64,000 nt of DNA from Pseudomonas fragi (lineage in GTDB: Bacteria > Pseudomonadota > Gammaproteobacteria > Pseudomonadales > Pseudomonadaceae). Below, piece by piece: positions 1-64,000 of the stretch (position 1 is the first letter of the stretch; every line of letters begins with the position of its first letter). Under the pieces are notes generated by a model. That model was not told the origin of the DNA. It saw only the letters and a list, made by a program, of their open reading frames with translations, and did no database searches. Location: contig NZ_LT629783.1 of the NCBI RefSeq assembly GCF_900105835.1, positions 2,659,001 through 2,723,000 of the forward strand. Direction: 5' to 3'. The translations under genes and the position numbers were made by a program.

Positions 1-954
1 CGCCACCACGCCCGGCAGGCCGAAGGCTGCCTCGAATACCAGCATCGCCAGCAGCAACTCCCACGACTTGGCACTGATTTGCCCGCCGACGATCTTGGCG
101 TTGAGAAAGTATTCCAGCTTGTGGATAACAATCAGGTAACCCAGCGCCCCTATCGCCACCCAGATCGACAGCGACAAACCGACGATGGTGATCAGGGTGT
201 TGGAAATCAGGTTGCCGATCACGGGCAGCAAGCCCAACAAAAAGGTCAGCACGATCAGGGTCTTGGTCAGCGGCAGATGCACCCCCAGCAGCGGCAGGAC
301 CACGGCCAGGAATACCGCGGTAAACGCGGTGTTGAGCAGGGCGATCTTGATTTGCGCAAACACGATATTGCGAAAAGCCTGCACCAGCAGGTGCAGACGT
401 TCGAATAGCGCGGCCGACAACGGCTTGCGCCGGCTGATATCGGGGATGCGCTGCAGGGCGATGATCGCGCCCAACACCATGCCGATCAGCAGGGTGACGA
501 ACATGTGCGCGGCGTCTTTGCCCACCAATTGCAGATCGCTGAGGTGCTTGTTCATCCATTCGCCGATGGCGATCCGAAACTCGGCGGCACTGGCTGGCAG
601 GTAGCTGTCCAGAAACGGCGGTAACTGCCCACGCGCCCGGTCTACGACCACCATGAACTTGTTCAGGGATGCGCCGGGGTTTTCGGCTTCATGCAGCAAA
701 AAGCTGATGGCTCCGGCAAAGATCAGCGCCAGCACGCTGACGATCAAGGTGCCCAGCAGCGCCACCGCCAGCCAGCGCGCACGACGCCCGGCGATCAGGC
801 GCTGCAACTGCGGGGTAAGCATATTGACCAGCTCGAACACCAACAACCCGGCCAGCAGGCTGGGCAACAAACGCAACGGAAAGACCAATAACAGGCCGCC
901 AGCCATGATGATGTAGCTGGCCAGGACGATGTGACGCTGAGAAAACGATGGCAT
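1..954 (-). CDS. AI-2E family inner-membrane transporter, partial
   Basis: The frame runs leftward from an ATG at 954 and is still open at base 1, so about 318 residues are visible and the C-terminus lies outside the window. The protein begins MPSFSQRHIV. It has hydrophobic segments near residues 8-45 and 60-85, a soluble middle part, then more membrane segments from about residue 150, including the stretch LPVIGNLISNT followed by a long hydrophobic run. This layout is typical of the AI-2E/PerM permease family (usually about 350 residues), whose members have been linked to autoinducer-2 export or ion exchange. The substrate cannot be inferred. The 94 bp between its start and the REPIN at 1049 should hold its promoter, but I recognise no clear -35/-10 pair. 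Confidence 0.8.
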   Translation of the reverse strand, partial: MPSFSQRHIVLASYIIMAGGLLLVFPLRLLPSLLAGLLVFELVNMLTPQLQRLIAGRRARWLAVALLGTLIVSVLALIFAGAISFLLHEAENPGASLNKFMVVVDRARGQLPPFLDSYLPASAAEFRIAIGEWMNKHLSDLQLVGKDAAHMFVTLLIGMVLGAIIALQRIPDISRRKPLSAALFERLHLLVQAFRNIVFAQIKIALLNTAFTAVFLAVVLPLLGVHLPLTKTLIVLTFLLGLLPVIGNLISNTLITIVGLSLSIWVAIGALGYLIVIHKLEYFLNAKIVGGQISAKSWELLLAMLVFEAAFGLPGVVA

Positions 955-1048
955 ACAGCCTCAAAACTGACAGCGTAGAAGGACAGGCAGTCTGCCAGCC
1001 TTCAGCTGCGAGCACTAGAATTTGTGACTTGCGGACGGGCATACACCC

Positions 1049-1135
1049 TGTGGGAGCGGGCTTGCTCGCGATCCAGGCGCTGCGATCTGTCAGGTAAACC
1101 GCAGTGAGGCCATCGCGAGCAAGCCCGCTCCCACA
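1049..1135. repeat. REPIN 1 (REP doublet)
   Basis: First of 15 copies of an 86-87 bp element. Two inverted arms, left TGTGGGAGCGGGCTTGCTCG and its mirror at the right end, flank a variable middle of about 40 bp. The paired arms form a long hairpin. It ends 7 bp downstream (in the gene's direction) of the psiF-like stop codon. REPINs are non-autonomous elements spread by RAYT transposases; no RAYT gene is in this window. Confidence 0.93.
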
Positions 1136-1142
1136 GTGCCGA

Positions 1143-1424
1143 TCATTTTTTCTTCAGGCAATCACTCATAAAGGCTTTGCGTGCATCGCCCTTGAGGGCC
1201 TGGGTGCCAGCGGTGGCATTGCAGGTTTTCATTTTGTCTTGCTGGGTAGCCGGTTTGGCCTTGAGGCAGGTACTCATAAAGGCTTTGCGCTCATCGCCCT
1301 TGAGGGTCTTGGCACTGGCGTCGGCGTTGCAGGTGGTCATTTTGTTTTGTTGGGCCGTGGCGGCAAAACCCTGGGAACACAGGAGCAGGCCGATCATCAG
1401 CAGAGGAACACGCAGCATCTTCAT
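1143..1424 (-). CDS. psiF: PsiF-repeat secreted protein
   Basis: A 93-residue protein with a signal peptide (MKMLRVPLLMIGLLLCSQGFA) followed by two PsiF repeats. The repeats share the pattern KMxTCN...LKGDxRKAFMSxCLK at about residues 28-55 and 62-91, with two cysteines each. PsiF-family proteins are periplasmic and were first named as phosphate-starvation-inducible; their function is unknown. An upstream in-frame start at 1481 exists, but AAGGAG sits at the proper distance from the ATG at 1424. I found no convincing Pho box in the 63 bp before the gene. It lies just downstream of the AraC-type gene in the same direction, so partial cotranscription is possible. Confidence 0.85.
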   Translation of the reverse strand: MKMLRVPLLMIGLLLCSQGFAATAQQNKMTTCNADASAKTLKGDERKAFMSTCLKAKPATQQDKMKTCNATAGTQALKGDARKAFMSDCLKKK

Positions 1425-1487
1425 GGAGTTTTCTCCTTGTTGGCGCGCCATGTGCAGCGCGATCCAGTGAAGTGTAGACAAACTTTG

Positions 1488-2273
1488 TTACAACACCCGT
1501 GCCTGACGCCGGTACTGTTCCGGGGTGCAACCCGCCTGACGCGCAAACATCGCAATAAACGCCGAAGAGGTGCTGTACCCCAGGTCGAAGCCCACGTCCT
1601 GCACGCTGCGCCCCGACTCCAGCGCCTCGATCGCGGCCAGAAACCGCAGGCGCTGGCGCCACTCGCCAAAGCTCATGCCCAGCTCCCGTACAAATAGCCG
1701 CGCCAGCGTGCGCTCACTGACATGTACCTGTTGCGCCCACTGGCCCAACGGGCGGTTATCACCCGGCGCCTGTTGCAGCGCTTCCAGCACCAGCAGCAGG
1801 CCCGGATGGCTGGCATAAGGCAAGAAGCACTGATGCACCGGCGCCTGGCGCAACTGATCGACCAGCACCTGGGCCAGCCTGATATCGGCATCGCTGCGCG
1901 GGATATTGATATCGCGGCGGGCAAAGTCGCTGAGGATGGCCTTCAAAATATCGCTGATGGCCAAGGTGACCGGAGTGCTCGGCAAATGCTGGCAGTGCAC
2001 GGCATCCAGATACACCGAACGGTAAACAATCGCCTGGGCGTTGTAGGCACTGTGCTCGGTGTTGGGCGGCACCCAGACGGCGTATTGCGGTGGCGACATA
2101 AAGCGCTGGCCATCGACTTCAAAGCGCATCACCCCGTGGGCCACATAGTCCAGCGAGCCCCAGGAATGGGCGTGGGGCACGGCATGGCTGTGGGCTTCGA
2201 TCTCAGCATAGCGAAAGTAAACCGGCGCCGGCAGGCCGTCGAACTCGGGGACGTTGATCAGATTCTTGCGCAT
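1488..2273 (-). CDS. AraC-family regulator with N-terminal cupin domain
   Basis: A 261-residue transcription factor. Residues 15-90 form a cupin-like sensor (HSHAVPHAHSWGSLDYVAHG and PPQYAVWVPPNTEHSA). Residues 160-258 carry two helix-turn-helix motifs of the AraC/XylS type, with the signature region DVGFDLGYSTSSAFIAMFARQAGCTPEQYRR. This architecture (cupin plus AraC DNA-binding domain, about 260 residues) is common in local regulators of adjacent efflux genes. It is divergent from the EamA transporter at 2371, with 97 bp between the starts, so that transporter is the likely target. The inducer is unknown. Confidence 0.88.
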   Translation of the reverse strand: MRKNLINVPEFDGLPAPVYFRYAEIEAHSHAVPHAHSWGSLDYVAHGVMRFEVDGQRFMSPPQYAVWVPPNTEHSAYNAQAIVYRSVYLDAVHCQHLPSTPVTLAISDILKAILSDFARRDINIPRSDADIRLAQVLVDQLRQAPVHQCFLPYASHPGLLLVLEALQQAPGDNRPLGQWAQQVHVSERTLARLFVRELGMSFGEWRQRLRFLAAIEALESGRSVQDVGFDLGYSTSSAFIAMFARQAGCTPEQYRRQARVL

Positions 2274-2370
2274 GCTGTCTGGATTCGGGGTGAGGTTGGC
2301 TGGATCGCAGTATAGGCTTGCAGACAGACAGGCGGATAATCGCGGCTCATTAACCCTGTGGTTGTCACCG

Positions 2371-3255
2371 ATGCAATACGCTTACCCGCTACTGGCCATT
2401 TTTATCTGGGCCGGCAATACCGTTATCAACAAACTGGCGGTAGGAGCGATCTTCCCGTCCGAGATCGGCTTTTATCGCTGGCTGCTGGCAGGCCTGCTGT
2501 TTACGCCCTTTATGCTCAAATCGGTGATAGCCAACTGGTCAGTTATCCGCCCCAACCTGGGCAAGATTTTCATCCTTGGGGTGCTGGGCATGGCGGTGTA
2601 CCAGAGCCTGGCCTACTACGCCGCAGCGCGTACATCGGCGACCAATATGGGCATTATCCTGTCATTGATGCCACTGATGGTGCTGAGCATGTCGATCATC
2701 AGCCTGGGCCAACGCCTGACAGCCGGGGCCCTGGTGGGCGCCATCGTGTCATTTGTCGGGGTGCTGGTGGTGGTCTCCAGCGGTAGCCTGGCGGCCTTGC
2801 TCGATCACGGCCTGAACCTGGGCGACGCGATGATGCTGGTCGCGACCCTGGCCTATGCGATTTACAGCACCTTGCTGAAAAAATGGCAGCTGCGCCTGCC
2901 ACCGCTGCAGATGCTGTATCTGCAAGTGCTGGTGGCGATTGTGGTGTTGTTTCCGCTGTATCTGGCCTCACCGAAAGTCGGGCCAACGGTGCATAACATC
3001 GGGCTGGTGCTTTACGCCTGCGTGCTGGCGTCGATGATCGCACCGCTGGCCTGGATGAAAGCCGTGGCCACGCTTGGCCCGAGCCGTACCACGCTGTTTT
3101 TCAACCTGCTGCCGCTGATTACTGCGCTGATCGCGGCTGTGGTGCTCAAGGAGCAGTTACATGCCTATCACCTGATTGGCGGGGCGCTGACCCTGGGCGG
3201 GGTGATTCTGTCGGAGCGCTGGACTACGCCGTTGCGCAAAACCTGCACGACATAA
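2371..3255 (+). CDS. EamA/DMT-family transporter
   Basis: A 294-residue inner-membrane protein with about ten hydrophobic segments in two EamA halves (roughly residues 1-140 and 145-285), typical of the drug/metabolite transporter superfamily. Starts further upstream (2254) would add a hydrophilic leader overlapping the divergent regulator, so I chose the ATG at 2371, which begins MQYAYPLLAIFIWAGNTVIN. Substrates of EamA proteins range from amino acids to nucleotides and are not deducible here. Pairing with the divergent AraC gene suggests substrate-induced export. A REPIN follows 4 bp after the stop. Confidence 0.85.
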   Translation: MQYAYPLLAIFIWAGNTVINKLAVGAIFPSEIGFYRWLLAGLLFTPFMLKSVIANWSVIRPNLGKIFILGVLGMAVYQSLAYYAAARTSATNMGIILSLMPLMVLSMSIISLGQRLTAGALVGAIVSFVGVLVVVSSGSLAALLDHGLNLGDAMMLVATLAYAIYSTLLKKWQLRLPPLQMLYLQVLVAIVVLFPLYLASPKVGPTVHNIGLVLYACVLASMIAPLAWMKAVATLGPSRTTLFFNLLPLITALIAAVVLKEQLHAYHLIGGALTLGGVILSERWTTPLRKTCTT

Positions 3256-3259
3256 CCCC

Positions 3260-3345
3260 GTGGGAGCGGGCTTGCTCGCGATGGAGTCAGCGCGGCGCAC
3301 CTGCCACACCGCAGCGCCTGCATCGCAGGCAAGCCTGCTCCCACA
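3260..3345. repeat. REPIN 2
   Basis: 86 bp element lying 4 bp after the EamA transporter stop and between two convergent genes. The left arm is the common type; the right arm is the variant ATCGCAGGCAAGCCTGCTCC, so the two arms are imperfectly matched. Confidence 0.9.
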
Positions 3346-3409
3346 AAAGCAGCCCCAGTTGCCCGCCCCACAAAAGCAGCTGCCACCTATAAGGTCAGGG
3401 GCTTTTGAT

Positions 3410-5476
3410 CTACTTCACCGTCTTCGGCACCTTGCCCTGCTGCATTTGTTGCAGTAGCGGTGCGCACTGGTTGGGTTCGCCACCGCTCGGCGCAACCAAC
3501 GCCAGCAGCCCCGCCGCCGGCCCTGCAATCACACCCAACGCCACCATGCCGGCACCGCGCAACAGCAACGGCACGGCCTGCACCCCCGCTGACGGGTTGG
3601 CAAAGGTACCGCGCACATACAGCGGCGAACGCAGCGAAAACAGGCGCAGCCCTTTGGATTCCGGGGTGATTTTCAAGTCCAGCTGCTCGGTGGCCAGGTT
3701 GACCGTACCGTCAATGTAGATAATCGCGTTCTCGGTATCGAACACAAACAAGCGGGTACTGGCCAGCCCGCTCTTGATCCCCAGATCTGCCGCCGCACAG
3801 TTGATCTTGACGTCTTCGTCGCCAAAGATTTTGCCTACAACGTAGTTGCCTACGTTAAGACCGGCAATTTCCATCAAGCTGCGGCTGATAGCGCCGTCGT
3901 TGATGATCATTTTCAGATCACCGTTGGCGGTGCCCAGCAACTTGGCCACCGAATTGCCAGTGCCGGCAAGCGTGGCATCGCCATTGAGTTCGCCGAAACT
4001 GGTTTTCATCGGTTCAAAGGTCGGGAACAGTTGCTTGAGCTTGAAGTTGCGCGCGGTCAGCCTGGCGCTGCCTTTCAAGGGCGTGGCACGACCGTTGAGG
4101 CGGATTTGCGCGTCCAGCTTGCCGCCCGCCACGCCAAAGCGCAGCGGCTCCAGGCTCAGCTCGCCATCATTGAGCACCACATGGGTGTAGAGGTCGGTAA
4201 AGGGCAGTTCGGCGCTTTGCACGATGCGTTTGCCGGTGAGTTCGACGTCGGCGTCCATGTCGCGCCAGCGCTCGGTGCGGAATTCTTCGACCGGCAGCAC
4301 CTTGCCCGCAGGCTGCTTGCTCTCGCCGCCGCGAGCCTTTTGCTTGGCATTGGAGTCGGCACCGATCAACGGCCCCAGGTCAGCCATCAGCAACTGGTTG
4401 GACACCAGCTTGCCGCTCAGCTTGGGCCGTGGCTGGCTGGCCACGTATTTGAGGTCGCCGTGGATATCACTGCTGCCGATCTTGCCGTTGAAGTTTTCAT
4501 AGCTGAAGGTCGCGCCACTGGCTTCACGCAGTTTGGCGGTCAGATGGCCATCAGTGGAGTACGGCGGCGAATCCGGCAGTGTTACCCCGGTCAACGGATA
4601 CAGGTTGCTCAGGCTGGTGCCAGCCAGTTTCAGGCGCAGGTCCAGCGCGCCCAGGTTGAGCGGGTCGGTCAAGGTACCAGCCAGCTCGACATGGCTGTCG
4701 GCAATGCTGACCTGCGCTTGCAACGGGAAAGGCTGGGTAGCGTCCTGCAATGCCAGCAGGCCGCCAATTTTGCCGCTGCCGTTGAGCTTCTGGCCGTGGT
4801 ACTGGCCTTTGACCTTGAGGGCGAAGGCATAGTCCTGTGGCTTGCTGCCCTTCTCCTGAGCCTTTTTCGCGTCTGTTTCGCCGACGATCTCGCTGAACGG
4901 GATGGGCTTGCCCAATGAATCGATCAGCACGTCCAGTTGGGTTTTCAGGGTCTGGTCATTGAGGGTTACATGGCCCTTGTCGAAACCGATGGCACCGATG
5001 TCCACCGTCCAGGCCGAAGGCTCGGCGTTCGGGTCCTTGGGGTCGAAGGTAAAGGTCCAGTTCGCCCGGCCATCGGCCAGGCGCTCAAGGCTGGCGCTGG
5101 GTTCGGTCAGGTTGATGCGCGGGATATCCACGGTTTGGCTCAGCAAGGCCAGCGGCGACAGGCGCAGCTCGACCTTTTTCAGGCTGGCCATTTGCGGGGT
5201 CTTGGACCACTCGGGATTACCCAGGGTCAGGTCCTGGGCAATCACATGGGGCCACGGCACCCAGGCGCGCCAGCCACCCTCGTCCTCTTCACGCTGCCAG
5301 CGCACAGCCAGGTCGCCATTAATGGCAAACGGCCGATGGAGGATCTCGGAGACCTTGCTGTTGATGGTCGGCTTGATGCGGTTCCAGTCGAAGGTAGCGA
5401 GGATCACCACCAGCACGGCCACCAGCAGAACGAAAATACCGCCTGCCCAGGCAAGGGTCTTACGGGTGCGCGTCAT
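3410..5476 (-). CDS. AsmA family protein
   Basis: A 688-residue protein with one N-terminal membrane segment (TLAWAGGIFVLLVAVLVVIL, about residues 7-30) followed by a large periplasmic part rich in beta structure. The AsmA N-terminal signature is visible (ATFDWNRIKPTINSKVSEIL, then RPFAINGDLAVRW). The C-terminal part, with LMEIAGLNVGNYVVGKIFG and a late hydrophobic LLLRGAGMVALGVIAGPAAG, matches AsmA_2/DUF3971-type ends. AsmA-like proteins are thought to support outer-membrane assembly or inter-membrane phospholipid transport. The ATG at 5476 is preceded by AAGGAG; the longer frame from 5539 lacks a site of that quality. The last residues are close to the REPIN at 3260-3345. Confidence 0.85.
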   Translation of the reverse strand: MTRTRKTLAWAGGIFVLLVAVLVVILATFDWNRIKPTINSKVSEILHRPFAINGDLAVRWQREEDEGGWRAWVPWPHVIAQDLTLGNPEWSKTPQMASLKKVELRLSPLALLSQTVDIPRINLTEPSASLERLADGRANWTFTFDPKDPNAEPSAWTVDIGAIGFDKGHVTLNDQTLKTQLDVLIDSLGKPIPFSEIVGETDAKKAQEKGSKPQDYAFALKVKGQYHGQKLNGSGKIGGLLALQDATQPFPLQAQVSIADSHVELAGTLTDPLNLGALDLRLKLAGTSLSNLYPLTGVTLPDSPPYSTDGHLTAKLREASGATFSYENFNGKIGSSDIHGDLKYVASQPRPKLSGKLVSNQLLMADLGPLIGADSNAKQKARGGESKQPAGKVLPVEEFRTERWRDMDADVELTGKRIVQSAELPFTDLYTHVVLNDGELSLEPLRFGVAGGKLDAQIRLNGRATPLKGSARLTARNFKLKQLFPTFEPMKTSFGELNGDATLAGTGNSVAKLLGTANGDLKMIINDGAISRSLMEIAGLNVGNYVVGKIFGDEDVKINCAAADLGIKSGLASTRLFVFDTENAIIYIDGTVNLATEQLDLKITPESKGLRLFSLRSPLYVRGTFANPSAGVQAVPLLLRGAGMVALGVIAGPAAGLLALVAPSGGEPNQCAPLLQQMQQGKVPKTVK

Positions 5477-5728
5477 GTCACGGCTCCTTGAATTCGACTG
5501 AACGTCCCAGTTACGACGCCATAAATGTACGACTGGCAAAGACGCCGGAAGGTTTAACCCCGGTACGGCTTTCGTATAAAAAATCTCAAGAGCCTCAGCC
5601 TAGAGCCTCCCGAACTGAACAATCAATTCTGTCGATTATCACCATTGGCCGTATGAACTTTGATATCCGGCAGCCAAGCGTAGCATTGCCCTCACCCCTA
5701 CTTAGTTGCATTGCTACGGAGCACAACC

Positions 5729-6001
5729 ATGAAACGCCCAGTACTTTTCGGTCTTTCCCTTTCACTGATGGCCTTCAACGCCTTCGCCATGCCGGCCGAT
5801 GAAGAGCCGACCCCAATGGTGCAACCGGCATCGAGCACCCTGAGCCAACCCCTCGACCCGGTTGCCGAAGACGGCGCCCAACGCACCCTGGACCAACAAA
5901 ACCGCTATGCCGAAGATGGCTACGATCGCACCCCAAGCAGCCAGTTTGTCGCTGAAGGTGGCGCTGATCGCCTGGCCGAGCGCAACAAGCATGCGAGCTA
6001 A
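5729..6001 (+). CDS. Small secreted protein with AEDG-type repeats, unknown function
   Basis: A 90-residue protein. It has a clear signal peptide (MKRPVLFGLSLSLMAFNAFA) and a short acidic mature domain of about 70 residues with no cysteine. The mature part contains three imperfect copies of a nine-residue unit: VAEDGAQRT, YAEDGYDRT and VAEGGADRL, spaced about 19 and 17 residues apart. The ATG at 5729 follows CGGAG at a suitable distance. Nothing in the sequence identifies an enzyme or binding site, and I do not recognise its function. It stands alone between the divergent AsmA gene and desT, with a REPIN 12 bp after its stop. Confidence 0.72.
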   Translation: MKRPVLFGLSLSLMAFNAFAMPADEEPTPMVQPASSTLSQPLDPVAEDGAQRTLDQQNRYAEDGYDRTPSSQFVAEGGADRLAERNKHAS

Positions 6002-6013
6002 GCCATTCGTTTG

Positions 6014-6100
6014 TGTGGGAGCGGGCTTGCTCGCGAAAGCATCCCCGCCGACAACCCGCTAGACCGCGTCGCCTGTATCGCGAGCAAGCCCGCTCCCACA
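6014..6100. repeat. REPIN 3
   Basis: 87 bp element, 12 bp after the stop of the small secreted protein gene. Both arms are the common type, but the base next to the left arm is A (CTCGCGAAAG), as in REPIN 4. Confidence 0.92.
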
Positions 6101-6180
6101 TTTGTGCAGTACACCGTTCGACGTCATCAAAGCCGATTTGCTAGAGTGCGCCGCTGTACTTGTCTGGAATACCAGCCCCG

Positions 6181-6813
6181 ATGCTGCCTCGCGCCGAACA
6201 GAAACAACAAACCCGCCTTGCGCTGATGGATGCTGCCCGCCACTTGATGGAATCGGGTCGCGGCTTTGGCAGCCTGAGCCTGCGCGAAGTCGCAAAGACC
6301 GCTGGCATCGTGCCAACCGGGTTTTATCGCCACTTCAGCGACATGGACCAACTGGGCCTGGCCCTGGTCAGTGAGGTCGGTCAAACCTTTCGCGAAACCA
6401 TTCGCCTGGTGCGTCACAACGAACTGTTTATGGGCGGTGTGATCAACGCTTCGGTGCGGATCTTTCTCGATGTGGTCGAGGCCAACCGCTCGCAGTTTCT
6501 GTTCCTCGCCCGCGAGCAATATGGCGGCTCGCAGCCGGTGCGCCAGGCCATTGGCGCGCTGCGCGAAGACATCACCTCGGATCTGGCGGCCGACCTGGGT
6601 TCCAAGCCCAAGTTGCAGCACCTGGACCACGCCGGCCTGACCGTGATTGCCGATCTGGTGGTCAAAAGCGTGTTTGCCGCCCTGCCCGATGTTATCGACC
6701 CACCGGCAGAATCCCTGCCCGACCATCTGCAGCCCCAGGCCAAGATCAGCCAGCAACTGCGCTTTATCTTTATCGGGCTCAAGCACTGGAAAGGCCTGGG
6801 CAGCACCGAATAA
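6181..6813 (+). CDS. desT: TetR-family fatty acid desaturation regulator DesT
   Basis: A 210-residue TetR-type repressor. The helix-turn-helix lies at about residues 14-57, with the signature SLREVAKTAGIVPTGFYRHF, shared with the FabR/DesT group. The first residues after the start (LPRAEQKQQTR) and the position directly before ureEFG match P. aeruginosa DesT, which senses the saturated to unsaturated acyl-CoA ratio and controls the desCB desaturase operon. Here desCB is not next to it; the upstream side holds a REPIN and the small secreted gene. I chose the ATG at 6181; a TTG at 6160 would add seven residues. An inverted repeat follows at 6818-6840. Confidence 0.82.
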   Translation: MLPRAEQKQQTRLALMDAARHLMESGRGFGSLSLREVAKTAGIVPTGFYRHFSDMDQLGLALVSEVGQTFRETIRLVRHNELFMGGVINASVRIFLDVVEANRSQFLFLAREQYGGSQPVRQAIGALREDITSDLAADLGSKPKLQHLDHAGLTVIADLVVKSVFAALPDVIDPPAESLPDHLQPQAKISQQLRFIFIGLKHWKGLGSTE

Positions 6814-6817
6814 GCGC

Positions 6818-6840
6818 TGACGCACTTGATTGGTGCGTCA
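6818..6840 (+). terminator. Stem-loop after desT
   Basis: Perfect 8 bp stem (TGACGCAC/GTGCGTCA) with a 7-base loop, 4 bp after the desT stop. It has no T-run, so it is a weak terminator candidate. Confidence 0.45.
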
Positions 6841-6974
6841 CAGCAAGCACTGCGCACTTATTTAGAACATCTTCATCTTTCTGCACCCTTTTTGGGCCTA
6901 CATTTGCGGCCCCGGCCCGGGTTGGCAAGCCCCTTGCTCTGGCTGGGGTAACGTCAATTGCAGGAAGCCTTCCG

Positions 6975-7475
6975 ATGTTGGTGATTCATCGCAGAGTCCA
7001 GCCCCACCCCGTGTGGAGCGCCGAGTTACACCTGAACTTCGAAGCACGGAGCAAAAGCCGCCTGCGCTGTTTCAGCAGCAGCGGCGAAGACGTCGGCCTG
7101 TTCCTTGAACGCGGCCAGCCGCCGCTGGTCGATGGCGAGTTTCTGCAGGCCCAGGACGGACGCATCGTGCGCGTCTGCGCCAGCCCCGAACAATTGCTGC
7201 ACGTCACCTGCAGCAATGCCTTTGAATTGACCCGCGCCGCCTATCACCTGGGCAACCGCCACGTTGCCCTGCAAGTGGGCGATGGCTGGCTGCGCCTGCT
7301 CGATGACTACGTGCTCAAGGCCATGCTGGAGCAACTGGGCGCCTGCACCGAAGCCATTGAAGCGCCGTTTCAGCCCGAGCACGGCGCCTATGGCGGCGGT
7401 CACCATCACTCTCGTGCCGGCGAAGAAGACTTCAACTACGCGCCGAAGCTGCATCAATTTGGTGTGCGCCTGTGA
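6975..7475 (+). CDS. ureE: Urease accessory protein UreE
   Basis: A 166-residue nickel metallochaperone that delivers Ni(II) to the UreFG complex during urease maturation in the cytoplasm. The N-terminal peptide-binding-like domain (to about residue 75) precedes the conserved metal-binding core with the motif YHLGNRHVALQ, whose histidine is the dimer-interface nickel ligand. The C-terminus carries a short His cluster (GGGHHHSR). It is the first of three coupled genes: its stop overlaps the GTG start of ureF. The urease structural genes ureABC and ureD are not in the window. Confidence 0.93.
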   Translation: MLVIHRRVQPHPVWSAELHLNFEARSKSRLRCFSSSGEDVGLFLERGQPPLVDGEFLQAQDGRIVRVCASPEQLLHVTCSNAFELTRAAYHLGNRHVALQVGDGWLRLLDDYVLKAMLEQLGACTEAIEAPFQPEHGAYGGGHHHSRAGEEDFNYAPKLHQFGVRL

Positions 7476-8146
7476 ATCCGGCCTGGGCGCTGTTGCGCCT
7501 GGCCAGCCCGCAGTTGCCTATCGGCGGCTACAGCTATTCCCAAGGGCTGGAAATGGCCGTCGACAATGGCCGCGTGGCTGACCCGGCCACTGCAGCGCGC
7601 TGGATTCGCGATCAATTGCTGCTCAACCTGGCGCGATTTGAAGCGCCCCTGTTGCTCGCCCACTGCCAGGCTGCGGCGGATCAGGACTGGGGCGCCTTGC
7701 AACGTTTGTGTGACGAACATCGCGCCAGCCGTGAAACCCGCGAGCTGCATCAGGAAAGCCGGCAAATGGGCTATTCCCTGCAGCAGTTGCTCACCGGCTT
7801 GCCGGAACTGGACGAGCCCGCCCGGCTGTTTCTCGCCCAACAAAGCGAGCCGCATCTGGCGCTGGGCTGGGCATTGGCTGCCCGCGCATGGGCCATCGAC
7901 CCACAGGACGCACTGGCCGCCTGGCTGTGGAGCTGGCTGGAAAACCAATTGGCAGTGCTGATGAAAACCCTGCCGTTGGGCCAGCAAGCGGCCCAGCGCA
8001 TGACCAGCGAGTTGTCGCCTGCATTACAGCAGGCCCAGCAACACGCCAGCACTCTCGACTTATCCCACTTGGGCAGTGCCGCTTTCGGCCTGTCTTTGGC
8101 GAGCATGGCCCACGAGCGCCAGTACAGCCGCCTGTTTCGTTCCTAG
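7472..8146 (+). CDS. ureF: Urease accessory protein UreF
   Basis: A 224-residue all-helical protein that bridges UreD/UreH-urease and the UreG GTPase and acts as an effector of GTP hydrolysis. The N-terminus shows the family signature SPQLPIGGYSYSQGLE, and the C-terminal tail ends in a conserved short hydrophobic/basic stretch (HERQYSRLFRS). The start is GTG at 7472, overlapping the ureE stop by four bases (GTGA), so translation is probably coupled. Length fits the family. Confidence 0.93.
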   Translation: MNPAWALLRLASPQLPIGGYSYSQGLEMAVDNGRVADPATAARWIRDQLLLNLARFEAPLLLAHCQAAADQDWGALQRLCDEHRASRETRELHQESRQMGYSLQQLLTGLPELDEPARLFLAQQSEPHLALGWALAARAWAIDPQDALAAWLWSWLENQLAVLMKTLPLGQQAAQRMTSELSPALQQAQQHASTLDLSHLGSAAFGLSLASMAHERQYSRLFRS

Positions 8147-8155
8147 GAGAAAGCA

Positions 8156-8764
8156 ATGAACACACAGCCTCTGCGTGTCGGCATCGGTGGCCCGGTGGGC
8201 TCCGGCAAAACGGCGCTGACCCTGGCCCTGTGCCTGGCCCTGCGGGAAAAGTACAACCTGGCCGTCGTCACCAACGATATCTACACCCGTGAAGATGCCG
8301 ATTTTTTGGTGCGTAACGAGGCGTTGGCACCCGAGCGGATCATCGGCGTCGAAACCGGCGGCTGCCCGCACACGGCGATTCGCGAAGATGCCTCGATCAA
8401 CCTGGAGGCTGTGGACCAACTGAACCGGCGTTTTCCCGGGCTTGATCTGATTCTGGTGGAATCGGGTGGGGATAACTTGTCGGCTACCTTCAGCCCGGAA
8501 TTGTCCGACCTGACGATCTATGTGATCGACGTCTCCGCCGGGGACAAGCTGCCGCGCAAGGGCGGCCCGGGGATTTGCAAATCCGACTTGCTGGTGATCA
8601 ACAAAATCGACCTTGCGCCACTGGTGGGTGCATCGCTGGAACTAATGGACAGCGACACCAAACGCATGCGCGGCGACAAGCCATTTGTGTTCAGCAACCA
8701 GAAGACCGGGCATGGCCTGGACACCATCGTGGCGTTTATCGAGCGTCAGGGCTTATTGATTTGA
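8156..8764 (+). CDS. ureG: Urease accessory GTPase UreG
   Basis: A 202-residue SIMIBI-class GTPase that drives nickel insertion into urease. Visible motifs are the P-loop [11 protein letters not shown] (residues 9-19), the metal-binding Cys-Pro-His ([15 protein letters not shown]), [15 protein letters not shown], and the NKID guanine-specificity motif. An AGGAG-type ribosome site (TAGGAGAAAGCA) precedes the ATG, 9 bp after ureF. No hupE/ureJ gene follows. A very long hairpin REPIN begins 2 bp after the stop. Confidence 0.96.
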
Positions 8765-8766
8765 CC

Positions 8767-8853
8767 TGTGGGAGCGGGCTTGCTCGCGAAAGGGGCGACT
8801 CGGTTTGTCAGGCAAAACCCGTCGCCCCTTTCGCGAGCAAGCCCGCTCCCACA
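8767..8853. repeat. REPIN 4 with long near-perfect hairpin
   Basis: 87 bp element starting 2 bp after the ureG stop. Unlike the others, its middle is also palindromic: the arms continue through CGCGAAAGGGGCGAC and its mirror, giving stems of about 33 bp around a short loop. Confidence 0.93.
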
Positions 8854-8928
8854 TTCAGAGTTGAGATCATCCCGGGATTGACGGTGTATCATGTGGCGCA
8901 AACGCCCCAGCCGTGACGACGCCCACCG

Positions 8929-10062
8929 ATGCCTGATGTAGCCAGCTCCGACTTCCCGCTTGAACTGACCGCCACCTTTGCGGCAGTACAGCAGCATTTT
9001 CGCCAGGTCATTGTGCCGCTCTGGCTAGGCCCCGGCTGGAATGCCGAACTGGCGCTGCCCTATGAGGCCTTGAGCCCCGCGCATCAGCCGCTGCCACCCC
9101 AGCGCTACCGGGCAATGGCCTGCGCGCGTCAGCTTTACCTGTTTGCCAGCCTGATCGACGACCCGGCGTTCCCCGGCGCCGCCGAGCGCGCCGCTGAACT
9201 GTTCCGCTCGCTGCACCAGCACTTTCATGACGCCGAACATGGGGGCTGGTTCTACAGCATCGGCCCCGATGGCGCGCCGCTGGATCAACGTAAAGACCTC
9301 TACACCCACGCCTTCATCATCTTTGCCTGCGCCCATTACTGGGCCAAAGTGCGCGAGCCACTGGTGGCCTCGGCGCTCAATGGCGCGCTGGAAGTGGTGG
9401 CTGAGCGTTTCAGTGATGGCAACGGCCTGTATGAAGCCAGCCTGGAGCGAGACTGGTCGTCCCTGGGCAGCGGCCCGCTGCAGAACCCATTGATGCACCT
9501 TGCCGAGGCCTTTTTGGCCACTCTGTCGGTGCGTGACGATGCGCCGGTGCAGGCGGCCTTGCTGGCATTGGCCGCGGGTATGCAACAGCGTTTTATCGAG
9601 CCTGTGCATAACGTCATGCTGGAAAAGCCGCGCGGGGCTGTGGATAACTGGTTTGAGCCGGGCCATCAGTTCGAGTGGTTCTTTTTGCTGGAGTCTTCGC
9701 CACTGCTGCGCCAGACCCCATTGCACGGGTCGCTGGAGCGGGCGTTCGGGTTTGCCGAGCAGGTGGGCGTAGACCCGCAGAGCGGCGCGGTGTGCGGCAT
9801 GCTGGCCCCGGACGGCAGCCTGCGTGATGGCACCCAGCGCATCTGGGCGCAAGCCGAGTACCTGCGCGCCCTGACCTTGCGCCCTGACAGCCAGCCGCGT
9901 CTGCTGCGCCAATTACTGGCGCTGCAGCAGCGTTTTTTGCATGCCGGTGGCTGGTATGAATGCCGCGATGGCGCGGGCAAGGTTAGCCGCGAAGATATGC
10001 CGTCGACCACGCCTTATCATCTGGCGACGTGCTATAGCGGGTTGGCGCAGTATTTCAGCTGA
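8929..10062 (+). CDS. AGE-family sugar isomerase/epimerase
   Basis: A 377-residue protein of the N-acylglucosamine 2-epimerase superfamily, which folds as an (alpha/alpha)6 barrel and interconverts sugars such as mannose/fructose or GlcNAc/ManNAc. Conserved active-site segments are visible in order: RKDLYTHAFIIF (about residue 123), NPLMHLAEAF (about 186), EPGHQFEWFFLLE (about 243), RIWAQAEYLRA (about 305) and MPSTTPYHLATCY near the end. These hold the catalytic histidines and the Arg/Glu that bind sugar. The absence of sialic-acid genes nearby favours a mannose isomerase role over ManNAc epimerase, but this is inference. It is a single gene between two REPINs. Confidence 0.85.
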   Translation: MPDVASSDFPLELTATFAAVQQHFRQVIVPLWLGPGWNAELALPYEALSPAHQPLPPQRYRAMACARQLYLFASLIDDPAFPGAAERAAELFRSLHQHFHDAEHGGWFYSIGPDGAPLDQRKDLYTHAFIIFACAHYWAKVREPLVASALNGALEVVAERFSDGNGLYEASLERDWSSLGSGPLQNPLMHLAEAFLATLSVRDDAPVQAALLALAAGMQQRFIEPVHNVMLEKPRGAVDNWFEPGHQFEWFFLLESSPLLRQTPLHGSLERAFGFAEQVGVDPQSGAVCGMLAPDGSLRDGTQRIWAQAEYLRALTLRPDSQPRLLRQLLALQQRFLHAGGWYECRDGAGKVSREDMPSTTPYHLATCYSGLAQYFS

Positions 10063-10089
10063 CACAAGCCCCTGTGGCAGCACGCTTGT

Positions 10090-10176
10090 TGTGGGAGCGG
10101 GCTTGCTCGCGATGGTATCAGCGCGGTTCACCTGTAGAGCCGCGGTGCCTGAATCGCGAGCAAGCCCGCTCCCACA
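10090..10176. repeat. REPIN 5
   Basis: 87 bp element between convergent genes: 27 bp after the AGE-family stop and 13 bp from the CDF transporter stop. Both arms are the common type. Confidence 0.93.
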
Positions 10177-10189
10177 TCTCAAGGCTGGC

Positions 10190-11095
10190 TCAGGAGATCC
10201 ACTTGCGATCCCCGGTGAAGCTGATGGTCAGCCAGCGCGCGCTGTCTGCTGCGCCCAACAGCCCGGAGATTTCTTCGCGCAGTGCATCAAGCGTCTTCAC
10301 GCTGGTCAGTGGATAACCCGCCGGCAACACAATGTGAATCTCGATAAAACGTGCCCGCCCGTGCTTTTGCACATAGGTTTTGTACCCTTCAAAACCATGC
10401 CGCGCCGACATTTCTTCCAGCACATCACGCACCTTGTCATCCAGCGCATCCGGGACAATCCCGAGCACATCACGCAGGGCCGGCTTGAGGATCTTGAACG
10501 CCGGGGCCAGCATGCTTAGCGCCAGCAAAATCAGGATCGCCGGGTCCACATACGCTGCCCACTGTGCATAACCCTGATGTTTCAGCACCAGGGCCGTAAC
10601 GAAACTTATCAACAGCCCCACCGACAGCATCGCGTCAACCAGCCAACTGACGTTGTCGAACTGGATCAGGGTTGATTTGAGCTTGCGATTTTTGCGTTTC
10701 ACCCAGAAGTAATAGGCAAATTCGACAACGGTAAACACCGCTGCGTAGACGATCACCAGCCCCAGCTCGATATCGCGCCCACCATTGATAATGCCGAACA
10801 CGCCATTGAGAAAGGCATAGATCGCAATCAACAACAGGAAGCTGCCTTCAATCAGCAACACCATCGGCTCAAGGTGCCAGAAACCAAACTGGAAGCGCTG
10901 GTTGCTTTCCTTGGCGATCAACTGGGCCGTGATCAGCATCAGAACTTTGATAAAAGTGGCGATCAAAGAGAAAAACCCATCGAACATGATGGATTCGGAA
11001 CCCGAAATAAAACCCGTCACGATGCCGGCAATGGCCACCGCGAACATTAGAACAGTCGATTGTTTGAGCAGTTGCTGCTCACCACGGTTACTCAC
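10190..11095 (-). CDS. Cation diffusion facilitator family transporter
   Basis: A 301-residue protein with six predicted membrane segments in the first 210 residues and a cytoplasmic C-terminal domain (about residues 215-301), the standard CDF layout for divalent-metal/proton antiport. The second segment has FDGFFSLIATF and the fifth DNVSWLVDAML, carrying acidic residues where CDF proteins bind metal, but the usual HxxxD of zinc-type members is not present, so zinc specificity should not be assumed. The start is GTG at 11095, preceded by AAAGGAG at good spacing. It stands alone, convergent with the AGE-family gene. Confidence 0.82.
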   Translation of the reverse strand: MSNRGEQQLLKQSTVLMFAVAIAGIVTGFISGSESIMFDGFFSLIATFIKVLMLITAQLIAKESNQRFQFGFWHLEPMVLLIEGSFLLLIAIYAFLNGVFGIINGGRDIELGLVIVYAAVFTVVEFAYYFWVKRKNRKLKSTLIQFDNVSWLVDAMLSVGLLISFVTALVLKHQGYAQWAAYVDPAILILLALSMLAPAFKILKPALRDVLGIVPDALDDKVRDVLEEMSARHGFEGYKTYVQKHGRARFIEIHIVLPAGYPLTSVKTLDALREEISGLLGAADSARWLTISFTGDRKWIS

Positions 11096-11164
11096 AAAAA
11101 CTCCTTTTCAGCCCCATTGAAGCGACCCCCTCAGGAGGTCGCAGGTGGGCTGCCAGGCGCAAGT

Positions 11165-11932
11165 TTACTCTTTGGCGTGACGTTCGATGGCAAAACCGCT
11201 CCAGGACTGCGTGACGGGCATCAGTTCAAGACGGTTGATGTTGACGTGAGCCGGGGTGTTGAGCACCCAGAAAATGGTCTCGGCGATGTCTTGCGGCTGG
11301 ATCGGTTCAGCGCCCTGATAGGTCGCGTCGTAACGCGCCTTGTCGCCGCCGAAGCGCACCATCGAGAACTCGCTCTCGCACAGGCCCGGCTCAATGTTGC
11401 TGACGCGCACACCAGTGCCCTGCAAGTCGCAGCGCAGGTTCAGGGAGAACTGTTTTACAAACGCCTTGGTGCCGCCATACACATGACTGCCCGGGTACGG
11501 ATAGCTGCCGGCGATGGAACCCAGGTTGACGATCCCTGCCCCTCGGCCGTAGGCAATCAGCCGTGGCAACAGCAGACGGGTGGTATAGAGCAGGCCTTTG
11601 ATATTGGTGTCGACCATGGTTTCCCAGTCGTCGAGGTCGCACTTGGGCGCTGGATCAGTGCCAAGCGCCAGGCCAGCATTGTTGATCAGGCCACGCAGCT
11701 TGCTGAACGAAGGCGGCAAACCGGCAATCGCCGCTTCCATCGCGGCACGGTCACGCACGTCCACCACCAGGCCGTGTACTTCGGTCTGCTTGGACAACTC
11801 TTCGCACAATGCTTTCAAGCGCTCTTCGCGTCGGCCCGTCAGCACCAGCTTCCAGCCTGCCTGTGCAAACTTGCGCGCACACGCCTCACCAAATCCGGAA
11901 GTCGCGCCCGTAATAAACAGGGTGGAAGTCAT
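11165..11932 (-). CDS. ydfG: SDR-family NADP-dependent dehydrogenase, YdfG-like
   Basis: A 255-residue short-chain dehydrogenase with the Rossmann motif TGATSGFGEACA (residues 8-19), the NNAG motif, and the catalytic Ser and YxxxK (GSIAGSYPYPGSHVYGGTKAF). The C-terminal pattern VNINRLELMPVTQS closely resembles E. coli YdfG, which reduces 3-hydroxypropionate-type and L-allo-threonine-type hydroxy acids and malonic semialdehyde. Two adjacent ATGs (11935 and 11932) follow AAGGAG; the second gives the more usual spacing. It is a single gene. The YdfG substrate class is inferred from family resemblance. Confidence 0.82.
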   Translation of the reverse strand: MTSTLFITGATSGFGEACARKFAQAGWKLVLTGRREERLKALCEELSKQTEVHGLVVDVRDRAAMEAAIAGLPPSFSKLRGLINNAGLALGTDPAPKCDLDDWETMVDTNIKGLLYTTRLLLPRLIAYGRGAGIVNLGSIAGSYPYPGSHVYGGTKAFVKQFSLNLRCDLQGTGVRVSNIEPGLCESEFSMVRFGGDKARYDATYQGAEPIQPQDIAETIFWVLNTPAHVNINRLELMPVTQSWSGFAIERHAKE

Positions 11933-12103
11933 CATGTTCTCCTTGGCTGGCGGGCATCGGCCGCCGTTGAATTGGACATTGAGCAGAATGCCCGGGCTTA
12001 ACTTCAGCGGCAACCTGCGGTATTTTAAAAACCAACCTGTACAAAAAACAACCAACTAGCTGCAAGCCATGCAGTATAAGGGCTGGAGCCATATGCGCTC
12101 ACC

Positions 12104-12112
12104 TTATCCACA
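12104..12112 (+). promoter_or_regulatory. DnaA-box match
   Basis: TTATCCACA, an exact match to the high-affinity DnaA box. It is the first of the plus-strand series in this block. Confidence 0.45.
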
Positions 12113-12322
12113 GGCCCGTCCACAGTCTTTGGGGGCAACTCTAAAAAGCGCAAAGCCCCGGGCCACAAGGGATAGAGCACATCTGTAAGAGTTTTTTACT
12201 TGACCCGGACACACCCCCCATGCAGGCGCCCCAAAAAGGTGCAACTTTGGGAAACCCGGCAGATAGCCAGAGGCCAGTAATTACGCCGCCTGGGGCATTC
12301 TTTCCAGAGTTTAACCACAGAC

Positions 12323-12331
12323 TTATCCACA
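12323..12331 (+). promoter_or_regulatory. DnaA-box match
   Basis: TTATCCACA, exact match, 3 bp after the near match TTAACCACA at 12311-12319, so two sites stand 12 bp apart in tandem. Confidence 0.45.
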
Positions 12332-12649
12332 GGTTGGTCATTGTTTCCAGGCGCTCTTTATAGGCGCACAAACCTGTTGACAAATCAGCGCGGAAGCTCG
12401 GCAAAAGCCGCTGGTCGAAAAATAACCACATGGCTGGACACCCTGTAAATAAAGGGCTACAGCCAACTACTCCCACGTTACCCACAGCCACCTCCACAGC
12501 AAACGGGGACAAGTCAAAATGATGACAAAACAGGGAATTACAGCGGCTTTATGTCGCGCTTTGGCAGGGTTGGAATATTGTTTTCCACAATTTGCAGGCG
12601 GGGGTGTGCGGGGGATGGATTGTCGAACAAAAGGACGGTGATGACTCCA

Positions 12650-12736
12650 TGTGGGAGCGGGCTTGCTCGCGATACTGGCGCCACGGTCATCCATTAACAC
12701 CGCGTTGATACCATCGCGAGCAAGCCCGCTCCCACA
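12650..12736. repeat. REPIN 6
   Basis: 87 bp element ending 22 bp from the livF stop codon, at the 3' end of the liv operon. Both arms are the common type. This is the largest stop-to-REPIN distance in the window. Confidence 0.93.
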
Positions 12737-12758
12737 AAAGAGCCGTGGAAGGGGTCGG

Positions 12759-13475
12759 TCAGTGCCCTCCCAGATACGCATTGCGCACTTCTTCGTTGCT
12801 CAGCAGCTCCTTGCCGGTGCCGGTCAGGCGAATTTCACCGTTGACCATCACATAGGCCCGGTCTGACAAGCGCAGGGCGTGGTTGGCGTTCTGCTCCACC
12901 AGAAAGATGGTCATACCCGTGCCAGCCAGTTCGCGCAGGGTGGCAAAAATCTGCTTCACCACAATCGGTGCCAGCCCCAGGCTGGGCTCATCCAGCAACA
13001 GCAGCTTGGGCCGGCTCATCAGCGCACGGGCAATGGCGAGCATCTGCTGCTCACCGCCTGACATGGTCATGGCCCGCTGATTGCGCCGCTCCAGAAGCCT
13101 GGGGAACAACTCGAACATGCGCTGCATGTCTTCATCGGCATGCTTGTCGCCAATGGGAATGGTGCCCATCAGCAGGTTTTCTTCCACTGACATGTCCGGA
13201 AACACGCGGCGGCCTTCAGGCGACTGGGCTATGCCGTTAGAGGCGATGTAGTGGGAGGACTTATGAGTAATGTCCACGCCCTGGTAGATGATTTGCCCGC
13301 CACTGGCACGGGGCTGGCCAAAAATCGACATCAGCAACGTAGATTTGCCCGCACCGTTGGAGCCAATCAGGCTCACGGTTTCACCCTCTTCGATATGCAT
13401 CGAGACTTTTTTCAGGGCCTGAATCGGCCCGTAGTGAACATCCAGTTCCTTGAGTTCGAGGATCGTGCCCGTCAT
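12759..13475 (-). CDS. livF: Branched-chain amino acid ABC transporter ATPase LivF
   Basis: A 238-residue ABC ATPase, one of two that power branched-chain amino acid import. Walker A is GSNGAGKST (about residue 38), the signature is MSGGEQQMLAIARAL, and Walker B is LLLLDEPSLGLAP, the LivF/BraG pattern. The start overlaps the livG stop by four bases. It is the last gene of livKHMGF and is followed by REPIN 6. Confidence 0.94.
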   Translation of the reverse strand: MTGTILELKELDVHYGPIQALKKVSMHIEEGETVSLIGSNGAGKSTLLMSIFGQPRASGGQIIYQGVDITHKSSHYIASNGIAQSPEGRRVFPDMSVEENLLMGTIPIGDKHADEDMQRMFELFPRLLERRNQRAMTMSGGEQQMLAIARALMSRPKLLLLDEPSLGLAPIVVKQIFATLRELAGTGMTIFLVEQNANHALRLSDRAYVMVNGEIRLTGTGKELLSNEEVRNAYLGGH

Positions 13476-14359
13476 ATCAGCTCCTCTTCGTCGGCGCCAA
13501 GGTAGGCCGCGATCACTTTGGGGTCGTTGCGGATGGCCTCTGGCCCGCCTTCGGCGATCACGTTGCCGTGGTCAAGCACCACGATGTGATCGGAAATACT
13601 CATGACCATGCCCATGTCATGCTCGATCAGCACCACGGTAAGGTCGTGCTCGTCACGCAGCAGGCGGATCATGCCGCTCAACGCTTCGGTTTCCTGCGGG
13701 TTGAGGCCCGCCGCCGGCTCGTCGAGACAGATGATTTGCGGGCGCGTACACATGGCCCGCGCAATCTCCAGGCGACGCTGTTGGCCGTAGGACAATTCAC
13801 CAGCCAGACGATTGGCACAGTCCACCAGATCGACCACCTCCAGCCAGTAGAAGGCATGGTCCAGCGCATCGCTTTCAGCCTTGCGATAGCCCTTGGTATT
13901 GAGGATGCCAGCGAGCATGTTGCGGTTGACCCACATATGCTGGGCCACCAGCAGGTTTTCCAGTACCGACATCTCCTTGAACAGGCGGATGTTCTGGAAC
14001 GTGCGCGCCAGCCCCGAGCGGTTGACCAGGTGGGTGCCGCCGAACATCTTGTAATACAGCCGGCTGGCGAATGCCTTGGGCGATACGAAATCGGTCAGCT
14101 TGAACGGCTCGCCCAGCAGCTTGATCACGTTGGTGCGCGTGCCCCGGGCATTGAGTTCGATCTTGCCGCCACTGGCCTTGTAAAAGCCGGTCAGGCAGTT
14201 GAACACGGTAGTTTTGCCAGCGCCGTTGGGGCCGATCAGGGCAAAGATCGAGTTACGCTTGACCTTGAGGCTGACATCGCTCAGGGCCTTGATCCCGCCA
14301 AAGTGCATCATCAGCTTGTCGACCGAGAGCACCACGTCGTCTTTTGACAAATCGTTCAT
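13472..14359 (-). CDS. livG: Branched-chain amino acid ABC transporter ATPase LivG
   Basis: A 295-residue ABC ATPase with Walker A GPNGAGKTTVFN, the signature LSYGQQRRLEIARAM and Walker B CLDEPAAGLNPQE. It is larger than LivF because of an insert around residues 65-115, which is usual for LivG/BraF, and it ends with the LivG C-terminal helix (VIAAYLGADEEEL). It overlaps livM by four bases upstream and livF by four bases downstream, indicating tight cotranslation. Confidence 0.94.
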   Translation of the reverse strand: MNDLSKDDVVLSVDKLMMHFGGIKALSDVSLKVKRNSIFALIGPNGAGKTTVFNCLTGFYKASGGKIELNARGTRTNVIKLLGEPFKLTDFVSPKAFASRLYYKMFGGTHLVNRSGLARTFQNIRLFKEMSVLENLLVAQHMWVNRNMLAGILNTKGYRKAESDALDHAFYWLEVVDLVDCANRLAGELSYGQQRRLEIARAMCTRPQIICLDEPAAGLNPQETEALSGMIRLLRDEHDLTVVLIEHDMGMVMSISDHIVVLDHGNVIAEGGPEAIRNDPKVIAAYLGADEEELI

Positions 14360-15639
14360 GGCGCAACCCCCTTGCGTGGTGTAACCCCGACACGACTGAT
14401 ACGGATCAGGCCTCGCGGTCGCCAGATCATCATCAACACCATCAACACACCAAACAGCAGCACCCGGTACTCGGCAAAGCTGCGCAGCAGTTCCGGGGCC
14501 ACGGTCAGCACGAACGCGGCAATCACCACGCCCACTGTCGAGCCCATACCGCCGAGCACCACAATGGCAAGGATCAAGGCCGACTCGAAGAAGGTAAACG
14601 AAGACGGGTTCACAAAGCCCTGATAACTGGCAAAGAACACCCCGGCCAGACCTGCAGTGGAAGCACCGATGGTGAACGCAGATAGCTTGACCAGAACGTG
14701 ATTGAGCCCCATTGAGCGACAGGCGATTTCATCTTCGCGCAGCGCTTCCCAGGCACGCCCGATCGGCATGCGGGTCAGGCGGTGCTTGATGTACAGCACC
14801 AGCAGCACCACCAGGAACAGCACGATGTAGATAAACAGGAATTTGATATTGGGGTTGTAGTCCAGCCCGAAGAACTGGTGGAACGGCACCCCGCCCTCTT
14901 TGGCAACGCGGCCAAATTCCAGCCCGAAAAACGTCGGTGAAGGCACCGGCATGCCGTTGGGCCCACCGGTAAACGACAGCCAGTTATTGAGGATCAGACG
15001 AATGATTTCACCAAAGCCCAGGGTCACGATGGCCAGGTAATCCCCATGCATTCGCAATACCGGAAACCCGAGAATGCACCCCGCCATCGCCGCCGCAATG
15101 GCCGCCAGCGGCAGCACCGACCAGAAGCCCAGTCCCAGGTACTGATAACCCAGCGCCAGGCCATAAGCACCAATGGCGTAGAAGGCCACGTACCCCAGAT
15201 CAAGCAAGCCCGCCAACCCGACCACGATGTTCAGCCCAAGGCCGAGCAGCACGTAGATCAGGCCGAGGATGACCACGGTCAGGATGTACTTGTTGGCAAA
15301 AAACGGGAACACAATGGCAATCACGATCAGCAGTGGCACAATCCAGCGCAGCCGCGATTTGTAATCGGGTGGCAGCACGTGCACACCAGAACCGCTGGAC
15401 TCAAAGCTCTGAAGGATCCTCAAACCTTTGGACGTTTGCAGAAACAGGCTCAAGACAAACCGCCCCACCATCACAATCGCCACCAGCCAGCCAACACGCG
15501 CTGGCTGCAGGTTAAAGCTATAGCCGTCGAGCACAACCCCCACGATCGGCCCGAACACAATCAATGAAATCAACCCGGCCAGGATCGAATCGACCACGCT
15601 TTTTTTGATATCAATCGGTTTATTAATGGCTGCAGACAT
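14356..15639 (-). CDS. livM: Branched-chain amino acid ABC transporter permease LivM
   Basis: A 427-residue inner-membrane permease with about ten to eleven hydrophobic segments. The conserved LivM parts are visible: GLNIVVGLAGLLDLGYVAFYAIGAY (shown in part as VVGLAGLLDLGYVAFYAIG) and the cytoplasmic coupling loop GRAWEALREDEIACRSMG that contacts the ATPases. An N-terminal extension of about 100 residues with two extra membrane segments precedes the core, as in long LivM proteins. It starts 2 bp after livH and overlaps livG by four bases. Confidence 0.93.
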   Translation of the reverse strand: MSAAINKPIDIKKSVVDSILAGLISLIVFGPIVGVVLDGYSFNLQPARVGWLVAIVMVGRFVLSLFLQTSKGLRILQSFESSGSGVHVLPPDYKSRLRWIVPLLIVIAIVFPFFANKYILTVVILGLIYVLLGLGLNIVVGLAGLLDLGYVAFYAIGAYGLALGYQYLGLGFWSVLPLAAIAAAMAGCILGFPVLRMHGDYLAIVTLGFGEIIRLILNNWLSFTGGPNGMPVPSPTFFGLEFGRVAKEGGVPFHQFFGLDYNPNIKFLFIYIVLFLVVLLVLYIKHRLTRMPIGRAWEALREDEIACRSMGLNHVLVKLSAFTIGASTAGLAGVFFASYQGFVNPSSFTFFESALILAIVVLGGMGSTVGVVIAAFVLTVAPELLRSFAEYRVLLFGVLMVLMMIWRPRGLIRISRVGVTPRKGVAP

Positions 15640-15641
15640 AC

Positions 15642-16556
<915 letters not shown>

Positions 16557-16679
16557 AACGCAATCTCACGCACTGGAGCCTTTGCGCAGACGCAAGCCAT
16601 CCACGCCGTCAGAGGACAGCTTGGATGGCAGGGTGTGTGCGGCTCCTGGAAAAGAAGACAGGTGATGCAGATACATTCC

Positions 16680-16711
16680 CACCTGATGCCCGCCGAAGCT
16701 GACATCAGGTG
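16680..16711 (-). terminator. Stem-loop between livK and livH
   Basis: Inverted repeat CACCTGATG/CATCAGGTG around a 14-base middle, just downstream of livK. It lacks a T-run, so it is more likely an attenuator or mRNA 3'-end stabiliser than a full terminator. Confidence 0.5.
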
Positions 16712-16722
16712 AGTGATTCATC

Positions 16723-17859
16723 TCACTTCTGTTTTTCCAGCTGGTGATATTTGCCGTCTTTGTCCCACTGATAAACCACGTAATCAGAGACTTTCAGGTC
16801 GCCTTTACCGTCCCAGTTTTTTTCACCCATTACGGTTTTAACCGGGTTGGCCTTGAGCCACTTGGCGGCGTCTTCGCCTTTGTTGGATTTGGCGCCATTG
16901 AAAGCGTCAGCCAGGGCCTGGATCGAAGCGTAGGCATACAGGGTGTAGCCTTCAGGCTCGGTGCCCGCTTTGCGGAACTCTTCAACTACCGCCTTGCTGT
17001 CCGGTAGCAGGCGCGGGTCGGCGCCAAAGGTCATGTACACGCCATCGACATACTGCGGGCCACCGGCAGTGGCCACCAGTTCGTCGGTTACGATGCCATC
17101 GTCCGACATGAATTTCACATCCTTGAGACCCGCTTCACGCAGTTGGCGGACCAGAGGACCGGCCTCTGGGTGCAGACCGCCGAAGTACACGACATCGGCA
17201 CCGGCGCCGCGGATTTTTGTAACCAGCGCGCTGAAGTCTTTTTCACCCCGAGTCAGGCCTTCTTCCAGGATGGGTTTCACGCCGCGCTTGGTCAGTTGTG
17301 CACTGGTGGCATCGGCCAGACCTTTACCGTAGGTGTCCTTATCGTTGATGACCGCTACTTTCTTGCCCTTGAGCACGTCGACAATGTAGTCGCCTGCAAC
17401 GATGCCTTGCTGGTCATCTCGTCCGCACATACGGAACACCGCATCCAGCCCGCGCTCAGTGACCTGCGGGTTGGTCGAGCCCGGCGTAATCATGATCACA
17501 CCCGCATCGGCATACACCTCGGAGGCAGGAATCGTATTCGAGGAGCAGAAGTGACCGACCACACCGATTACTTTGTCCTGATCGACCAAGCGGTTGGCCA
17601 CGGCTACGGCCTGCTTGGGTTCGCAGGCATCGTCGCCAGCAACCAGCTTGATCTTCTCGCCGTTGATCCCGCCCGCCTTGTTGATTGCATCCGCAGCCGC
17701 CTGCGCCCCCTTCATGTACTGCTCGCCAAATGCCGCGTTGGCACCCGTCATCGGGCCCGCTACACCGATTTTCAGATCAGCCTGAACAAACGTAGAAACG
17801 CCCAACGCAGTTGCCACGGCGAGGGCCAGAAAACCTTTCTTGTAGAACGTCTGCGACAT
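16723..17859 (-). CDS. livK: Branched-chain amino acid-binding periplasmic protein LivK
   Basis: A 378-residue periplasmic binding protein. A signal peptide of about 27 residues ends in STFVQA, followed by DLKIGVAGPMTGANAAFG, the start typical of type I Leu/Ile/Val-binding proteins. Two cysteines (DDACEPK and GHFCSSN) probably form the conserved disulfide. The ATG at 17859 has AGGAG upstream; the longer frame from 17904 would bury the signal peptide. It is the first and presumably most strongly expressed gene of livKHMGF. Specificity for Leu/Ile/Val is assumed from the family; related proteins can take other amino acids. Confidence 0.92.
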   Translation of the reverse strand: MSQTFYKKGFLALAVATALGVSTFVQADLKIGVAGPMTGANAAFGEQYMKGAQAAADAINKAGGINGEKIKLVAGDDACEPKQAVAVANRLVDQDKVIGVVGHFCSSNTIPASEVYADAGVIMITPGSTNPQVTERGLDAVFRMCGRDDQQGIVAGDYIVDVLKGKKVAVINDKDTYGKGLADATSAQLTKRGVKPILEEGLTRGEKDFSALVTKIRGAGADVVYFGGLHPEAGPLVRQLREAGLKDVKFMSDDGIVTDELVATAGGPQYVDGVYMTFGADPRLLPDSKAVVEEFRKAGTEPEGYTLYAYASIQALADAFNGAKSNKGEDAAKWLKANPVKTVMGEKNWDGKGDLKVSDYVVYQWDKDGKYHQLEKQK

Positions 17860-18222
17860 GAGGTGGTGCTCCTGAGGTTTTGTTAGATGGCACTTCGACT
17901 TCACCTAAAGCGCTGAGCAAGCCGCGTGCCATTGGCTTTTTATTCTTAAAAAAGTCGTTCTATTGTTGTTTTATCGACTGTTTCGAGCCCATTTTCATTG
18001 GGCGTGCAACCGTCTAAACCGAGGAAGGTAAAACCGTTTATTTTTTGCTGGCGCCACCGACTGCAACAAGGGTTGCAACCGGGTTGCCCTGCACCGTGCA
18101 ACCATCCTGTAACCGGCTGCGTCACCGAACTGCACACTCTCGGTGCGTGACTGCTACAGGCCGCACCACTAAAGGCTAGCCGCTGCGTGGCCAAACGCAG
18201 CGCTGCTTGAGAAAAAACCGCG
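17860..18222. other. Region between amaA 3' end and livK start
   Basis: 363 bp with no gene. A perfect 8 bp stem (CGCTGCGT/ACGCAGCG) at 18181-18202 lies 20 bp downstream of the amaA stop and could end its transcript, though it has no T-run. The AT-rich part near 17940-17985 probably contains the livK promoter; I see no convincing -35/-10 pair. Confidence 0.5.
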
Positions 18223-19506
18223 TCAGATCACAATTCTTAAACATTGACCGGCGTGATACAGCGAAAACCCCGCTTCGTATAAACAGCTGCGCAACCCTGT
18301 GCCAGACAGCGGCCGCATCGGTGCAAAAGGAATCGGCAGGGCCTTGGCATCACCACTGCACAAATAATCGGCAAAGGCCTTGCCCACTACGCTGCCCGTG
18401 GTCACGCCGCGGCCGTTATAACCGGTGACTGCCACCAAACCGGGCGCTGGTTCGAATAAACGCATCAGGTGGTCGGGGGTAAACGCGATGCAACCGGTCC
18501 AGGTGCATTCCCACTCCACGCCCTTGAGGTAGGGAAAGTAGTGCTGTTGCACGCGGTCGGCCCAGGCCTTGAGAAACCACGCAGGCTTTTGATTGCCGTT
18601 GCCCAGGCTGCCAAGCAATAAACGGCCGTCGGCATCGCGACGGATACTGCTCAATACCTGGCGGGTATCCCACGAGCCCTGGCCGCCGGGCAGGATCCGC
18701 GCAGCGCTGGCATCGGTCAGAGGTTTGGACGCGACCTGATAGTAGTAACCGGGGAAAAAGTTACGTCGCAAGTCAGTCCATTCGCCTTCGGTGTAGGCAT
18801 TGGACGCCAGCACCACCTGCTCGGCACTGACCGCGCCGTGGGCGGTTTGCACTGACCAGCGTGGGCCCTGGCGCTCAAGCCCGGTCACCGGGGAATGGTC
18901 AAATAACTGCCCGCCCAGATCACTGGCAGCCCTGGCCAGCCCCGAGGTATAGGCCATCGGGTTGAGGGTGCCGGCGCGACGGTCGAGCAAGGCCGCGGCG
19001 ATTTTTGTAGTGCCGGTGGCGGCTTCGCAAGCAGCGCCGGTGAGCAGCTCCACAGGTGCTCCACGGCGCTTCCATTGGGCTTCACGACTGCGCAGATCGG
19101 CTTCGCCACGCGCGTTGTGGGCCATGTGCAGGGTGCCTTCGCGACGCAACTGGCAGTCGATGCGGTATTTGTCGATCAGGCTGAATACCAGGGCCGGGGC
19201 GGCGCCGAGCATGCGATTGAGCTGGCTGCCGACCGCCTCGCCGAAACCGGCTTCAATGTCGTCGGGCGGTATCCACATCCCGGCATTGACCAATCCTACG
19301 TTACGCCCGGAGCCACCATGCCCGGTGCGGTGGGCTTCGAGCACGCAGACGCTTTTGCCCTGTTCGAGCAAATGGATAGCCGCAGACAAACCGGTGATGC
19401 CGGCACCGATCACACACACGTCAACGCTCAATTCGCCTTTGAAGGTTGGCGCTTGGGGGCGTTGAGGGGTAAGGGTTTCCCACAGACATTGTTCTTGTAA
19501 AGGCAT
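18223..19506 (-). CDS. amaA: FAD-dependent oxidoreductase AmaA (L-pipecolate oxidase)
   Basis: A 427-residue DAO-type flavoenzyme with the FAD-binding motif VCVIGAGITGLSAAIHL (about residues 30-46) and a C-terminal nucleotide-binding part GLVAVTGYNGRGVTTGSVVG. By family it oxidises secondary or primary amino groups. The gene downstream of an ALDH7 dehydrogenase, with a divergent LysR gene, matches the P. putida amaB-amaA pair, where AmaA oxidises L-pipecolate to piperideine-6-carboxylate in lysine degradation. The ATG at 19506 gives MPLQEQCLWE; the frame extends further but without a better ribosome site. A repeat of about 113 bp separates it from amaB. Confidence 0.8.
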   Translation of the reverse strand: MPLQEQCLWETLTPQRPQAPTFKGELSVDVCVIGAGITGLSAAIHLLEQGKSVCVLEAHRTGHGGSGRNVGLVNAGMWIPPDDIEAGFGEAVGSQLNRMLGAAPALVFSLIDKYRIDCQLRREGTLHMAHNARGEADLRSREAQWKRRGAPVELLTGAACEAATGTTKIAAALLDRRAGTLNPMAYTSGLARAASDLGGQLFDHSPVTGLERQGPRWSVQTAHGAVSAEQVVLASNAYTEGEWTDLRRNFFPGYYYQVASKPLTDASAARILPGGQGSWDTRQVLSSIRRDADGRLLLGSLGNGNQKPAWFLKAWADRVQQHYFPYLKGVEWECTWTGCIAFTPDHLMRLFEPAPGLVAVTGYNGRGVTTGSVVGKAFADYLCSGDAKALPIPFAPMRPLSGTGLRSCLYEAGFSLYHAGQCLRIVI

Positions 19507-19544
19507 TGCCAAGCTCCAGAAATGAAACCCAACCAGAATCAAAA

Positions 19545-19657
19545 GCCCCTCACCCTAGCCCTCTCCCGGAGGGAGAGGGGACTGATTTGTGGCGTTACAC
19601 AGAACTGCTTTTGCCTTTAGCTCCCTCTCCCCCTGGGAGAGGGTTGGGGTGAGGGGG
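19545..19657. repeat. Second repeat family, copy 1 (inverted CCCTCACCC element)
   Basis: An inverted pair: a 5' arm CCCCTCACCCTAGCCCTCTC and a 3' arm CTCTCCCCCTGGGAGAGGG-TTGGGGTGAGGGG, around GATTTGTGGCGTTACAC. From 19583 on, the unit is nearly the same as the one at 61732-61805. It ends 8 bp from the amaB stop codon and lies between amaB and amaA. Confidence 0.8.
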
Positions 19658-19665
19658 GCATTGCC

Positions 19666-21156
19666 TCAATCGAACGTAATCCCCTGCGCCAGCGGCAATT
19701 CCAGCGAGTAATTGACGGTATTGGTCTGACGGCGCATATAGCCGCGCCACGCATCCGAGCCCGACTCGCGGCCACCGCCCGTTTCCTTCTCACCACCAAA
19801 TGCACCGCCGATTTCCGCACCGCTGGGGCCGATATTGACGTTGGCAATGCCACAGTCACTGCCGGTGGCAGACATAAATTGCTCGGCCTCGCGCACATCG
19901 GTGGTGAAGATGCACGACGACAGGCCCTGGGGCACGGCGTTGTTCAGGCGCAAGGCCTCGGCAAAGTCGCTGTAGCCAACCACATATAAAATCGGCGCGA
20001 AGGTCTCGCTGCACACCACGTCGCTCTGCTCGGGCATCTCAACAATGGCCGGGGCCACGTAGTAAGCGCCGGGGTACTGGCCGGCCAATTGGCGCTCGCC
20101 ACCAAACACCCGCCCGCCTTCGCTCAGGGCCTGCTCCAGTGCATCGCGCATATTTTCAAAGCTGTTCCTGTCAATCAGCGGCCCCACCAGATTGCCTTCC
20201 AGCGGATGGCCAATGCGCACTTTGGAATAAGCCGCCTTGAGCCGGGTGACGATTTCTTCTTTCACCGACTCATGGGCAATCAGGCGGCGCAGGCTGGTGC
20301 AGCGCTGGCCGGCAGTACCCACGGCACTGAACAGGATGGCGCGCACGGCCATGTCCATATCGGCGCTCGGGGCGAGGATCATCGCATTGTTGCCGCCCAG
20401 CTCCAGAATGCTGCGGGCAAAACGCGCGGCGATTTTGGGCGCCACTTCGCGGCCCATGCGCGTGCTGCCGGTGGCGCTGACCAGCGCGACACGCGGGTCA
20501 TCCACCAGCGCTTCGCCCGCTTCACGACCACCAATCACCACTTGGGCCAGGTACTGGGGCGCGTCGGCAAATGATTTCAGCACCCGATCAAACAAGGCCT
20601 GGCATGCCAGGGCGGTCAGCGGGGTTTTTTCGGACGGCTTCCAGATCACTGCGTTGCCGCACACCAGCGCCAGGGCGGTGTTCCATGCCCAGACCGCTAC
20701 CGGGAAGTTAAAGGCACTGATCACGCCCACCACCCCCAGCGGGTGCCAGGTTTCCCGCATATGGTGACCCGGACGCTCCGAGGCGATGGTCAAGCCGTAA
20801 AGCTGACGCGACAGACCGACGGCAAAGTCGCAAATGTCGATCATCTCCTGCACTTCGCCCAGCCCTTCCTGGGTGATCTTGCCCGCCTCCCAGGACACCA
20901 GTTCGCCCAGGTCGGCCTTGTACTCGCGCAGCAAATCGCCGAACTGGCGCACCAGCTCGCCACGGCGCGGGGCCGGCACCTTGCGCCAGGCTTCAAAGGC
21001 GTGCTCGGCGCGGGTCACATGCTGCTCGGTCTCGGCGGCGCCTTCCCAGTGCACGGCGCCAATCTGGCTGCCGTCAATCGGCGTGTACACCGGCTGATTG
21101 CCCTGCTGGTACAGAGCGGGGTTCACACCTAGACGATCCAGTAATGCAGCCACCAT
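19666..21156 (-). CDS. amaB: Aldehyde dehydrogenase AmaB (piperideine-6-carboxylate dehydrogenase)
   Basis: A 496-residue ALDH of family 7. The catalytic glutamate lies in LELGGNNAMI and the nucleophilic cysteine in GTAGQRCTSLRR; the NAD-binding GSTRMGRE is also visible. The length equals P. putida AmaB, which oxidises the semialdehyde/piperideine-6-carboxylate to L-2-aminoadipate. I used the ATG at 21156, which has AAGGAG in front; the longer frame to 21252 has no supporting site. It is divergent from a LysR gene 153 bp away, the probable regulator. Confidence 0.85.
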   Translation of the reverse strand: MVAALLDRLGVNPALYQQGNQPVYTPIDGSQIGAVHWEGAAETEQHVTRAEHAFEAWRKVPAPRRGELVRQFGDLLREYKADLGELVSWEAGKITQEGLGEVQEMIDICDFAVGLSRQLYGLTIASERPGHHMRETWHPLGVVGVISAFNFPVAVWAWNTALALVCGNAVIWKPSEKTPLTALACQALFDRVLKSFADAPQYLAQVVIGGREAGEALVDDPRVALVSATGSTRMGREVAPKIAARFARSILELGGNNAMILAPSADMDMAVRAILFSAVGTAGQRCTSLRRLIAHESVKEEIVTRLKAAYSKVRIGHPLEGNLVGPLIDRNSFENMRDALEQALSEGGRVFGGERQLAGQYPGAYYVAPAIVEMPEQSDVVCSETFAPILYVVGYSDFAEALRLNNAVPQGLSSCIFTTDVREAEQFMSATGSDCGIANVNIGPSGAEIGGAFGGEKETGGGRESGSDAWRGYMRRQTNTVNYSLELPLAQGITFD

Positions 21157-21309
21157 TGAAGGCACTCCTTGAGCTTTAAAAAATGATTCACAGACCTTTA
21201 GTTGTAGCTGGCTGGCATCGCGGCAACAAACGACCTTTAAGCGAGATATCATTCCGAAAATTCATGCTGCACTGGTAACGTTGCCTGACAACAACAATCA
21301 GAGGCCTTT

Positions 21310-22206
21310 ATGCTCAACAAGCGCCATCTCCCCTCCATCACGGCGCTGCAGTGTTTTGAGGCGGTGACCCGTCACCTGAGCTTCACCCGCGCCGCCGAAG
21401 AGCTGAACCTGACCCAGAGCGCAGTCAGCAAACAGGTCGCGCAGCTCGAGGAGCTGTTGCAGCACTTGCTGTTTCGCCGGGTTCGCCGTCGGTTGCAGCT
21501 CACGCCTGCCGGTGATTTATACCTGCTGGAAGTCCGAAAAATCCTGACCCAAGTCGAGATGTCGACCCACACCCTGCGCTCCTACGGTGGCGAAACCGAG
21601 GTGCTGCGGGTCTCCACCCCTTCCACCTTTGGCGCTCGCTGGCTGGTGCCGCGACTCAAGGGTTGGGGCATACGCCATCCGCATATTCATCTGGACCTGT
21701 GCAATGAGCAGCAAGGCGACGATTTGTTGCAAGGGCGCAGTGATCTGGCGTTTTACTTCGGCCAGGGCTCACGGCCCGGCAGCGAAAGCCTGAAGCTGTT
21801 TGGCGAGGAGCTGGTTGCCGTATGCGCGCCGTCGAGCCTGCCTGACGCGCCATTGACCGACCCGACCCAACTCACAGGCATGGTGTTGCTGCAGAACGCC
21901 TCGCGACCACAGGCCTGGCACGAGTGGTTTGAGCATCAGGGCTTTCGCACCGACCACAGCTACCACGGGCCGCGCTTCGACACCTTTTACATGTGCATCC
22001 GCGCAGCCCAGGTTGGCTGTGGTGTGGCCCTGCTGCCCAGGTTCCTGGTGGAAGAGGAATTGGCCGACGGCAAGCTGGTCATCGCCTGGCAGCACTTGAT
22101 GCCAAGTCGCGATGCCTATTACCTGGCCTATCCTGAACACACGGCAGGCGTGCCCAAGGTGAAAGCATTCGTGAGCTGGTTCATGGAGCAGCTGGATGGG
22201 CGATAA
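21310..22206 (+). CDS. LysR-family regulator of the amaBA genes
   Basis: A 298-residue LysR-type regulator of the GcvA-like group. The helix-turn-helix is SFTRAAEELNLTQSAVSKQV (about residues 24-43), and the effector-binding domain follows from about residue 92 (VLRVSTPSTFGARWLVPRL). It is divergent from amaB with a 153 bp shared region, the standard LysR arrangement, so control of lysine catabolism is inferred. The inducer could be pipecolate or 2-aminoadipate, which the sequence cannot settle. A REPIN starts 4 bp after the stop. Confidence 0.85.
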   Translation: MLNKRHLPSITALQCFEAVTRHLSFTRAAEELNLTQSAVSKQVAQLEELLQHLLFRRVRRRLQLTPAGDLYLLEVRKILTQVEMSTHTLRSYGGETEVLRVSTPSTFGARWLVPRLKGWGIRHPHIHLDLCNEQQGDDLLQGRSDLAFYFGQGSRPGSESLKLFGEELVAVCAPSSLPDAPLTDPTQLTGMVLLQNASRPQAWHEWFEHQGFRTDHSYHGPRFDTFYMCIRAAQVGCGVALLPRFLVEEELADGKLVIAWQHLMPSRDAYYLAYPEHTAGVPKVKAFVSWFMEQLDGR

Positions 22207-22210
22207 CCCT

Positions 22211-22297
22211 TGTGGGAGCGGGCTTGCTCGCGATGCGGACGGCGCGGTCTTTGCGTTAAATCGCGTAGATGCCATCGCGGGCAAGCCCGCTCCCACA
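22211..22297. repeat. REPIN 7
   Basis: 87 bp element, 4 bp after the LysR gene stop. The right arm has ATCGCGGGCAAG instead of ATCGCGAGCAAG. Confidence 0.92.
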
Positions 22298-22425
22298 GGG
22301 CAGAAACAGGCTACAACCACAAAAACCGCTGGCAAAACCGCCTGCGGATATGCGCCACTAGCGCCATTCATTGAAAAAGCTGAACGCCGTGGCTTTCCGG
22401 CACGGGCAGCATGGAGATTGCCGCT

Positions 22426-23640
22426 ATGAGCGAGAGTGTGTTTGCCGATCGCATCGTGCAGAACCTGCTCGACACCGACTTCTACAAATTGACCATGATG
22501 CAGGCGGTGCTGCACAACTACCCCAACGTCGAAGTCGAGTGGGAATTCCGCTGCCGCAACAGTGAGGATTTACGCCCGTACCTGAACGAAATTCGCCACC
22601 AGATCGAACGCCTGTGCGAACTGAGCATGACTCAGGACCAGCTGGGGTTTCTGGAACGCATTACCTTTATGAAGCCCGATTTCATACGCTTTTTGGGGCT
22701 GTTTCGCTTCAATATGCGCTATGTACACACCGGTATCGAAAATGGCGAGCTGGTTATCCGCCTGCGCGGGCCGTGGCTGCATGTGATCCTGTTTGAAGTG
22801 CCATTGCTGGCGATTGTCAGCGAAGTGCGCAACCGTTCGCGCTATGCCGATACCGTGCTGTCCCAGGCCCGCGAACAGCTGTATCGCAAGTTCGACTGGC
22901 TGCAGGCCAATGCCAGCGCCGAGGAGTTGTCTGAACTGCAAGTCGCCGATTTTGGCACCCGTCGACGGTTTTCGTACCGCGTGCAAGAAGAAGTCGTGAC
23001 CGTGCTCAAGCATGACTTCCCCGGGCGTTTTGTCGGCACCAGTAACGTGCATCTGTCCCGTGAGCTGGACATGAAGCCGCTGGGCACCATGGCCCACGAA
23101 TGGATCATGGCGCACCAGCAACTGGGCCCGCGGCTGATCGACAGCCAGAGCGCGGCGCTAGACTGCTGGGTACGGGAATACCGTGGCCTGCTGGGCATCG
23201 CGCTGACGGACTGCATCACCACCGATGCCTTCCTGAAAGACTTCGATCTGTACTTTGCCAAGCTCTTCGACGGCCTGCGCCACGACTCCGGCGACCCGGT
23301 AGTGTGGGCCGAAAAATGCATAGCCCATTACCACAAGCTGGGCATCGACCCGATGAGCAAGACCCTGGTGTTCTCCGACAGCCTGACGTTACCGCGGGCG
23401 CTGGAGATTTTCCGGGCGCTGCGCGGCCGGATCAACGTCAGCTTCGGTATCGGGACTAACCTGACCTGCGACATTCCGGGGGTTGAGCCGATGAGCATCG
23501 TGCTTAAAATGAACGCCTGCAATGGCTCGCCGGTGGCCAAGATTTCCGATGAGCCGGGCAAGACCCATTGCTCCGACCCCAACTTCGCCGCCTATTTGCG
23601 TCACGTTTTCCAAGTTCCTGAACATTCTCCCAAGGAGTGA
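22426..23640 (+). CDS. pncB: Nicotinate phosphoribosyltransferase
   Basis: A 404-residue enzyme that converts nicotinate and PRPP to nicotinate mononucleotide, using ATP, in NAD salvage. Family motifs include [20 protein letters not shown] near the start, the substrate-site region [10 protein letters not shown], and [11 protein letters not shown], with [11 protein letters not shown] later. The ATG at 22426 follows GGAG at 9 bp; the upstream ATG at 22411 overlaps that GGAG, so I did not use it. The stop is 3 bp before nadE, so the two form an operon. Confidence 0.94.
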
Positions 23641-23643
23641 ATC

Positions 23644-24471
23644 ATGCAGGCCGTACAGCGTCAGATTGCTGCAGACCTCAAGGTCCAGCCGCCCTTCAAA
23701 GACATTGCCGCCCTTGAGGCCGAGGTCGCCCGGCGTATCACGTTCATTCAGTGCTGCCTGCACAACGCCAGGCTCAAGACCCTGGTACTGGGCATCAGCG
23801 GCGGGGTCGACTCCCTGACCGCGGGCCTGATGGCACAACGTGCGGTGCAGCAATTGCGCGAACAGACCGGTGACCAGGCCTATCGCTTTATTGCCGTGCG
23901 CCTGCCTTATGGCGTGCAGCATGACGAAGCGGACGCCACGGCTGCGGTCGACTTTATCAACCCGGACGAGCGCCAGACCGTAAACATCGGCCCGGCGGTC
24001 AAGGCCCTGGCAGCCGAAGTGAGCGCGTTTGAAGGCAAACCTGCCGCCACCGTGGACTTTGTATTGGGCAACACCAAGGCGCGGATGCGCATGGTGGCGC
24101 AATACACCATCGCCGGGGCTACTGGCGGGCTGGTGATCGGCACTGACCATGCCGCCGAGGCGGTGATGGGCTTCTTCACCAAGTTCGGCGACGGCTCCTG
24201 CGACCTGGCACCTCTCAGCGGGCTGGTGAAAAATCAGGTACGGGCCATTGCGCGGCATTTTGGAGCGCCAGAATCGCTGGTGGAGAAAGTCCCGACTGCC
24301 GACCTTGAAGACCTGGAACCGGGCAAGCCAGACGAAGCGTCCCACGGCGTGACCTATGCCGAGATCGATGCCTTCCTGCATGGCGAGCCGGTGAGCGAAG
24401 AAGCCTTCAACATCATCCGCAGCACCTACGAAAAGACCCATCACAAGCGTGAGATGCCGTTCGCGCCTTGA
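23644..24471 (+). CDS. nadE: NH3-dependent NAD+ synthetase
   Basis: A 275-residue enzyme that amidates nicotinate adenine dinucleotide to NAD+ with ATP and ammonia. The PP-loop [11 protein letters not shown] is at about residue 51, and the catalytic segment around [19 protein letters not shown] is typical. No glutaminase domain is present, which marks the ammonia-dependent type. CAAGGAG overlaps the pncB stop, consistent with coupled expression. A REPIN starts 19 bp after the stop. Confidence 0.95.
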
Positions 24472-24490
24472 GCCGCGCGGCTGCACTTCT

Positions 24491-24577
24491 TGTGGGAGCG
24501 GGCTTGCTCGCGATGGCATCACCGCGAAATGCCTGACAGACCGCGTGGGATGCATCGCAGGCAAGCCTGCTCCCACA
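24491..24577. repeat. REPIN 8
   Basis: 87 bp element, 19 bp after the nadE stop. The right arm is the variant ATCGCAGGCAAGCCTGCTCC, the same as in REPIN 2. Confidence 0.92.
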
Positions 24578-24712
24578 GGTCATGCGGTGCTCCCACCTGC
24601 CATCAGGGGTTCAGTACGAAAAAACGGAATGAACCCCGCATTTTTTTTCGCTTGTGGCCGCAACGGCCAAAGGCTTTGATAGACACCTGTTTCGTCGCCA
24701 GAGCCCTGCCCC

Positions 24713-25735
24713 ATGTCTGCTTTCGATGGTTTGTTTTCTCTAGTCGATTCCTTGCTCGGCCAACCGGCAACCACCTGGTTGCGCGAACATGTCGAGGTGC
24801 CCGAAGGGCTGCTGCGCTTCAGCTGGCATGAGCAGGCGGTGCATCGGGCGTGGCTCGCCGAAGCCCTGAACCTGTGCCTGCTGCACAAGCTGGTAGAAGC
24901 CGTACCTGAAGGTCGACGCTATGTTGAAGAACAGGCACAACATGGGCGCAAGGTGGTGTTTGACCACGGCGCCCTCCGCACGGTTGACTGGCCCGATAAC
25001 GGCGACCTGCCCCGTGGCCGTCAGGCATTTGCCCGATTGCTGGAGCCCCTGGGCTTTACCGATGTACGAACCTACCCCCTGACCAAACTGAACATGACCG
25101 GCTGGGGCTACCGGCAAATGGACTTGCCCGAAGACATTGCCCAGTTCTTTGTCTCGGAACTGCATCCCGGCCGTTTCAGCGAAGCCTTTCAACAGGCTGT
25201 CAGCCGCGTGGTCGGCTCCAGCCTTGACCCGCTGCAGGCCCAACACCACAGCATCCTCCAGCGCCTGAGCCTGACCCGCCATTGCAGCCTGAGTGAAGCG
25301 CACAGCCTGTTACCCGCGCTCTATCAGGCGTTTGGCCGTCAGCACGGAGTGGTACAGGAAACGGACTACCACTGCCTGCTCGCGGAAAGCGCCGAAATGG
25401 CCTGGATCGCCACTGAGGGCAACAGCTTCAACCATCTGACCGACCGCGTGCCGGACCTCGAAGCCTGCGTGGCGCAACAGCGCGACTTGCAACGGCCGAT
25501 GAAAGACAGCATCGAGGTCTCGGCCTCAGGCCGGGTGATGCAGACCGCCTATCGCGCCTGCACGGTCAGTCGCGGCCTGGTCGATAGCGCCGGCGTGTAC
25601 CGTGAACACGCGGTGCCGGGTTCATTTGTGGAGTTTATCCAGCGCAAGGTCGACCCCGACACCGGCCGCATCGATCTGAACTTCGACAGCAGCAACGCCC
25701 AGGGCATTTTCAAGATGACCGACTCCAGGGCCTGA
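24713..25735 (+). CDS. hglS: DUF1338 family 2-oxoadipate dioxygenase/decarboxylase, HglS-like, compact form
   Basis: A 340-residue protein of the DUF1338/VOC-like family. Probable Fe(II) ligands are His85 (FDHGALRTV), His241 (NSFNHLTDRV) and Glu307 (VPGSFVEFIQRK). The 156-residue spacing between the histidines equals that recalled for P. putida HglS (His70/His226/Glu294), which turns 2-oxoadipate into D-2-hydroxyglutarate in lysine catabolism. Presence of amaB-amaA 3 kb upstream supports the role. It is over 100 residues shorter than HglS as I recall it, the difference lying after the Glu ligand, yet ends with a normal stop and terminator, so it is a compact version rather than an obvious truncation. 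The family call is firm; the exact reaction is inferred. Confidence 0.75.
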   Translation: MSAFDGLFSLVDSLLGQPATTWLREHVEVPEGLLRFSWHEQAVHRAWLAEALNLCLLHKLVEAVPEGRRYVEEQAQHGRKVVFDHGALRTVDWPDNGDLPRGRQAFARLLEPLGFTDVRTYPLTKLNMTGWGYRQMDLPEDIAQFFVSELHPGRFSEAFQQAVSRVVGSSLDPLQAQHHSILQRLSLTRHCSLSEAHSLLPALYQAFGRQHGVVQETDYHCLLAESAEMAWIATEGNSFNHLTDRVPDLEACVAQQRDLQRPMKDSIEVSASGRVMQTAYRACTVSRGLVDSAGVYREHAVPGSFVEFIQRKVDPDTGRIDLNFDSSNAQGIFKMTDSRA

Positions 25736-25741
25736 ACGCAA

Positions 25742-25779
25742 ACAGCCCTGACGGCGCAAGGCACGTCAGGGCTGTTTTA
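25742..25779 (+). terminator. Terminator between the HglS-like gene and azurin
   Basis: Perfect 12 bp stem ACAGCCCTGACG/CGTCAGGGCTGT with a 10-base loop, followed by TTTT on the plus strand. It lies 6 bp after the HglS-like stop and downstream of the convergent azurin gene, so it may serve both. Confidence 0.85.
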
Positions 25780-25794
25780 GGGGCTAGCGCGGTC

Positions 25795-26241
25795 TTATTT
25801 AAGAACCACAGCGCCTTTCATCATCGAGTTGTGGCCCGGGAAGGTGCAGAAGAATTCATATTCTTCGCCCGCTTTCAGTTTGGCCACGTCGAAGGTCACC
25901 GAGTCTTTCTCGCCGGCGCCGATCACTTTGGTGTGGGCGATAACGCGCTCGTCACCGTCCTTCAGGTAGTTTTTATCCAGGCCGGCAGCAATACCGTCGG
26001 TGGAAACTGCCTGCATGTCTGCCTTTTTGCTCAACACCCAGTTATGGCCCATGACGTTTTTCGGCAGGTTGCCGGAGTGAGTCAGGTTAACGGTGAAGGT
26101 CTTGCAGGATTTGTCGATGACGATCTCTTTGGTGTTGTAAGACATTTGGTCAGTCGAATCGACAGTGACAGCGCACTCAGCCGCCAGCAAATGGCCGCTG
26201 GCCAGGGTCAAAAGGGATACCGCAACAACTTTGGCAAACAT
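25795..26241 (-). CDS. azu: Azurin
   Basis: A 148-residue periplasmic blue-copper electron carrier. A 20-residue signal peptide ([20 protein letters not shown]) leaves a 128-residue mature protein starting AECAV, the same length as P. aeruginosa azurin. Counted in the mature form, the copper ligands are His46 (MGHNW), Cys112, His117 and Met121 ([11 protein letters not shown]), and Cys3-Cys26 can form the disulfide. I took the ATG at 26241 with GGAG upstream; the longer frame from 26274 would disrupt the signal peptide. It is a single gene ending at the shared terminator. Azurin in related species is controlled by ANR and RpoS, but I could not find a clear ANR site. Confidence 0.97.
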
Positions 26242-26574
26242 GGTGTATCTCCAAGGCAGGGTATGGGGAAGCAAAAATCTGTATACAGATTGCCTGAAAA
26301 TTGTATCGATTCATATGATCTGCGTCATGGTCTATCGCCACGATCGACACAAACCAGCCACAAAAGGGGCTTAAGGCTTATAACCATAGGCCATCATTTT
26401 GAATTTTGGCGGAATAAGTAACCCGATTTAATCCACAACCGGCTTTTGCGTGGGTGTAGAGTCGTGTTTTTAACGCAAAGTGCAACCTTGCAAAAACCCA
26501 GCTAACGGCTAAGCACTAATACAGGGCAGAATACGCGCCGCTTAACCTCACCTTCGACCCCAAGAGGATCGCCC
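26242..26574. other. Divergent promoter region between azurin and the small KE-rich gene
   Basis: 333 bp without a gene, between two divergent starts, so it should carry both promoters. It is notably AT-rich for this genome (26370-26520). I see no repeat, RNA gene or confident regulatory site. Confidence 0.4.
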
Positions 26575-26775
26575 ATGGCCAAACCAAACTATAACTTCGC
26601 TAAGCGTCAAAGAGACTTGGCTAAAGAGCAGAAGAAAGAGGAAAAGGCTGCCCGCAAAAAAGCGGCTGCTGAAGGTGGCATCGTAGACACCGAACTGGAA
26701 CACGAAGTCGACAGCGAAAATGAAGGCGCCGCAGAAGAAACCGGCGCACCGGAAGACAAAGCACCAACCGCTTGA
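26575..26775 (+). CDS. Small lysine/glutamate-rich protein of unknown function
   Basis: A 66-residue soluble protein, very rich in Lys, Glu and Ala. Residues 7-33 (AKRQRDLAKEQKKEEKAARK and onward) are a charged helix, and the C-terminal half is acidic and probably disordered. It has no signal peptide, membrane segment or cysteine. An AAGAGGA site precedes the ATG. Small proteins of this kind occur next to azurin and ygiQ in other pseudomonads as far as I recall, which supports it being a real gene; its function is unknown to me. Confidence 0.7.
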   Translation: MAKPNYNFAKRQRDLAKEQKKEEKAARKKAAAEGGIVDTELEHEVDSENEGAAEETGAPEDKAPTA

Positions 26776-26789
26776 GCCCCTTGGCCCGG

Positions 26790-26798
26790 TTATCCACA
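26790..26798 (+). promoter_or_regulatory. DnaA-box match
   Basis: TTATCCACA, exact match, 14 bp after the stop of the small KE-rich gene. A single site, with no cluster around it. Confidence 0.3.
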
Positions 26799-26822
26799 AC
26801 CCGGCCCACAGGATCTGTGATC

Positions 26823-26849
26823 AGGATCAGCAGCGCGCCTGCTGATCCT
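26823..26849. repeat. 11 bp perfect stem-loop
   Basis: AGGATCAGCAG/CTGCTGATCCT around a 5-base loop, downstream of the small KE-rich gene. No T-run follows. Confidence 0.55.
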
Positions 26850-26956
26850 CGCAGTTAGCCTGAACGCCCTCAGACGCAGCAAACCTCATTCCCTTACCCG
26901 TGCGACAGCAAACAGCCTACAAGCCCGTGGCAGGCTTCTCAGCGCCCGGAAAGCAC

Positions 26957-26980
26957 AACGCCAGCCCTAAGGCTGGCGTT
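26957..26980 (+). terminator. Terminator candidate before the REPIN
   Basis: AACGCCAGCC/GGCTGGCGTT with a four-base loop, followed by the weakly T-rich CGTATCTT and then REPIN 9. It likely ends the transcript of the small gene. Confidence 0.6.
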
Positions 26981-26987
26981 CGTATCT

Positions 26988-27074
26988 TGTGGGAGCGGGC
27001 TTGCTCGCGATGCAAACAGCGCGGTGTATCAGATTGACCGCGGTGATCCCATCGCGAGCAAGCCCGCTCCCACA
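26988..27074. repeat. REPIN 9
   Basis: 87 bp element between convergent genes, ending 14 bp from the ygiQ stop. Both arms are the common type. Confidence 0.93.
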
Positions 27075-27088
27075 ATGCCGTGATTTAT

Positions 27089-29395
27089 TTAGCGCGGCAC
27101 TACCGGCTTGCGGGCCGGGCGCTGGCTCTTGCCGCCCTTGGCAGCTTCCTGGCGTTCCTTGGCAGCCTGCTTGTTGCGGGCAAACGCCGCGGCCTTGGCC
27201 TGTTCACGCTTGTCCCACGGGTTGCCACCATCACTGGCACGCGGCGGCAGGCCGGTGTGCTGGGTAAGGATCTTGGTGGTCTTCTCCCCTGCTACCTTGT
27301 GGCTGCCAGCCGGAGTCGAGTTTTTGCGACGGGCACTCTGATAGCTGTCGGTCGCCGGCTGATGCAACGGAATCAGCTGATCCTTGCCCGAACCGATCAG
27401 GTCGGCACGGCCCATACGGGTCAGCGCCTCACGCAGCATTGGCCAGCCCTTCGGGTCGTGGTAGCGCAGGAACGCCTTGTGCAGGCGGCGCTGCTCTTCG
27501 CTCTTGACGATGGTCACCGAGTCGCTCTTGTACGTGACCTTGCGCAGCGGGTTCTTGCCCGAGTGGTACATCGCGGTGGCGGTGGCCATCGGCGACGGGT
27601 AGAACGCCTGCACCTGGTCGGCACGGAAACCGTTGGTCTTGAGCCAGATCGCCAGGTTCATCATGTCTTCATCTTTGGTGCCCGGGTGGGCCGCAATGAA
27701 GTACGGGATCAAGTACTGCTCTTTGCCTGCTTCCTTGGTGTACTTCTCGAACATGCGCTTGAACTTGTCATAGCTGCCAATGCCCGGTTTCATCATCTGG
27801 TTGAGCGGACCTTCCTCGGTGTGTTCCGGGGCGATCTTCAGGTAACCACCAACGTGGTGGGTAACCAGCTCCTTCACGTATTCCGGCGATTCGACCGCAA
27901 GGTCGTAGCGCAGACCGGAAGCGATCAGGATCTTTTTCACGCCCGGCAAGGCACGCGCACTGCGGTACAGCTGAATCAGCGACGAGTGGTCGGTATTCAG
28001 GTTCGGGCAGATGCCCGGGAATACGCAGGACGGCTTACGGCACGCGGATTCGATTTCCGGGGTTTTGCAGGCAATGCGATACATGTTCGCGGTCGGGCCG
28101 CCGAGGTCGGAAATAACACCGGTGAAACCCGGAACCTTGTCGCGGATCTCTTCGATTTCGCGAATGATCGACTCTTCGGAACGGTTCTGGATGATCCGAC
28201 CTTCGTGCTCGGTGATGGAGCAGAAGGTGCAGCCACCAAAGCAGCCACGCATGATATTCACCGAGAAACGGATCATGTCGTAGGCCGGGATCTTTTCCTT
28301 GCCGTACGCAGGGTGTGGAATACGTGCGTAAGGCATGCCAAACACGTAGTCCATCTCTTCGGTGGTCATCGGGATCGGTGGCGGGTTGAACCACACGTCC
28401 ACTTCGCCATGCTTTTGCACCAGCGCACGGGCGTTGCCCGGGTTGGTTTCAAGGTGCAGCACGCGGTTGGCGTGAGCATAGAGCACCGCATCGCCACGCA
28501 CTTTCTCCACCGACGGCAAGCGGATAACCGTCTTGTCACGGGTCATGCGCGGGCTGGCCAGGATCTGTACGACCTTGGCTTCGTTCGGGTCTTCAACCGG
28601 GCCCTTTTCCTGCTCGATGGCGCAGGCCTGGGTGTCCTGGGTGTTGACGTACGGGTTGATGATCTTGTCGATCTTGCCCGGACGGTCGATACGCGTAGAG
28701 TCGACTTCGTACCAGTCTTTAGGCGTATCGCGACGGATGAACGCGGTACCGCGCACGTCAGTGATGTCTTCAATCTTGTGGCCGTAGGACAAACGCTGGG
28801 CCACTTCGACAATGGCGCGCTCGGCGTTGCCGTACAACAGGATGTCAGCGCAGGCGTCGATCAGGATCGAGTTGCGGACACGGTCCTGCCAGTAGTCGTA
28901 GTGCGCGATACGGCGCAGGGACGCTTCAATGCCGCCGAGGACAATCGGCACATTCTTGTAGGCTTCTTTACAACGCTGGCTGTACACCAGGCTGGCGCGA
29001 TCGGGACGTTTGCCTGCCATGCCACCTGGGGTGTAGGCGTCATCGGAACGGATTTTCTTGTCCGCGGTGTAGCGGTTGATCATCGAGTCCATGTTGCCGG
29101 CGGCAACGCCGAAAAACAGGTTCGGCTCACCGAGCTTCATGAAGTCGTCTTTGGACTGCCAGTTCGGCTGGGCAATGATACCCACTCGGAAGCCCTGGGA
29201 CTCCAGCAAGCGGCCAATAATGGCCATGCCAAATGACGGGTGATCGACATAGGCATCACCGGTCACGATGATGATGTCGCATGAATCCCAGCCAAGCTGA
29301 TCCATCTCCTCCCTGCTCATGGGCAGGAATGGTGCTGGGCCGAAACATTCGGCCCAGTACTTCGGATAGTCAAATAGAGGCTTGGCTGATTGCAT
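27089..29395 (-). CDS. ygiQ: YgiQ family radical SAM protein
   Basis: A 768-residue protein with an N-terminal cobalamin-binding-like domain (about residues 25-150), a radical SAM core whose [4Fe-4S] cysteines are in CFGGCTFC (CxxxCxxC, about residue 370), and a DUF3362 C-terminal part. The last 80 residues are Lys/Arg/Ala-rich and probably disordered. The reaction of YgiQ proteins is not established. The ATG at 29395 begins [19 protein letters not shown]; the frame extends to 29470 but its extra 25 residues do not resemble the family start. It stands between two REPINs. Confidence 0.9.
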
Positions 29396-29517
29396 GTCGA
29401 TGACCGGTGTTGAGTGCAAAAAAGGGGGCGCGGCATTTACTAAGAAATTCGCGGGCGCGGAATATAGCACAAAAATTGATCAATTCCGACGGCAATGGTC
29501 GGAATTGATGACTCACC

Positions 29518-29604
29518 TGTGGGAGCGGGCTTGCTCGCGAAGGTATCGCTGCGGTTCGGCAGATATACCGAGTCGCCTGAATCGCGGGCAAGCCCGCTCC
29601 CACA
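29518..29604. repeat. REPIN 10
   Basis: 87 bp element ending 16 bp from the dnaB stop codon. The right arm is the ATCGCGGGCAAG variant. Confidence 0.92.
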
Positions 29605-29620
29605 GAAAAGCGCGGGGCGA

Positions 29621-31015
29621 TTAATCGTCGTCGAAGTTGTAGCTGCCCGGCGCCAGGTTTTCAAAGCGGGTGTATTTGCCGATAAACGCCAGGCGCGTCG
29701 TCCCGATAGGGCCGTTACGCTGCTTGCCGATGATGATCTCGGCAATGCCCTTGTGCTCGGTCTCGGGGTGGTACACCTCGTCCCGGTACACAAACATGAT
29801 GACGTCGGCATCCTGCTCGATGGCTCCGGATTCACGCAAGTCGGAGTTGATCGGGCGCTTGTTGGGCCGCTGCTCAAGGGAACGGTTGAGCTGCGACAGC
29901 GCCACTACCGGGCAGTTGAACTCTTTGGCCAGAGCCTTGAGGGATCGCGAAATCTCGGAAATTTCGTTGGTACGGTTGTCACCGCCCGAACCCGGGATCT
30001 GCATCAATTGCAGGTAGTCGATCATGATCAGGCCGATATCACCGTGCTCACGTACCAGTCGTCGGGTACGGGCGCGCATTTCCGACGGGCTGATACCGGC
30101 CGTATCGTCAATAAACAGCTTGCGGTCGTTGAGCAGGTTAACCGCCGACGTCAGGCGCGGCCAATCGTCGTCTTCGAGGCGACCGGCCCGGACCTTGGTC
30201 TGGTCGATACGGCCCAGGGACGACAGCATACGCATGATCAGCGATTCGCCTGGCATCTCGAGGGAGTAAACCAGTACCGCTTTTTCACTGCGCAAAACGG
30301 CGTTTTCAACCAGGTTCATCGCAAAGGTGGTTTTACCCATCGATGGACGGCCGGCGACGATGATCAAATCCGCAGGCTGCAGGCCGCTGGTCATCCCATC
30401 GAGGTCGGTATAACCGGTGGACAGGCCAGTGATGGCGTTGTCGGTGTTGAACAGCGTGTCGATGCGGTCGATGGCCTTGGTCAGCAGGTCGTTGACGCTG
30501 ACCGGGCCACCGGTTTTTGGCCGGGCCTCGGCAATCGCAAAAATCTGGCGCTCAGCTTCGTCGAGAATCTCTTCAGCGCTGCGCCCTTCCGGGTTGAAGG
30601 CACTGTCGGCGATCTCGGTACTGATGCCGATCAACTGACGCAAGGTCGCGCGCTGGCGCACGATCTGGGCGTAGGCCTTGATGTTGGCGACCGACGGCGT
30701 GTTTTTCGCCAGCTCACCGAGGTAGCCCAGGCCACCGACTTGCGAGGTCTGACCTTCCTTGTCCAGTTGCTCGGCAAGGGTCACGACATCGATCGGGGAG
30801 TTCTGGTCTGCCAGCTTGGCGATGGCGCGGAAGATCAGGCGGTGGTCATGTCGATAGAAATCACCGTCCGAAACCTGATCCAGCACGCGTTCCCAGGCGT
30901 TGTTGTCCAGCATCAAACCACCGAGCACAGCCTGTTCGGCCTCGATGGAATGCGGAGGCACCTTCAGGGCTGCGGTTTGTAGATCGTATTGCTCAGGAGC
31001 GGAGATATCGTTCAT
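29621..31015 (-). CDS. dnaB: Replicative DNA helicase DnaB
   Basis: A 464-residue hexameric helicase that unwinds DNA at the replication fork. The N-terminal primase-interacting domain (PHSIEAEQAVLGGLML, residues 20-120) is joined by a linker to a RecA-like ATPase with Walker A GRPSMGKTTFA (about 210) and Walker B LIMIDYLQLM (about 315). Starts at 31021 (GTG) and 31015 (ATG) are possible; I used the ATG. It follows rplI by about 120 bp with a stem-loop between them, so part of its transcription may come from the ribosomal operon. Confidence 0.96.
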   Translation of the reverse strand: MNDISAPEQYDLQTAALKVPPHSIEAEQAVLGGLMLDNNAWERVLDQVSDGDFYRHDHRLIFRAIAKLADQNSPIDVVTLAEQLDKEGQTSQVGGLGYLGELAKNTPSVANIKAYAQIVRQRATLRQLIGISTEIADSAFNPEGRSAEEILDEAERQIFAIAEARPKTGGPVSVNDLLTKAIDRIDTLFNTDNAITGLSTGYTDLDGMTSGLQPADLIIVAGRPSMGKTTFAMNLVENAVLRSEKAVLVYSLEMPGESLIMRMLSSLGRIDQTKVRAGRLEDDDWPRLTSAVNLLNDRKLFIDDTAGISPSEMRARTRRLVREHGDIGLIMIDYLQLMQIPGSGGDNRTNEISEISRSLKALAKEFNCPVVALSQLNRSLEQRPNKRPINSDLRESGAIEQDADVIMFVYRDEVYHPETEHKGIAEIIIGKQRNGPIGTTRLAFIGKYTRFENLAPGSYNFDDD

Positions 31016-31061
31016 GGCCACTTGGAATAGGTATGAAAATCAGAAACAGCAGAAAGACAAA

Positions 31062-31090
31062 GGGCACGACCTGTAAACAGGATCGTGCCC
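31062..31090 (-). terminator. Terminator or attenuator between rplI and dnaB
   Basis: Stem GGGCACGA.CCTGT/ACAGG.TCGTGCCC with a four-base loop, followed on the minus strand by the T-rich TTTGTCTTTCTGCTGTTTC. It likely separates ribosomal protein transcription from dnaB, with partial read-through. Confidence 0.75.
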
Positions 31091-31135
31091 GATGTTAACC
31101 GTCCGGCACACAAGGTGCCAGTCAGTTAAGACTGC

Positions 31136-31582
31136 TTAAGCAGCTACCACAACAACGCGTACGGTTGCTTCAACTTCGGCGTGCAGGTGCACAGCCACGT
31201 CGAATTCGCCAACGTTGCGGATAGTGCCGTTCGGCAGACGAACTTCGCTTTTAGCAACTTCAACGCCCGAGGCGGTCAGTGCATCAGCGATGTCGTGAGT
31301 GCCGATCGAGCCGAACAGCTTGCCTTCGTCGCCAGCGGTGGCAGTGATAGTCACTTCCAGCTCAGCCAGTTGGGCAGCGCGTGTTTCAGCCGAAGCTTTT
31401 TTGTCTGCAGCAGCTTGTTCCAGCTCAGCACGACGCTCTTCAAACGCAGCCAGGTTGGCAGCGGTTGCAGCGGTTGCTTTGCCGTACGGCAGCAGGTAGT
31501 TACGACCGTAACCGGCCTTAACATTTACTTTGTCGCCCAGGTTGCCCAGGTTCGCGACTTTTTCCAGAAGGATCAGTTGCAT
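31136..31582 (-). CDS. rplI: 50S ribosomal protein L9
   Basis: A 148-residue ribosomal protein: an N-terminal 23S rRNA-binding domain ([30 protein letters not shown]) joined by a long Ala/Glu-rich helix to a C-terminal domain. It is the fourth gene of the rpsF-rpsR-DUF2232-rplI operon, 19 bp after the membrane protein gene. Confidence 0.97.
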
Positions 31583-31601
31583 GTGAAAATCCTCTTAACT
31601 T

Positions 31602-32498
31602 TTAACCTTCACCGTCCGCAGAGTCTTTATCGGTGCCTTTGGGCGCCAGACGTCCGCGAAAATCAATCAGGCTGTCGACAATGGCCAAAACCACGAGCAA
31701 CGGATAGATCAGCTGCATAAACAGCAACAGCGTGACGTACAACCCCACCAGCCAGAACTTGGCCAGTCGCTTTTGCGCCACCAGCCCATGAATCAGGGCC
31801 AGCCCGGCGAAGAACAACGCTACGCTGCACAACGGCGTAAGCATGGCCATTTCGGGACCGAAGTTCGGCCCTACAAGCATGCACGCCAGCAATACGAGCG
31901 CTGGTCCCAGCGGTAGGCGGATGCTGCGAAATTCGCTGGCAAAACCGCCCGGGTTATACAACAACGCCTGCCAATAACGCCCAAGCATCAGGCTAAGCAC
32001 GCTGACGACCTGCATCAAAGCTGCAATCAAACCGGTGAGGACGGGTGCAATCAGTGCTCCAAGGCGCGCTCGCTCTACGTCAGATAACTTGTCGTAGAGA
32101 CCATTGAGGACCTGCGGCAGAAGTTTTTCCAACTCCTGCGCCATCGCACCAATGGGTTCGCGGAAAACCGTACCCAGGACCACGCCATACACCACACCCA
32201 ACGCTACGCTGACCAGCAGCACGCGATTCCAGGACTGGCCGGCGCGCAACATCAACGCCAACCCCAGAGTTCCCAGCAGCACCATAAGGGTGCGAGGTTC
32301 TCCGATAAACCACCAGGCCAAGGCCGGCAGTAACGCCCATGAGAGGATGCTCAACGCATCTCTCGGACCGCGCCGCAGAAGCACAAGGCTACCTGCAGCA
32401 GCACTCAACCAGAACAAGAACGGCAATGCCGCACATCCGGCCACGATTAACGTGGCCTGCACACGGCCTCGCATGATGAACTCAGCTAAGGCGCGCAT
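31602..32498 (-). CDS. DUF2232 integral membrane protein
   Basis: A 298-residue hydrophobic protein with eight to nine membrane segments, matching DUF2232 (YybS-like). It sits inside the S6-S18-L9 operon, between rpsR and rplI, where pseudomonads usually carry such a gene. The length and spacing (36 bp after rpsR, 19 bp before rplI) suggest cotranscription with the ribosomal genes. The function is unknown; a transport or membrane-biogenesis role would be speculation. Confidence 0.8.
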   Translation of the reverse strand: MRALAEFIMRGRVQATLIVAGCAALPFLFWLSAAAGSLVLLRRGPRDALSILSWALLPALAWWFIGEPRTLMVLLGTLGLALMLRAGQSWNRVLLVSVALGVVYGVVLGTVFREPIGAMAQELEKLLPQVLNGLYDKLSDVERARLGALIAPVLTGLIAALMQVVSVLSLMLGRYWQALLYNPGGFASEFRSIRLPLGPALVLLACMLVGPNFGPEMAMLTPLCSVALFFAGLALIHGLVAQKRLAKFWLVGLYVTLLLFMQLIYPLLVVLAIVDSLIDFRGRLAPKGTDKDSADGEG

Positions 32499-32534
32499 GC
32501 TTTCAATCCTTTACTACTTGTCGACTGCCCGGTC

Positions 32535-32765
32535 TCAGCGGCCGTGGCTGTCGGTGTAGGCCAGCAGGGCCAGGAAGCGGGCGCGCTTGATAGCGGTGGC
32601 CAGCTGACGCTGATAACGAGCTTTGGTACCGGTGATGCGGCTTGGAACAATTTTGCCGGTCTCGGATACGTAAGCTTTCAGAGTGTTGAGATCCTTGTAA
32701 TCGATCTCTTTCACTTCTTCTGCGGTGAAGCGGCAGAATTTACGACGACGGAAGAAACGTGCCAT
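32535..32765 (-). CDS. rpsR: 30S ribosomal protein S18
   Basis: A 76-residue S18 with the typical [18 protein letters not shown] start and the conserved basic C-terminal region [21 protein letters not shown]18 forms a heterodimer with S6 on 16S rRNA. It lies 28 bp after rpsF. Confidence 0.98.
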
Positions 32766-32793
32766 GTAATTGGCTCCTCAAAAGGTCCGTGGA

Positions 32794-33219
32794 TTACTCG
32801 TCAGCGTTATCGCTGGCGTCGCTGTTATCGCTGTCATCGCCATCGGCGCTGTCAGAATGCTCAGGACGGTCACGACGCTCACGGCGCTCACTGCGGTTCT
32901 CTTCAGCCTTGAGCATCTCGGACTGGCCAGTTACGGCTTCGTCGCGACGGATGACCAGGTTACGGATCACAGCATCGTTGTAACGGAAGTTGTCTTCCAG
33001 CTCAGCCAGGGCTTTGCCAGTGCACTCAACGTTCAGCATCACGTAGTGAGCCTTGTGAACATTGTTGATTGCGTAGGCCAGTTGACGACGGCCCCAATCT
33101 TCCAGACGGTGGATTTTGCCGCCGTCTTCTTCGATCAGCTTGGTGTAACGCTCTACCATGCCGCCGACTTGTTCGCTTTGATCCGGGTGGACCAAAAAGA
33201 TGATTTCGTAATGACGCAT
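32794..33219 (-). CDS. rpsF: 30S ribosomal protein S6
   Basis: A 141-residue S6 with the start [18 protein letters not shown] and the core [21 protein letters not shown] charged Glu/Asp/Arg-rich tail (from about residue 108, ending DNADE) is the kind of tail that RimK extends with glutamates. It is the first gene of the operon, with a strong promoter at 33342-33370 and a leader of about 115 nt. Confidence 0.97.
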
Positions 33220-33335
33220 GAATGCTCCTTACGGGTTGTAGCCTGCCGCTAACTAAAAAGCGGTCAGACAAGGAGTGAATGACACTTGTGTGTCTTGCCT
33301 AGAGAGGCACATATGCGCCCGCCATGACGGCAAGG
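33220..33335 (-). promoter_or_regulatory. rpsF leader, candidate S6:S18 autoregulatory element
   Basis: The roughly 115 nt leader includes a hairpin CCGCT/AGCGG at 33246-33263, about 25 nt before the start, with a CCG near its base. S6:S18 binds such leaders in many bacteria and shuts down its own translation. The structural match is only visual. Confidence 0.45.
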
Positions 33336-33341
33336 GGCGCA

Positions 33342-33370
33342 ATTGTAGAGAAGGGACAACGGAGGCGCAA
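33342..33370 (-). promoter_or_regulatory. rpsF operon promoter
   Basis: On the minus strand, -35 TTGCGC (33365-33370), a 17 bp spacer and -10 TACAAT (33342-33347): a near-consensus sigma-70 promoter upstream of rpsF. Confidence 0.75.
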
Positions 33371-33421
33371 GGCAATTGGTGATTATTTGAACAATCTTTG
33401 CCTGCAAACACCACAAACCAA

Positions 33422-33508
33422 TGTGGGAGCGGGCTTGCTCGCGATGGCATCGCTGCGGTCATCCTGAGACACCGTGTGATACGCATCGCGAGCAAGCCCG
33501 CTCCCACA
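33422..33508. repeat. REPIN 11
   Basis: 87 bp element ending 17 bp from the rlmB stop codon, and upstream of the rpsF promoter. Both arms are the common type. Confidence 0.93.
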
Positions 33509-33525
33509 TTTAACAGCCAGCCAGC

Positions 33526-34290
33526 TTACTTCTTCTTCGAAGAAGCCTTGGCCTTGGCGCCGCGCTGACGCTGGGCTTCGAACAGGCAAACGCCTGTCGC
33601 TACCGAAACGTTCAGGCTGCTGACGCTACCCGCCATCGGCAGCTTGACCAGGTAGTCGCAATGCTCACGGGTCAGGCGACGCATGCCCTTGCCTTCGGCC
33701 CCCATGATCAGGATGGTCGGACCGGTCAGGTCCTGGTCATAGATGCTGACCTCAGCCTCACCGGCCGTACCGACAACCCACAGGCCGCGCTGCTGGAGTT
33801 TTTCCAGGGTGCGCGCCAGGTTGGTTACGGCCACCAACGGAATAACTTCCGCTGCACCGCAGGCTACTTTTCGTACAGTCGGAGTCAATGTTGCAGACTT
33901 GTCCTTCGGCACGATCACAGCCAGTGCGCCGGCAGCATCTGCCGAGCGCAGGCAGGCACCCAGGTTGTGGGGGTCGGTCACGCCGTCCAGCACCAACAAC
34001 AACGGGGCACCTTCGGTGCGATCGAGCAGCTCGTCGAGCATGGCTTCGCCCCAGACCTGGCTCGGGCTAACGTCCGCCACCACGCCCTGGTGCACGCCTT
34101 CAACCCAGACGTCCATTTCACGACGCTCGGCCTGGCCGACAGCCACACGGTTTTCGTTGGCCAGTTCGATCAGGGTTTGTACCCGCGGGTCACTGCGACC
34201 CTCTGCCAGCCATACCTGCTTGACGCGCTTGGGATGGTGACGCAGCAATGCTTCTACGGCATGCACGCCGTAGATTTTTTCCAGACTCAT
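33526..34290 (-). CDS. rlmB: 23S rRNA (guanosine-2'-O-)-methyltransferase RlmB
   Basis: A 254-residue SPOUT methyltransferase that methylates the 2'-OH of G2251 of 23S rRNA. An N-terminal substrate-binding domain (residues 1-80) precedes the SPOUT core with VLDGVTDPHNLGACLRSADA, MGAEGKGMRRLTREHCD and PMAGSVSSLNVSVATGV. It overlaps the rnr stop by four bases, so the pair is translationally coupled as in other gamma-proteobacteria. Confidence 0.96.
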   Translation of the reverse strand: MSLEKIYGVHAVEALLRHHPKRVKQVWLAEGRSDPRVQTLIELANENRVAVGQAERREMDVWVEGVHQGVVADVSPSQVWGEAMLDELLDRTEGAPLLLVLDGVTDPHNLGACLRSADAAGALAVIVPKDKSATLTPTVRKVACGAAEVIPLVAVTNLARTLEKLQQRGLWVVGTAGEAEVSIYDQDLTGPTILIMGAEGKGMRRLTREHCDYLVKLPMAGSVSSLNVSVATGVCLFEAQRQRGAKAKASSKKK

Positions 34291-36950
34291 GACTTGGCCT
34301 TAGGTTTGCGCGCCCCGCCGCTTTTGGCGGCTGGAGCGGTGCCCGATTTCGGCGGGCCTTTACGATGTTTGCTCGGCTTGGAAGGCTTGCCTGCATCTTT
34401 TGCAGGCGCCCCCCTACTCGACTTTCCCGGCTCCGATGTCCGACCGCCGCTTTTCGATTCGGCCAGCAGCGCCTGTTTCAGTTCACGGCTTTTACGCAGT
34501 TCGGCGTTTTTGGCCGCCGCGTCGCCAGGACGGTAAGCATCATCGGACGATTTCTTCACCGCCTTGGCTGGCGCACTGCGGCGCGCTGCCGGGGCAGGCT
34601 CAACCGGCTTTTCAGTCGCCTTGGTGCCCGACTTGCCAGCGTTTTTCGCTTTAGGCGCATCAGCAGTGCGATTTTTACGACCAATCGGCGCGCTGAGGGT
34701 TTTTTCCGCCATTTCGAAGTCGATCTTGCGCTCGTCGAGATCGACGCGCATGACCCGCACTTCAACGGTATCGCCCAAGCGGAAGCTGCGACCGGTGCGT
34801 TCGCCCGCCAGGCGGTGATGCACAGGATCGAAGTGGTAGTAGTCACCCGGCAAGGCGGTTACGTGAACCAGACCTTCGACATAAATGTCGGTTAGCTCCA
34901 CAAACAGGCCAAAACCGGTCACTGCCGTCACCACACCCGGGAACGACTCGCCTACGCGATCCTTCATGAACTCGCACTTGAGCCAGTTGGTCACGTCGCG
35001 GGTGGCTTCGTCGGCACGGCGCTCGCTCATCGAGCACTGCTCGCCGAGCTGCTCGAGGATCGCTTCGTCGTACGGATAAATCCGCGCTTTCGGGATGGTC
35101 ATCGCGCCAGCACGGCGAACGTGCGGGGTGTCCATCTTGGAATGGATCACACTGCGGATCGCACGGTGCGTCAACAAGTCAGGGTAGCGACGAATCGGCG
35201 AGGTGAAGTGGGTGTAGGCTTCATAATTCAGGCCGAAGTGGCCCTGGTTATCAGAGCTGTACACCGCCTGGCTCAACGAACGCAGCATCACGGTCTGGAT
35301 CAGGTGGAAGTCCGGACGATCCTTGATGCTGGCCAGCAATGCCTGGTAATCCTTCGGCGACGGACCGTCTTTACCCTTGTGCAGGCTCAGACCCAGCTCA
35401 CCGAGGAAGGCACGGAGTTTTTCCAGACGCTCCGGCGGCGGACCATCGTGAACACGATACAGCGCAGGAATCTCGTGCTTCTTGAGGAACTCGGCAGTGG
35501 CCACGTTGGCCGCCAGCATGCATTCTTCGATCAGCTTGTGCGCATCGTTACGGGTGGTCGGGCGAATGTCGGCGATCTTGCGATCGGAACCGAAGATGAT
35601 TCGGGTTTCCTGGGTCTCAAAATCAATCGCGCCACGGGTATGACGAGCCGCCAGCAGCACCTTGTACAGCGAGTAAAGCTGCTTGAGGTGCGGCACTACA
35701 TCAGCGTATTCGCTGCGCAGTTGCTTGGCTTCGCTGGTTTTTGGCTGTTCCAGGATAGTGCTGACCTTGTTGTAGGTCAGACGGGCCTGGGAGTGGATCA
35801 CCGCCTCGTAGAACTGGTAGTCGGTCATTTCGCCGGTTTTGGAGATGGTCATCTCGCACACCATGGCCAAACGGTCGACTTTCGGGTTCAGGGAGCACAG
35901 GCCGTTGGACAGCTGCTCAGGCAGCATCGGGATCACGCGCTCAGGGAAGTACACCGAGTTGCCGCGAACCTGGGCTTCGGCATCCAGGGCCGAACCGATT
36001 TTCACGTAGCTGGAGACGTCGGCAATCGCCACGTACAACTTCCAGCCGCCGGAGAACAGGCGCAGCTTGCCAGGCTTGGCTTCGCAGAATACGGCGTCAT
36101 CGAAGTCGCGGGCATCTTCGCCGTCAATGGTGACGAACGGCAGATGACGCAGGTCGATGCGCTTCTCTTTGTCTTTTTCTTCGACTTCCGGTTTCAACCG
36201 GCCCGCTTCCTTAAGGACAGCTTCAGGCCAGACGTGAGGAATGTCGTAGGAGCGCAGGGCAATATCGATTTCCATGCCCGGAGCCATGTAGTTGCCTACA
36301 ACCTCAAGCACATCGCCTTGCGGCTGGAAACGCGGGGTCGGCCAGTGAGTGATCTTCACTTCGACGAACTGACCGATCTTGGCGCCAGCGTTGCGACCCG
36401 GGGTCACCAGCACTTCCTGCTGGATCTTCGGGTTGTCGGCAACGACAAAACCAATGCCGCCTTCTTCAAAGTAGCGACCGACGATGGTTTCGTGAGCACG
36501 GGAGACCACTTCAACGATCACGCCTTCGCGACGACCACGGCGGTCCAGCCCCGAAACACGGGCCAGCGCGCGATCGCCATCGAACACCAGGCGCATTTGC
36601 GCCGGGCTCATAAACAGATCGTCGCTGCCGTCATCCGGCACCAGGAAGCCGAAGCCATCGCGGTGGCCACTGATGCGACCGAGAATCAGGTCAAGCTTGT
36701 CCACCGGCGCGTAAGTGCCACGGCGGGTGTAAATCAGTTGGGCATCACGCTCCATCGCACGCAGGCGACGGCGCAAGGCCTCGATTTGGTCTTCTGTAGT
36801 CAGACCGAACTCTTCCACCAACTGTTCACGAGCAGCAGGCGAGCCACGCTCGGCCAGGTGCTGAAGGATCAGTTCGCGGCTAGGGATAGGGTTTTCGTAT
36901 TTTTCCGCTTCACGTGCGGCCTCGGGATCGAGGGTCTGCCAATCGGCCAT
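34287..36950 (-). CDS. rnr: Ribonuclease R
   Basis: An 887-residue 3'-5' exoribonuclease. In order: an N-terminal helix-turn-helix, two cold-shock domains (about residues 80-240), the RNB catalytic domain (about 265-600) with the metal-binding DGEDARDFDDAV, then an S1 domain (about 660-745, VGESFPGVVTAVTGFGLFVEL). After that comes a long Lys/Ala/Pro/Ser-rich tail of about 130 residues, a low-complexity basic region typical of RNase R but long here. The enzyme degrades structured RNA. Confidence 0.96.
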   Translation of the reverse strand: MADWQTLDPEAAREAEKYENPIPSRELILQHLAERGSPAAREQLVEEFGLTTEDQIEALRRRLRAMERDAQLIYTRRGTYAPVDKLDLILGRISGHRDGFGFLVPDDGSDDLFMSPAQMRLVFDGDRALARVSGLDRRGRREGVIVEVVSRAHETIVGRYFEEGGIGFVVADNPKIQQEVLVTPGRNAGAKIGQFVEVKITHWPTPRFQPQGDVLEVVGNYMAPGMEIDIALRSYDIPHVWPEAVLKEAGRLKPEVEEKDKEKRIDLRHLPFVTIDGEDARDFDDAVFCEAKPGKLRLFSGGWKLYVAIADVSSYVKIGSALDAEAQVRGNSVYFPERVIPMLPEQLSNGLCSLNPKVDRLAMVCEMTISKTGEMTDYQFYEAVIHSQARLTYNKVSTILEQPKTSEAKQLRSEYADVVPHLKQLYSLYKVLLAARHTRGAIDFETQETRIIFGSDRKIADIRPTTRNDAHKLIEECMLAANVATAEFLKKHEIPALYRVHDGPPPERLEKLRAFLGELGLSLHKGKDGPSPKDYQALLASIKDRPDFHLIQTVMLRSLSQAVYSSDNQGHFGLNYEAYTHFTSPIRRYPDLLTHRAIRSVIHSKMDTPHVRRAGAMTIPKARIYPYDEAILEQLGEQCSMSERRADEATRDVTNWLKCEFMKDRVGESFPGVVTAVTGFGLFVELTDIYVEGLVHVTALPGDYYHFDPVHHRLAGERTGRSFRLGDTVEVRVMRVDLDERKIDFEMAEKTLSAPIGRKNRTADAPKAKNAGKSGTKATEKPVEPAPAARRSAPAKAVKKSSDDAYRPGDAAAKNAELRKSRELKQALLAESKSGGRTSEPGKSSRGAPAKDAGKPSKPSKHRKGPPKSGTAPAAKSGGARKPKAKS

Positions 36951-37111
36951 TAGATAGTTTTCACCTTGTCTATATGCGGGTTAGTTTGGCATACGCGTAT
37001 TGAAACGGGAAATTTCAGGCACTCACCGGGCCTTAATAGTCCTTTCTGACGCGCTTTGCTGCTGTCGACCAACCGTTCGCGAAATATTTTCACTATTTTT
37101 AAACACAACGC

Positions 37112-37140
37112 TTTACAGGTCAAAGGTTCGTCCGTAAGAT
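37112..37140 (+). promoter_or_regulatory. Promoter of tRNA-Leu copy 1
   Basis: -35 TTTACA, a 17 bp spacer and -10 TAAGAT, followed by a GC-rich discriminator (GCGCGCC) of the type found at stringently controlled promoters. Confidence 0.85.
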
Positions 37141-37175
37141 GCGCGCCATCAACAACGGCAACAGCGTTGAAGATA

Positions 37176-37262
37176 CTGCCCAGATGGTGAAATTGGTAGA
37201 CACGCCAGCTTCAGGTGCTGGTGATCGCAAGGTCGTGGAAGTTCGAGTCTTCTTCTGGGCAC
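37176..37262 (+). tRNA. tRNA-Leu (anticodon CAG), copy 1
   Basis: An 87 nt class II tRNA. The acceptor stem GCCCAGA pairs with TCTGGGC and the 3' ACCA is encoded. The anticodon arm CCAGC-TTCAGGT-GCTGG carries CAG, which reads CUG leucine codons. A long variable arm and the TTCGAGTC T-loop are visible. Confidence 0.97.
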
Positions 37263-37303
37263 CAATTCGAGATTGCAGAGTAGTACACTCTTCAGCCTCA
37301 CAC

Positions 37304-37327
37304 AAAAACCCGCGAAAGCGGGTTTTT
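37304..37327 (+). terminator. Terminator after tRNA-Leu copy 1
   Basis: AAAAACCCGCGAAAGCGGGTTTTT, stem of ten bp with a short loop and a T-run; a textbook rho-independent terminator. Confidence 0.93.
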
Positions 37328-37376
37328 GCATTTCAGGATCTTATAAGCCTCTGATTTAATAAAATTAAAACAGGGG

Positions 37377-37405
37377 TTTACAGATCGAAAAGCTATCCGT
37401 ATTAT
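37377..37405 (+). promoter_or_regulatory. Promoter of tRNA-Leu copy 2
   Basis: -35 TTTACA, a 17 bp spacer and -10 TATTAT, with a GCGCC discriminator, the same arrangement as copy 1 and slightly closer to consensus at -10. Confidence 0.87.
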
Positions 37406-37439
37406 GCGCCACATCAACAGCGGCAACGTTGCTGATACT

Positions 37440-37526
37440 GCCCAGATGGTGAAATTGGTAGACACGCCAGCTTCAGGTGCTGGTGACCGCAAGGTCGTGG
37501 AAGTTCGAGTCTTCTTCTGGGCACCA
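37440..37526 (+). tRNA. tRNA-Leu (anticodon CAG), copy 2
   Basis: 87 nt, differing from copy 1 by one base (GACCGC for GATCGC). It has the same CAG anticodon and encoded CCA. Each copy keeps its own promoter and terminator, so the whole transcription unit was duplicated. Confidence 0.97.
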
Positions 37527-37561
37527 ATTCAGGTTTACAGGTTCATCCTGTATAACCACTC

Positions 37562-37587
37562 AAAAAGCCCGCGAAAGCGGGCTTTTT
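37562..37587 (+). terminator. Terminator after tRNA-Leu copy 2
   Basis: AAAAAGCCCGCGAAAGCGGG followed by CTTTTT: a strong rho-independent terminator, 36 bp after the tRNA. Confidence 0.93.
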
Positions 37588-37650
37588 AGTTTCCGGGATT
37601 CCTTCCTGCCCTCCCCGATACCTTTTATCTGCGGCCCAAAGGTCGTATTT

Positions 37651-37669
37651 GATAATCCATCTCATCCGC
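37651..37669 (+). promoter_or_regulatory. Candidate Fur box before the ECF sigma gene
   Basis: GATAATCCATCTCATCCGC matches the 19-base Fur consensus at 11 positions, mostly in the left half. Iron repression fits a FecI-type sigma gene, but the match is only moderate. Confidence 0.4.
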
Positions 37670-37718
37670 ATTAATATCCGGTCAACTTCAGCTCCCTGGC
37701 TCATCCTCCTGGATACCC

Positions 37719-38225
37719 GTGCCCGACACCAATGACAGGCTCCAGCTTTACCTGACGCATCGCATCGCTTTGGTCGACTATGCCGCCCCCATCGTGGGTT
37801 GCCGGGCCAAGGCAGAAGATGTGGTGCAAGACGCCTGGCTGCGTTTCAGCCAGGGCGCGGACAGTCTCATCCCGTTGACGCAGCCGGTGGGCTACCTTTA
37901 TCGCATCGTGCGCAACCTGGCCTTTGACCTCAATCGCCGGGCCACCCTGGAAAACCGCCACACCACCCACAGCGAATCATTGGACGAACACATTTCCAAC
38001 GCCCCTTCGCCCGAACAGCAAGCCTTGCATGTGGACGAACTGCGCAAATTGCAACATGCTTTGTCGCGCTTGCCGGAACGCACGCGTCAGGCATTTGTGT
38101 TGCATCGCCTGCAAGGCCTGACGTTCCAGCAAATCGGCACGCAACTTGGCATATCCGTGAGCCTGGCCCACCAATTGGTCCGCGACGCCCTGACCTACTG
38201 CGCGGAACAACTGAGTGATGACTGA
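37719..38225 (+). CDS. ECF sigma factor, FecI-like
   Basis: A 168-residue iron-starvation-type ECF sigma factor. Region 2 is at about residues 12-75 (AEDVVQDAWLRF) and region 4 at about 110-160 (LPERTRQAFVLHRLQGLTFQQIGTQLGIS, with a helix-turn-helix). The start is GTG at 37719, giving MPDTNDRLQLYLTHRIALVD. The stop overlaps the next gene by 8 bp. With the FecR and STN-domain receptor downstream, it should direct transcription of the receptor gene when a ligand binds at the surface. Only the group, not the target ligand, can be named. Confidence 0.88.
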   Translation: MPDTNDRLQLYLTHRIALVDYAAPIVGCRAKAEDVVQDAWLRFSQGADSLIPLTQPVGYLYRIVRNLAFDLNRRATLENRHTTHSESLDEHISNAPSPEQQALHVDELRKLQHALSRLPERTRQAFVLHRLQGLTFQQIGTQLGISVSLAHQLVRDALTYCAEQLSDD

Positions 38226-39192
38226 AAAACCGCCCCCGAACCCGATCTGGGAAACTGCACTGGACTGGCTGCTGCTGATCCAGGAGAACCCCCACGACCC
38301 CGAGCTGGCCGCGCGCCTGAACCACTGGCGGGCCAGCGCCCCCGAGCATGACGCGGCCTATCGCAAGGCGCTCAAGGTCTGGAGCTTGAGCGGCGAAGCC
38401 TTGAGCCTGCCGGTTGCTAAAGAGCCAGTGCCAGTGCCGACGGCCTTACGTCCTCCCGCGCGCCTGAGCCGGCGCAAGCGCGCACTGGTTGGTGCCGCCG
38501 TGGCCGCCAGCGCCCTGCTGATGTGGGGCCCCGACTGGCAAGCGATGCAAGCCGACTACCGCAGCCCCACCGCCGAACACCGCACCATCACACTGAGCGA
38601 TGGCAGCCAGATGCTTCTGGACAGCAACACCCTTGCCGATGTGCAGTTCAACCCCGAACAGCGAGAAGTCACGCTATTGCGCGGCCAGGCATTTTTTTCG
38701 GTGACTCACGATACCAACCGCGCCTTCTATGTGAACGCCGGCGACGTACGTGTTCGGGTGACCGGAACCGCGTTTGCAGTCAATCTGGATGACAACGGTG
38801 TCGATGTCAGTGTCGAAAGCGGCACGGTTGCCGTGCAAACACCGCAAGCATCGGCCTCGGCCACACACCTGCTGGGCCACGGCGACCAACTGCATTTCGC
38901 CGCAAACGAGCGGCAGACCCGCATCGTGCAACTGCCTCTGGAACAAATCGCGCCGTGGCGGCGCTGGCAACTGGTGGCGATCGATCAGTCTATCGATGAC
39001 GTGATCATGCAATTGCGCCGCTACCAGCCAGGCCTGATCGTGTTGACCGACAAAGCGCTGGGCCAGCGCCGCATCACCGCCGCCCTGAACCTGCGCGACC
39101 CCAAGCGCGCACTGCAAACTGCCATTGCCCCATTGGGCGGGCGCCTGCAGGACGGCGTGCCCTACACCCTGATCGTCTCAACCAAGCCCTGA
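38218..39192 (+). CDS. FecR-type anti-sigma factor
   Basis: A 324-residue single-pass inner-membrane protein. The cytoplasmic N-terminal anti-sigma domain holds ALDWLLLIQENPHDPELAAR and an RRKRA run before the membrane segment (about residues 86-103). The periplasmic FecR domain (about 110-300) contains TLSDGSQMLLDSNT and VRVTGTAFAV. The start overlaps the sigma gene by 8 bp. It receives the signal from the TonB receptor and releases or activates the sigma factor. A GTG at 38215 is an alternative start. Confidence 0.88.
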   Translation: MTEKPPPNPIWETALDWLLLIQENPHDPELAARLNHWRASAPEHDAAYRKALKVWSLSGEALSLPVAKEPVPVPTALRPPARLSRRKRALVGAAVAASALLMWGPDWQAMQADYRSPTAEHRTITLSDGSQMLLDSNTLADVQFNPEQREVTLLRGQAFFSVTHDTNRAFYVNAGDVRVRVTGTAFAVNLDDNGVDVSVESGTVAVQTPQASASATHLLGHGDQLHFAANERQTRIVQLPLEQIAPWRRWQLVAIDQSIDDVIMQLRRYQPGLIVLTDKALGQRRITAALNLRDPKRALQTAIAPLGGRLQDGVPYTLIVSTKP

Positions 39193-39199
39193 GCCTCCC

Positions 39200-39209
39200 T
39201 GTGGGAGCG
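39200..39209. repeat. REP arm remnant
   Basis: TGTGGGAGCG, the outer ten bases of a REP arm, begins 7 bp after the anti-sigma stop; the rest of the element is missing. Ten bases may be chance. Confidence 0.35.
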
Positions 39210-39230
39210 AAACTATTTTCATTTATTTCT

Positions 39231-39257
39231 GGAAATCCTGAAGGCCCGGGAGTCTTT
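39231..39257 (+). promoter_or_regulatory. FecI-type promoter before the TonB receptor
   Basis: GGAAAT (39231-39236), then 15 bases, then GTCTT. This resembles the E. coli fecA promoter as recalled (GGAAAAT, 15 bases, TGTCC), which FecI reads. It lies about 65 bp before the receptor start. Confidence 0.5.
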
Positions 39258-39323
39258 ACCTACGAACGTCACTGATAAAGATTCGCATTAGTGACTATGG
39301 CGTTTCATTTCGTAGGTCACCTC

Positions 39324-42095
39324 ATGCCTTCTTCGCGTTTGCGTTGTGTCAGTGTTGCTCGTTATCGATCGTTATCCCTGGCCCTGCTGCTCGGCCTGCC
39401 CACTCTGGCTATCGGCGCCAGCCAGGTGGCTGACGCGCAAATCCAGCAACAACTGCACTTCCAGATCCCGGCCCAGCCTTTGGCCAGCGCCCTGATTGCG
39501 TTTTCCCAACAGTCGGGCTGGCAGGTCAGTGCGGAAAGCACCTTGCTCAACGGCCTGAACAGCTCGCCGGTCGATGCCCGCACCAGCCCCGAAAAAGCCT
39601 TGGCCCACCTGTTGCGCGGCACGGGCATGCAATGGGAAGTGACCTCCACTGACAGCGCCTCGATCCTGCCGCCCGCCCAAAGCGATGTGCTGCAAATCAA
39701 AAGCACACCCATCACCGCCATGGAGCCGGTATTTCAAGGCGAACAGGTGATCGACCACCAGATGATCGAAAACCTGCCCTCGGGCAACGGGGACATCACC
39801 AGCCTGCTGCGCACCAACCCCAATGTGCAGTTCGACAACAGCCAGTTGAGCAGCAAAAACCCGGGTGAAATAGCCCCCGCCGATATCAGCATCAACGGCG
39901 CACGACCCTGGCAGAACCTGTTTATCGTTGACGGCATGAGCATGAACAACGACCTGGACCCGGGTAACAGCAACGACGACTTCGATGAGATCCCGGGACG
40001 CAGCCAGGGCCTGGCGCTGGACACCGACCTGCTGGAAAACATCAAGGTCTACGACAGCAACGTACCGGTGGAATTTGGCGGCTTCAATGGCGGTGTAGTC
40101 GAGGCCAATACCCGCGATCCCAGCAAGGAACTGCACGGCAAGGTGTCGGTACAAATGACCCGCTCCGAGTGGACGCGCTATCACCTGAACAAAGACGACC
40201 CGGACCTGGAAAACTTCAAGGCCGGCTTTGGCAACAACTACCAGCCCGACTTCGAAAAAATCATCACCCGCGCCACCCTCGAAGGCCACCTGACCGACAA
40301 CTTCGGCTTGCTGGGCACCTTTTCGCGCAAAGAATCCACCATGCCGACCCGCCTGTTTTCCGTAGCCAACCAGACCGAAACGGCAATGGAGACGGAAGAA
40401 CAATCGCGGCGCATCGACAACTATTTCCTCAAGGCCACCTGGCAAATCAACGAGGACTGGAAGCTCGATACCACCCTGACCCACGCACCGGAAACCGCCC
40501 GCACTTACGGCCCCAACTCACTGGTGTCCGGCCGCGATATGGATGCCGGTGGCGACAGTATCAGTACGCGCCTGGTATGGAACGCCCCCTTGGCCCGGGT
40601 AGAGCAGAACCTGAGCTGGAGCGAGCTGAACACCTCACGCTATTCCGACCGCGACTACATGATCCTGTGGCGTACCTCGGCCAGCCGCGACTGGAGCACC
40701 TCGGCATTCGCCACCGAAGGCGGTTTTGGTGATATTGAAGAAACCCAGAAAACCCTGGCCTATAAACTCAAGGCCGACTGGAACAGCTTCAAATGGCTGG
40801 GGGTGGATCACTCGCTGCAGACCGGCCTTGAGCTGTCGCAGAACTCGGCCAGCTATGAACGTGGCACGCCCTACAGCAGCTACTCGGTGGACAAGGCCAC
40901 GTCATGCACCGGCAATGACCCACTGTGCTCAATGGCGCCCACGATCAATGGCTGGCCTGGCCAGTATGCGAACAAGATGACCGTCACCCAGGGCAAAATT
41001 GCCTTCGATACGCGTTCATGGGCGCTGTACCTGCAAGACGAAATGCACTACAAGCGCCTCACCGTCAGGCCCGGCATCCGCGTGGACGGCGACAACTACA
41101 TGAATCAGGTCACCTTCGCCCCGCGCCTGGCCACCGAACTGGACGTGTTTGGCGATGGCAAGACCCGCCTCACCGCCGGCGCCAACCGTTACTACGGACG
41201 CAACCTTTACGCCTATCGCCTGCGTGACGGCATTGCCTCGATGAGCACGGAGTACACCCGCAAGACGCAAACGTCCGCCTGGGAGCTGAGCAAGCACACC
41301 CCCAACGACAGCAAGTTCAACCAGCTCAAGGTGCCTTACGATGACGAACTGACCCTGGGCCTGAGCCATGTGCAATGGAACACCGAGTTCGCCGTCAAAT
41401 ACGTCAACCGCAAGGGCCGCGACCAGATCAGCCGCGCTTGGGGCGCACAAATCGGTGAGCCCTCCGAAGACACCTCCACCCTGGCCGCCAACTACTACAC
41501 CTACTACAACGGCGGCAAAAGCGATGCCGATATCTACACCCTGAGCATCACCCCCCTGCAACCCTTCAACCTGGGCAGCACCCGCACCACTGCGCAGTTT
41601 GCGATGGACTGGAGCAAGATCAACAACACCGGTCTGTCCAGCTACAGTGCCAGCATCGGCGCTATCTACGTAGAAGACCCGACGATCCAGTACGACGGCA
41701 AGTTCATGAAGTATTCCGACATGCCCGCCAGCAACTACAACCGCCCCTGGACCGCGCGCCTGACCACCGTGACCGAAGTCGAGCCCCTGCACCTGACCTG
41801 GACCAACTTTCTGCGTTATCGCGACGGCTACCGGCGCATTGCCTCCACCAACAAAACGGTCGAGCACGAAGGCAGCAGTGTCCATGTCTGGGAAGAAACT
41901 CCGTTCTCCGGGGCACTGACATGGGACACCCGTGTGGCCTGGGAGATGCCCACCGCCAAGGATCAGGCCGTATTCGTCAATCTCGACGTCAGCAACCTGC
42001 TGGACAAGACCATTGTCAGCTCCACCGACACCAACGGCGTACTCAATTATGAAGTCGGCCGCCAGTTCATGCTGGAAGTGGGGTACAAGTTTTGA
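39324..42095 (+). CDS. TonB-dependent outer-membrane receptor with STN signalling domain
   Basis: A 923-residue outer-membrane transporter. After a signal peptide (to about residue 33) comes a secretin/TonB N-terminal (STN) domain at about 45-110 (FQIPAQPLASALIAFSQQSG and AHLLRGTGMQWEV), which touches FecR in the periplasm. The plug (about 135-260) includes IENLPSGNGDITSLLRTNPN and ISINGARPWQNLFIVDGMSM; the barrel follows and ends in F (EVGYKF). I took the ATG at 39324; an ATG at 39297 is possible. The ligand is not deducible. The stop overlaps the TTG start of the peroxidase gene. Confidence 0.9.
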   Translation: MPSSRLRCVSVARYRSLSLALLLGLPTLAIGASQVADAQIQQQLHFQIPAQPLASALIAFSQQSGWQVSAESTLLNGLNSSPVDARTSPEKALAHLLRGTGMQWEVTSTDSASILPPAQSDVLQIKSTPITAMEPVFQGEQVIDHQMIENLPSGNGDITSLLRTNPNVQFDNSQLSSKNPGEIAPADISINGARPWQNLFIVDGMSMNNDLDPGNSNDDFDEIPGRSQGLALDTDLLENIKVYDSNVPVEFGGFNGGVVEANTRDPSKELHGKVSVQMTRSEWTRYHLNKDDPDLENFKAGFGNNYQPDFEKIITRATLEGHLTDNFGLLGTFSRKESTMPTRLFSVANQTETAMETEEQSRRIDNYFLKATWQINEDWKLDTTLTHAPETARTYGPNSLVSGRDMDAGGDSISTRLVWNAPLARVEQNLSWSELNTSRYSDRDYMILWRTSASRDWSTSAFATEGGFGDIEETQKTLAYKLKADWNSFKWLGVDHSLQTGLELSQNSASYERGTPYSSYSVDKATSCTGNDPLCSMAPTINGWPGQYANKMTVTQGKIAFDTRSWALYLQDEMHYKRLTVRPGIRVDGDNYMNQVTFAPRLATELDVFGDGKTRLTAGANRYYGRNLYAYRLRDGIASMSTEYTRKTQTSAWELSKHTPNDSKFNQLKVPYDDELTLGLSHVQWNTEFAVKYVNRKGRDQISRAWGAQIGEPSEDTSTLAANYYTYYNGGKSDADIYTLSITPLQPFNLGSTRTTAQFAMDWSKINNTGLSSYSASIGAIYVEDPTIQYDGKFMKYSDMPASNYNRPWTARLTTVTEVEPLHLTWTNFLRYRDGYRRIASTNKTVEHEGSSVHVWEETPFSGALTWDTRVAWEMPTAKDQAVFVNLDVSNLLDKTIVSSTDTNGVLNYEVGRQFMLEVGYKF

Positions 42096-43189
42096 AGCCC
42101 GCCGCGCTCCTACTCGGCCTGACCCTGGGCAATCTGACCTTGAACGCAGCCGCCTGCGACGAACAGGCCGCCGACTACAAAACGTGCATCGCCCAACAAT
42201 ACCGCCAGCCCGTCGCTCAATGGCCAGCCCCCCAGGTGGACGCCGATGTGCAATGGCAGGAAATGGCCGCCCTGCCCGCCCACGCCCCCGCACCACCGGA
42301 AAACCCGTTCAGCGAGGCCAAGGCGGCGCTGGGCAAACAACTGTTCAACGACCCGAAACTGTCGCGCTCCGGGCAGATTGCCTGCGCCTCGTGCCATGAA
42401 GCCGACATGGCCTTTGCCGATGGCCGCCGCGTCTCGTTCGGCCATGACCGCCAAAGCGGCCGGCGCAATGCCCCCAGCCTGGTGATGAGCGGCTACAGCC
42501 CGGCGCTGTTCTGGGATGGTCGCGGCGGCACTCTGGAACAGCAGGCCATGCACCCCATCATTGACCCGGTGGAAATGGCCTTCGATATCCCGCAACTGCT
42601 TGAGCGGCTCAATGCCGACGCGGCCTACCGCGAGCAGTTCGGGCAGGTGTTCGGCCCCGGCCCGATCACCACCGAACATACCGCCCAGGCCCTCGCCACC
42701 TTCCAGCGCACGCTGGTCAGCGCCACGCGCAATACCGCCTTCGAGCAACTGCTGCGCGGGCGCCCGCAACGCATGAGCGATGAGCAGCTCTACGGCCTGC
42801 ATCTGTTTCGCACCAAGGCGCGCTGCATGAACTGCCACTTCGGCCCGGCGCTGAGCGACGAGCAGTTTCATAACGTCGGCCTGAGTTACTACGGGCGTAA
42901 ATACGAAGACCTCGGGCGCTACGAAGTAACGCGCAAACCAGAAGATGTGGGGGCATTTCGCACGCCGTCATTACGCCTGGTGATGAAAACCGCGCCGTGG
43001 ATGCACAACGGCCTGTTCGTCAACATGGAAGGCACGCTGGCGTTCTACAACATGGGCATGCCGCGCCCGCGCCCCAACGCGCAGCAGACCGACGATCCGC
43101 TGTTCCCGCGCACCAGCGACCGGCTCAAGGCGCTGAACATGGACAGGGACGAACTGCGCGCCCTACGCAGTTTTCTCGACACGCTGTAG
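42092..43189 (+). CDS. Di-heme cytochrome c peroxidase (MauG/CcpA family)
   Basis: A 365-residue periplasmic protein with two CxxCH sites, CASCH (residues 98-102) and CMNCH (245-249), and family motifs FRTPSLR (about 289) and TAPWMHNGLF (about 300). The N-terminus has a short signal peptide (MKPAALLLGLTLGNLTLNAA); the next residue after ACDEQ is polar. The start is TTG at 42092 and overlaps the receptor stop by four bases (TTGA), so the two genes are coupled. Members either reduce H2O2 or oxidise a protein, as MauG and MbnH do. Its tie to the receptor operon suggests a role in metal-ligand handling, which is inference. Confidence 0.85.
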   Translation: MKPAALLLGLTLGNLTLNAAACDEQAADYKTCIAQQYRQPVAQWPAPQVDADVQWQEMAALPAHAPAPPENPFSEAKAALGKQLFNDPKLSRSGQIACASCHEADMAFADGRRVSFGHDRQSGRRNAPSLVMSGYSPALFWDGRGGTLEQQAMHPIIDPVEMAFDIPQLLERLNADAAYREQFGQVFGPGPITTEHTAQALATFQRTLVSATRNTAFEQLLRGRPQRMSDEQLYGLHLFRTKARCMNCHFGPALSDEQFHNVGLSYYGRKYEDLGRYEVTRKPEDVGAFRTPSLRLVMKTAPWMHNGLFVNMEGTLAFYNMGMPRPRPNAQQTDDPLFPRTSDRLKALNMDRDELRALRSFLDTL

Positions 43190-43203
43190 GCAGCACCTTG
43201 CTG

Positions 43204-43290
43204 TGTGGGAGCGGGCTTGCTCGCGATGCAGACGACGCGACCTACCAGTAAAACGGCAGCGCTCCCATCGCAGGCAAGCCCGCTCCCACA
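43204..43290. repeat. REPIN 12
   Basis: 87 bp element, 14 bp after the peroxidase stop. The left arm is the common type; the right arm carries ATCGCAGGCAAGCCCGCTCC. Confidence 0.93.
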
Positions 43291-43363
43291 AAAGCAGAGC
43301 CGGTCGCCAACATCACAGTTCGTCGCACTTGCGCAATTGGACGCTGGGTCAAGCGCACTTGAG

Positions 43364-43377
43364 AAACGATATCGTTT
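43364..43377 (+). promoter_or_regulatory. Palindrome before hitA, possible Fur or other operator
   Basis: AAACGATATCGTTT is a perfect 14 bp palindrome, 46 bp before the hitA start, in an AT-rich stretch (ATCGTTTATTATTGTTAC). The Fur consensus match is weak (about 9 of 19), so the regulator is open. Confidence 0.4.
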
Positions 43378-43422
43378 ATTATTGTTACAAGTTTTGTAGT
43401 ACCCAAGCGAGGAAACCAGCGA

Positions 43423-44448
43423 ATGATGCTCCGAAATACCCAGCTTGCGACATTTCTACTGCGCAGTTTGTCCATCGCAACTCTTGGCCTGACCCTGCTT
43501 GCTCCCACCGCCTACGCTGCCGATCCGGTAACGCTGACCCTGTACAACGGCCAGCACAAGGAAGTCGGCGACAACCTCGCCAAGGCCTTTGAGGCCAAGA
43601 CCGGCATCCACGTCAACGTGCGCAAGGGCAGCAGCAACCAGCTGGCCAGCCAGATCATGGAAGAAGGCGAGCGTTCGCCTGCCGACGTGTTCTACGCCGA
43701 AGAGTCGCCGCCCCTCAACAGCCTGGGCGAACAGGGCTTTCTGGCCAAGGCCGACGACAGCACCCTGCAAGCGCTGCCCAAAGAGTACGTGGCCGCCAAT
43801 GGCACCTGGATCGGTGTGACGGCGCGTACCCGCGTTGTTGCCTTCAACCCGAAAAAGATCAGCGAAGACCAGTTGCCCAAGTCGGTACTGGATTTCGCCG
43901 ACCCGCAATGGCAAGGCAAGATCGGTTTTGTGCCCACCAGCGGTGCATTCCAGGAACAGGCCGTGGCCATCATCAAGCTGCACGGGCGTGATGCCGCTGA
44001 AGAGTGGCTGACCGGCCTGCGCGCCTTCGGCAAGACCTACACCAACAACATGGTGGCGCTCAAGGCGGTAGAAAACGGTGAAGTGGCCGCCGTACTGGTC
44101 AACAACTACTACTGGTTTGCCCTGCAGCGTGAAAAAGGCCAGCTGGACTCCAAACTGCATTACTTCACCGATGGCGATGCGGGCGGTTTGATTACCGTAT
44201 CCAGCGCCGGCGTGATCAAGGCCAGCAAGCACCCCAAGGAAGCCCAGCAACTGCTGGCCTACATGGCCAGTGAAGAAGGCCAGCGCGTGATTACCAACAC
44301 CACGGCTGAATACCCGATGCGCAAAGGCATGGTGTCGGAACGTGGCCTGAAGCCATTTGAAGAACTGCAACCGCCTAAAGTGACCCCGGCTGACCTGGGC
44401 AACGCCGAAGAAGCGCTGGACCTTGAACGTGATGTAGGCCTGCTCTGA
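43423..44448 (+). CDS. hitA: Ferric iron ABC transporter, periplasmic binding protein
   Basis: A 341-residue extracytoplasmic Fe(III)-binding protein. A signal peptide of about 32 residues ends in TAYAAD, followed by VTLTLYNGQHKEVGDNLAKA. The mature part has the FbpA/HitA-type fold motifs, including NGQH at the start and a Tyr-rich segment VNNYYWFAL that provides the tyrosine iron ligands. The ATG at 43423 has GAGGAAA upstream. It lies one base before hitB (TGATG), so they form an operon. P. aeruginosa hitAB has the same two-gene form without its own ATPase. Confidence 0.88.
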   Translation: MMLRNTQLATFLLRSLSIATLGLTLLAPTAYAADPVTLTLYNGQHKEVGDNLAKAFEAKTGIHVNVRKGSSNQLASQIMEEGERSPADVFYAEESPPLNSLGEQGFLAKADDSTLQALPKEYVAANGTWIGVTARTRVVAFNPKKISEDQLPKSVLDFADPQWQGKIGFVPTSGAFQEQAVAIIKLHGRDAAEEWLTGLRAFGKTYTNNMVALKAVENGEVAAVLVNNYYWFALQREKGQLDSKLHYFTDGDAGGLITVSSAGVIKASKHPKEAQQLLAYMASEEGQRVITNTTAEYPMRKGMVSERGLKPFEELQPPKVTPADLGNAEEALDLERDVGLL

Positions 44449-46001
44449 TGCTGTCAGCCGCTCAACCTGCACGCTTTACCCCCACCCGCAAAAAGCCGTC
44501 GATCTGGCTGCTGCTGCCCGTTCTGCTACTGGTGGGCCTGAGCCTGCTGCCGCTGCTGTATGTCGGCACCAAGGCCTGGCAGGCCGGGTGGTCTGAAGCG
44601 CTGCACCTGTTGTGGCGGCCCTATGTCTTTGGCCTGATGCGCAACACCCTGTTGCTGATGGTCGGTGTTACCGTGACCTGCGCCCTGGTGGGGCTGAGCC
44701 TGGCCTGGCTGCTGGAACGCAGCAACCTGCCAGGACGGCGCCTGTGGGGGGTGATCCTGTGCCTGCCATTTGCCGTGCCGGCGTTTGTCAGCAGCTTTAC
44801 CTGGGTCTCGCTCAGCGCCAGCTTTGAAGGCCTGGGCGGGGCGATCCTGGTGATGAGCCTGTCCAAATACCCGCTGATTTTTTTGCCGGTTGCCGCCACC
44901 CTGCGCAACCTCGACCCGGCCCTGGAAGAGTCCGCCCGCACGCTGGGGCAGAACCGCTGGGGGGTGTTTTTCAACATCACCCTGCCACTGCTCTGGCCTT
45001 CGCTGCTGGCCGGTTCGCTGCTGATCGCCCTGCATATGCTGGTGGAGTTCGGGGCGCTATCGATCATCGGCCTGCAAACCTTCACCACGGCCATTTACCA
45101 ACAGTTCGAGCTGGAGTTCAGCAATGCCAATGCGGCAATGCTGTCTGCGGTGCTGCTGGTGATGTGCCTGAGCCTGTTGTGGCTGGAACTCAAGGTACGC
45201 GGCAAAGGCCGGCATATTCGTATTGGCCAGGGTGCTGCGCGCCACGCCGAACAAGTGCGACTGGGCAAGTGGTCGGTAGCAGGGCAGTTGTATTGCCTGG
45301 CGCTGGCCGTGATTGGCAGCGGCATCCCGCTGGGCATGCTGGTGTACTGGCTGATCAAGGGCAGCTCGGCAGCCTTCCCGCTGGCCGAGATTGGCGAAGC
45401 TCTGTTCTCGTCTCTGTCACTGGCGCTGGGCGGTGCAGCGCTGTGCCTGGTGCTGGCGGTGCCGGTCGGATTGCTGGTGGTGCGCTACAAAGGCCCGCTG
45501 GCCATCTGGGCGGAGCGCTTGCCGTACCTGCTGCACGCCCTGCCGGGGCTGGTAATTGCCCTGGCGCTGGTGTATTTCGCCCTGCACTTCGTGCCAGCGC
45601 TGTACCAGACGTCCGCGCTGTTGCTGATTGCTTATGCGCTGCTGTTTTTGCCACTGGCGCAGGCGCCCATCCGCACCGCACTGAACAAGGCTGCTCCACA
45701 ACTGGAAGAAGCGGCGCGGACCCTGGGCGCCACCTCGTTCTCGGCCTTTTGCCGGGTGACGCTGCCGATCATCTTTCCGGCGTTGGGGGCGGCATTTGCC
45801 CTGGTGTTTCTGGATGCGATGAAAGAACTGACCGCCACCTTGCTGCTCAGCCCCACCGGGCTTAACACCTTGGCGACGCAGGTTTGGTCGCACACTTCGA
45901 ATATCGAGTTTGCAGCAGCGGCGCCTTATGCGGCGTTGCTGATTCTGGTGTCGGGGCTGCCGGTGTACTTGCTCACCACCAGGATGTATCTGAGCCGTTG
46001 A
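44448..46001 (+). CDS. hitB: Ferric iron ABC transporter permease
   Basis: A 517-residue fused permease with two halves, each with about six membrane segments and an ABC coupling loop: EESARTLGQNRWGVFFNITL (about residue 162) and EEAARTLGATSFSAFCRVTL (about residue 415). This duplicated form is typical of FbpB/HitB. The ATG shares its A with the hitA stop. No ATPase gene follows; a REPIN and a convergent chemoreceptor come next, so the energy-coupling subunit must be encoded elsewhere. Confidence 0.9.
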   Translation: MLSAAQPARFTPTRKKPSIWLLLPVLLLVGLSLLPLLYVGTKAWQAGWSEALHLLWRPYVFGLMRNTLLLMVGVTVTCALVGLSLAWLLERSNLPGRRLWGVILCLPFAVPAFVSSFTWVSLSASFEGLGGAILVMSLSKYPLIFLPVAATLRNLDPALEESARTLGQNRWGVFFNITLPLLWPSLLAGSLLIALHMLVEFGALSIIGLQTFTTAIYQQFELEFSNANAAMLSAVLLVMCLSLLWLELKVRGKGRHIRIGQGAARHAEQVRLGKWSVAGQLYCLALAVIGSGIPLGMLVYWLIKGSSAAFPLAEIGEALFSSLSLALGGAALCLVLAVPVGLLVVRYKGPLAIWAERLPYLLHALPGLVIALALVYFALHFVPALYQTSALLLIAYALLFLPLAQAPIRTALNKAAPQLEEAARTLGATSFSAFCRVTLPIIFPALGAAFALVFLDAMKELTATLLLSPTGLNTLATQVWSHTSNIEFAAAAPYAALLILVSGLPVYLLTTRMYLSR

Positions 46002-46017
46002 GCCCCAGGCCTTCCCT

Positions 46018-46104
46018 TGTGGGAGCTGGCTTGCCTGCGATGGCATCGACGCGGTCATGCAGATGAACCGCGTTGCCCGCATCGCGAGCAAGCCCGCTCC
46101 CACA
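46018..46104. repeat. REPIN 13
   Basis: 87 bp element between convergent genes: 16 bp from the hitB stop and 17 bp from the chemoreceptor stop. The left arm is the variant TGTGGGAGCTGGCTTGCCTG; the right arm is the common type. Confidence 0.92.
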
Positions 46105-46121
46105 GGGGCAGCCCCGCTTCT

Positions 46122-48056
46122 TTACGCCCGGAACTGCCCCAGACTCGCCTTGAGCTGCGCCGCCAACCCGTCCAGCACCTTGCCGCTGGCCGTGGTCTGG
46201 GTCACCGCCTCGGCCGCACGTTCGGCCTGGGCATGGATCACTTCCACCCGCCCACGCACCGCATAAGCCCCCTGGGCCTGATGCTCGGCGGCCCTGGTCG
46301 CATCACCAATCGCGCTATGCACCTGCTCGACCGATGCCTGCACAGTCTTCTGCAACTGGACGCTGCCGCGCAGCACTGCCAGCCCCTCGTCGGCCTGACG
46401 CCCCGCCAGGCCAATGGCCGCCACAGCTTCCTTGGCCCCCTGCTGCAACGCCACGATATGCGCCTGAATATCACCGGTGGAGCTTTGGGTTTTGCTGGCC
46501 AGTGCCCGCACCTCATCAGCCACCACGGCAAAACCGCGCCCCGTCTCGCCCGCGCGCGCGGCCTCAATCGCCGCGTTCAGTGCCAGCAGATTGGTTTGCT
46601 CGGCGATGCCGTGAATCACCGTCAGGACCACTTCGATCTGTTCGCTTTGCTGCGCCAGGCGCTCGATCACCTTGGCCCCCTCGCCCACCTGCCCGGCCAG
46701 CGCCTCGATCAGCCCCCCGACCTTGGCCGAGGTACGGGTGTTCTCATCGGTGGCCTGGCGGATATCGACCACCTGCCTGAGCGCCGCCTGCATCGCCTGG
46801 CTTTCCGACTGGGCATCATCCGCCATCGTCGACAGTGCATGCAGGCTCTGGGCAACTTCATCACGCTGCAATTGCGCGGCAGCATCAGCCCCGGCATTGC
46901 GCAGGGTCATCACGCCGATCTCCACGCCAGTACGCTGGGCCACATCCCCCGCCTCACGCACGATGGGCTGCAACTTGTCGACAAAACGATTGACCGCCGC
47001 CGCCATGTCACCGATCTCATCCTTGCTGTTAAGGCCCACGCGCTTGGTCAAATCGCCCTCGCCGGCGGCCAGATCATCCAGGGCAGCAATCAGCAACAGC
47101 AACTTGTTCACCACCCGTCGCCCCAGCACCATGGCCAGCAACAGCAACACGCCCAGGCCGACAATCGCCAGCCCCATGCCTATGCGCCAGCGCAAGGTGT
47201 CTGCCGCCTCGCGCACGGTTTGCGCGGTATTGGCCTGCATCTGCGCAGCGGCTGCCTGTGCCGACTCCAGCCGCGCGCCCAATGCCGCCGAGCTGTCGCT
47301 CGCAGCGCCTTGCAGGCTTTCACCGACCAGTTGCCCGCTGTTGGCTATCAAGGCCGAGAAACGCTGATCGAGGGCCGCCAGGTCCTGTTCAACCGAAGCC
47401 GTGGAAACCCCCATCAACACTTTGCCGATCTCGACCCCATTGGGGTTGATAGAGGCTTCGAGGTAGTACACCGACGGATCATGACGGGCCGCATCGAGGA
47501 CTTTATCCAGCGCCCGCTCGCCATTGCCCTTGGCCAAAAGGGCCTGGTTGATCGGGTTGTCACGATTGAGATAGCGGGTCAGATGTTGCCCCGTGGCATC
47601 GTCATACACCACAAACAACACATTGGGATTACGCTGAGCGCGACGGGCGAAATCGGACAGCGTGGGCACATCATTGTCCCAGATAGCCCGCGGAGCCACA
47701 GCGGCCAGCAGTTGCGCCATATCATTGGCCGAATCCTGCAGGTTTTTCTCCAGCGCGTGCTTGAGCTGCACTTGCTCGTCTTTCAACCGCGGTTCCAGGC
47801 CCGCAGTGAGACGCTGGCGCGTACTGGCAGACAACGATTCAAGGCTGCTTTTAACGTCACGCCCAGCCTGTTCTAGCTGCGCCGTGAGCTTTTGGCTGTC
47901 GGCCCCCAGACGCGCATCCAGATCAGACTCCAACGCCGTCACCGTGCTCCGTGTCAGTGCAACCGCCACCAGCACCTGCACCAAAAGAGCGATACCTAGA
48001 GTAACGAATACAGGCCGCAGCAGACGGCTTTGTAACAGTGAGAGAACGGCAGACAC
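46122..48056 (-). CDS. Methyl-accepting chemotaxis protein
   Basis: A 644-residue chemoreceptor with a first membrane segment (about residues 13-35), a large periplasmic domain (to about 285), a second membrane segment near 290-312, a HAMP domain (about 313-365) and a cytoplasmic signalling domain whose hairpin tip is in [20 protein letters not shown] (about residue 485). The periplasmic part resembles double-sensor-type ligand domains only vaguely, so the attractant is unknown. The start is GTG at 48056, with GGAGGG upstream. It ends close to REPIN 13. Confidence 0.92.
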
Positions 48057-48149
48057 GGAAAACCCTCCACTTAGGTGCCATTATTTTGATAGCACGCTTA
48101 TTGACGGTTTTCACAGCAAGGGCCGTGCCGCTGCGCAGCCAGAAACGAC

Positions 48150-48171
48150 AAAAGGCCCCGAAGGGCCTTTT
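48150..48171 (-). terminator. purA terminator
   Basis: Perfect 9 bp stem AAAAGGCCC/GGGCCTTTT with a CGAA loop, 19 bp beyond the purA stop. The T-run reads on both strands. Confidence 0.88.
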
Positions 48172-48190
48172 GCTTTACATCAACAGCGAC

Positions 48191-49534
<1,344 letters not shown>

Positions 49535-50722
49535 TCAAGAAACCAGTGGCACTACTTGCCACAAGCCGTTCTGCTGAATCAATTGGCGGTCGCAGTCTGC
49601 CTCCAGGGCACCAGCCTGCTGTTGCCCAGGCAACGCCTGAACCACACGCTGACCTTCACTGCGAAGCTGGCAAACCTGCTGCCAGAGTGCCGCATCAGTG
49701 CTGTCTGGCATCCAGATACCACCCGACGGCAACTCGACTTCCGCACGCCCCAGGGTCACCAGGGTTTTCAAATCGGTCGAAAAGCCGGTTGCCGGCCGGG
49801 CACGCCCGAAAACAGCACCAATGTCGTCATAACGACCGCCTTGGGCGATGGAGTCCCCAACGCCCGGTACAAATACCGCAAACACTACACCTGTGTGGTA
49901 GTGATACCCACGCAACTCGCCCAGGTCAAAGTACAACGGCAACTGCGGGAAACGCACAGACAACCCTTCGGCAATCGCCACCAGGTCGTCCAGCGCCGCC
50001 AGCACTTGAGCCGGAGCCTTGGCCAGACGCTCGCGCGCAGCAGCCAGAACCTCGTGACCGCCACACAAACCAACCAATGCCTGCAGCATGTCCGCCAAAT
50101 CGGCCGACAAGCCTTGGGTCAAGGCCGTTACTTCGTCGATCGCCTTGCGTTGCAGGGCGTCGAACAATTGTTGTTCCACTTCAACCGACAGGTTGGCCGC
50201 ACGGGCCAGACCACGGTAAATACCAACATGCCCCAGGTCCATGTGCACATCCGGCACATCGGCCAGTTGCAGCATGGCCAGCATCAGGCTGATCACTTCA
50301 ACATCGCTGCTCGGGCTTGCGTCGCCATACAACTCGGCACCCAGCTGGATCGGGCTGCGCGAGGATGACAGTGCACGCGGCTGAGCATGCAGCACGCTGC
50401 CGGCGTAGCACAGGCGGCTCGGGCCTTCACGACGCAGGGTATGCGCATCGATGCGCGCCACTTGCGGCGTGATGTCGGCACGAAAGCCCATCTGGCGACC
50501 CGTTTGCGGGTCAATCACCTTGAAGGTACGCAAGTCGAGGTCCTGGCCGGCCCCTGTCAGCAGGGACTCCAGGTATTCGATATGCGGGGTGACGACGAAC
50601 TCATAGCCCCAGCTCTGGAACAGATCCAACACCTGACGGCGCGCCACTTCAATGCGGGCAGCTTCAGGTGGAAGTACTTCTTCGATGCCATCTGGCAAAA
50701 GCCAGCGGTCTACCGTTGCCAT
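49535..50722 (-). CDS. hisZ: ATP phosphoribosyltransferase regulatory subunit HisZ
   Basis: A 395-residue protein of the class II aminoacyl-tRNA synthetase fold, related to HisRS but without tRNA charging ability. It is needed for activity of the short form of HisG, the first enzyme of histidine synthesis. The motif 2-type region [17 protein letters not shown] and [18 protein letters not shown] are visible. I set the start at the ATG at 50722; the open frame continues to 51073 but crosses two terminators. It is followed by purA, as in other pseudomonads. Confidence 0.93.
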
Positions 50723-50808
50723 TACGCCATTCCCCTGTGATCCGGGCGGCCAGCCAGCAGGCGAGCCTTGAGTAAAGCAGAACGTGGCTGCGTCTTGAAC
50801 GCGCACAG

Positions 50809-50831
50809 CAAAAAAGCCTGAACGACAGGCT
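50809..50831 (-). terminator. Second terminator after hflC
   Basis: Stem AGCCTG/CAGGCT with a five-base loop, followed on the minus strand by a six-base T-run. It stands in tandem with the stronger hairpin at 50896-50919. Confidence 0.65.
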
Positions 50832-50895
50832 CGCACATTCCTCGAAAATTCTGCCGATGCTGTAACAGCATTCAGCCAATCAAACATGCAGACGC

Positions 50896-50919
50896 AAAAA
50901 AGCCGGGAATTTCCCGGCT
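50896..50919 (-). terminator. hflC operon terminator
   Basis: Stem AGCCGGGAA/TTCCCGGCT, followed on the minus strand by a run of T. It lies between hflC and hisZ, so the hfq-hflXKC unit is insulated from hisZ. Confidence 0.85.
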
Positions 50920-51028
50920 GCCGCATCATACACCCGTTTTCTAAAAGGATCACCCCGCGAGGCAATTTGCCCGCCCGGCGGAGTGAAAGCAGGGTCTGTG
51001 ATGAACATGCCAACCCTTCTGAAAACAG

Positions 51029-51115
51029 TGTGGGAGCGGGCTTGCTCGCGATAGCATCGACTCGGCTGGTCAAACAGACCGAGTTGGCTGCATCGCTGGC
51101 AAGCCAGCTCCCACA
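51029..51115. repeat. REPIN 14
   Basis: 87 bp element ending 14 bp from the hflC stop. The right arm is the CATCGCTGGCAAGCCAGCTC variant, which does not mirror the left arm perfectly. Confidence 0.92.
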
Positions 51116-51129
51116 GGTTTCAAGCGGTT

Positions 51130-52008
51130 TTACTGCTGCGAAGGCTTGGATTTTTCCAGGTAGCGGAAGAAATCGCTGCTTGGATCCAGCACCAGTACGT
51201 CGCTCTTGTTCGCAAAGCTTTCGCGGTAAGCGCGCAGGCTGCGATAGAACTTGTAGAACTCCTGGTCCTGGCCGTAAGCCTTGGAGTAAATCGAAGCTGC
51301 CTGGGCATCGCCATCACCGCGTGCTTCTTCAGACTGACGATATGCTTCAGCCAGCAGAACACGACGTTGACGGTCGGCGTCGGCACGAATGCCTTCTGCC
51401 AGTTCGTTACCCTTGGCCCGATGCTCGCGTGCTTCACGCTCACGCTCGGTGCTCATACGTTCGAAAACGCTGCGGTTTACTTCTTTTGGCAGGTCGATGG
51501 CCTTGACGCGAACGTCGACCACTTCAATGCCCAGCTCTTTTTCAGCCATTTTGTTCAGCGATGCAGTGATGTCAGCCATCAACGCATCACGCTCACCCGA
51601 CACCACTTCGTGCAGGGTGCGCTTGCCGAACTGGTCACGCAGACCGGATTCCAGACGACGCGACAGACGTTCGTCAGCAATCTGTTTCATGCCCGACGTT
51701 GCGGTGTAGAAGCGCTCGGCATCTTTCACGCGCCACTTGGCGAAGGCATCAACCATGACCGCTTTCTTTTCCAGCGTCAGGAAACGCTGAGTCGGTGCGT
51801 CCAGCGTCATCAGGCGGGCGTCGAACTTGCGCACCTGGTTGACGTAAGGAATCTTCACATGCAGGCCCGGCTGAACGTCAGCCTGAACCACACGGCCGAA
51901 GCGCAACAGTACCGCACGCTCTGTTTGCGAGACGATATAGAAGCTGTTCCAGGCAACGATCCCCACGACAACGGCAACAATAAGGGCGACCAGCGATTTA
52001 TTGCTCAT
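51130..52008 (-). CDS. hflC: FtsH protease modulator HflC
   Basis: A 292-residue band-7/SPFH membrane protein with an N-terminal membrane segment ([20 protein letters not shown]) followed by the SPFH domain ([20 protein letters not shown]) and a long helix. It forms a large complex with HflK that encloses FtsH and modulates its proteolysis. The start overlaps the hflK stop by one base. It ends with the terminators at 50896-50919 and 50809-50831. Confidence 0.95.
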
Positions 52009-53189
52009 CAGCGGCTCTCCCTGGTGCGCGGTTGTGGCGGCAGGTCAGTGCTGACGTGCGAGCCGGAATCATTGTTGCTCGCTGCGGCTGCCGAACCCGT
52101 TGCCGGGGTGCTGCCATTACGGCCTTCGATCATTTTGTCCAGCGGCAAGTAAAGCAGGTTGCTCTGGCCGTTCTTGTTACCGGTCACGAGTACCTTGCTG
52201 GTGTTGCTGAAGACTTCCTGCATGGTGTCCAGGTACAGACGGTCGCGGGTGACTTCAGGATTCTTGCGGTACTCGGCAACCAGTTTGGTAAAGCGGTCAG
52301 CCTCACCCTTGGCGCGGGAAACCACTTCATCACGGTAGCCGTTGGCATCTTCGATGATGCGCTGGGCCTGACCACGTGCTTCCGGTACCACGCCGTTGGC
52401 ATAGCTTTCGGCCTGGTTGCGGGCACGCTGCTCGTCTTCACGGGCACGGATCACGTCATCGAAGGCTTCCTGTACTTCACGCGGCGCAGCGGCGTTCTGT
52501 ACGTTGACCTGGGTTACGGTGATACCGGTCTTGTAGGTATCGAGGAAACGCTGCAGGCGCTCCTTGATTTCCACGGCCATCTGCTCACGGCCTTCGGTCA
52601 GCACCTGATCCATCGACGTGGAACCCACGACGTGGCGCAAGGCACTGTCGGTCGCCTGCTGCAAGCTGACTTCCGGTTGATCAACGTTCAACACGAAGTC
52701 GCGCAGGTTGCTGATCTTGTACTGCACGGTCAGCGGCACTTCGACGATGTTTTCGTCTTCAGTCAGCATTTGACCCTGCTTGGTGTACGCACGCTCACGC
52801 GTCACGTTCTCCATGTACTTTTTGTCGAACGGCGGGAAGTAGATATTCAGGCCCGGCCCAACGGTGTCGTAGTACTTGCCCAGGCGCAGCACCACGGCTT
52901 GCTCCTGCTCATCGACTACATACACGGCGCTGTACAGCCAGGCAGCCGCCAGCACGACGAGGCCGATGCCGAGCAGGCCGTAGCCGGCGCCCTTGCCATT
53001 CGAACCACCATCACTGCCGCTGCCGCCAGTACGTTTTTTCCCACCACCGAACAACCCATTCAGGCTTTCCTGCAGCTTTCGGAAGGCCTCGTCGAGATCT
53101 GGTGGTCCCTTGCGGTCGCCATTTTTAGGGCGTTTGCCACCCCAAGGATCTTGATTGTTCGAGTTGCCACCCGGCTCATTCCAAGCCAT
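52008..53189 (-). CDS. hflK: FtsH protease modulator HflK
   Basis: A 393-residue SPFH protein. The N-terminus is Gly/Asn-rich and cytoplasmic (MAWNEPGGNSNNQDPWGGKR), then a membrane segment (about residues 68-88) and the SPFH domain with QEQAVVLRLGKYYDTVGPGL. The C-terminal tail is Ser/Asn/Ala-rich. The ATG at 53189 has GGAG nearby; the frame runs to 53225 without support. It pairs with HflC, one base apart. Confidence 0.94.
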   Translation of the reverse strand: MAWNEPGGNSNNQDPWGGKRPKNGDRKGPPDLDEAFRKLQESLNGLFGGGKKRTGGSGSDGGSNGKGAGYGLLGIGLVVLAAAWLYSAVYVVDEQEQAVVLRLGKYYDTVGPGLNIYFPPFDKKYMENVTRERAYTKQGQMLTEDENIVEVPLTVQYKISNLRDFVLNVDQPEVSLQQATDSALRHVVGSTSMDQVLTEGREQMAVEIKERLQRFLDTYKTGITVTQVNVQNAAAPREVQEAFDDVIRAREDEQRARNQAESYANGVVPEARGQAQRIIEDANGYRDEVVSRAKGEADRFTKLVAEYRKNPEVTRDRLYLDTMQEVFSNTSKVLVTGNKNGQSNLLYLPLDKMIEGRNGSTPATGSAAAASNNDSGSHVSTDLPPQPRTRESR

Positions 53190-53285
53190 AGCGCTCTCCA
53201 TCTGATAAAGCAAAGACGCGCCCACGGCGCGCCGACCAATGCTACAGAATGCCTATCACAGCGGCACGGCCGCTTTGCGAGGCTT

Positions 53286-54587
53286 TTATTGCAAAGTGTG
53301 TTCTTCGATGAATTCCAGCGGCTGCATCCCTTCGCGGCTGACCAAGCGATTGAGCTCGGATCGCGGCAGGCGTACGTCCAGCAGACTGGAGCCCTCATCG
53401 TCATGCTCTTCTTTTTGCACAACCCCCAGTTCGAAGAACTGTGCACGCAGTCGAGCAAAACGTTGCGGCAAGCGCAAGGTGCCCACGAACAAATCATTGC
53501 CCAGCAACTCGGCGATGGCCTGCTCAAGCAACTCCAACCCTTGACCATCACGGGCCGACAACCAGACCCGCTGCGGCTTGCCATCGGCATCACGCTGGAT
53601 CTGCGGCTCGACACCTTCAAGCAAATCGATTTTGTTGTAGACCTCGAGGATCGGCAAGTCCTGGGCACCAATTTCGCCCAGCACCACCATCACCTGCTCG
53701 ATCTGCGCCATGCGCTCGGGTTCGTGTGCATCGATTACATGCAGTAGCAAATCGGAATTGCTCGACTCTTCGAGCGTAGACCGGAATGCTTCAACTAGCT
53801 TGTGCGGAAGATGACGAATAAAGCCCACGGTATCGGCCAGCACGATCGGCCCCAGGTCGCCCAGATCGAGGCGGCGCAAGGTCGGGTCGAGCGTGGCGAA
53901 CAACTGGTCGGCGGCAAACACGTCTGAGCCGGTGACCTTGTTGAACAACGTGGATTTACCGGCGTTGGTATAGCCCACCAGCGACACTGTAGGAATATCG
54001 GCGCGTTGGCGCCCTCTACGGGACTGCTCGCGTTGACTGCGGACTTTTTTCAGGCGGGATTTGATCTGGCTGATGCGCACACGCAACAGACGGCGGTCGG
54101 TTTCGAGCTGGGTTTCACCCGGCCCGCGCATGCCAATGCCGCCACCTTGACGCTCAAGGTGAGTCCAGCCGCGTACAAGACGCGTGCTCATATGGTCAAG
54201 CTGGGCCAGTTCGACCTGCAGCTTGCCCTCATGGGTACGGGCGCGTTGAGCGAAGATATCGAGAATCAGCCCGGTACGGTCAAGCACGCGACACTCGAAA
54301 ACACGTTCGAGGTTACGTTCCTGACTGGGCGTGAGTACGTGATTGAAAATCACGATGTCGACCTTCTCGGCCTTGACCAGGTCGCGCAACTCCTCGACCT
54401 TGCCACTGCCAATCAGGTATTTGGCCGATGGCCGATGACGCGGCACGTTAAAAAACGCGACGGTATCGGCGCCAGCCGACACAGCTAACTCCTGGAACTC
54501 CTGCGGATCTTCGCGCGCCTCAGGGTCCTGTCCTTCCAAATGAACGAGGATCGCTCGCTCACCACCACCGTGGCGCTCAAAGAACAA
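53286..54587 (-). CDS. hflX: GTPase HflX
   Basis: A 433-residue ribosome-associated GTPase that splits stalled ribosomes under heat stress. The N-terminal HflX domain (to about 190) includes RHRPSAKYLIGSGKVEEL and is followed by the GTPase domain with G1 GYTNAGKSTL (about 204), G3 DTVGFIRHLP and G4 NKIDLL. The start is an unusual TTG at 54587, with AGGAG six bases upstream. It is 14 bp from hfq, in the hfq-hflX-hflK-hflC unit. Confidence 0.94.
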   Translation of the reverse strand: MFFERHGGGERAILVHLEGQDPEAREDPQEFQELAVSAGADTVAFFNVPRHRPSAKYLIGSGKVEELRDLVKAEKVDIVIFNHVLTPSQERNLERVFECRVLDRTGLILDIFAQRARTHEGKLQVELAQLDHMSTRLVRGWTHLERQGGGIGMRGPGETQLETDRRLLRVRISQIKSRLKKVRSQREQSRRGRQRADIPTVSLVGYTNAGKSTLFNKVTGSDVFAADQLFATLDPTLRRLDLGDLGPIVLADTVGFIRHLPHKLVEAFRSTLEESSNSDLLLHVIDAHEPERMAQIEQVMVVLGEIGAQDLPILEVYNKIDLLEGVEPQIQRDADGKPQRVWLSARDGQGLELLEQAIAELLGNDLFVGTLRLPQRFARLRAQFFELGVVQKEEHDDEGSSLLDVRLPRSELNRLVSREGMQPLEFIEEHTLQ

Positions 54588-54601
54588 AGGATGCTCCTAT
54601 T

Positions 54602-54862
54602 TTAGGCGTTACCTGGTTCAGCGTCTGCCAGATCCGATTCAGTTGCGCTAGGCAGACGAATTGGACGTACTGGTACGACTGTCGAAATTGCGTGTTTGTA
54701 AACCATTTGGCTGACGGTGTTTTTCAACAGAATCACGAACTGGTCGAAAGACTCGATAGTCCCCTGCAGCTTGATCCCGTTAACCAGGTAGATGGAAACG
54801 CCAACCTTCTCTTTACGCAAAGTATTCAAGTAAGGGTCTTGTAGCGAATGCCCTTTTGACAT
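54602..54862 (-). CDS. hfq: RNA chaperone Hfq
   Basis: An 86-residue hexameric Sm-like protein that helps small RNAs pair with mRNAs. The core is complete ([20 protein letters not shown], then [20 protein letters not shown] and KHAISTVVP), and the C-terminal tail is short, as is usual in pseudomonads. The ATG at 54862 gives [10 protein letters not shown]; the frame from 54871 adds three residues. Confidence 0.98.
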
Positions 54863-54953
54863 ATGCCGCACTCCTGTAAGGATAAAAAAATAGAATCAAA
54901 AATTAGATGACCGCTGTCGCCACATCCATAGGATAGACGGCATTTGCCAAGAC

Positions 54954-55934
54954 TCAGCTCAATATGGAGACCGATTCCAGGTATTTCAAGGCTCGTGGCA
55001 GATTGTCGCAGTCCAGACTGTCAAGCCAATGCAAATCATTCCAGCTGCGCAACCAGGTGAACTGACGCTTGGCCAACTGGCGCGTGGCGATGATGCCGCG
55101 CTCCTGCATTTCGGCCGCTGTCAGCTTGCCGTCGAGGTAGTCCCAGACTTGGCGGTAACCCACAGCACGTATAGACGGCAGCCCTGCATGCAGGTCACTT
55201 CTATTGCGCAGGCTTATGACCTCGTCGATGAACCCCTGTTCCAGCATCTGCCCGAATCTTAATGCAATTCGCTCATGCAGCACCTGACGGTTCGCCGGAG
55301 CGATGGCCAGATGCGCGACAGTATAGGGCAATTGGCTGTAGCCAGAAGCCGCTGCTTTAGTCGTTTGTTCAGATTGTTTTTGCCGATGGGCCGTCACGCT
55401 CATGCCGCTGACCCTATAAACCTCCAGCGCCCGGGTCAGACGCTGCGGATCATTGGGGTGAATGCGTGCCGCAGACTCCGGGTCGATGGCCGCCAACTGG
55501 TCATGCAAGGCTTGCCAGCCAAGGCGTTGCGCCTCTTCTTCAAGCTCGGCACGCACCTGGGGATCGGCAGGCGGCATGTCGGCAAGGCCGTCGATGAGCG
55601 CCTTGTAATAAAGCATGGTGCCACCTACCAGCAGCGGGATATTGCCCCGCGCGGTGATCTCGGCCATCGCCTTGAGGGCATCACGGCGAAAATCCGCCGC
55701 CGAATAGCTCTCGGCGGGGTCGAGAATATCGATCAACTGGTGCGGGTGAGCCGCCAGGATGTCTTTCGACGGCTTGGCAGTACCGATGTCCATGCCGCGA
55801 TAGACCAGCGCCGAATCGACACTGATCAGCTCGCACGGCAGCACCTTGCTCAGCTCGATGGCCAGGTCGGTCTTGCCGGCAGCAGTCGGCCCCATCAGGA
55901 AAATGGCCGGGGGTAGAGCGTTGGAACCTGTCAT
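54954..55934 (-). CDS. miaA: tRNA dimethylallyltransferase
   Basis: A 326-residue enzyme that adds dimethylallyl to A37 of tRNAs reading UNN codons. The P-loop [14 protein letters not shown] is at about residue 14, and the motif [18 protein letters not shown] follows. The ATG at 55934 overlaps the mutL stop by one base (TGATG), so expression is coupled. The gap to hfq is 91 bp, where hfq may have its own promoter. Confidence 0.96.
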
Positions 55935-57847
55935 CAGCGACCGCGCAAAAAGAGTTTGTCCAAGTCGTCCAGGCCCATTTGGGTCCAGGTGGGACGACCA
56001 TGATTGCACTGACCACTGCGCTCGGTGTTTTCCATGTCACGCAACAGGCCGTTCATTTCCGGGATCGCCAAGCGGCGATTGGCCCGGATCGCCCCGTGGC
56101 AGGCCATGGTGCCGAGCAGCTCGTTGAGGTGCGCCTGAATCCGGTCACTGGTGCCGTATTCCATCAAATCAGCCAGCACGTCATGCACCAGGCGCTGCGC
56201 TTCAGCCTGCTTGAGCAAGGCCGGGATCTGGCGGATGGCCAGGGTTTCCGGACCAAGGCGTTGCAGTTCAAAGCCCAGGCGCTGGAACCATTCGGCGTGT
56301 TCTTCGGCGCAATCGGCTTCACGCTGGCTGACCGCAATCGACTCCGGCACCAACAGCGGCTGGCCGCTCAGGCCTTCGCTGGCCATGGCGATTTTCAGGC
56401 GCTCGTACATGATCCGCTCATGGGCCGCGTGCATGTCCACCAGCACCAGCCCCTGGGCGTTTTCCGCGAGGATATAAATGCCCTTGAGTTGCGCCAGGGC
56501 GAAGCCCAACGGCGGGATATCACCCTGCCCGTCCGGCAACGGTGCAGCGTTGGCTTCGGGCAACGGAGCAAAAAATTCACGATAGGCGTTGCGCGCTTCT
56601 TCGGCGGGCACTGCCGGTGCGGAAGACTGCGGGCGGTATTGATACTGATAGCCTGCACCAGCGCCCGAACCGGCCACATGAGGCGTCGGCGCAGATTGCG
56701 GTTGCTCCAGCACATTGGCCGCCAGACGCATTTCACCCTGCGGGCCGAATTCACCGGCATCCAGCCCCGTCGGGCGCTCGGCCCCGGGTACCGGCGCAGG
56801 GGCGGCCAGTTGATCTTCCGGGCGAACGTCACCCAGGGCACGGTGCAAGGTGCCATAGAGGAAGTCATGCACCATGCGCCCGTCACGGAAGCGCACTTCG
56901 TGTTTGGTCGGGTGCACGTTGACGTCGACCACCGAGGGGTCCACTTCAAAAAACAGCACAAAGGTCGGATGCCGGCCATTGAACAGCACATCGCGATAGG
57001 CTTGGCGCACCGCATGAGCCACCAGTTTGTCGCGTACTGCGCGGCCATTTACATAGAAGTACTGCAGGTCAGCCTGGCTGCGCGAGAAGGTCGGCAACCC
57101 GACCCAGCCCCAAAGGTGCAAGCCATTACGCTCGACCTCGATGGGCATTGCCTGTTCCAGGAACGCCGAACCGCACACCGCCGCCACACGCCGGGCCCGG
57201 GCAGTGTCGTCGCGGGCTTCGTGCAGATTGAGAATGGATTTGCCGTTGTGGCGCAGATTGAACGCTACATCAAAGCGAGCCAGCGCCAGGCGCTTGATCA
57301 CTTCCTGCAGGTGATCGAACTCGGTTTTTTCGGTCTTGAGAAACTTGCGCCGCGCCGGGGTGTTGAAAAACAGGTCGCGCACTTCAACCGAGGTACCCAC
57401 CGGGTGGGCCGCCGGTTGCACCCGCGGGGCCATGTCGCGGCCTTCGGTTTCAACCTGCCAGGCCTGGTCGGCGCCACGGGTGCGCGACGTCAGGGTCAGG
57501 CGGGCCACGGAGCTGATGGAAGCCAGTGCCTCACCGCGAAAGCCCAGGCTCATCACCCGCTCAAGGTCTTCAAGGTCACGAATCTTGCTGGTGGCGTGAC
57601 GCGCCAGGGCCAGCGGCAAGTCGTCGCTGGAAATCCCGCTGCCGTCGTCGCGCACCCGCAGCAGCTTGATCCCGGCCTGCTCTACGTCCACATCAATGCG
57701 CTTGGCACCCGAGTCGAGGCTGTTTTCCAGCAGTTCCTTGATCACCGACGCCGGGCGCTCAACCACCTCACCTGCCGCAATCTGGTTGGCCAGGCGCGGG
57801 CTGAGCAGTTCGATCCGCGCACTGCTACTCAATACATCGTCACTCAT
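55934..57847 (-). CDS. mutL: DNA mismatch repair protein MutL
   Basis: A 637-residue mismatch repair protein. The N-terminal GHKL ATPase has [29 protein letters not shown] and [11 protein letters not shown]; a Pro/Ala-rich linker lies at about residues 340-430; the C-terminal dimerisation domain is at about 440-637. It couples MutS recognition to strand cutting. It overlaps amiB by one base upstream (TAATG) and miaA by one base downstream. Confidence 0.97.
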
Positions 57848-59268
57848 TATTGAGCCGCCAGGGCAGTAGCCGGGATATTCAGGTTTTGCCCGATTTTCAG
57901 CTCATCGCTTTTCAGGCTGTTGTTCGCCCGCAGCGCCGCCACGCCCACTTGATAGCGCACGGCAATCATCGCCAGGGTTTCGCCGGGGCGAACCGTGTGC
58001 TCACGGGCGCCCTGGGCAATCTTGCCGGTGTCACGCAACCAGGCGATATAAGTGCCCGGCGGTGGATTTTGCTGGAAGAACTGACGCACGCCGCTGCTGA
58101 TCGAGCGGGCCAGCGCTTGCTGGTGGCTGCTCGAGGCCAGTTTGGACGCTTCGTTGGAGTTCGAGATAAACCCGGTTTCGACGAGGATCGACGGAATATC
58201 TGGCGACTTGAGCACCATAAACCCGGCCTGCTCCACACGTTGCTTGTGCAGCGGGGTGACCCGGCCGATGTTGCTCAGTACTTTTTGCCCGACATTGAGG
58301 CTGGAAGTCAGCGACGCGGTCATCGACAGGTCGAGCAACACGCCCGCCAGCATGCGGTCCTTGTCATCGAGGCTGACGTTGCCGGCACCACCGATCAGGT
58401 CGGAACGGTTTTCACTGTCGGCCAGCCAGCGCGCCGTCTCGGACGTCGCACCGCGCTCGGACAGGGCAAACACCGAGGCACCGAAGGCAGCCTTGGACGG
58501 TGCCGCGTCAGCGTGGATCGATACAAACAGGTCGGCGCCCTTCTTGCGGGCGATTTCGGTACGGCCACGCAGCGGGATAAAGTAGTCGCCGGTACGCGTC
58601 AGCTCGGCCCTGAAGCCTTTCATGCCGTTGATCTGGCGTTGCAGTTCCTTGGCAATGGCCAATACCACGTCTTTTTCACGCTGGCCTGCAGAGCCTGAAG
58701 CACCCGGGTCTTCACCGCCGTGGCCGGCATCGATTACCACCACCACGCTGCGCTTGCCACTCGGGATCGGTGGCAGTTTCACGTCAGGCTGGGCAGGTGT
58801 CACCGGCACCACTGGCACCGTTGCCACATTGGTGGCCGGCAGGCTTGGCGCCAGATCGGCGCCCTGGTCATAGAGGTCGACCACCAGGCGGTTGCCGTAC
58901 TGGGCATTGGGCGCCAGCACGAAGCTTTTCGGGGTGACGGCCTTTTTCAGGTCGATCACCACGCGCAAGTCTGTGGGGGTACGCTGCGCCGAGCGCATGC
59001 TGGTGATTGGCGTATTGGCCGTTTGCACATTCAGCGGCCCGCCAAGGGTCGCGCCATTGATATCAATCACCAGCCGGTCAGGTGCGGTCAGCGTAAACAC
59101 GCTGTGCTGCACCGGGCCGGTGAGGTCAAACACCAGCCGTGTGTTGTCCGGCGCCCGCCACAGACGCACGCTCTTGACCTGGGTTGCGGCCACAGCATTG
59201 ATAGCCATGACACTGAGCAACACACCCACCACACTTACTAACGCGCGAAAGCGCATACCAAACCCCAT
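57847..59268 (-). CDS. amiB: N-acetylmuramoyl-L-alanine amidase AmiB
   Basis: A 473-residue periplasmic amidase that splits septal peptidoglycan in cell division. After a signal peptide come an AMIN domain (about 30-130, [20 protein letters not shown]), the zinc amidase_3 domain (about 190-405, [20 protein letters not shown]), and a C-terminal LysM domain ([20 protein letters not shown]). The start is uncertain: ATG at 59271, 59268 or 59256 are all possible near the tsaE stop; I used 59268. LysM fused to AmiB is common in pseudomonads. Confidence 0.93.
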
Positions 59269-59270
59269 CA

Positions 59271-59741
59271 TTATTTGTATTCCGGCGCCAATGCGGCACA
59301 CCAAGACTCGCCACGAGAACCTTGGGGCGTCAGCGTCAGCAAACGCCCGGTGTTATGCGGCCTAATGGTAATGGTCAGGTCAGGCTTTGGCAAAAAGCCT
59401 GCACCTTTATCGGGCCACTCGATCAAGCATAGGGCGTCTTCGTCGAAATAATCGCGAATCCCCATATATTCCAGCTCTTCGGGGTCAACCAGCCGGTACA
59501 GGTCAAAGTGAAAGGCCCGAATATCGCCAATCTCGTAGGGTTCAACCAATGTGAAGGTCGGGCTTTTCACCGAGCCTGTATGGCCAAGGCCGCGAATCAG
59601 GCCGCGTGACAGGGTGGTTTTACCCATGCCCAGGTCGCCGTCCAGAAAGATCAGGCCGTGGCCTTGGGTGACAGTGGCCAGACGTGCGCCAAATGCGGTC
59701 ATGGCCTCTTCGTCGGCCAGTTGCAGTGTTATTTCGTGCAC
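59271..59741 (-). CDS. tsaE: tRNA threonylcarbamoyladenosine biosynthesis ATPase TsaE
   Basis: A 156-residue ATPase that works with TsaB, TsaC and TsaD to make t6A37 in tRNA. The Walker A motif GDLGMGKTTLSRGLIRG is at about residue 35, and the TsaE segments KSPTFTLVEPYE and FHFDLYRL follow. The start is GTG at 59741, overlapping the nnrD end by 13 bp. Confidence 0.95.
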   Translation of the reverse strand: MHEITLQLADEEAMTAFGARLATVTQGHGLIFLDGDLGMGKTTLSRGLIRGLGHTGSVKSPTFTLVEPYEIGDIRAFHFDLYRLVDPEELEYMGIRDYFDEDALCLIEWPDKGAGFLPKPDLTITIRPHNTGRLLTLTPQGSRGESWCAALAPEYK

Positions 59742-60589
59742 GGTGCGTGTTCCTCCAACAACTGACGAATGGCTGGAATCAAATCACTGGCCGCCAGCCC
59801 ACGGCCCAATTGTCCTTGTTGTTCGCCGGCGCGGGCATGCAGCCACACCGCCAGGCACGCCGCATCAAAAGCGCTCATGCCCTGAGCCAGCAGCGCGCCA
59901 ATCACGCCTGCCAGCACATCCCCCAGACCGGCCGTGGCCATTGCCGGGTGACCGTGATTGCAGATGGCCAACTTGCCATCCAGCCCTGCGATCAGCGTAC
60001 CCGCCCCTTTAAGGACGCACACCACTGAGTATTTTTTAACCAACGCCCTGGCCGCAGCCGGGCGATCGGCCTGCACTTGCGCAGTCGTAATACCCAATAA
60101 CCGCGCAGCTTCCCCCGGATGCGGGGTGATCACCGAGCCTGTCGCCAGCGCGATGACTGCGTTGGACAACAGATTAAGCGCATCGGCGTCCCACACCTGC
60201 GGGATTTTTGCCTGGGCCGCCGCCGACAACAGGCTGCGCCCCCAGGGGGCCTGCCCCAAACCCGGCCCGACCACCACCACCGAAGCCTGCGCCAGCACGC
60301 CCATCAACTGATTGGCCGACGACACGCCGAGGGTCATCACCTCGGGCACACGTACCAGGGCGGCGGGCACATGCTCGGGGCGCGTGGCCAGTGAAACCAG
60401 GCCCGCGCCGCAGCGCAGTGCCGCCTGAGCGCTCAGGGTAATCGAGCCGCCAAAACCGCGGTCGCCACCCACCAGCAGCACATGGCCGAACTGGCCTTTA
60501 TGGGCGGCCGGGTCACGCGCGGGCAGTCGCGCCAGGTGGTCTGCGCGAAGGGCCTGGGGTTCGGTTAACAGGTGTTTGGTCTGCGGCAT
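59729..60589 (-). CDS. nnrD: ADP-dependent NAD(P)H-hydrate dehydratase, single domain
   Basis: A 286-residue ribokinase-fold enzyme that repairs damaged NAD(P)H hydrates with ADP. Visible are GHVLLVGGDRGFGGSITLSA (about 35), the DADALNLL segment, and the catalytic region GNHGHPAMATAGLGDVLAGV (written here as HPAMATAGLGDVLAGVIGAL). In E. coli the equivalent gene also encodes an epimerase domain (NnrE) at its N-terminus; that domain is missing here, and the 62 bp to the divergent queG start leave no room for it. Confidence 0.9.
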   Translation of the reverse strand: MPQTKHLLTEPQALRADHLARLPARDPAAHKGQFGHVLLVGGDRGFGGSITLSAQAALRCGAGLVSLATRPEHVPAALVRVPEVMTLGVSSANQLMGVLAQASVVVVGPGLGQAPWGRSLLSAAAQAKIPQVWDADALNLLSNAVIALATGSVITPHPGEAARLLGITTAQVQADRPAAARALVKKYSVVCVLKGAGTLIAGLDGKLAICNHGHPAMATAGLGDVLAGVIGALLAQGMSAFDAACLAVWLHARAGEQQGQLGRGLAASDLIPAIRQLLEEHAPCTK

Positions 60590-60651
60590 GCGTCTTGGGC
60601 TCCGATGTCTGGCAGAATTATACGCATCTCAGCTCCGGTTTCTCTTGTCCC

Positions 60652-61734
60652 ATGCCTGCTATTACTGCCGACCTCCCCGCTCTCGCCCAGTCCATCAAGG
60701 AATGGGGCCGCGAGCTGGGCTTTCAACAAGTCGCCATCGCCGGCCTTGACCTGGGAGAACACGAACACCATCTGCAACGCTGGCTCGATGCTGGCTATCA
60801 CGGCGACATGGACTACATGGCTGCCCACGGCAGCAAACGCTCGCACCCCGACGAACTGGTGCCCGGCACCTTGCGCGTGGTTTCGCTGCGCATGGACTAC
60901 CTGCCCGGCGACACCCATATGGCGCAATTGCTGGCCCAACCGGAAAAAGCCTATGTATCGCGCTACGCCCTGGGCCGTGATTACCACAAGCTGATCCGCA
61001 AGCGCGTGCAGCAACTGGCCGACCGCATTCAGGCGGATATCGGCCCGTTTGGCTTCCGCGCCTTTGTCGACAGCGCCCCGGTACTGGAAAAGGCCATCGC
61101 CCAGCAGGCCGGCCTGGGCTGGATCGGCAAAAACACCCTGGTGCTCAATCGCAAGGCGGGCAGCTACTTTTTCCTGAGCGAGCTGTTTGTCGACTTGCCG
61201 CTACCGGTCGACGCCCCCCACGAGACCGAACACTGCGGGCGCTGCACTGCCTGCCTGGACATCTGCCCCACCAATGCTTTTGTCGGGCCTTATGTGCTGG
61301 ATGCGCGCAAATGCATCTCGTACCTGACCATCGAATTGAAAACCGCGATCCCTGAAGAACTGCGCTCAATGATCGGCAACCGGGTGTTCGGCTGCGATGA
61401 CTGCCAGATCGTCTGCCCGTGGAACCGCTTTGCCCGCACCACCGGCGAAGGTGACTTCAAGCCACGGCATAACCTGGACAACGCCGGGCTGGCCGAGCTG
61501 TTTATGTGGGATGAAGACAAGTTTTTGAGCAGCACCGAAGGTTCGCCGCTGCGCCGGGCGGGGTATGAGCGCTGGTTGCGCAATTTGGCCGTGGGCCTGG
61601 GCAATGCGCCGTCGACGATCCCGGTGCTCGAAGCCCTGAATGCGCGGCGCGATTACCCGTCTGAACTGGTACGCGAGCATGTGGAGTGGGCGCTCAGGCA
61701 GCATGCAAACCGTTTGCCCTCATCCCAGAGCTGA
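60652..61734 (+). CDS. queG: Epoxyqueuosine reductase
   Basis: A 360-residue cobalamin- and Fe-S-dependent enzyme for the last step of queuosine synthesis. Two Fe-S clusters are seen in CGRCTACLDICP (about residue 197) with CGDDCQIVCPW-type ligands (GCDDCQIVCPWNRF, about residue 246). The ATG at 60652 starts MPAITADLPALAQSI; the frame from 60595 adds 19 residues without support. It is divergent from nnrD, with 62 bp between starts. A second-family repeat begins at its stop codon. Confidence 0.95.
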   Translation: MPAITADLPALAQSIKEWGRELGFQQVAIAGLDLGEHEHHLQRWLDAGYHGDMDYMAAHGSKRSHPDELVPGTLRVVSLRMDYLPGDTHMAQLLAQPEKAYVSRYALGRDYHKLIRKRVQQLADRIQADIGPFGFRAFVDSAPVLEKAIAQQAGLGWIGKNTLVLNRKAGSYFFLSELFVDLPLPVDAPHETEHCGRCTACLDICPTNAFVGPYVLDARKCISYLTIELKTAIPEELRSMIGNRVFGCDDCQIVCPWNRFARTTGEGDFKPRHNLDNAGLAELFMWDEDKFLSSTEGSPLRRAGYERWLRNLAVGLGNAPSTIPVLEALNARRDYPSELVREHVEWALRQHANRLPSSQS

Positions 61735-61805
61735 TTTGTGGCGTTACACATATCTGCTTTCGCCTTTAGTCCCCTCTCCCTCCGGGAGAGGGTTAGGGTG
61801 AGGGG
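61732..61805. repeat. Second repeat family, copy 2
   Basis: A 74 bp unit starting at the queG stop codon: TGATTTGTGGCGTTACAC, a spacer, TTTAGTCCCCTCTCCCTCCG, then GGGAGAGGGTTAGGGTGAGG. It is about 85 percent identical by eye to the 3' two-thirds of the copy at 19545-19657. Confidence 0.8.
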
Positions 61806-61817
61806 CTTCGGGGGCTG

Positions 61818-62429
61818 TCAGTGTTCGTCGTTATAAACGAACTTGGGCATTTCCCAGTTAAAGCGTATCGCCAGCAAGCGCAGCAGCAACCCGCCGAACA
61901 AGGTGACGAAAATCGCCTGTTCGTTGGGCATCTCCATATAAGTACACAGCAAGAAACACCACGCCGCAGCAAACGACACGCTGGCATACAGCTCGCGACG
62001 GAAGATCAGCGGGATGTCGTTGCAGAAGATGTCGCGCAGGATGCCGCCAAACACCCCGGTAATCACCCCGCTCACCGAAGCCACCAGCATGCCCTGGCCC
62101 ATTTCCAGGGCGGTCATGCAACCGATCAGGGTAAATGCCACCAGCCCCAGGGCATCGAGCACCAGAAACAGCGAGCGCAGGTGGCGCATCAAGGGCGCGA
62201 TAAAGATCGTCACCAGCGCGGCAAACGTGGTCAGCACCAGGTATTCCGGGTGCTTGACCCAGGTCAGCGGGTAATGCCCCAGCAGCACGTCGCGCACTGA
62301 GCCACCGCCCAGGGCAGTGACGCAGGCGATCAGCACCACCCCGAACCAGTCCATGCCCCGACGCCCGGCAGACAGCGCGCCGGTCATGGCTTCGGCAGTA
62401 ATGGCAACTAAGTAAAGCATCAGCAACAT
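61818..62429 (-). CDS. Trimeric intracellular cation (TRIC) channel family protein
   Basis: A 203-residue inner-membrane protein with seven hydrophobic segments, formerly UPF0126 (YicG-like). Two internal repeats of about 80 residues each carry a GGxxRD motif: TALGGGSVRDVLLG and GVFGGILRDIFCND. Bacterial TRIC homologues form trimeric cation channels in crystal structures; the in vivo role is not known. It is a single gene, 80 bp from a REPIN. Confidence 0.88.
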   Translation of the reverse strand: MLLMLYLVAITAEAMTGALSAGRRGMDWFGVVLIACVTALGGGSVRDVLLGHYPLTWVKHPEYLVLTTFAALVTIFIAPLMRHLRSLFLVLDALGLVAFTLIGCMTALEMGQGMLVASVSGVITGVFGGILRDIFCNDIPLIFRRELYASVSFAAAWCFLLCTYMEMPNEQAIFVTLFGGLLLRLLAIRFNWEMPKFVYNDEH

Positions 62430-62509
62430 GGCAGCGATCCTTGCAAGAAGGCGCGCAGTCTACTCTCAGTTGGCATTGGCACCAAAAGGGGGCGGCAAAT
62501 ACAGCTCTT

Positions 62510-62596
62510 TGTGGGAGCGGGCTTGCTCGCGATGGCTTCGCTGCGGTTGGGCAGATGTACCGAGTCGTTTGCATCGCGAGCAAGCCCGCTCCTACA
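62510..62596. repeat. REPIN 15
   Basis: 87 bp element ending 17 bp from the orn stop. The right arm ends CTCCTACA rather than CTCCCACA, a point change. Confidence 0.92.
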
Positions 62597-62613
62597 GGGG
62601 AATCAAGGGCAGC

Positions 62614-63156
62614 TTAGAATTTGATGAAATGCTTGCGATAGTGCTGCAGCTCGGCAATCGACTCGCGAATGTCGTCCAGTGCCAGGTGCGTGCCCTTTTT
62701 CACCAGGCTGTCGCGTACTTCAGGGGCCCAGCGTGCTACCAGCTCCTTGAGTGTCGACACATCCAGGTTGCGGTAATGGAAGTAGCTTTCCAGGGCCTTC
62801 ATGTGGGTGTACAGGAAACGACGATCCTGGCAGATGCTGTTGCCGCAGATCGGCGATTTGCCTTTGGGCACCCACTGCTCCAGAAACGCGAGGGTCTGCG
62901 CTTCGGCTTCGGCCATCGTGGTGGTGCTGTCCTTGACCCGCTGGGTCAGGCCGCTGCCGCCGTGGGTGCGGGTGTTCCACTCGTCCATGCGCGCCAGCAC
63001 GGCATCGCTGTGGTGGATGGCGATCACCGGGCCTTCAGCCAGGGTGTTGAGGTTGCTGTCGGTGACGATGGTGGCCATTTCGATAATGACGTCGTTGTCA
63101 GGGTCCAGACCGGTCATTTCCAGGTCGATCCAGATCAGGTTCTGCGCGTTTTGCAT
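62614..63156 (-). CDS. orn: Oligoribonuclease
   Basis: A 180-residue DEDD-type 3'-5' exonuclease that degrades short RNA, including pGpG from c-di-GMP turnover. Motifs are [19 protein letters not shown] (about residue 8), [13 protein letters not shown] (about 103) and [14 protein letters not shown] (about 158). It is divergent from rsgA, the usual arrangement. Confidence 0.97.
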
Positions 63157-63262
63157 AATGGCCTCCAGTGCTTAGGTGCGCAGTTTAGCTTAGGCACGCA
63201 GCCCTCGTGCTAAACTCCCCGGCGTTTTACCCTTCTTATCGTTTTATCAACACGGAACACCC

Positions 63263-64000
63263 ATGGCCAAACGCCAGCTCAACCGTCGTCAGAATTGGCG
63301 CATCGAAAAGATCCAGGGCGAGCGCGCTGCCCGCGCCGCCAAACGCGAATCCAGTGCCGTCGAAGCGCTTGAAGGCGGCGATTTAGGCCCCGAGCAACTC
63401 GGCCTGGTGATCGCGCACTTTGGTGTGCAGGTCGAAGTCGAAGCCCAGGAAGGTGAGCTCAAAGGCCAGATGTTCCGTTGCCACCTGCGCGCCAACCTGC
63501 CCGCGCTGGTAACCGGTGACACCGTGGTGTGGCGTGCCGGCAACCAGGGCATCGGCGTGATCGTCGCCCAGTTGCCGCGCAAGACCGAGCTGTGCCGCCC
63601 CGACAGCCGTGGCCAGCTCAAGCCGGTTGCGGCCAACGTCGACATGATCGTGATTGTGTTCGCGCCCATGCCCGAGCCGCACGCCAACCTGATCGACCGT
63701 TATCTGGTGGCCGCCGAGCATGCCGGGATTCGCCCGCTGCTGCTGCTCAACAAGGCTGACCTGATCGACGAGCAAAACGCACCGGCGCTGAATGCGTTGC
63801 TGGGGGTTTATCGTCAACTGGGTTATCCGGTGCTGGAAGTGTCGGCGCATCACGGCGATGGCATGCAGCAGTTGCAGGCGCAACTGGACAGCCATATCAG
63901 TGTGTTTGTGGGTCAGTCGGGCGTGGGCAAGTCGTCCCTGGTCAACAGCCTGCTGCCTGAGGTCAACCTGCGGGTCGGGCCGCTGTCCGAGATTTCCGGC
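63263..64000 (+). CDS. rsgA: Ribosome biogenesis GTPase RsgA, partial
   Basis: 246 codons are visible before the window ends, with the C-terminal zinc finger outside. The protein has a basic N-terminus ([20 protein letters not shown]), an OB-fold (about residues 40-105), and a circularly permuted GTPase whose G4 motif NKADL (about 172) comes before the G1 [10 protein letters not shown] (about 216). It acts late in 30S subunit assembly. The gene is divergent from orn with 106 bp between the starts. Confidence 0.95.

What the first reader, a model, noticed from the sequence alone, without database searches (positions are those of the whole stretch)
37651..43189. Sigma/anti-sigma/STN-receptor/di-heme peroxidase operon, possibly a metallophore uptake system
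Four genes lie in one direction with tight coupling: ECF sigma and FecR overlap by 8 bp, receptor and peroxidase by 4 bp (TTGA). The STN-domain receptor makes cell-surface signalling likely. A di-heme MauG-type peroxidase cotranslated with a TonB receptor is unusual. Methanobactin loci combine a sigma factor, an anti-sigma factor, a TonB receptor and a di-heme peroxidase (MbnI, MbnR, MbnT, MbnH), so this set resembles that uptake part without MbnA, MbnB, MbnC or MbnP. It could take up a copper or iron chelate made by other species and oxidise it or a partner. Ligand and function are inference.
Basis: partly seen in the sequence, partly recalled or inferred. Interest (0 to 1): 0.75.

Follow-up and report, generated by a model that had tools for sequence, protein, structure and literature searches.

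The report
Protein-import receptor paired with di-heme oxidase
A four-gene set in a food-spoilage Pseudomonas pairs an outer-membrane receptor of the kind that swallows whole iron-carrying proteins with a two-heme oxidising enzyme in the place where related bacteria keep a protein-cutting enzyme, which hints that some bacteria may take iron from captured proteins by oxidation instead of digestion.

Summary
The four genes are real and tightly coupled as described. The methanobactin reading fails. The receptor belongs to the FusA/YddB family of protein-importing TonB-dependent transporters: its only full-length PDB sequence matches (E 1e-99, 9e-95) and the two best Foldseek matches. Among 78 named relatives of the receptor (the best of 265), the slot downstream holds a di-heme enzyme in 37, a FusC-like M16 protease in 35, both in 5, neither in 1. 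The enzyme falls in a clade apart from the MbnH and CcpA types sampled; MauG proper was tested only by family score. It has a Tyr where CcpA types have the Met heme ligand, so it looks MauG-type, an oxidant. Of 10 close members found by enzyme searches, 9 sit beside a FusA-family receptor. Best explanation: a Fus-like import system, switched on by its own FecI/FecR pair, in which a MauG-type peroxidase replaces the processing protease and acts on the imported cargo. That FusA homologues without FusC often have a cytochrome c peroxidase neighbour was published in 2019; the Tyr assignment, clade, N-terminal extension and double operons are added here. Cargo, chemistry and iron are inference.

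The parts
37645..37663 (+). conserved AT-rich block upstream of the sigma gene (TTTGATAAT...), weak Fur-box-like match
   Evidence: ATTTGATAAT kept in 8 of 8 aligned P. fragi-group sequences; 12 of 19 positions to a recalled Fur consensus, a score that 22 places in the window reach or exceed: suggestive only
37719..38225 (+). FecI-type ECF sigma factor, 168 aa
   Evidence: PF04542, PF08281
38218..39192 (+). FecR-type anti-sigma factor (GTG at 38215 also possible)
   Evidence: PF04773, PF16220; NCBIfam FecR model 102 bits, below its cut-off of 385
39231..39254 (+). candidate promoter GGAAAT-N15-GTC (FecI-type by recalled consensus) upstream of the receptor
   Evidence: present in 8 of 8 aligned P. 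fragi-group sequences; in 11 of 29 peroxidase loci with FecR, 0 of 30 protease loci with FecR, 0 of 5 double loci, 0 of 14 loci without FecR, and 8 of 4202 control windows
39268..39295 (.). 28-base block GTCACT...AGTGAC in the receptor leader; overlaps the GTG of the longest ORF, so ATG 39324 is the likelier start
   Evidence: seen in 8 of 8 aligned sequences
39324..42095 (+). FusA/YddB-family TonB-dependent receptor, 923 aa from ATG 39324 (934 aa from GTG 39291)
   Evidence: 4zgv FusA E 1e-99, 6ofr YddB 9e-95; Foldseek 9.5e-64 and 2.3e-57, next match 6e-29
39522..39641 (+). STN signalling domain of the receptor
   Evidence: PF07660 20.8 bits, 26 bits, both below the curated cut-off of 28.4; PDB matches of this part to HasR, FemA, PupA (pseudobactin 358 receptor) and PupB
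42092..43189 (+). di-heme MauG-type peroxidase/oxidase, 365 aa, TTG start, signal peptide by eye
   Evidence: PF03150 166 bits; one clade with the receptor-linked rows; model pLDDT 84.8
42155..42301 (+). N-terminal extension of this family, residues 22-70 (C22, C32, Y37, W44-P45)
   Evidence: conserved in 45 sequences and 22; modelled with pLDDT about 85-97 over residues 21-80
42383..42397 (+). first heme motif CASCH (C98-H102)
   Evidence: sequence; C98, C101, H102 invariant in 22 of 22
42824..42838 (+). second heme motif CMNCH (C245-H249)
   Evidence: sequence; C245, C248, H249 invariant in 22 of 22
43046..43048 (+). Y319, inferred distal Tyr ligand of the six-coordinate heme
   Evidence: Tyr in 44 of 45 receptor-linked sequences; this column is Met in 23 rows and Tyr in the other 40 of 63

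Best explanation
A Fus-like protein-import operon. Binding of a cargo outside the cell signals through the receptor's STN domain and the FecR-like protein to the FecI-like sigma factor, which transcribes receptor plus enzyme. The FusA/YddB-type receptor, powered by TonB, brings an iron-containing protein or large peptide into the periplasm. There the co-translated MauG-type di-heme enzyme, in the place that FusC protease holds in sister operons, acts on the cargo, most likely by H2O2-driven oxidation that frees or modifies its metal centre or prepares it for proteolysis. Released iron could enter by the adjacent HitAB-type ABC transporter. Shown by computation: operon, receptor family, exchange of enzyme and protease, separate clade, Tyr at the ligand column. 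Inferred: cargo is a protein, the enzyme acts on it, oxidation rather than reduction, iron release, use of HitAB.
For: Receptor family by sequence and fold. Exchange at the same slot in 78 loci: 37 enzyme, 35 M16, 5 both, 1 neither. M16 identity: the 35 are 42-100% identical to the L090 protein by BLAST; Pfam M16 domains in 7 of 7 scanned, 5 of the 35 and 2 of the 5; the L090 protein matches PDB 6b03/6brs/6b05, named only 'putative zinc protease' there and recalled to be FusC, at E 1e-171, and PqqL 6ofs at 4e-38. Enzyme clade: 22 receptor-linked rows on one side of a branch, SH-aLRT 98. Converse test: of the first 18 of 53 match rows of a 398-genome search, all 8 at 411 bits or more have a FusA-family receptor in the same cluster; 2 near 340 bits and 8 at 272-301 bits have none detected. 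Of 45 other CCP_MauG/MbnH loci, only L153 scores over 301 bits with the enzyme profile and only L153 has a receptor match within 1.5 kb. The own genome has one PF03150 gene, this one, and no FusC orthologue (best 28%, E 4e-13). Receptor and enzyme distances correlate, r 0.75 against a permutation maximum of 0.45 over 44 loci. One distant cluster has TonB, ExbD and ExbB genes between enzyme and receptor, another a TonB gene overlapping the enzyme's end. Published: Fus imports ferredoxin and FusC cleaves it (passages of PMC13253070).
Against: No ligand, expression or biochemical data. FusA and YddB are about 28% identical to the receptor, so the cargo may differ or be a small molecule. PqqL and YddB did not support growth under iron limitation in LB (section title in PMC6793856). 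Only one switch between enzyme and protease is needed inside the sampled receptor family, so the exchange there is one event. The 78 loci are the best of 265, not a random sample. Tyr-His ligation does not prove substrate oxidation: BthA has it and turns over H2O2 (abstract and passages of PMC6405878). No Trp was seen by eye at the recalled place of MauG Trp199. Fur-like sites are not above background. One plasmid member (L249, 412 bits) lies near an ordinary TBDT on the other strand. One divergent receptor (L141) has neither enzyme nor M16 by BLAST.
Confidence: 0.5

Rival explanations
1. Same import system, but the enzyme reduces the imported protein so that it drops its iron cofactor without proteolysis (the suggestion of Grinter et al. 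2019).
For: Printed in PMC6793856 section 6. The enzyme family is redox active.
Against: The ligand column of the six-coordinate heme is Tyr, the MauG type, not the Met of peroxidases that are readily half-reduced (passages).
Confidence: 0.12
2. The enzyme is a periplasmic H2O2 scavenger that guards the cell while iron is taken up, with no action on the cargo.
Against: The clade goes with one receptor family: the FusA-family profile found no receptor at the 10 lower-scoring clusters checked. It alternates with a protease.
Confidence: 0.15
3. The enzyme matures the receptor or another periplasmic partner by oxidising residues, as is proposed for MbnH and MbnP (recalled).
For: MauG/MbnH-type ligand column; Foldseek best match 6e1c, a MauG-like protein of copper homeostasis, recalled to be MbnH; translational coupling to the receptor.
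Against: Among 39 loci no further gene family appears in more than 6, apart from clusters that overlap these genes on the other strand (top 25 clusters, judged by position). Protease-type operons have close receptors without the enzyme.
Confidence: 0.12
4. Uptake of methanobactin or another small copper or iron chelate.
For: Gene classes resemble mbnIRTH; four Methylosinus MbnT carry N-terminal extensions with FecIR-like neighbours (passages of PMC3621798).
Against: Receptor family; MbnH cut-off not met; separate clade.
Confidence: 0.06

Closest known systems
Fus ferredoxin uptake system (Pectobacterium) and YddB-PqqL (E. coli), the protease-associated import systems
   Same: Receptor family by sequence and fold; cargo-processing enzyme next to the receptor; M16 protease in the same slot in sister operons.
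   Different: Di-heme enzyme in place of the M16 protease; FecI/FecR and STN signalling present; no TonB gene among the 7 proteins domain-scanned at the locus.
FusA homologues with a cytochrome c peroxidase neighbour (Grinter et al. 2019, PMC6793856)
   Same: The association itself, e.g. in an Achromobacter cluster (passage).
   Different: Here the enzyme is shown to form one clade with a Tyr ligand column and an N-terminal extension, and operons with both modules are found. The paper's S1 Table was not read and may list this locus.
MbnH/MauG/BthA di-heme enzymes
   Different: Below MbnH and MauG cut-offs; separate clade from MbnH; different neighbours.
FecIRA cell-surface signalling
   Same: ECF sigma, FecR, STN receptor in this order.
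   Different: Receptor is not FecA; regulates a receptor-oxidase pair.

Membership tests
FusA/YddB protein-importing TBDT family | full-length sequence homology to FusA and YddB | tested here: met
   E 1e-99 and 9e-95, no other full-length PDB match at E 0.001
FusA/YddB protein-importing TBDT family | FusA-like barrel and large extracellular loops | tested here: met
FusA/YddB protein-importing TBDT family | import of a folded protein | not testable with these tools
   needs experiment
Protease-associated import system | FusC/PqqL-type M16 protease at the locus | tested here: not met
   none in the operon; no orthologue in the genome; so not filed as a PAIS
Fus system | dedicated TonB homologue FusB | tested here: not met
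   no TonB among the 7 proteins scanned from 37.7 to 48.1 kb; rest of genome not searched
Methanobactin uptake set (MbnIRTH) | MbnH equivalog score | tested here: not met
   192 bits, cut-off 362.85
Methanobactin uptake set (MbnIRTH) | enzyme groups with MbnH | tested here: not met
   4 over-cut-off MbnH rows form a clade of their own, SH-aLRT 99
Methanobactin uptake set (MbnIRTH) | MbnP partner | tested here: inconclusive
   no match, but no control genome rang
Methanobactin uptake set (MbnIRTH) | receptor groups with MbnT | not tested
   no MbnT sequence was fetched
MauG | TIGR03791 equivalog score | tested here: not met
   190 bits, cut-off 443.85
MauG-type (Tyr-His) di-heme enzymes, broad sense | Tyr as distal ligand of the six-coordinate heme | tested here: met
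   by alignment column only; no spectroscopy
CcpA-type cytochrome c peroxidase | Met as distal ligand | tested here: not met
   Tyr in that column; 23 Met rows form another clade
FecIRA cell-surface signalling | ECF sigma, FecR, receptor with STN | tested here: met
   STN below the Pfam gathering score but matched to solved STN-bearing receptors
FecIRA cell-surface signalling | sigma transcribes the receptor gene | tested here: inconclusive
   conserved GGAAAT-N15-GTC only in the nearer relatives

The most novel reading that the evidence does not exclude
Oxidative metal piracy: a family of Fus-like systems imports a foreign iron protein and, instead of digesting it, uses a dedicated MauG-type di-heme enzyme to oxidise the cargo (its metal centre or specific residues) so that iron is released, making protein oxidation an alternative to proteolysis in nutrient import.
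Probability: 0.3. Interest if true: 0.85.

Novelty: new variant of a known kind. Interest (0 to 1): 0.55.

Why it matters
Iron import from whole proteins is known in detail for few systems, and the processing step is thought to be proteolysis. A clade of Tyr-type di-heme enzymes tied to this receptor family, alternating with the protease, gives two open questions one handle: what the uncharacterised MauG relatives act on, and how Fus-like systems without FusC free iron. Food-spoilage Pseudomonas offer a simple genetic test.

Tried and rejected
Methanobactin uptake: rejected on receptor family, MbnH cut-off and tree.

CcpA-type scavenger: phmmer ranks N. europaea peroxidase first by bits, but the ligand column and tree disagree.

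Fur boxes: 12 to 13 of 19 matches upstream of sigma, receptor and hitA, but 22 places in the window score 12 or more; kept as suggestive only.

FecI-type promoter in all relatives: found in 11 of 29 peroxidase loci with FecR, 9 of them P. fragi group, and in 0 of 30 protease loci with FecR, 0 of 5 double loci and 0 of 14 loci without FecR.

A further conserved gene that would name the cargo: clustering ORFs of 39 loci showed no further family in more than 6 loci, leaving out clusters that overlap the operon genes on the other strand; only the 25 largest clusters were printed and they were not domain-scanned.

Literature searches for the set, in an open-licence library only, gave PMC6793856 as the one paper found on the association. 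They were judged by listing, except that PMC6793856 was read in part and PMC13253070 searched (no 'peroxidase'). The P. fragi iron paper of 1996 was seen only as a reference entry.

Rows dropped: 12 near-duplicate or broken receptor rows before the tree, 73 of 85 used. For the enzyme tree 22 of 45 receptor-linked rows, and 41 of 45 other loci with 4 duplicates removed; those 45 loci are the best-scoring ones that made into loci, not a random sample. L126 was also left out of the distance test.
Full report
WHAT IS THERE. The window is Pseudomonas (P. bubulae/P. fragi group by its nearest named relative, 98% receptor identity) and lies in a single 5.07 Mb contig. ORFs and overlaps match the finding: FecI-type sigma 37719-38225, FecR-like 38218-39192, receptor to 42095, di-heme enzyme 42092-43189. 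The longest receptor ORF starts at a GTG inside a conserved 28-base block; ATG 39324 is the likelier start. The TTGA junction of receptor and enzyme is kept in 9 of 9 group loci.

THE SLOT AFTER THE RECEPTOR. A scan of named genomes with an 18-sequence receptor alignment found 265 relatives and kept the best, 78 distinct loci. Downstream of the receptor: di-heme enzyme in 37, FusC-like M16 in 35, both in 5, neither in 1; sigma plus FecR upstream in 29 of 37, 30 of 35, 5 of 5 and 0 of 1. The 35 M16 proteins are 42-100% identical to that of L090; PF00675 and PF05193 were found in 7 of 7 scanned, 5 of these 35 and 2 of the 5 double loci. The L090 protein matches PDB 6b03/6brs at 1e-171 (named putative zinc protease there; recalled to be FusC) and PqqL at 4e-38. 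The five double operons are Azonexus/Dechloromonas; their M16 is only 25-32% identical to the L090 protein. In the receptor tree (73 of 85 rows) the 30 FusC-type rows are one side of a branch (SH-aLRT 99) and the fewest changes between enzyme and protease are 2 with outgroups. So inside this family the exchange is essentially one event; I do not claim repeated swaps there. Of six divergent receptors, two from other gammaproteobacterial families (24-27% identical) have the enzyme beside them at 44-50% identity, three Pseudomonas ones have a distant M16, and one has neither. Within Pseudomonas, 22 of 199 genomes hold a receptor relative at E 1e-30; across the class, 4 of 369 at E 1e-60; both counts include the window's own genome.

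CONVERSE TEST. Searching 398 genomes of the phylum with the enzyme alignment gave 53 match rows in 49 genomes at E 1e-70. I examined the surroundings of the first 18 rows. All 8 at 411 bits or more, the own genome included, have a FusA-family receptor in the cluster; at 2 near 340 bits and 8 at 272-301 bits the receptor profile found none. Some of the latter contigs end close to the gene (for example L232), so absence there is weaker. In one of the 8 (L221) the receptor is on the other strand with TonB, ExbD and ExbB genes between; in another (L222) a TonB gene overlaps the enzyme's end. Independently, of 45 loci fetched by MbnH and CCP_MauG family models, one (L153, the same place as L143) scored above 301 bits with the enzyme profile, and it alone had a receptor match within its 1.5 kb flanks. 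Two plasmid hits add one agreeing case (L248, receptor profile 153 bits, though no Pfam domain was called) and one disagreeing case (L249, 412 bits, an ordinary PF00593-type TBDT on the other strand). That makes 9 of 10 close members found by enzyme searches. Receptor and enzyme distances correlate over 44 loci (r 0.75, maximum of 2000 permutations 0.45), as expected of genes inherited together.

REGULATION AND SITE. A GGAAAT-N15-GTC element and its surroundings are conserved upstream of the receptor in the P. fragi group and reach two more distant loci, but not the protease operons. Fur-like sequences are not above background. The operon sits between two tRNA-Leu(cag) genes and an ABC transporter pair, solute-binding protein and permease; the name HitAB is recalled. 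In 5 of 8 Pseudomonas relatives examined rnr, the two tRNA genes and hitA adjoin with no operon, so the P. fragi group most likely gained it there.

MECHANISM AND LIMITS. Sister operons put a FusC-type protease where this one has a di-heme enzyme. In Fus, the protease cleaves imported ferredoxin to release its 2Fe-2S cluster (PMC13253070 passages). The simplest inference is that the enzyme also acts on what the receptor imports. Grinter et al. 2019 noted the peroxidase neighbour and suggested reduction of the cargo (PMC6793856 section 6). The Tyr ligand column makes oxidation the better guess, but BthA shows that Tyr types can also turn over H2O2. Cargo, chemistry and iron supply are untested.

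NOVELTY. The association is in print. New here, as far as reach in an open-licence library: single clade and Tyr-type identity of the receptor-linked enzymes, their N-terminal extension, the score boundary of the linkage (18 rows checked), and operons holding both modules. Hence a new variant of a known kind.

PAPERS, AS SEEN. PMC6793856: abstract and outline, passages, results section 6, discussion. PMC6405878: abstract and outline, passages. Passages only: PMC3621798, PMC13253070, PMC5095587, PMC7921472, PMC12096840. Others: search listings.

Noticed in passing
window 37178-37526 and 43423; L240-L247: The operon occupies a gap between two tRNA-Leu(cag) genes and hitA; 5 of 8 relatives have rnr-tRNA-tRNA-hitA without it.
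   Followed up: yes
window 39268-39295: GTCACT-N16-AGTGAC block with inverted ends in the receptor leader, seen in 8 of 8 aligned P. fragi-group sequences; role unknown.
   Followed up: no
L078, L085-L087, L089: Azonexus/Dechloromonas operons carry receptor, di-heme enzyme and an M16 protease in a row; their M16 is far from FusC.
   Followed up: partly
L226, L227: The nearest enzyme relatives without a FusA-type receptor (about 340 bits) keep the WPAP extension and lie beside ORFs that read like an NMT1-type ABC transporter and another solute-binding protein (not domain-scanned).
   Followed up: partly
L081 (Pseudomonas dryadis): A second sigma-FecR-receptor set follows directly after the enzyme, so two systems stand in tandem.
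   Followed up: no
L076 and L114 (Stutzerimonas kirkiae P4C): One strain has both an enzyme-type and a protease-type operon, on different contigs.
   Followed up: no
window about 43199-43292: REP-like inverted repeat (GTGGGAGCGGGCTTGC...) between the enzyme and hitA, read by eye.
   Followed up: no
literature, PMC7921472: A passage treats FUSC family (fusaric acid resistance) genes of P. fragi as the FusC ferredoxin protease; it looks like a mix-up of names.
   Followed up: no
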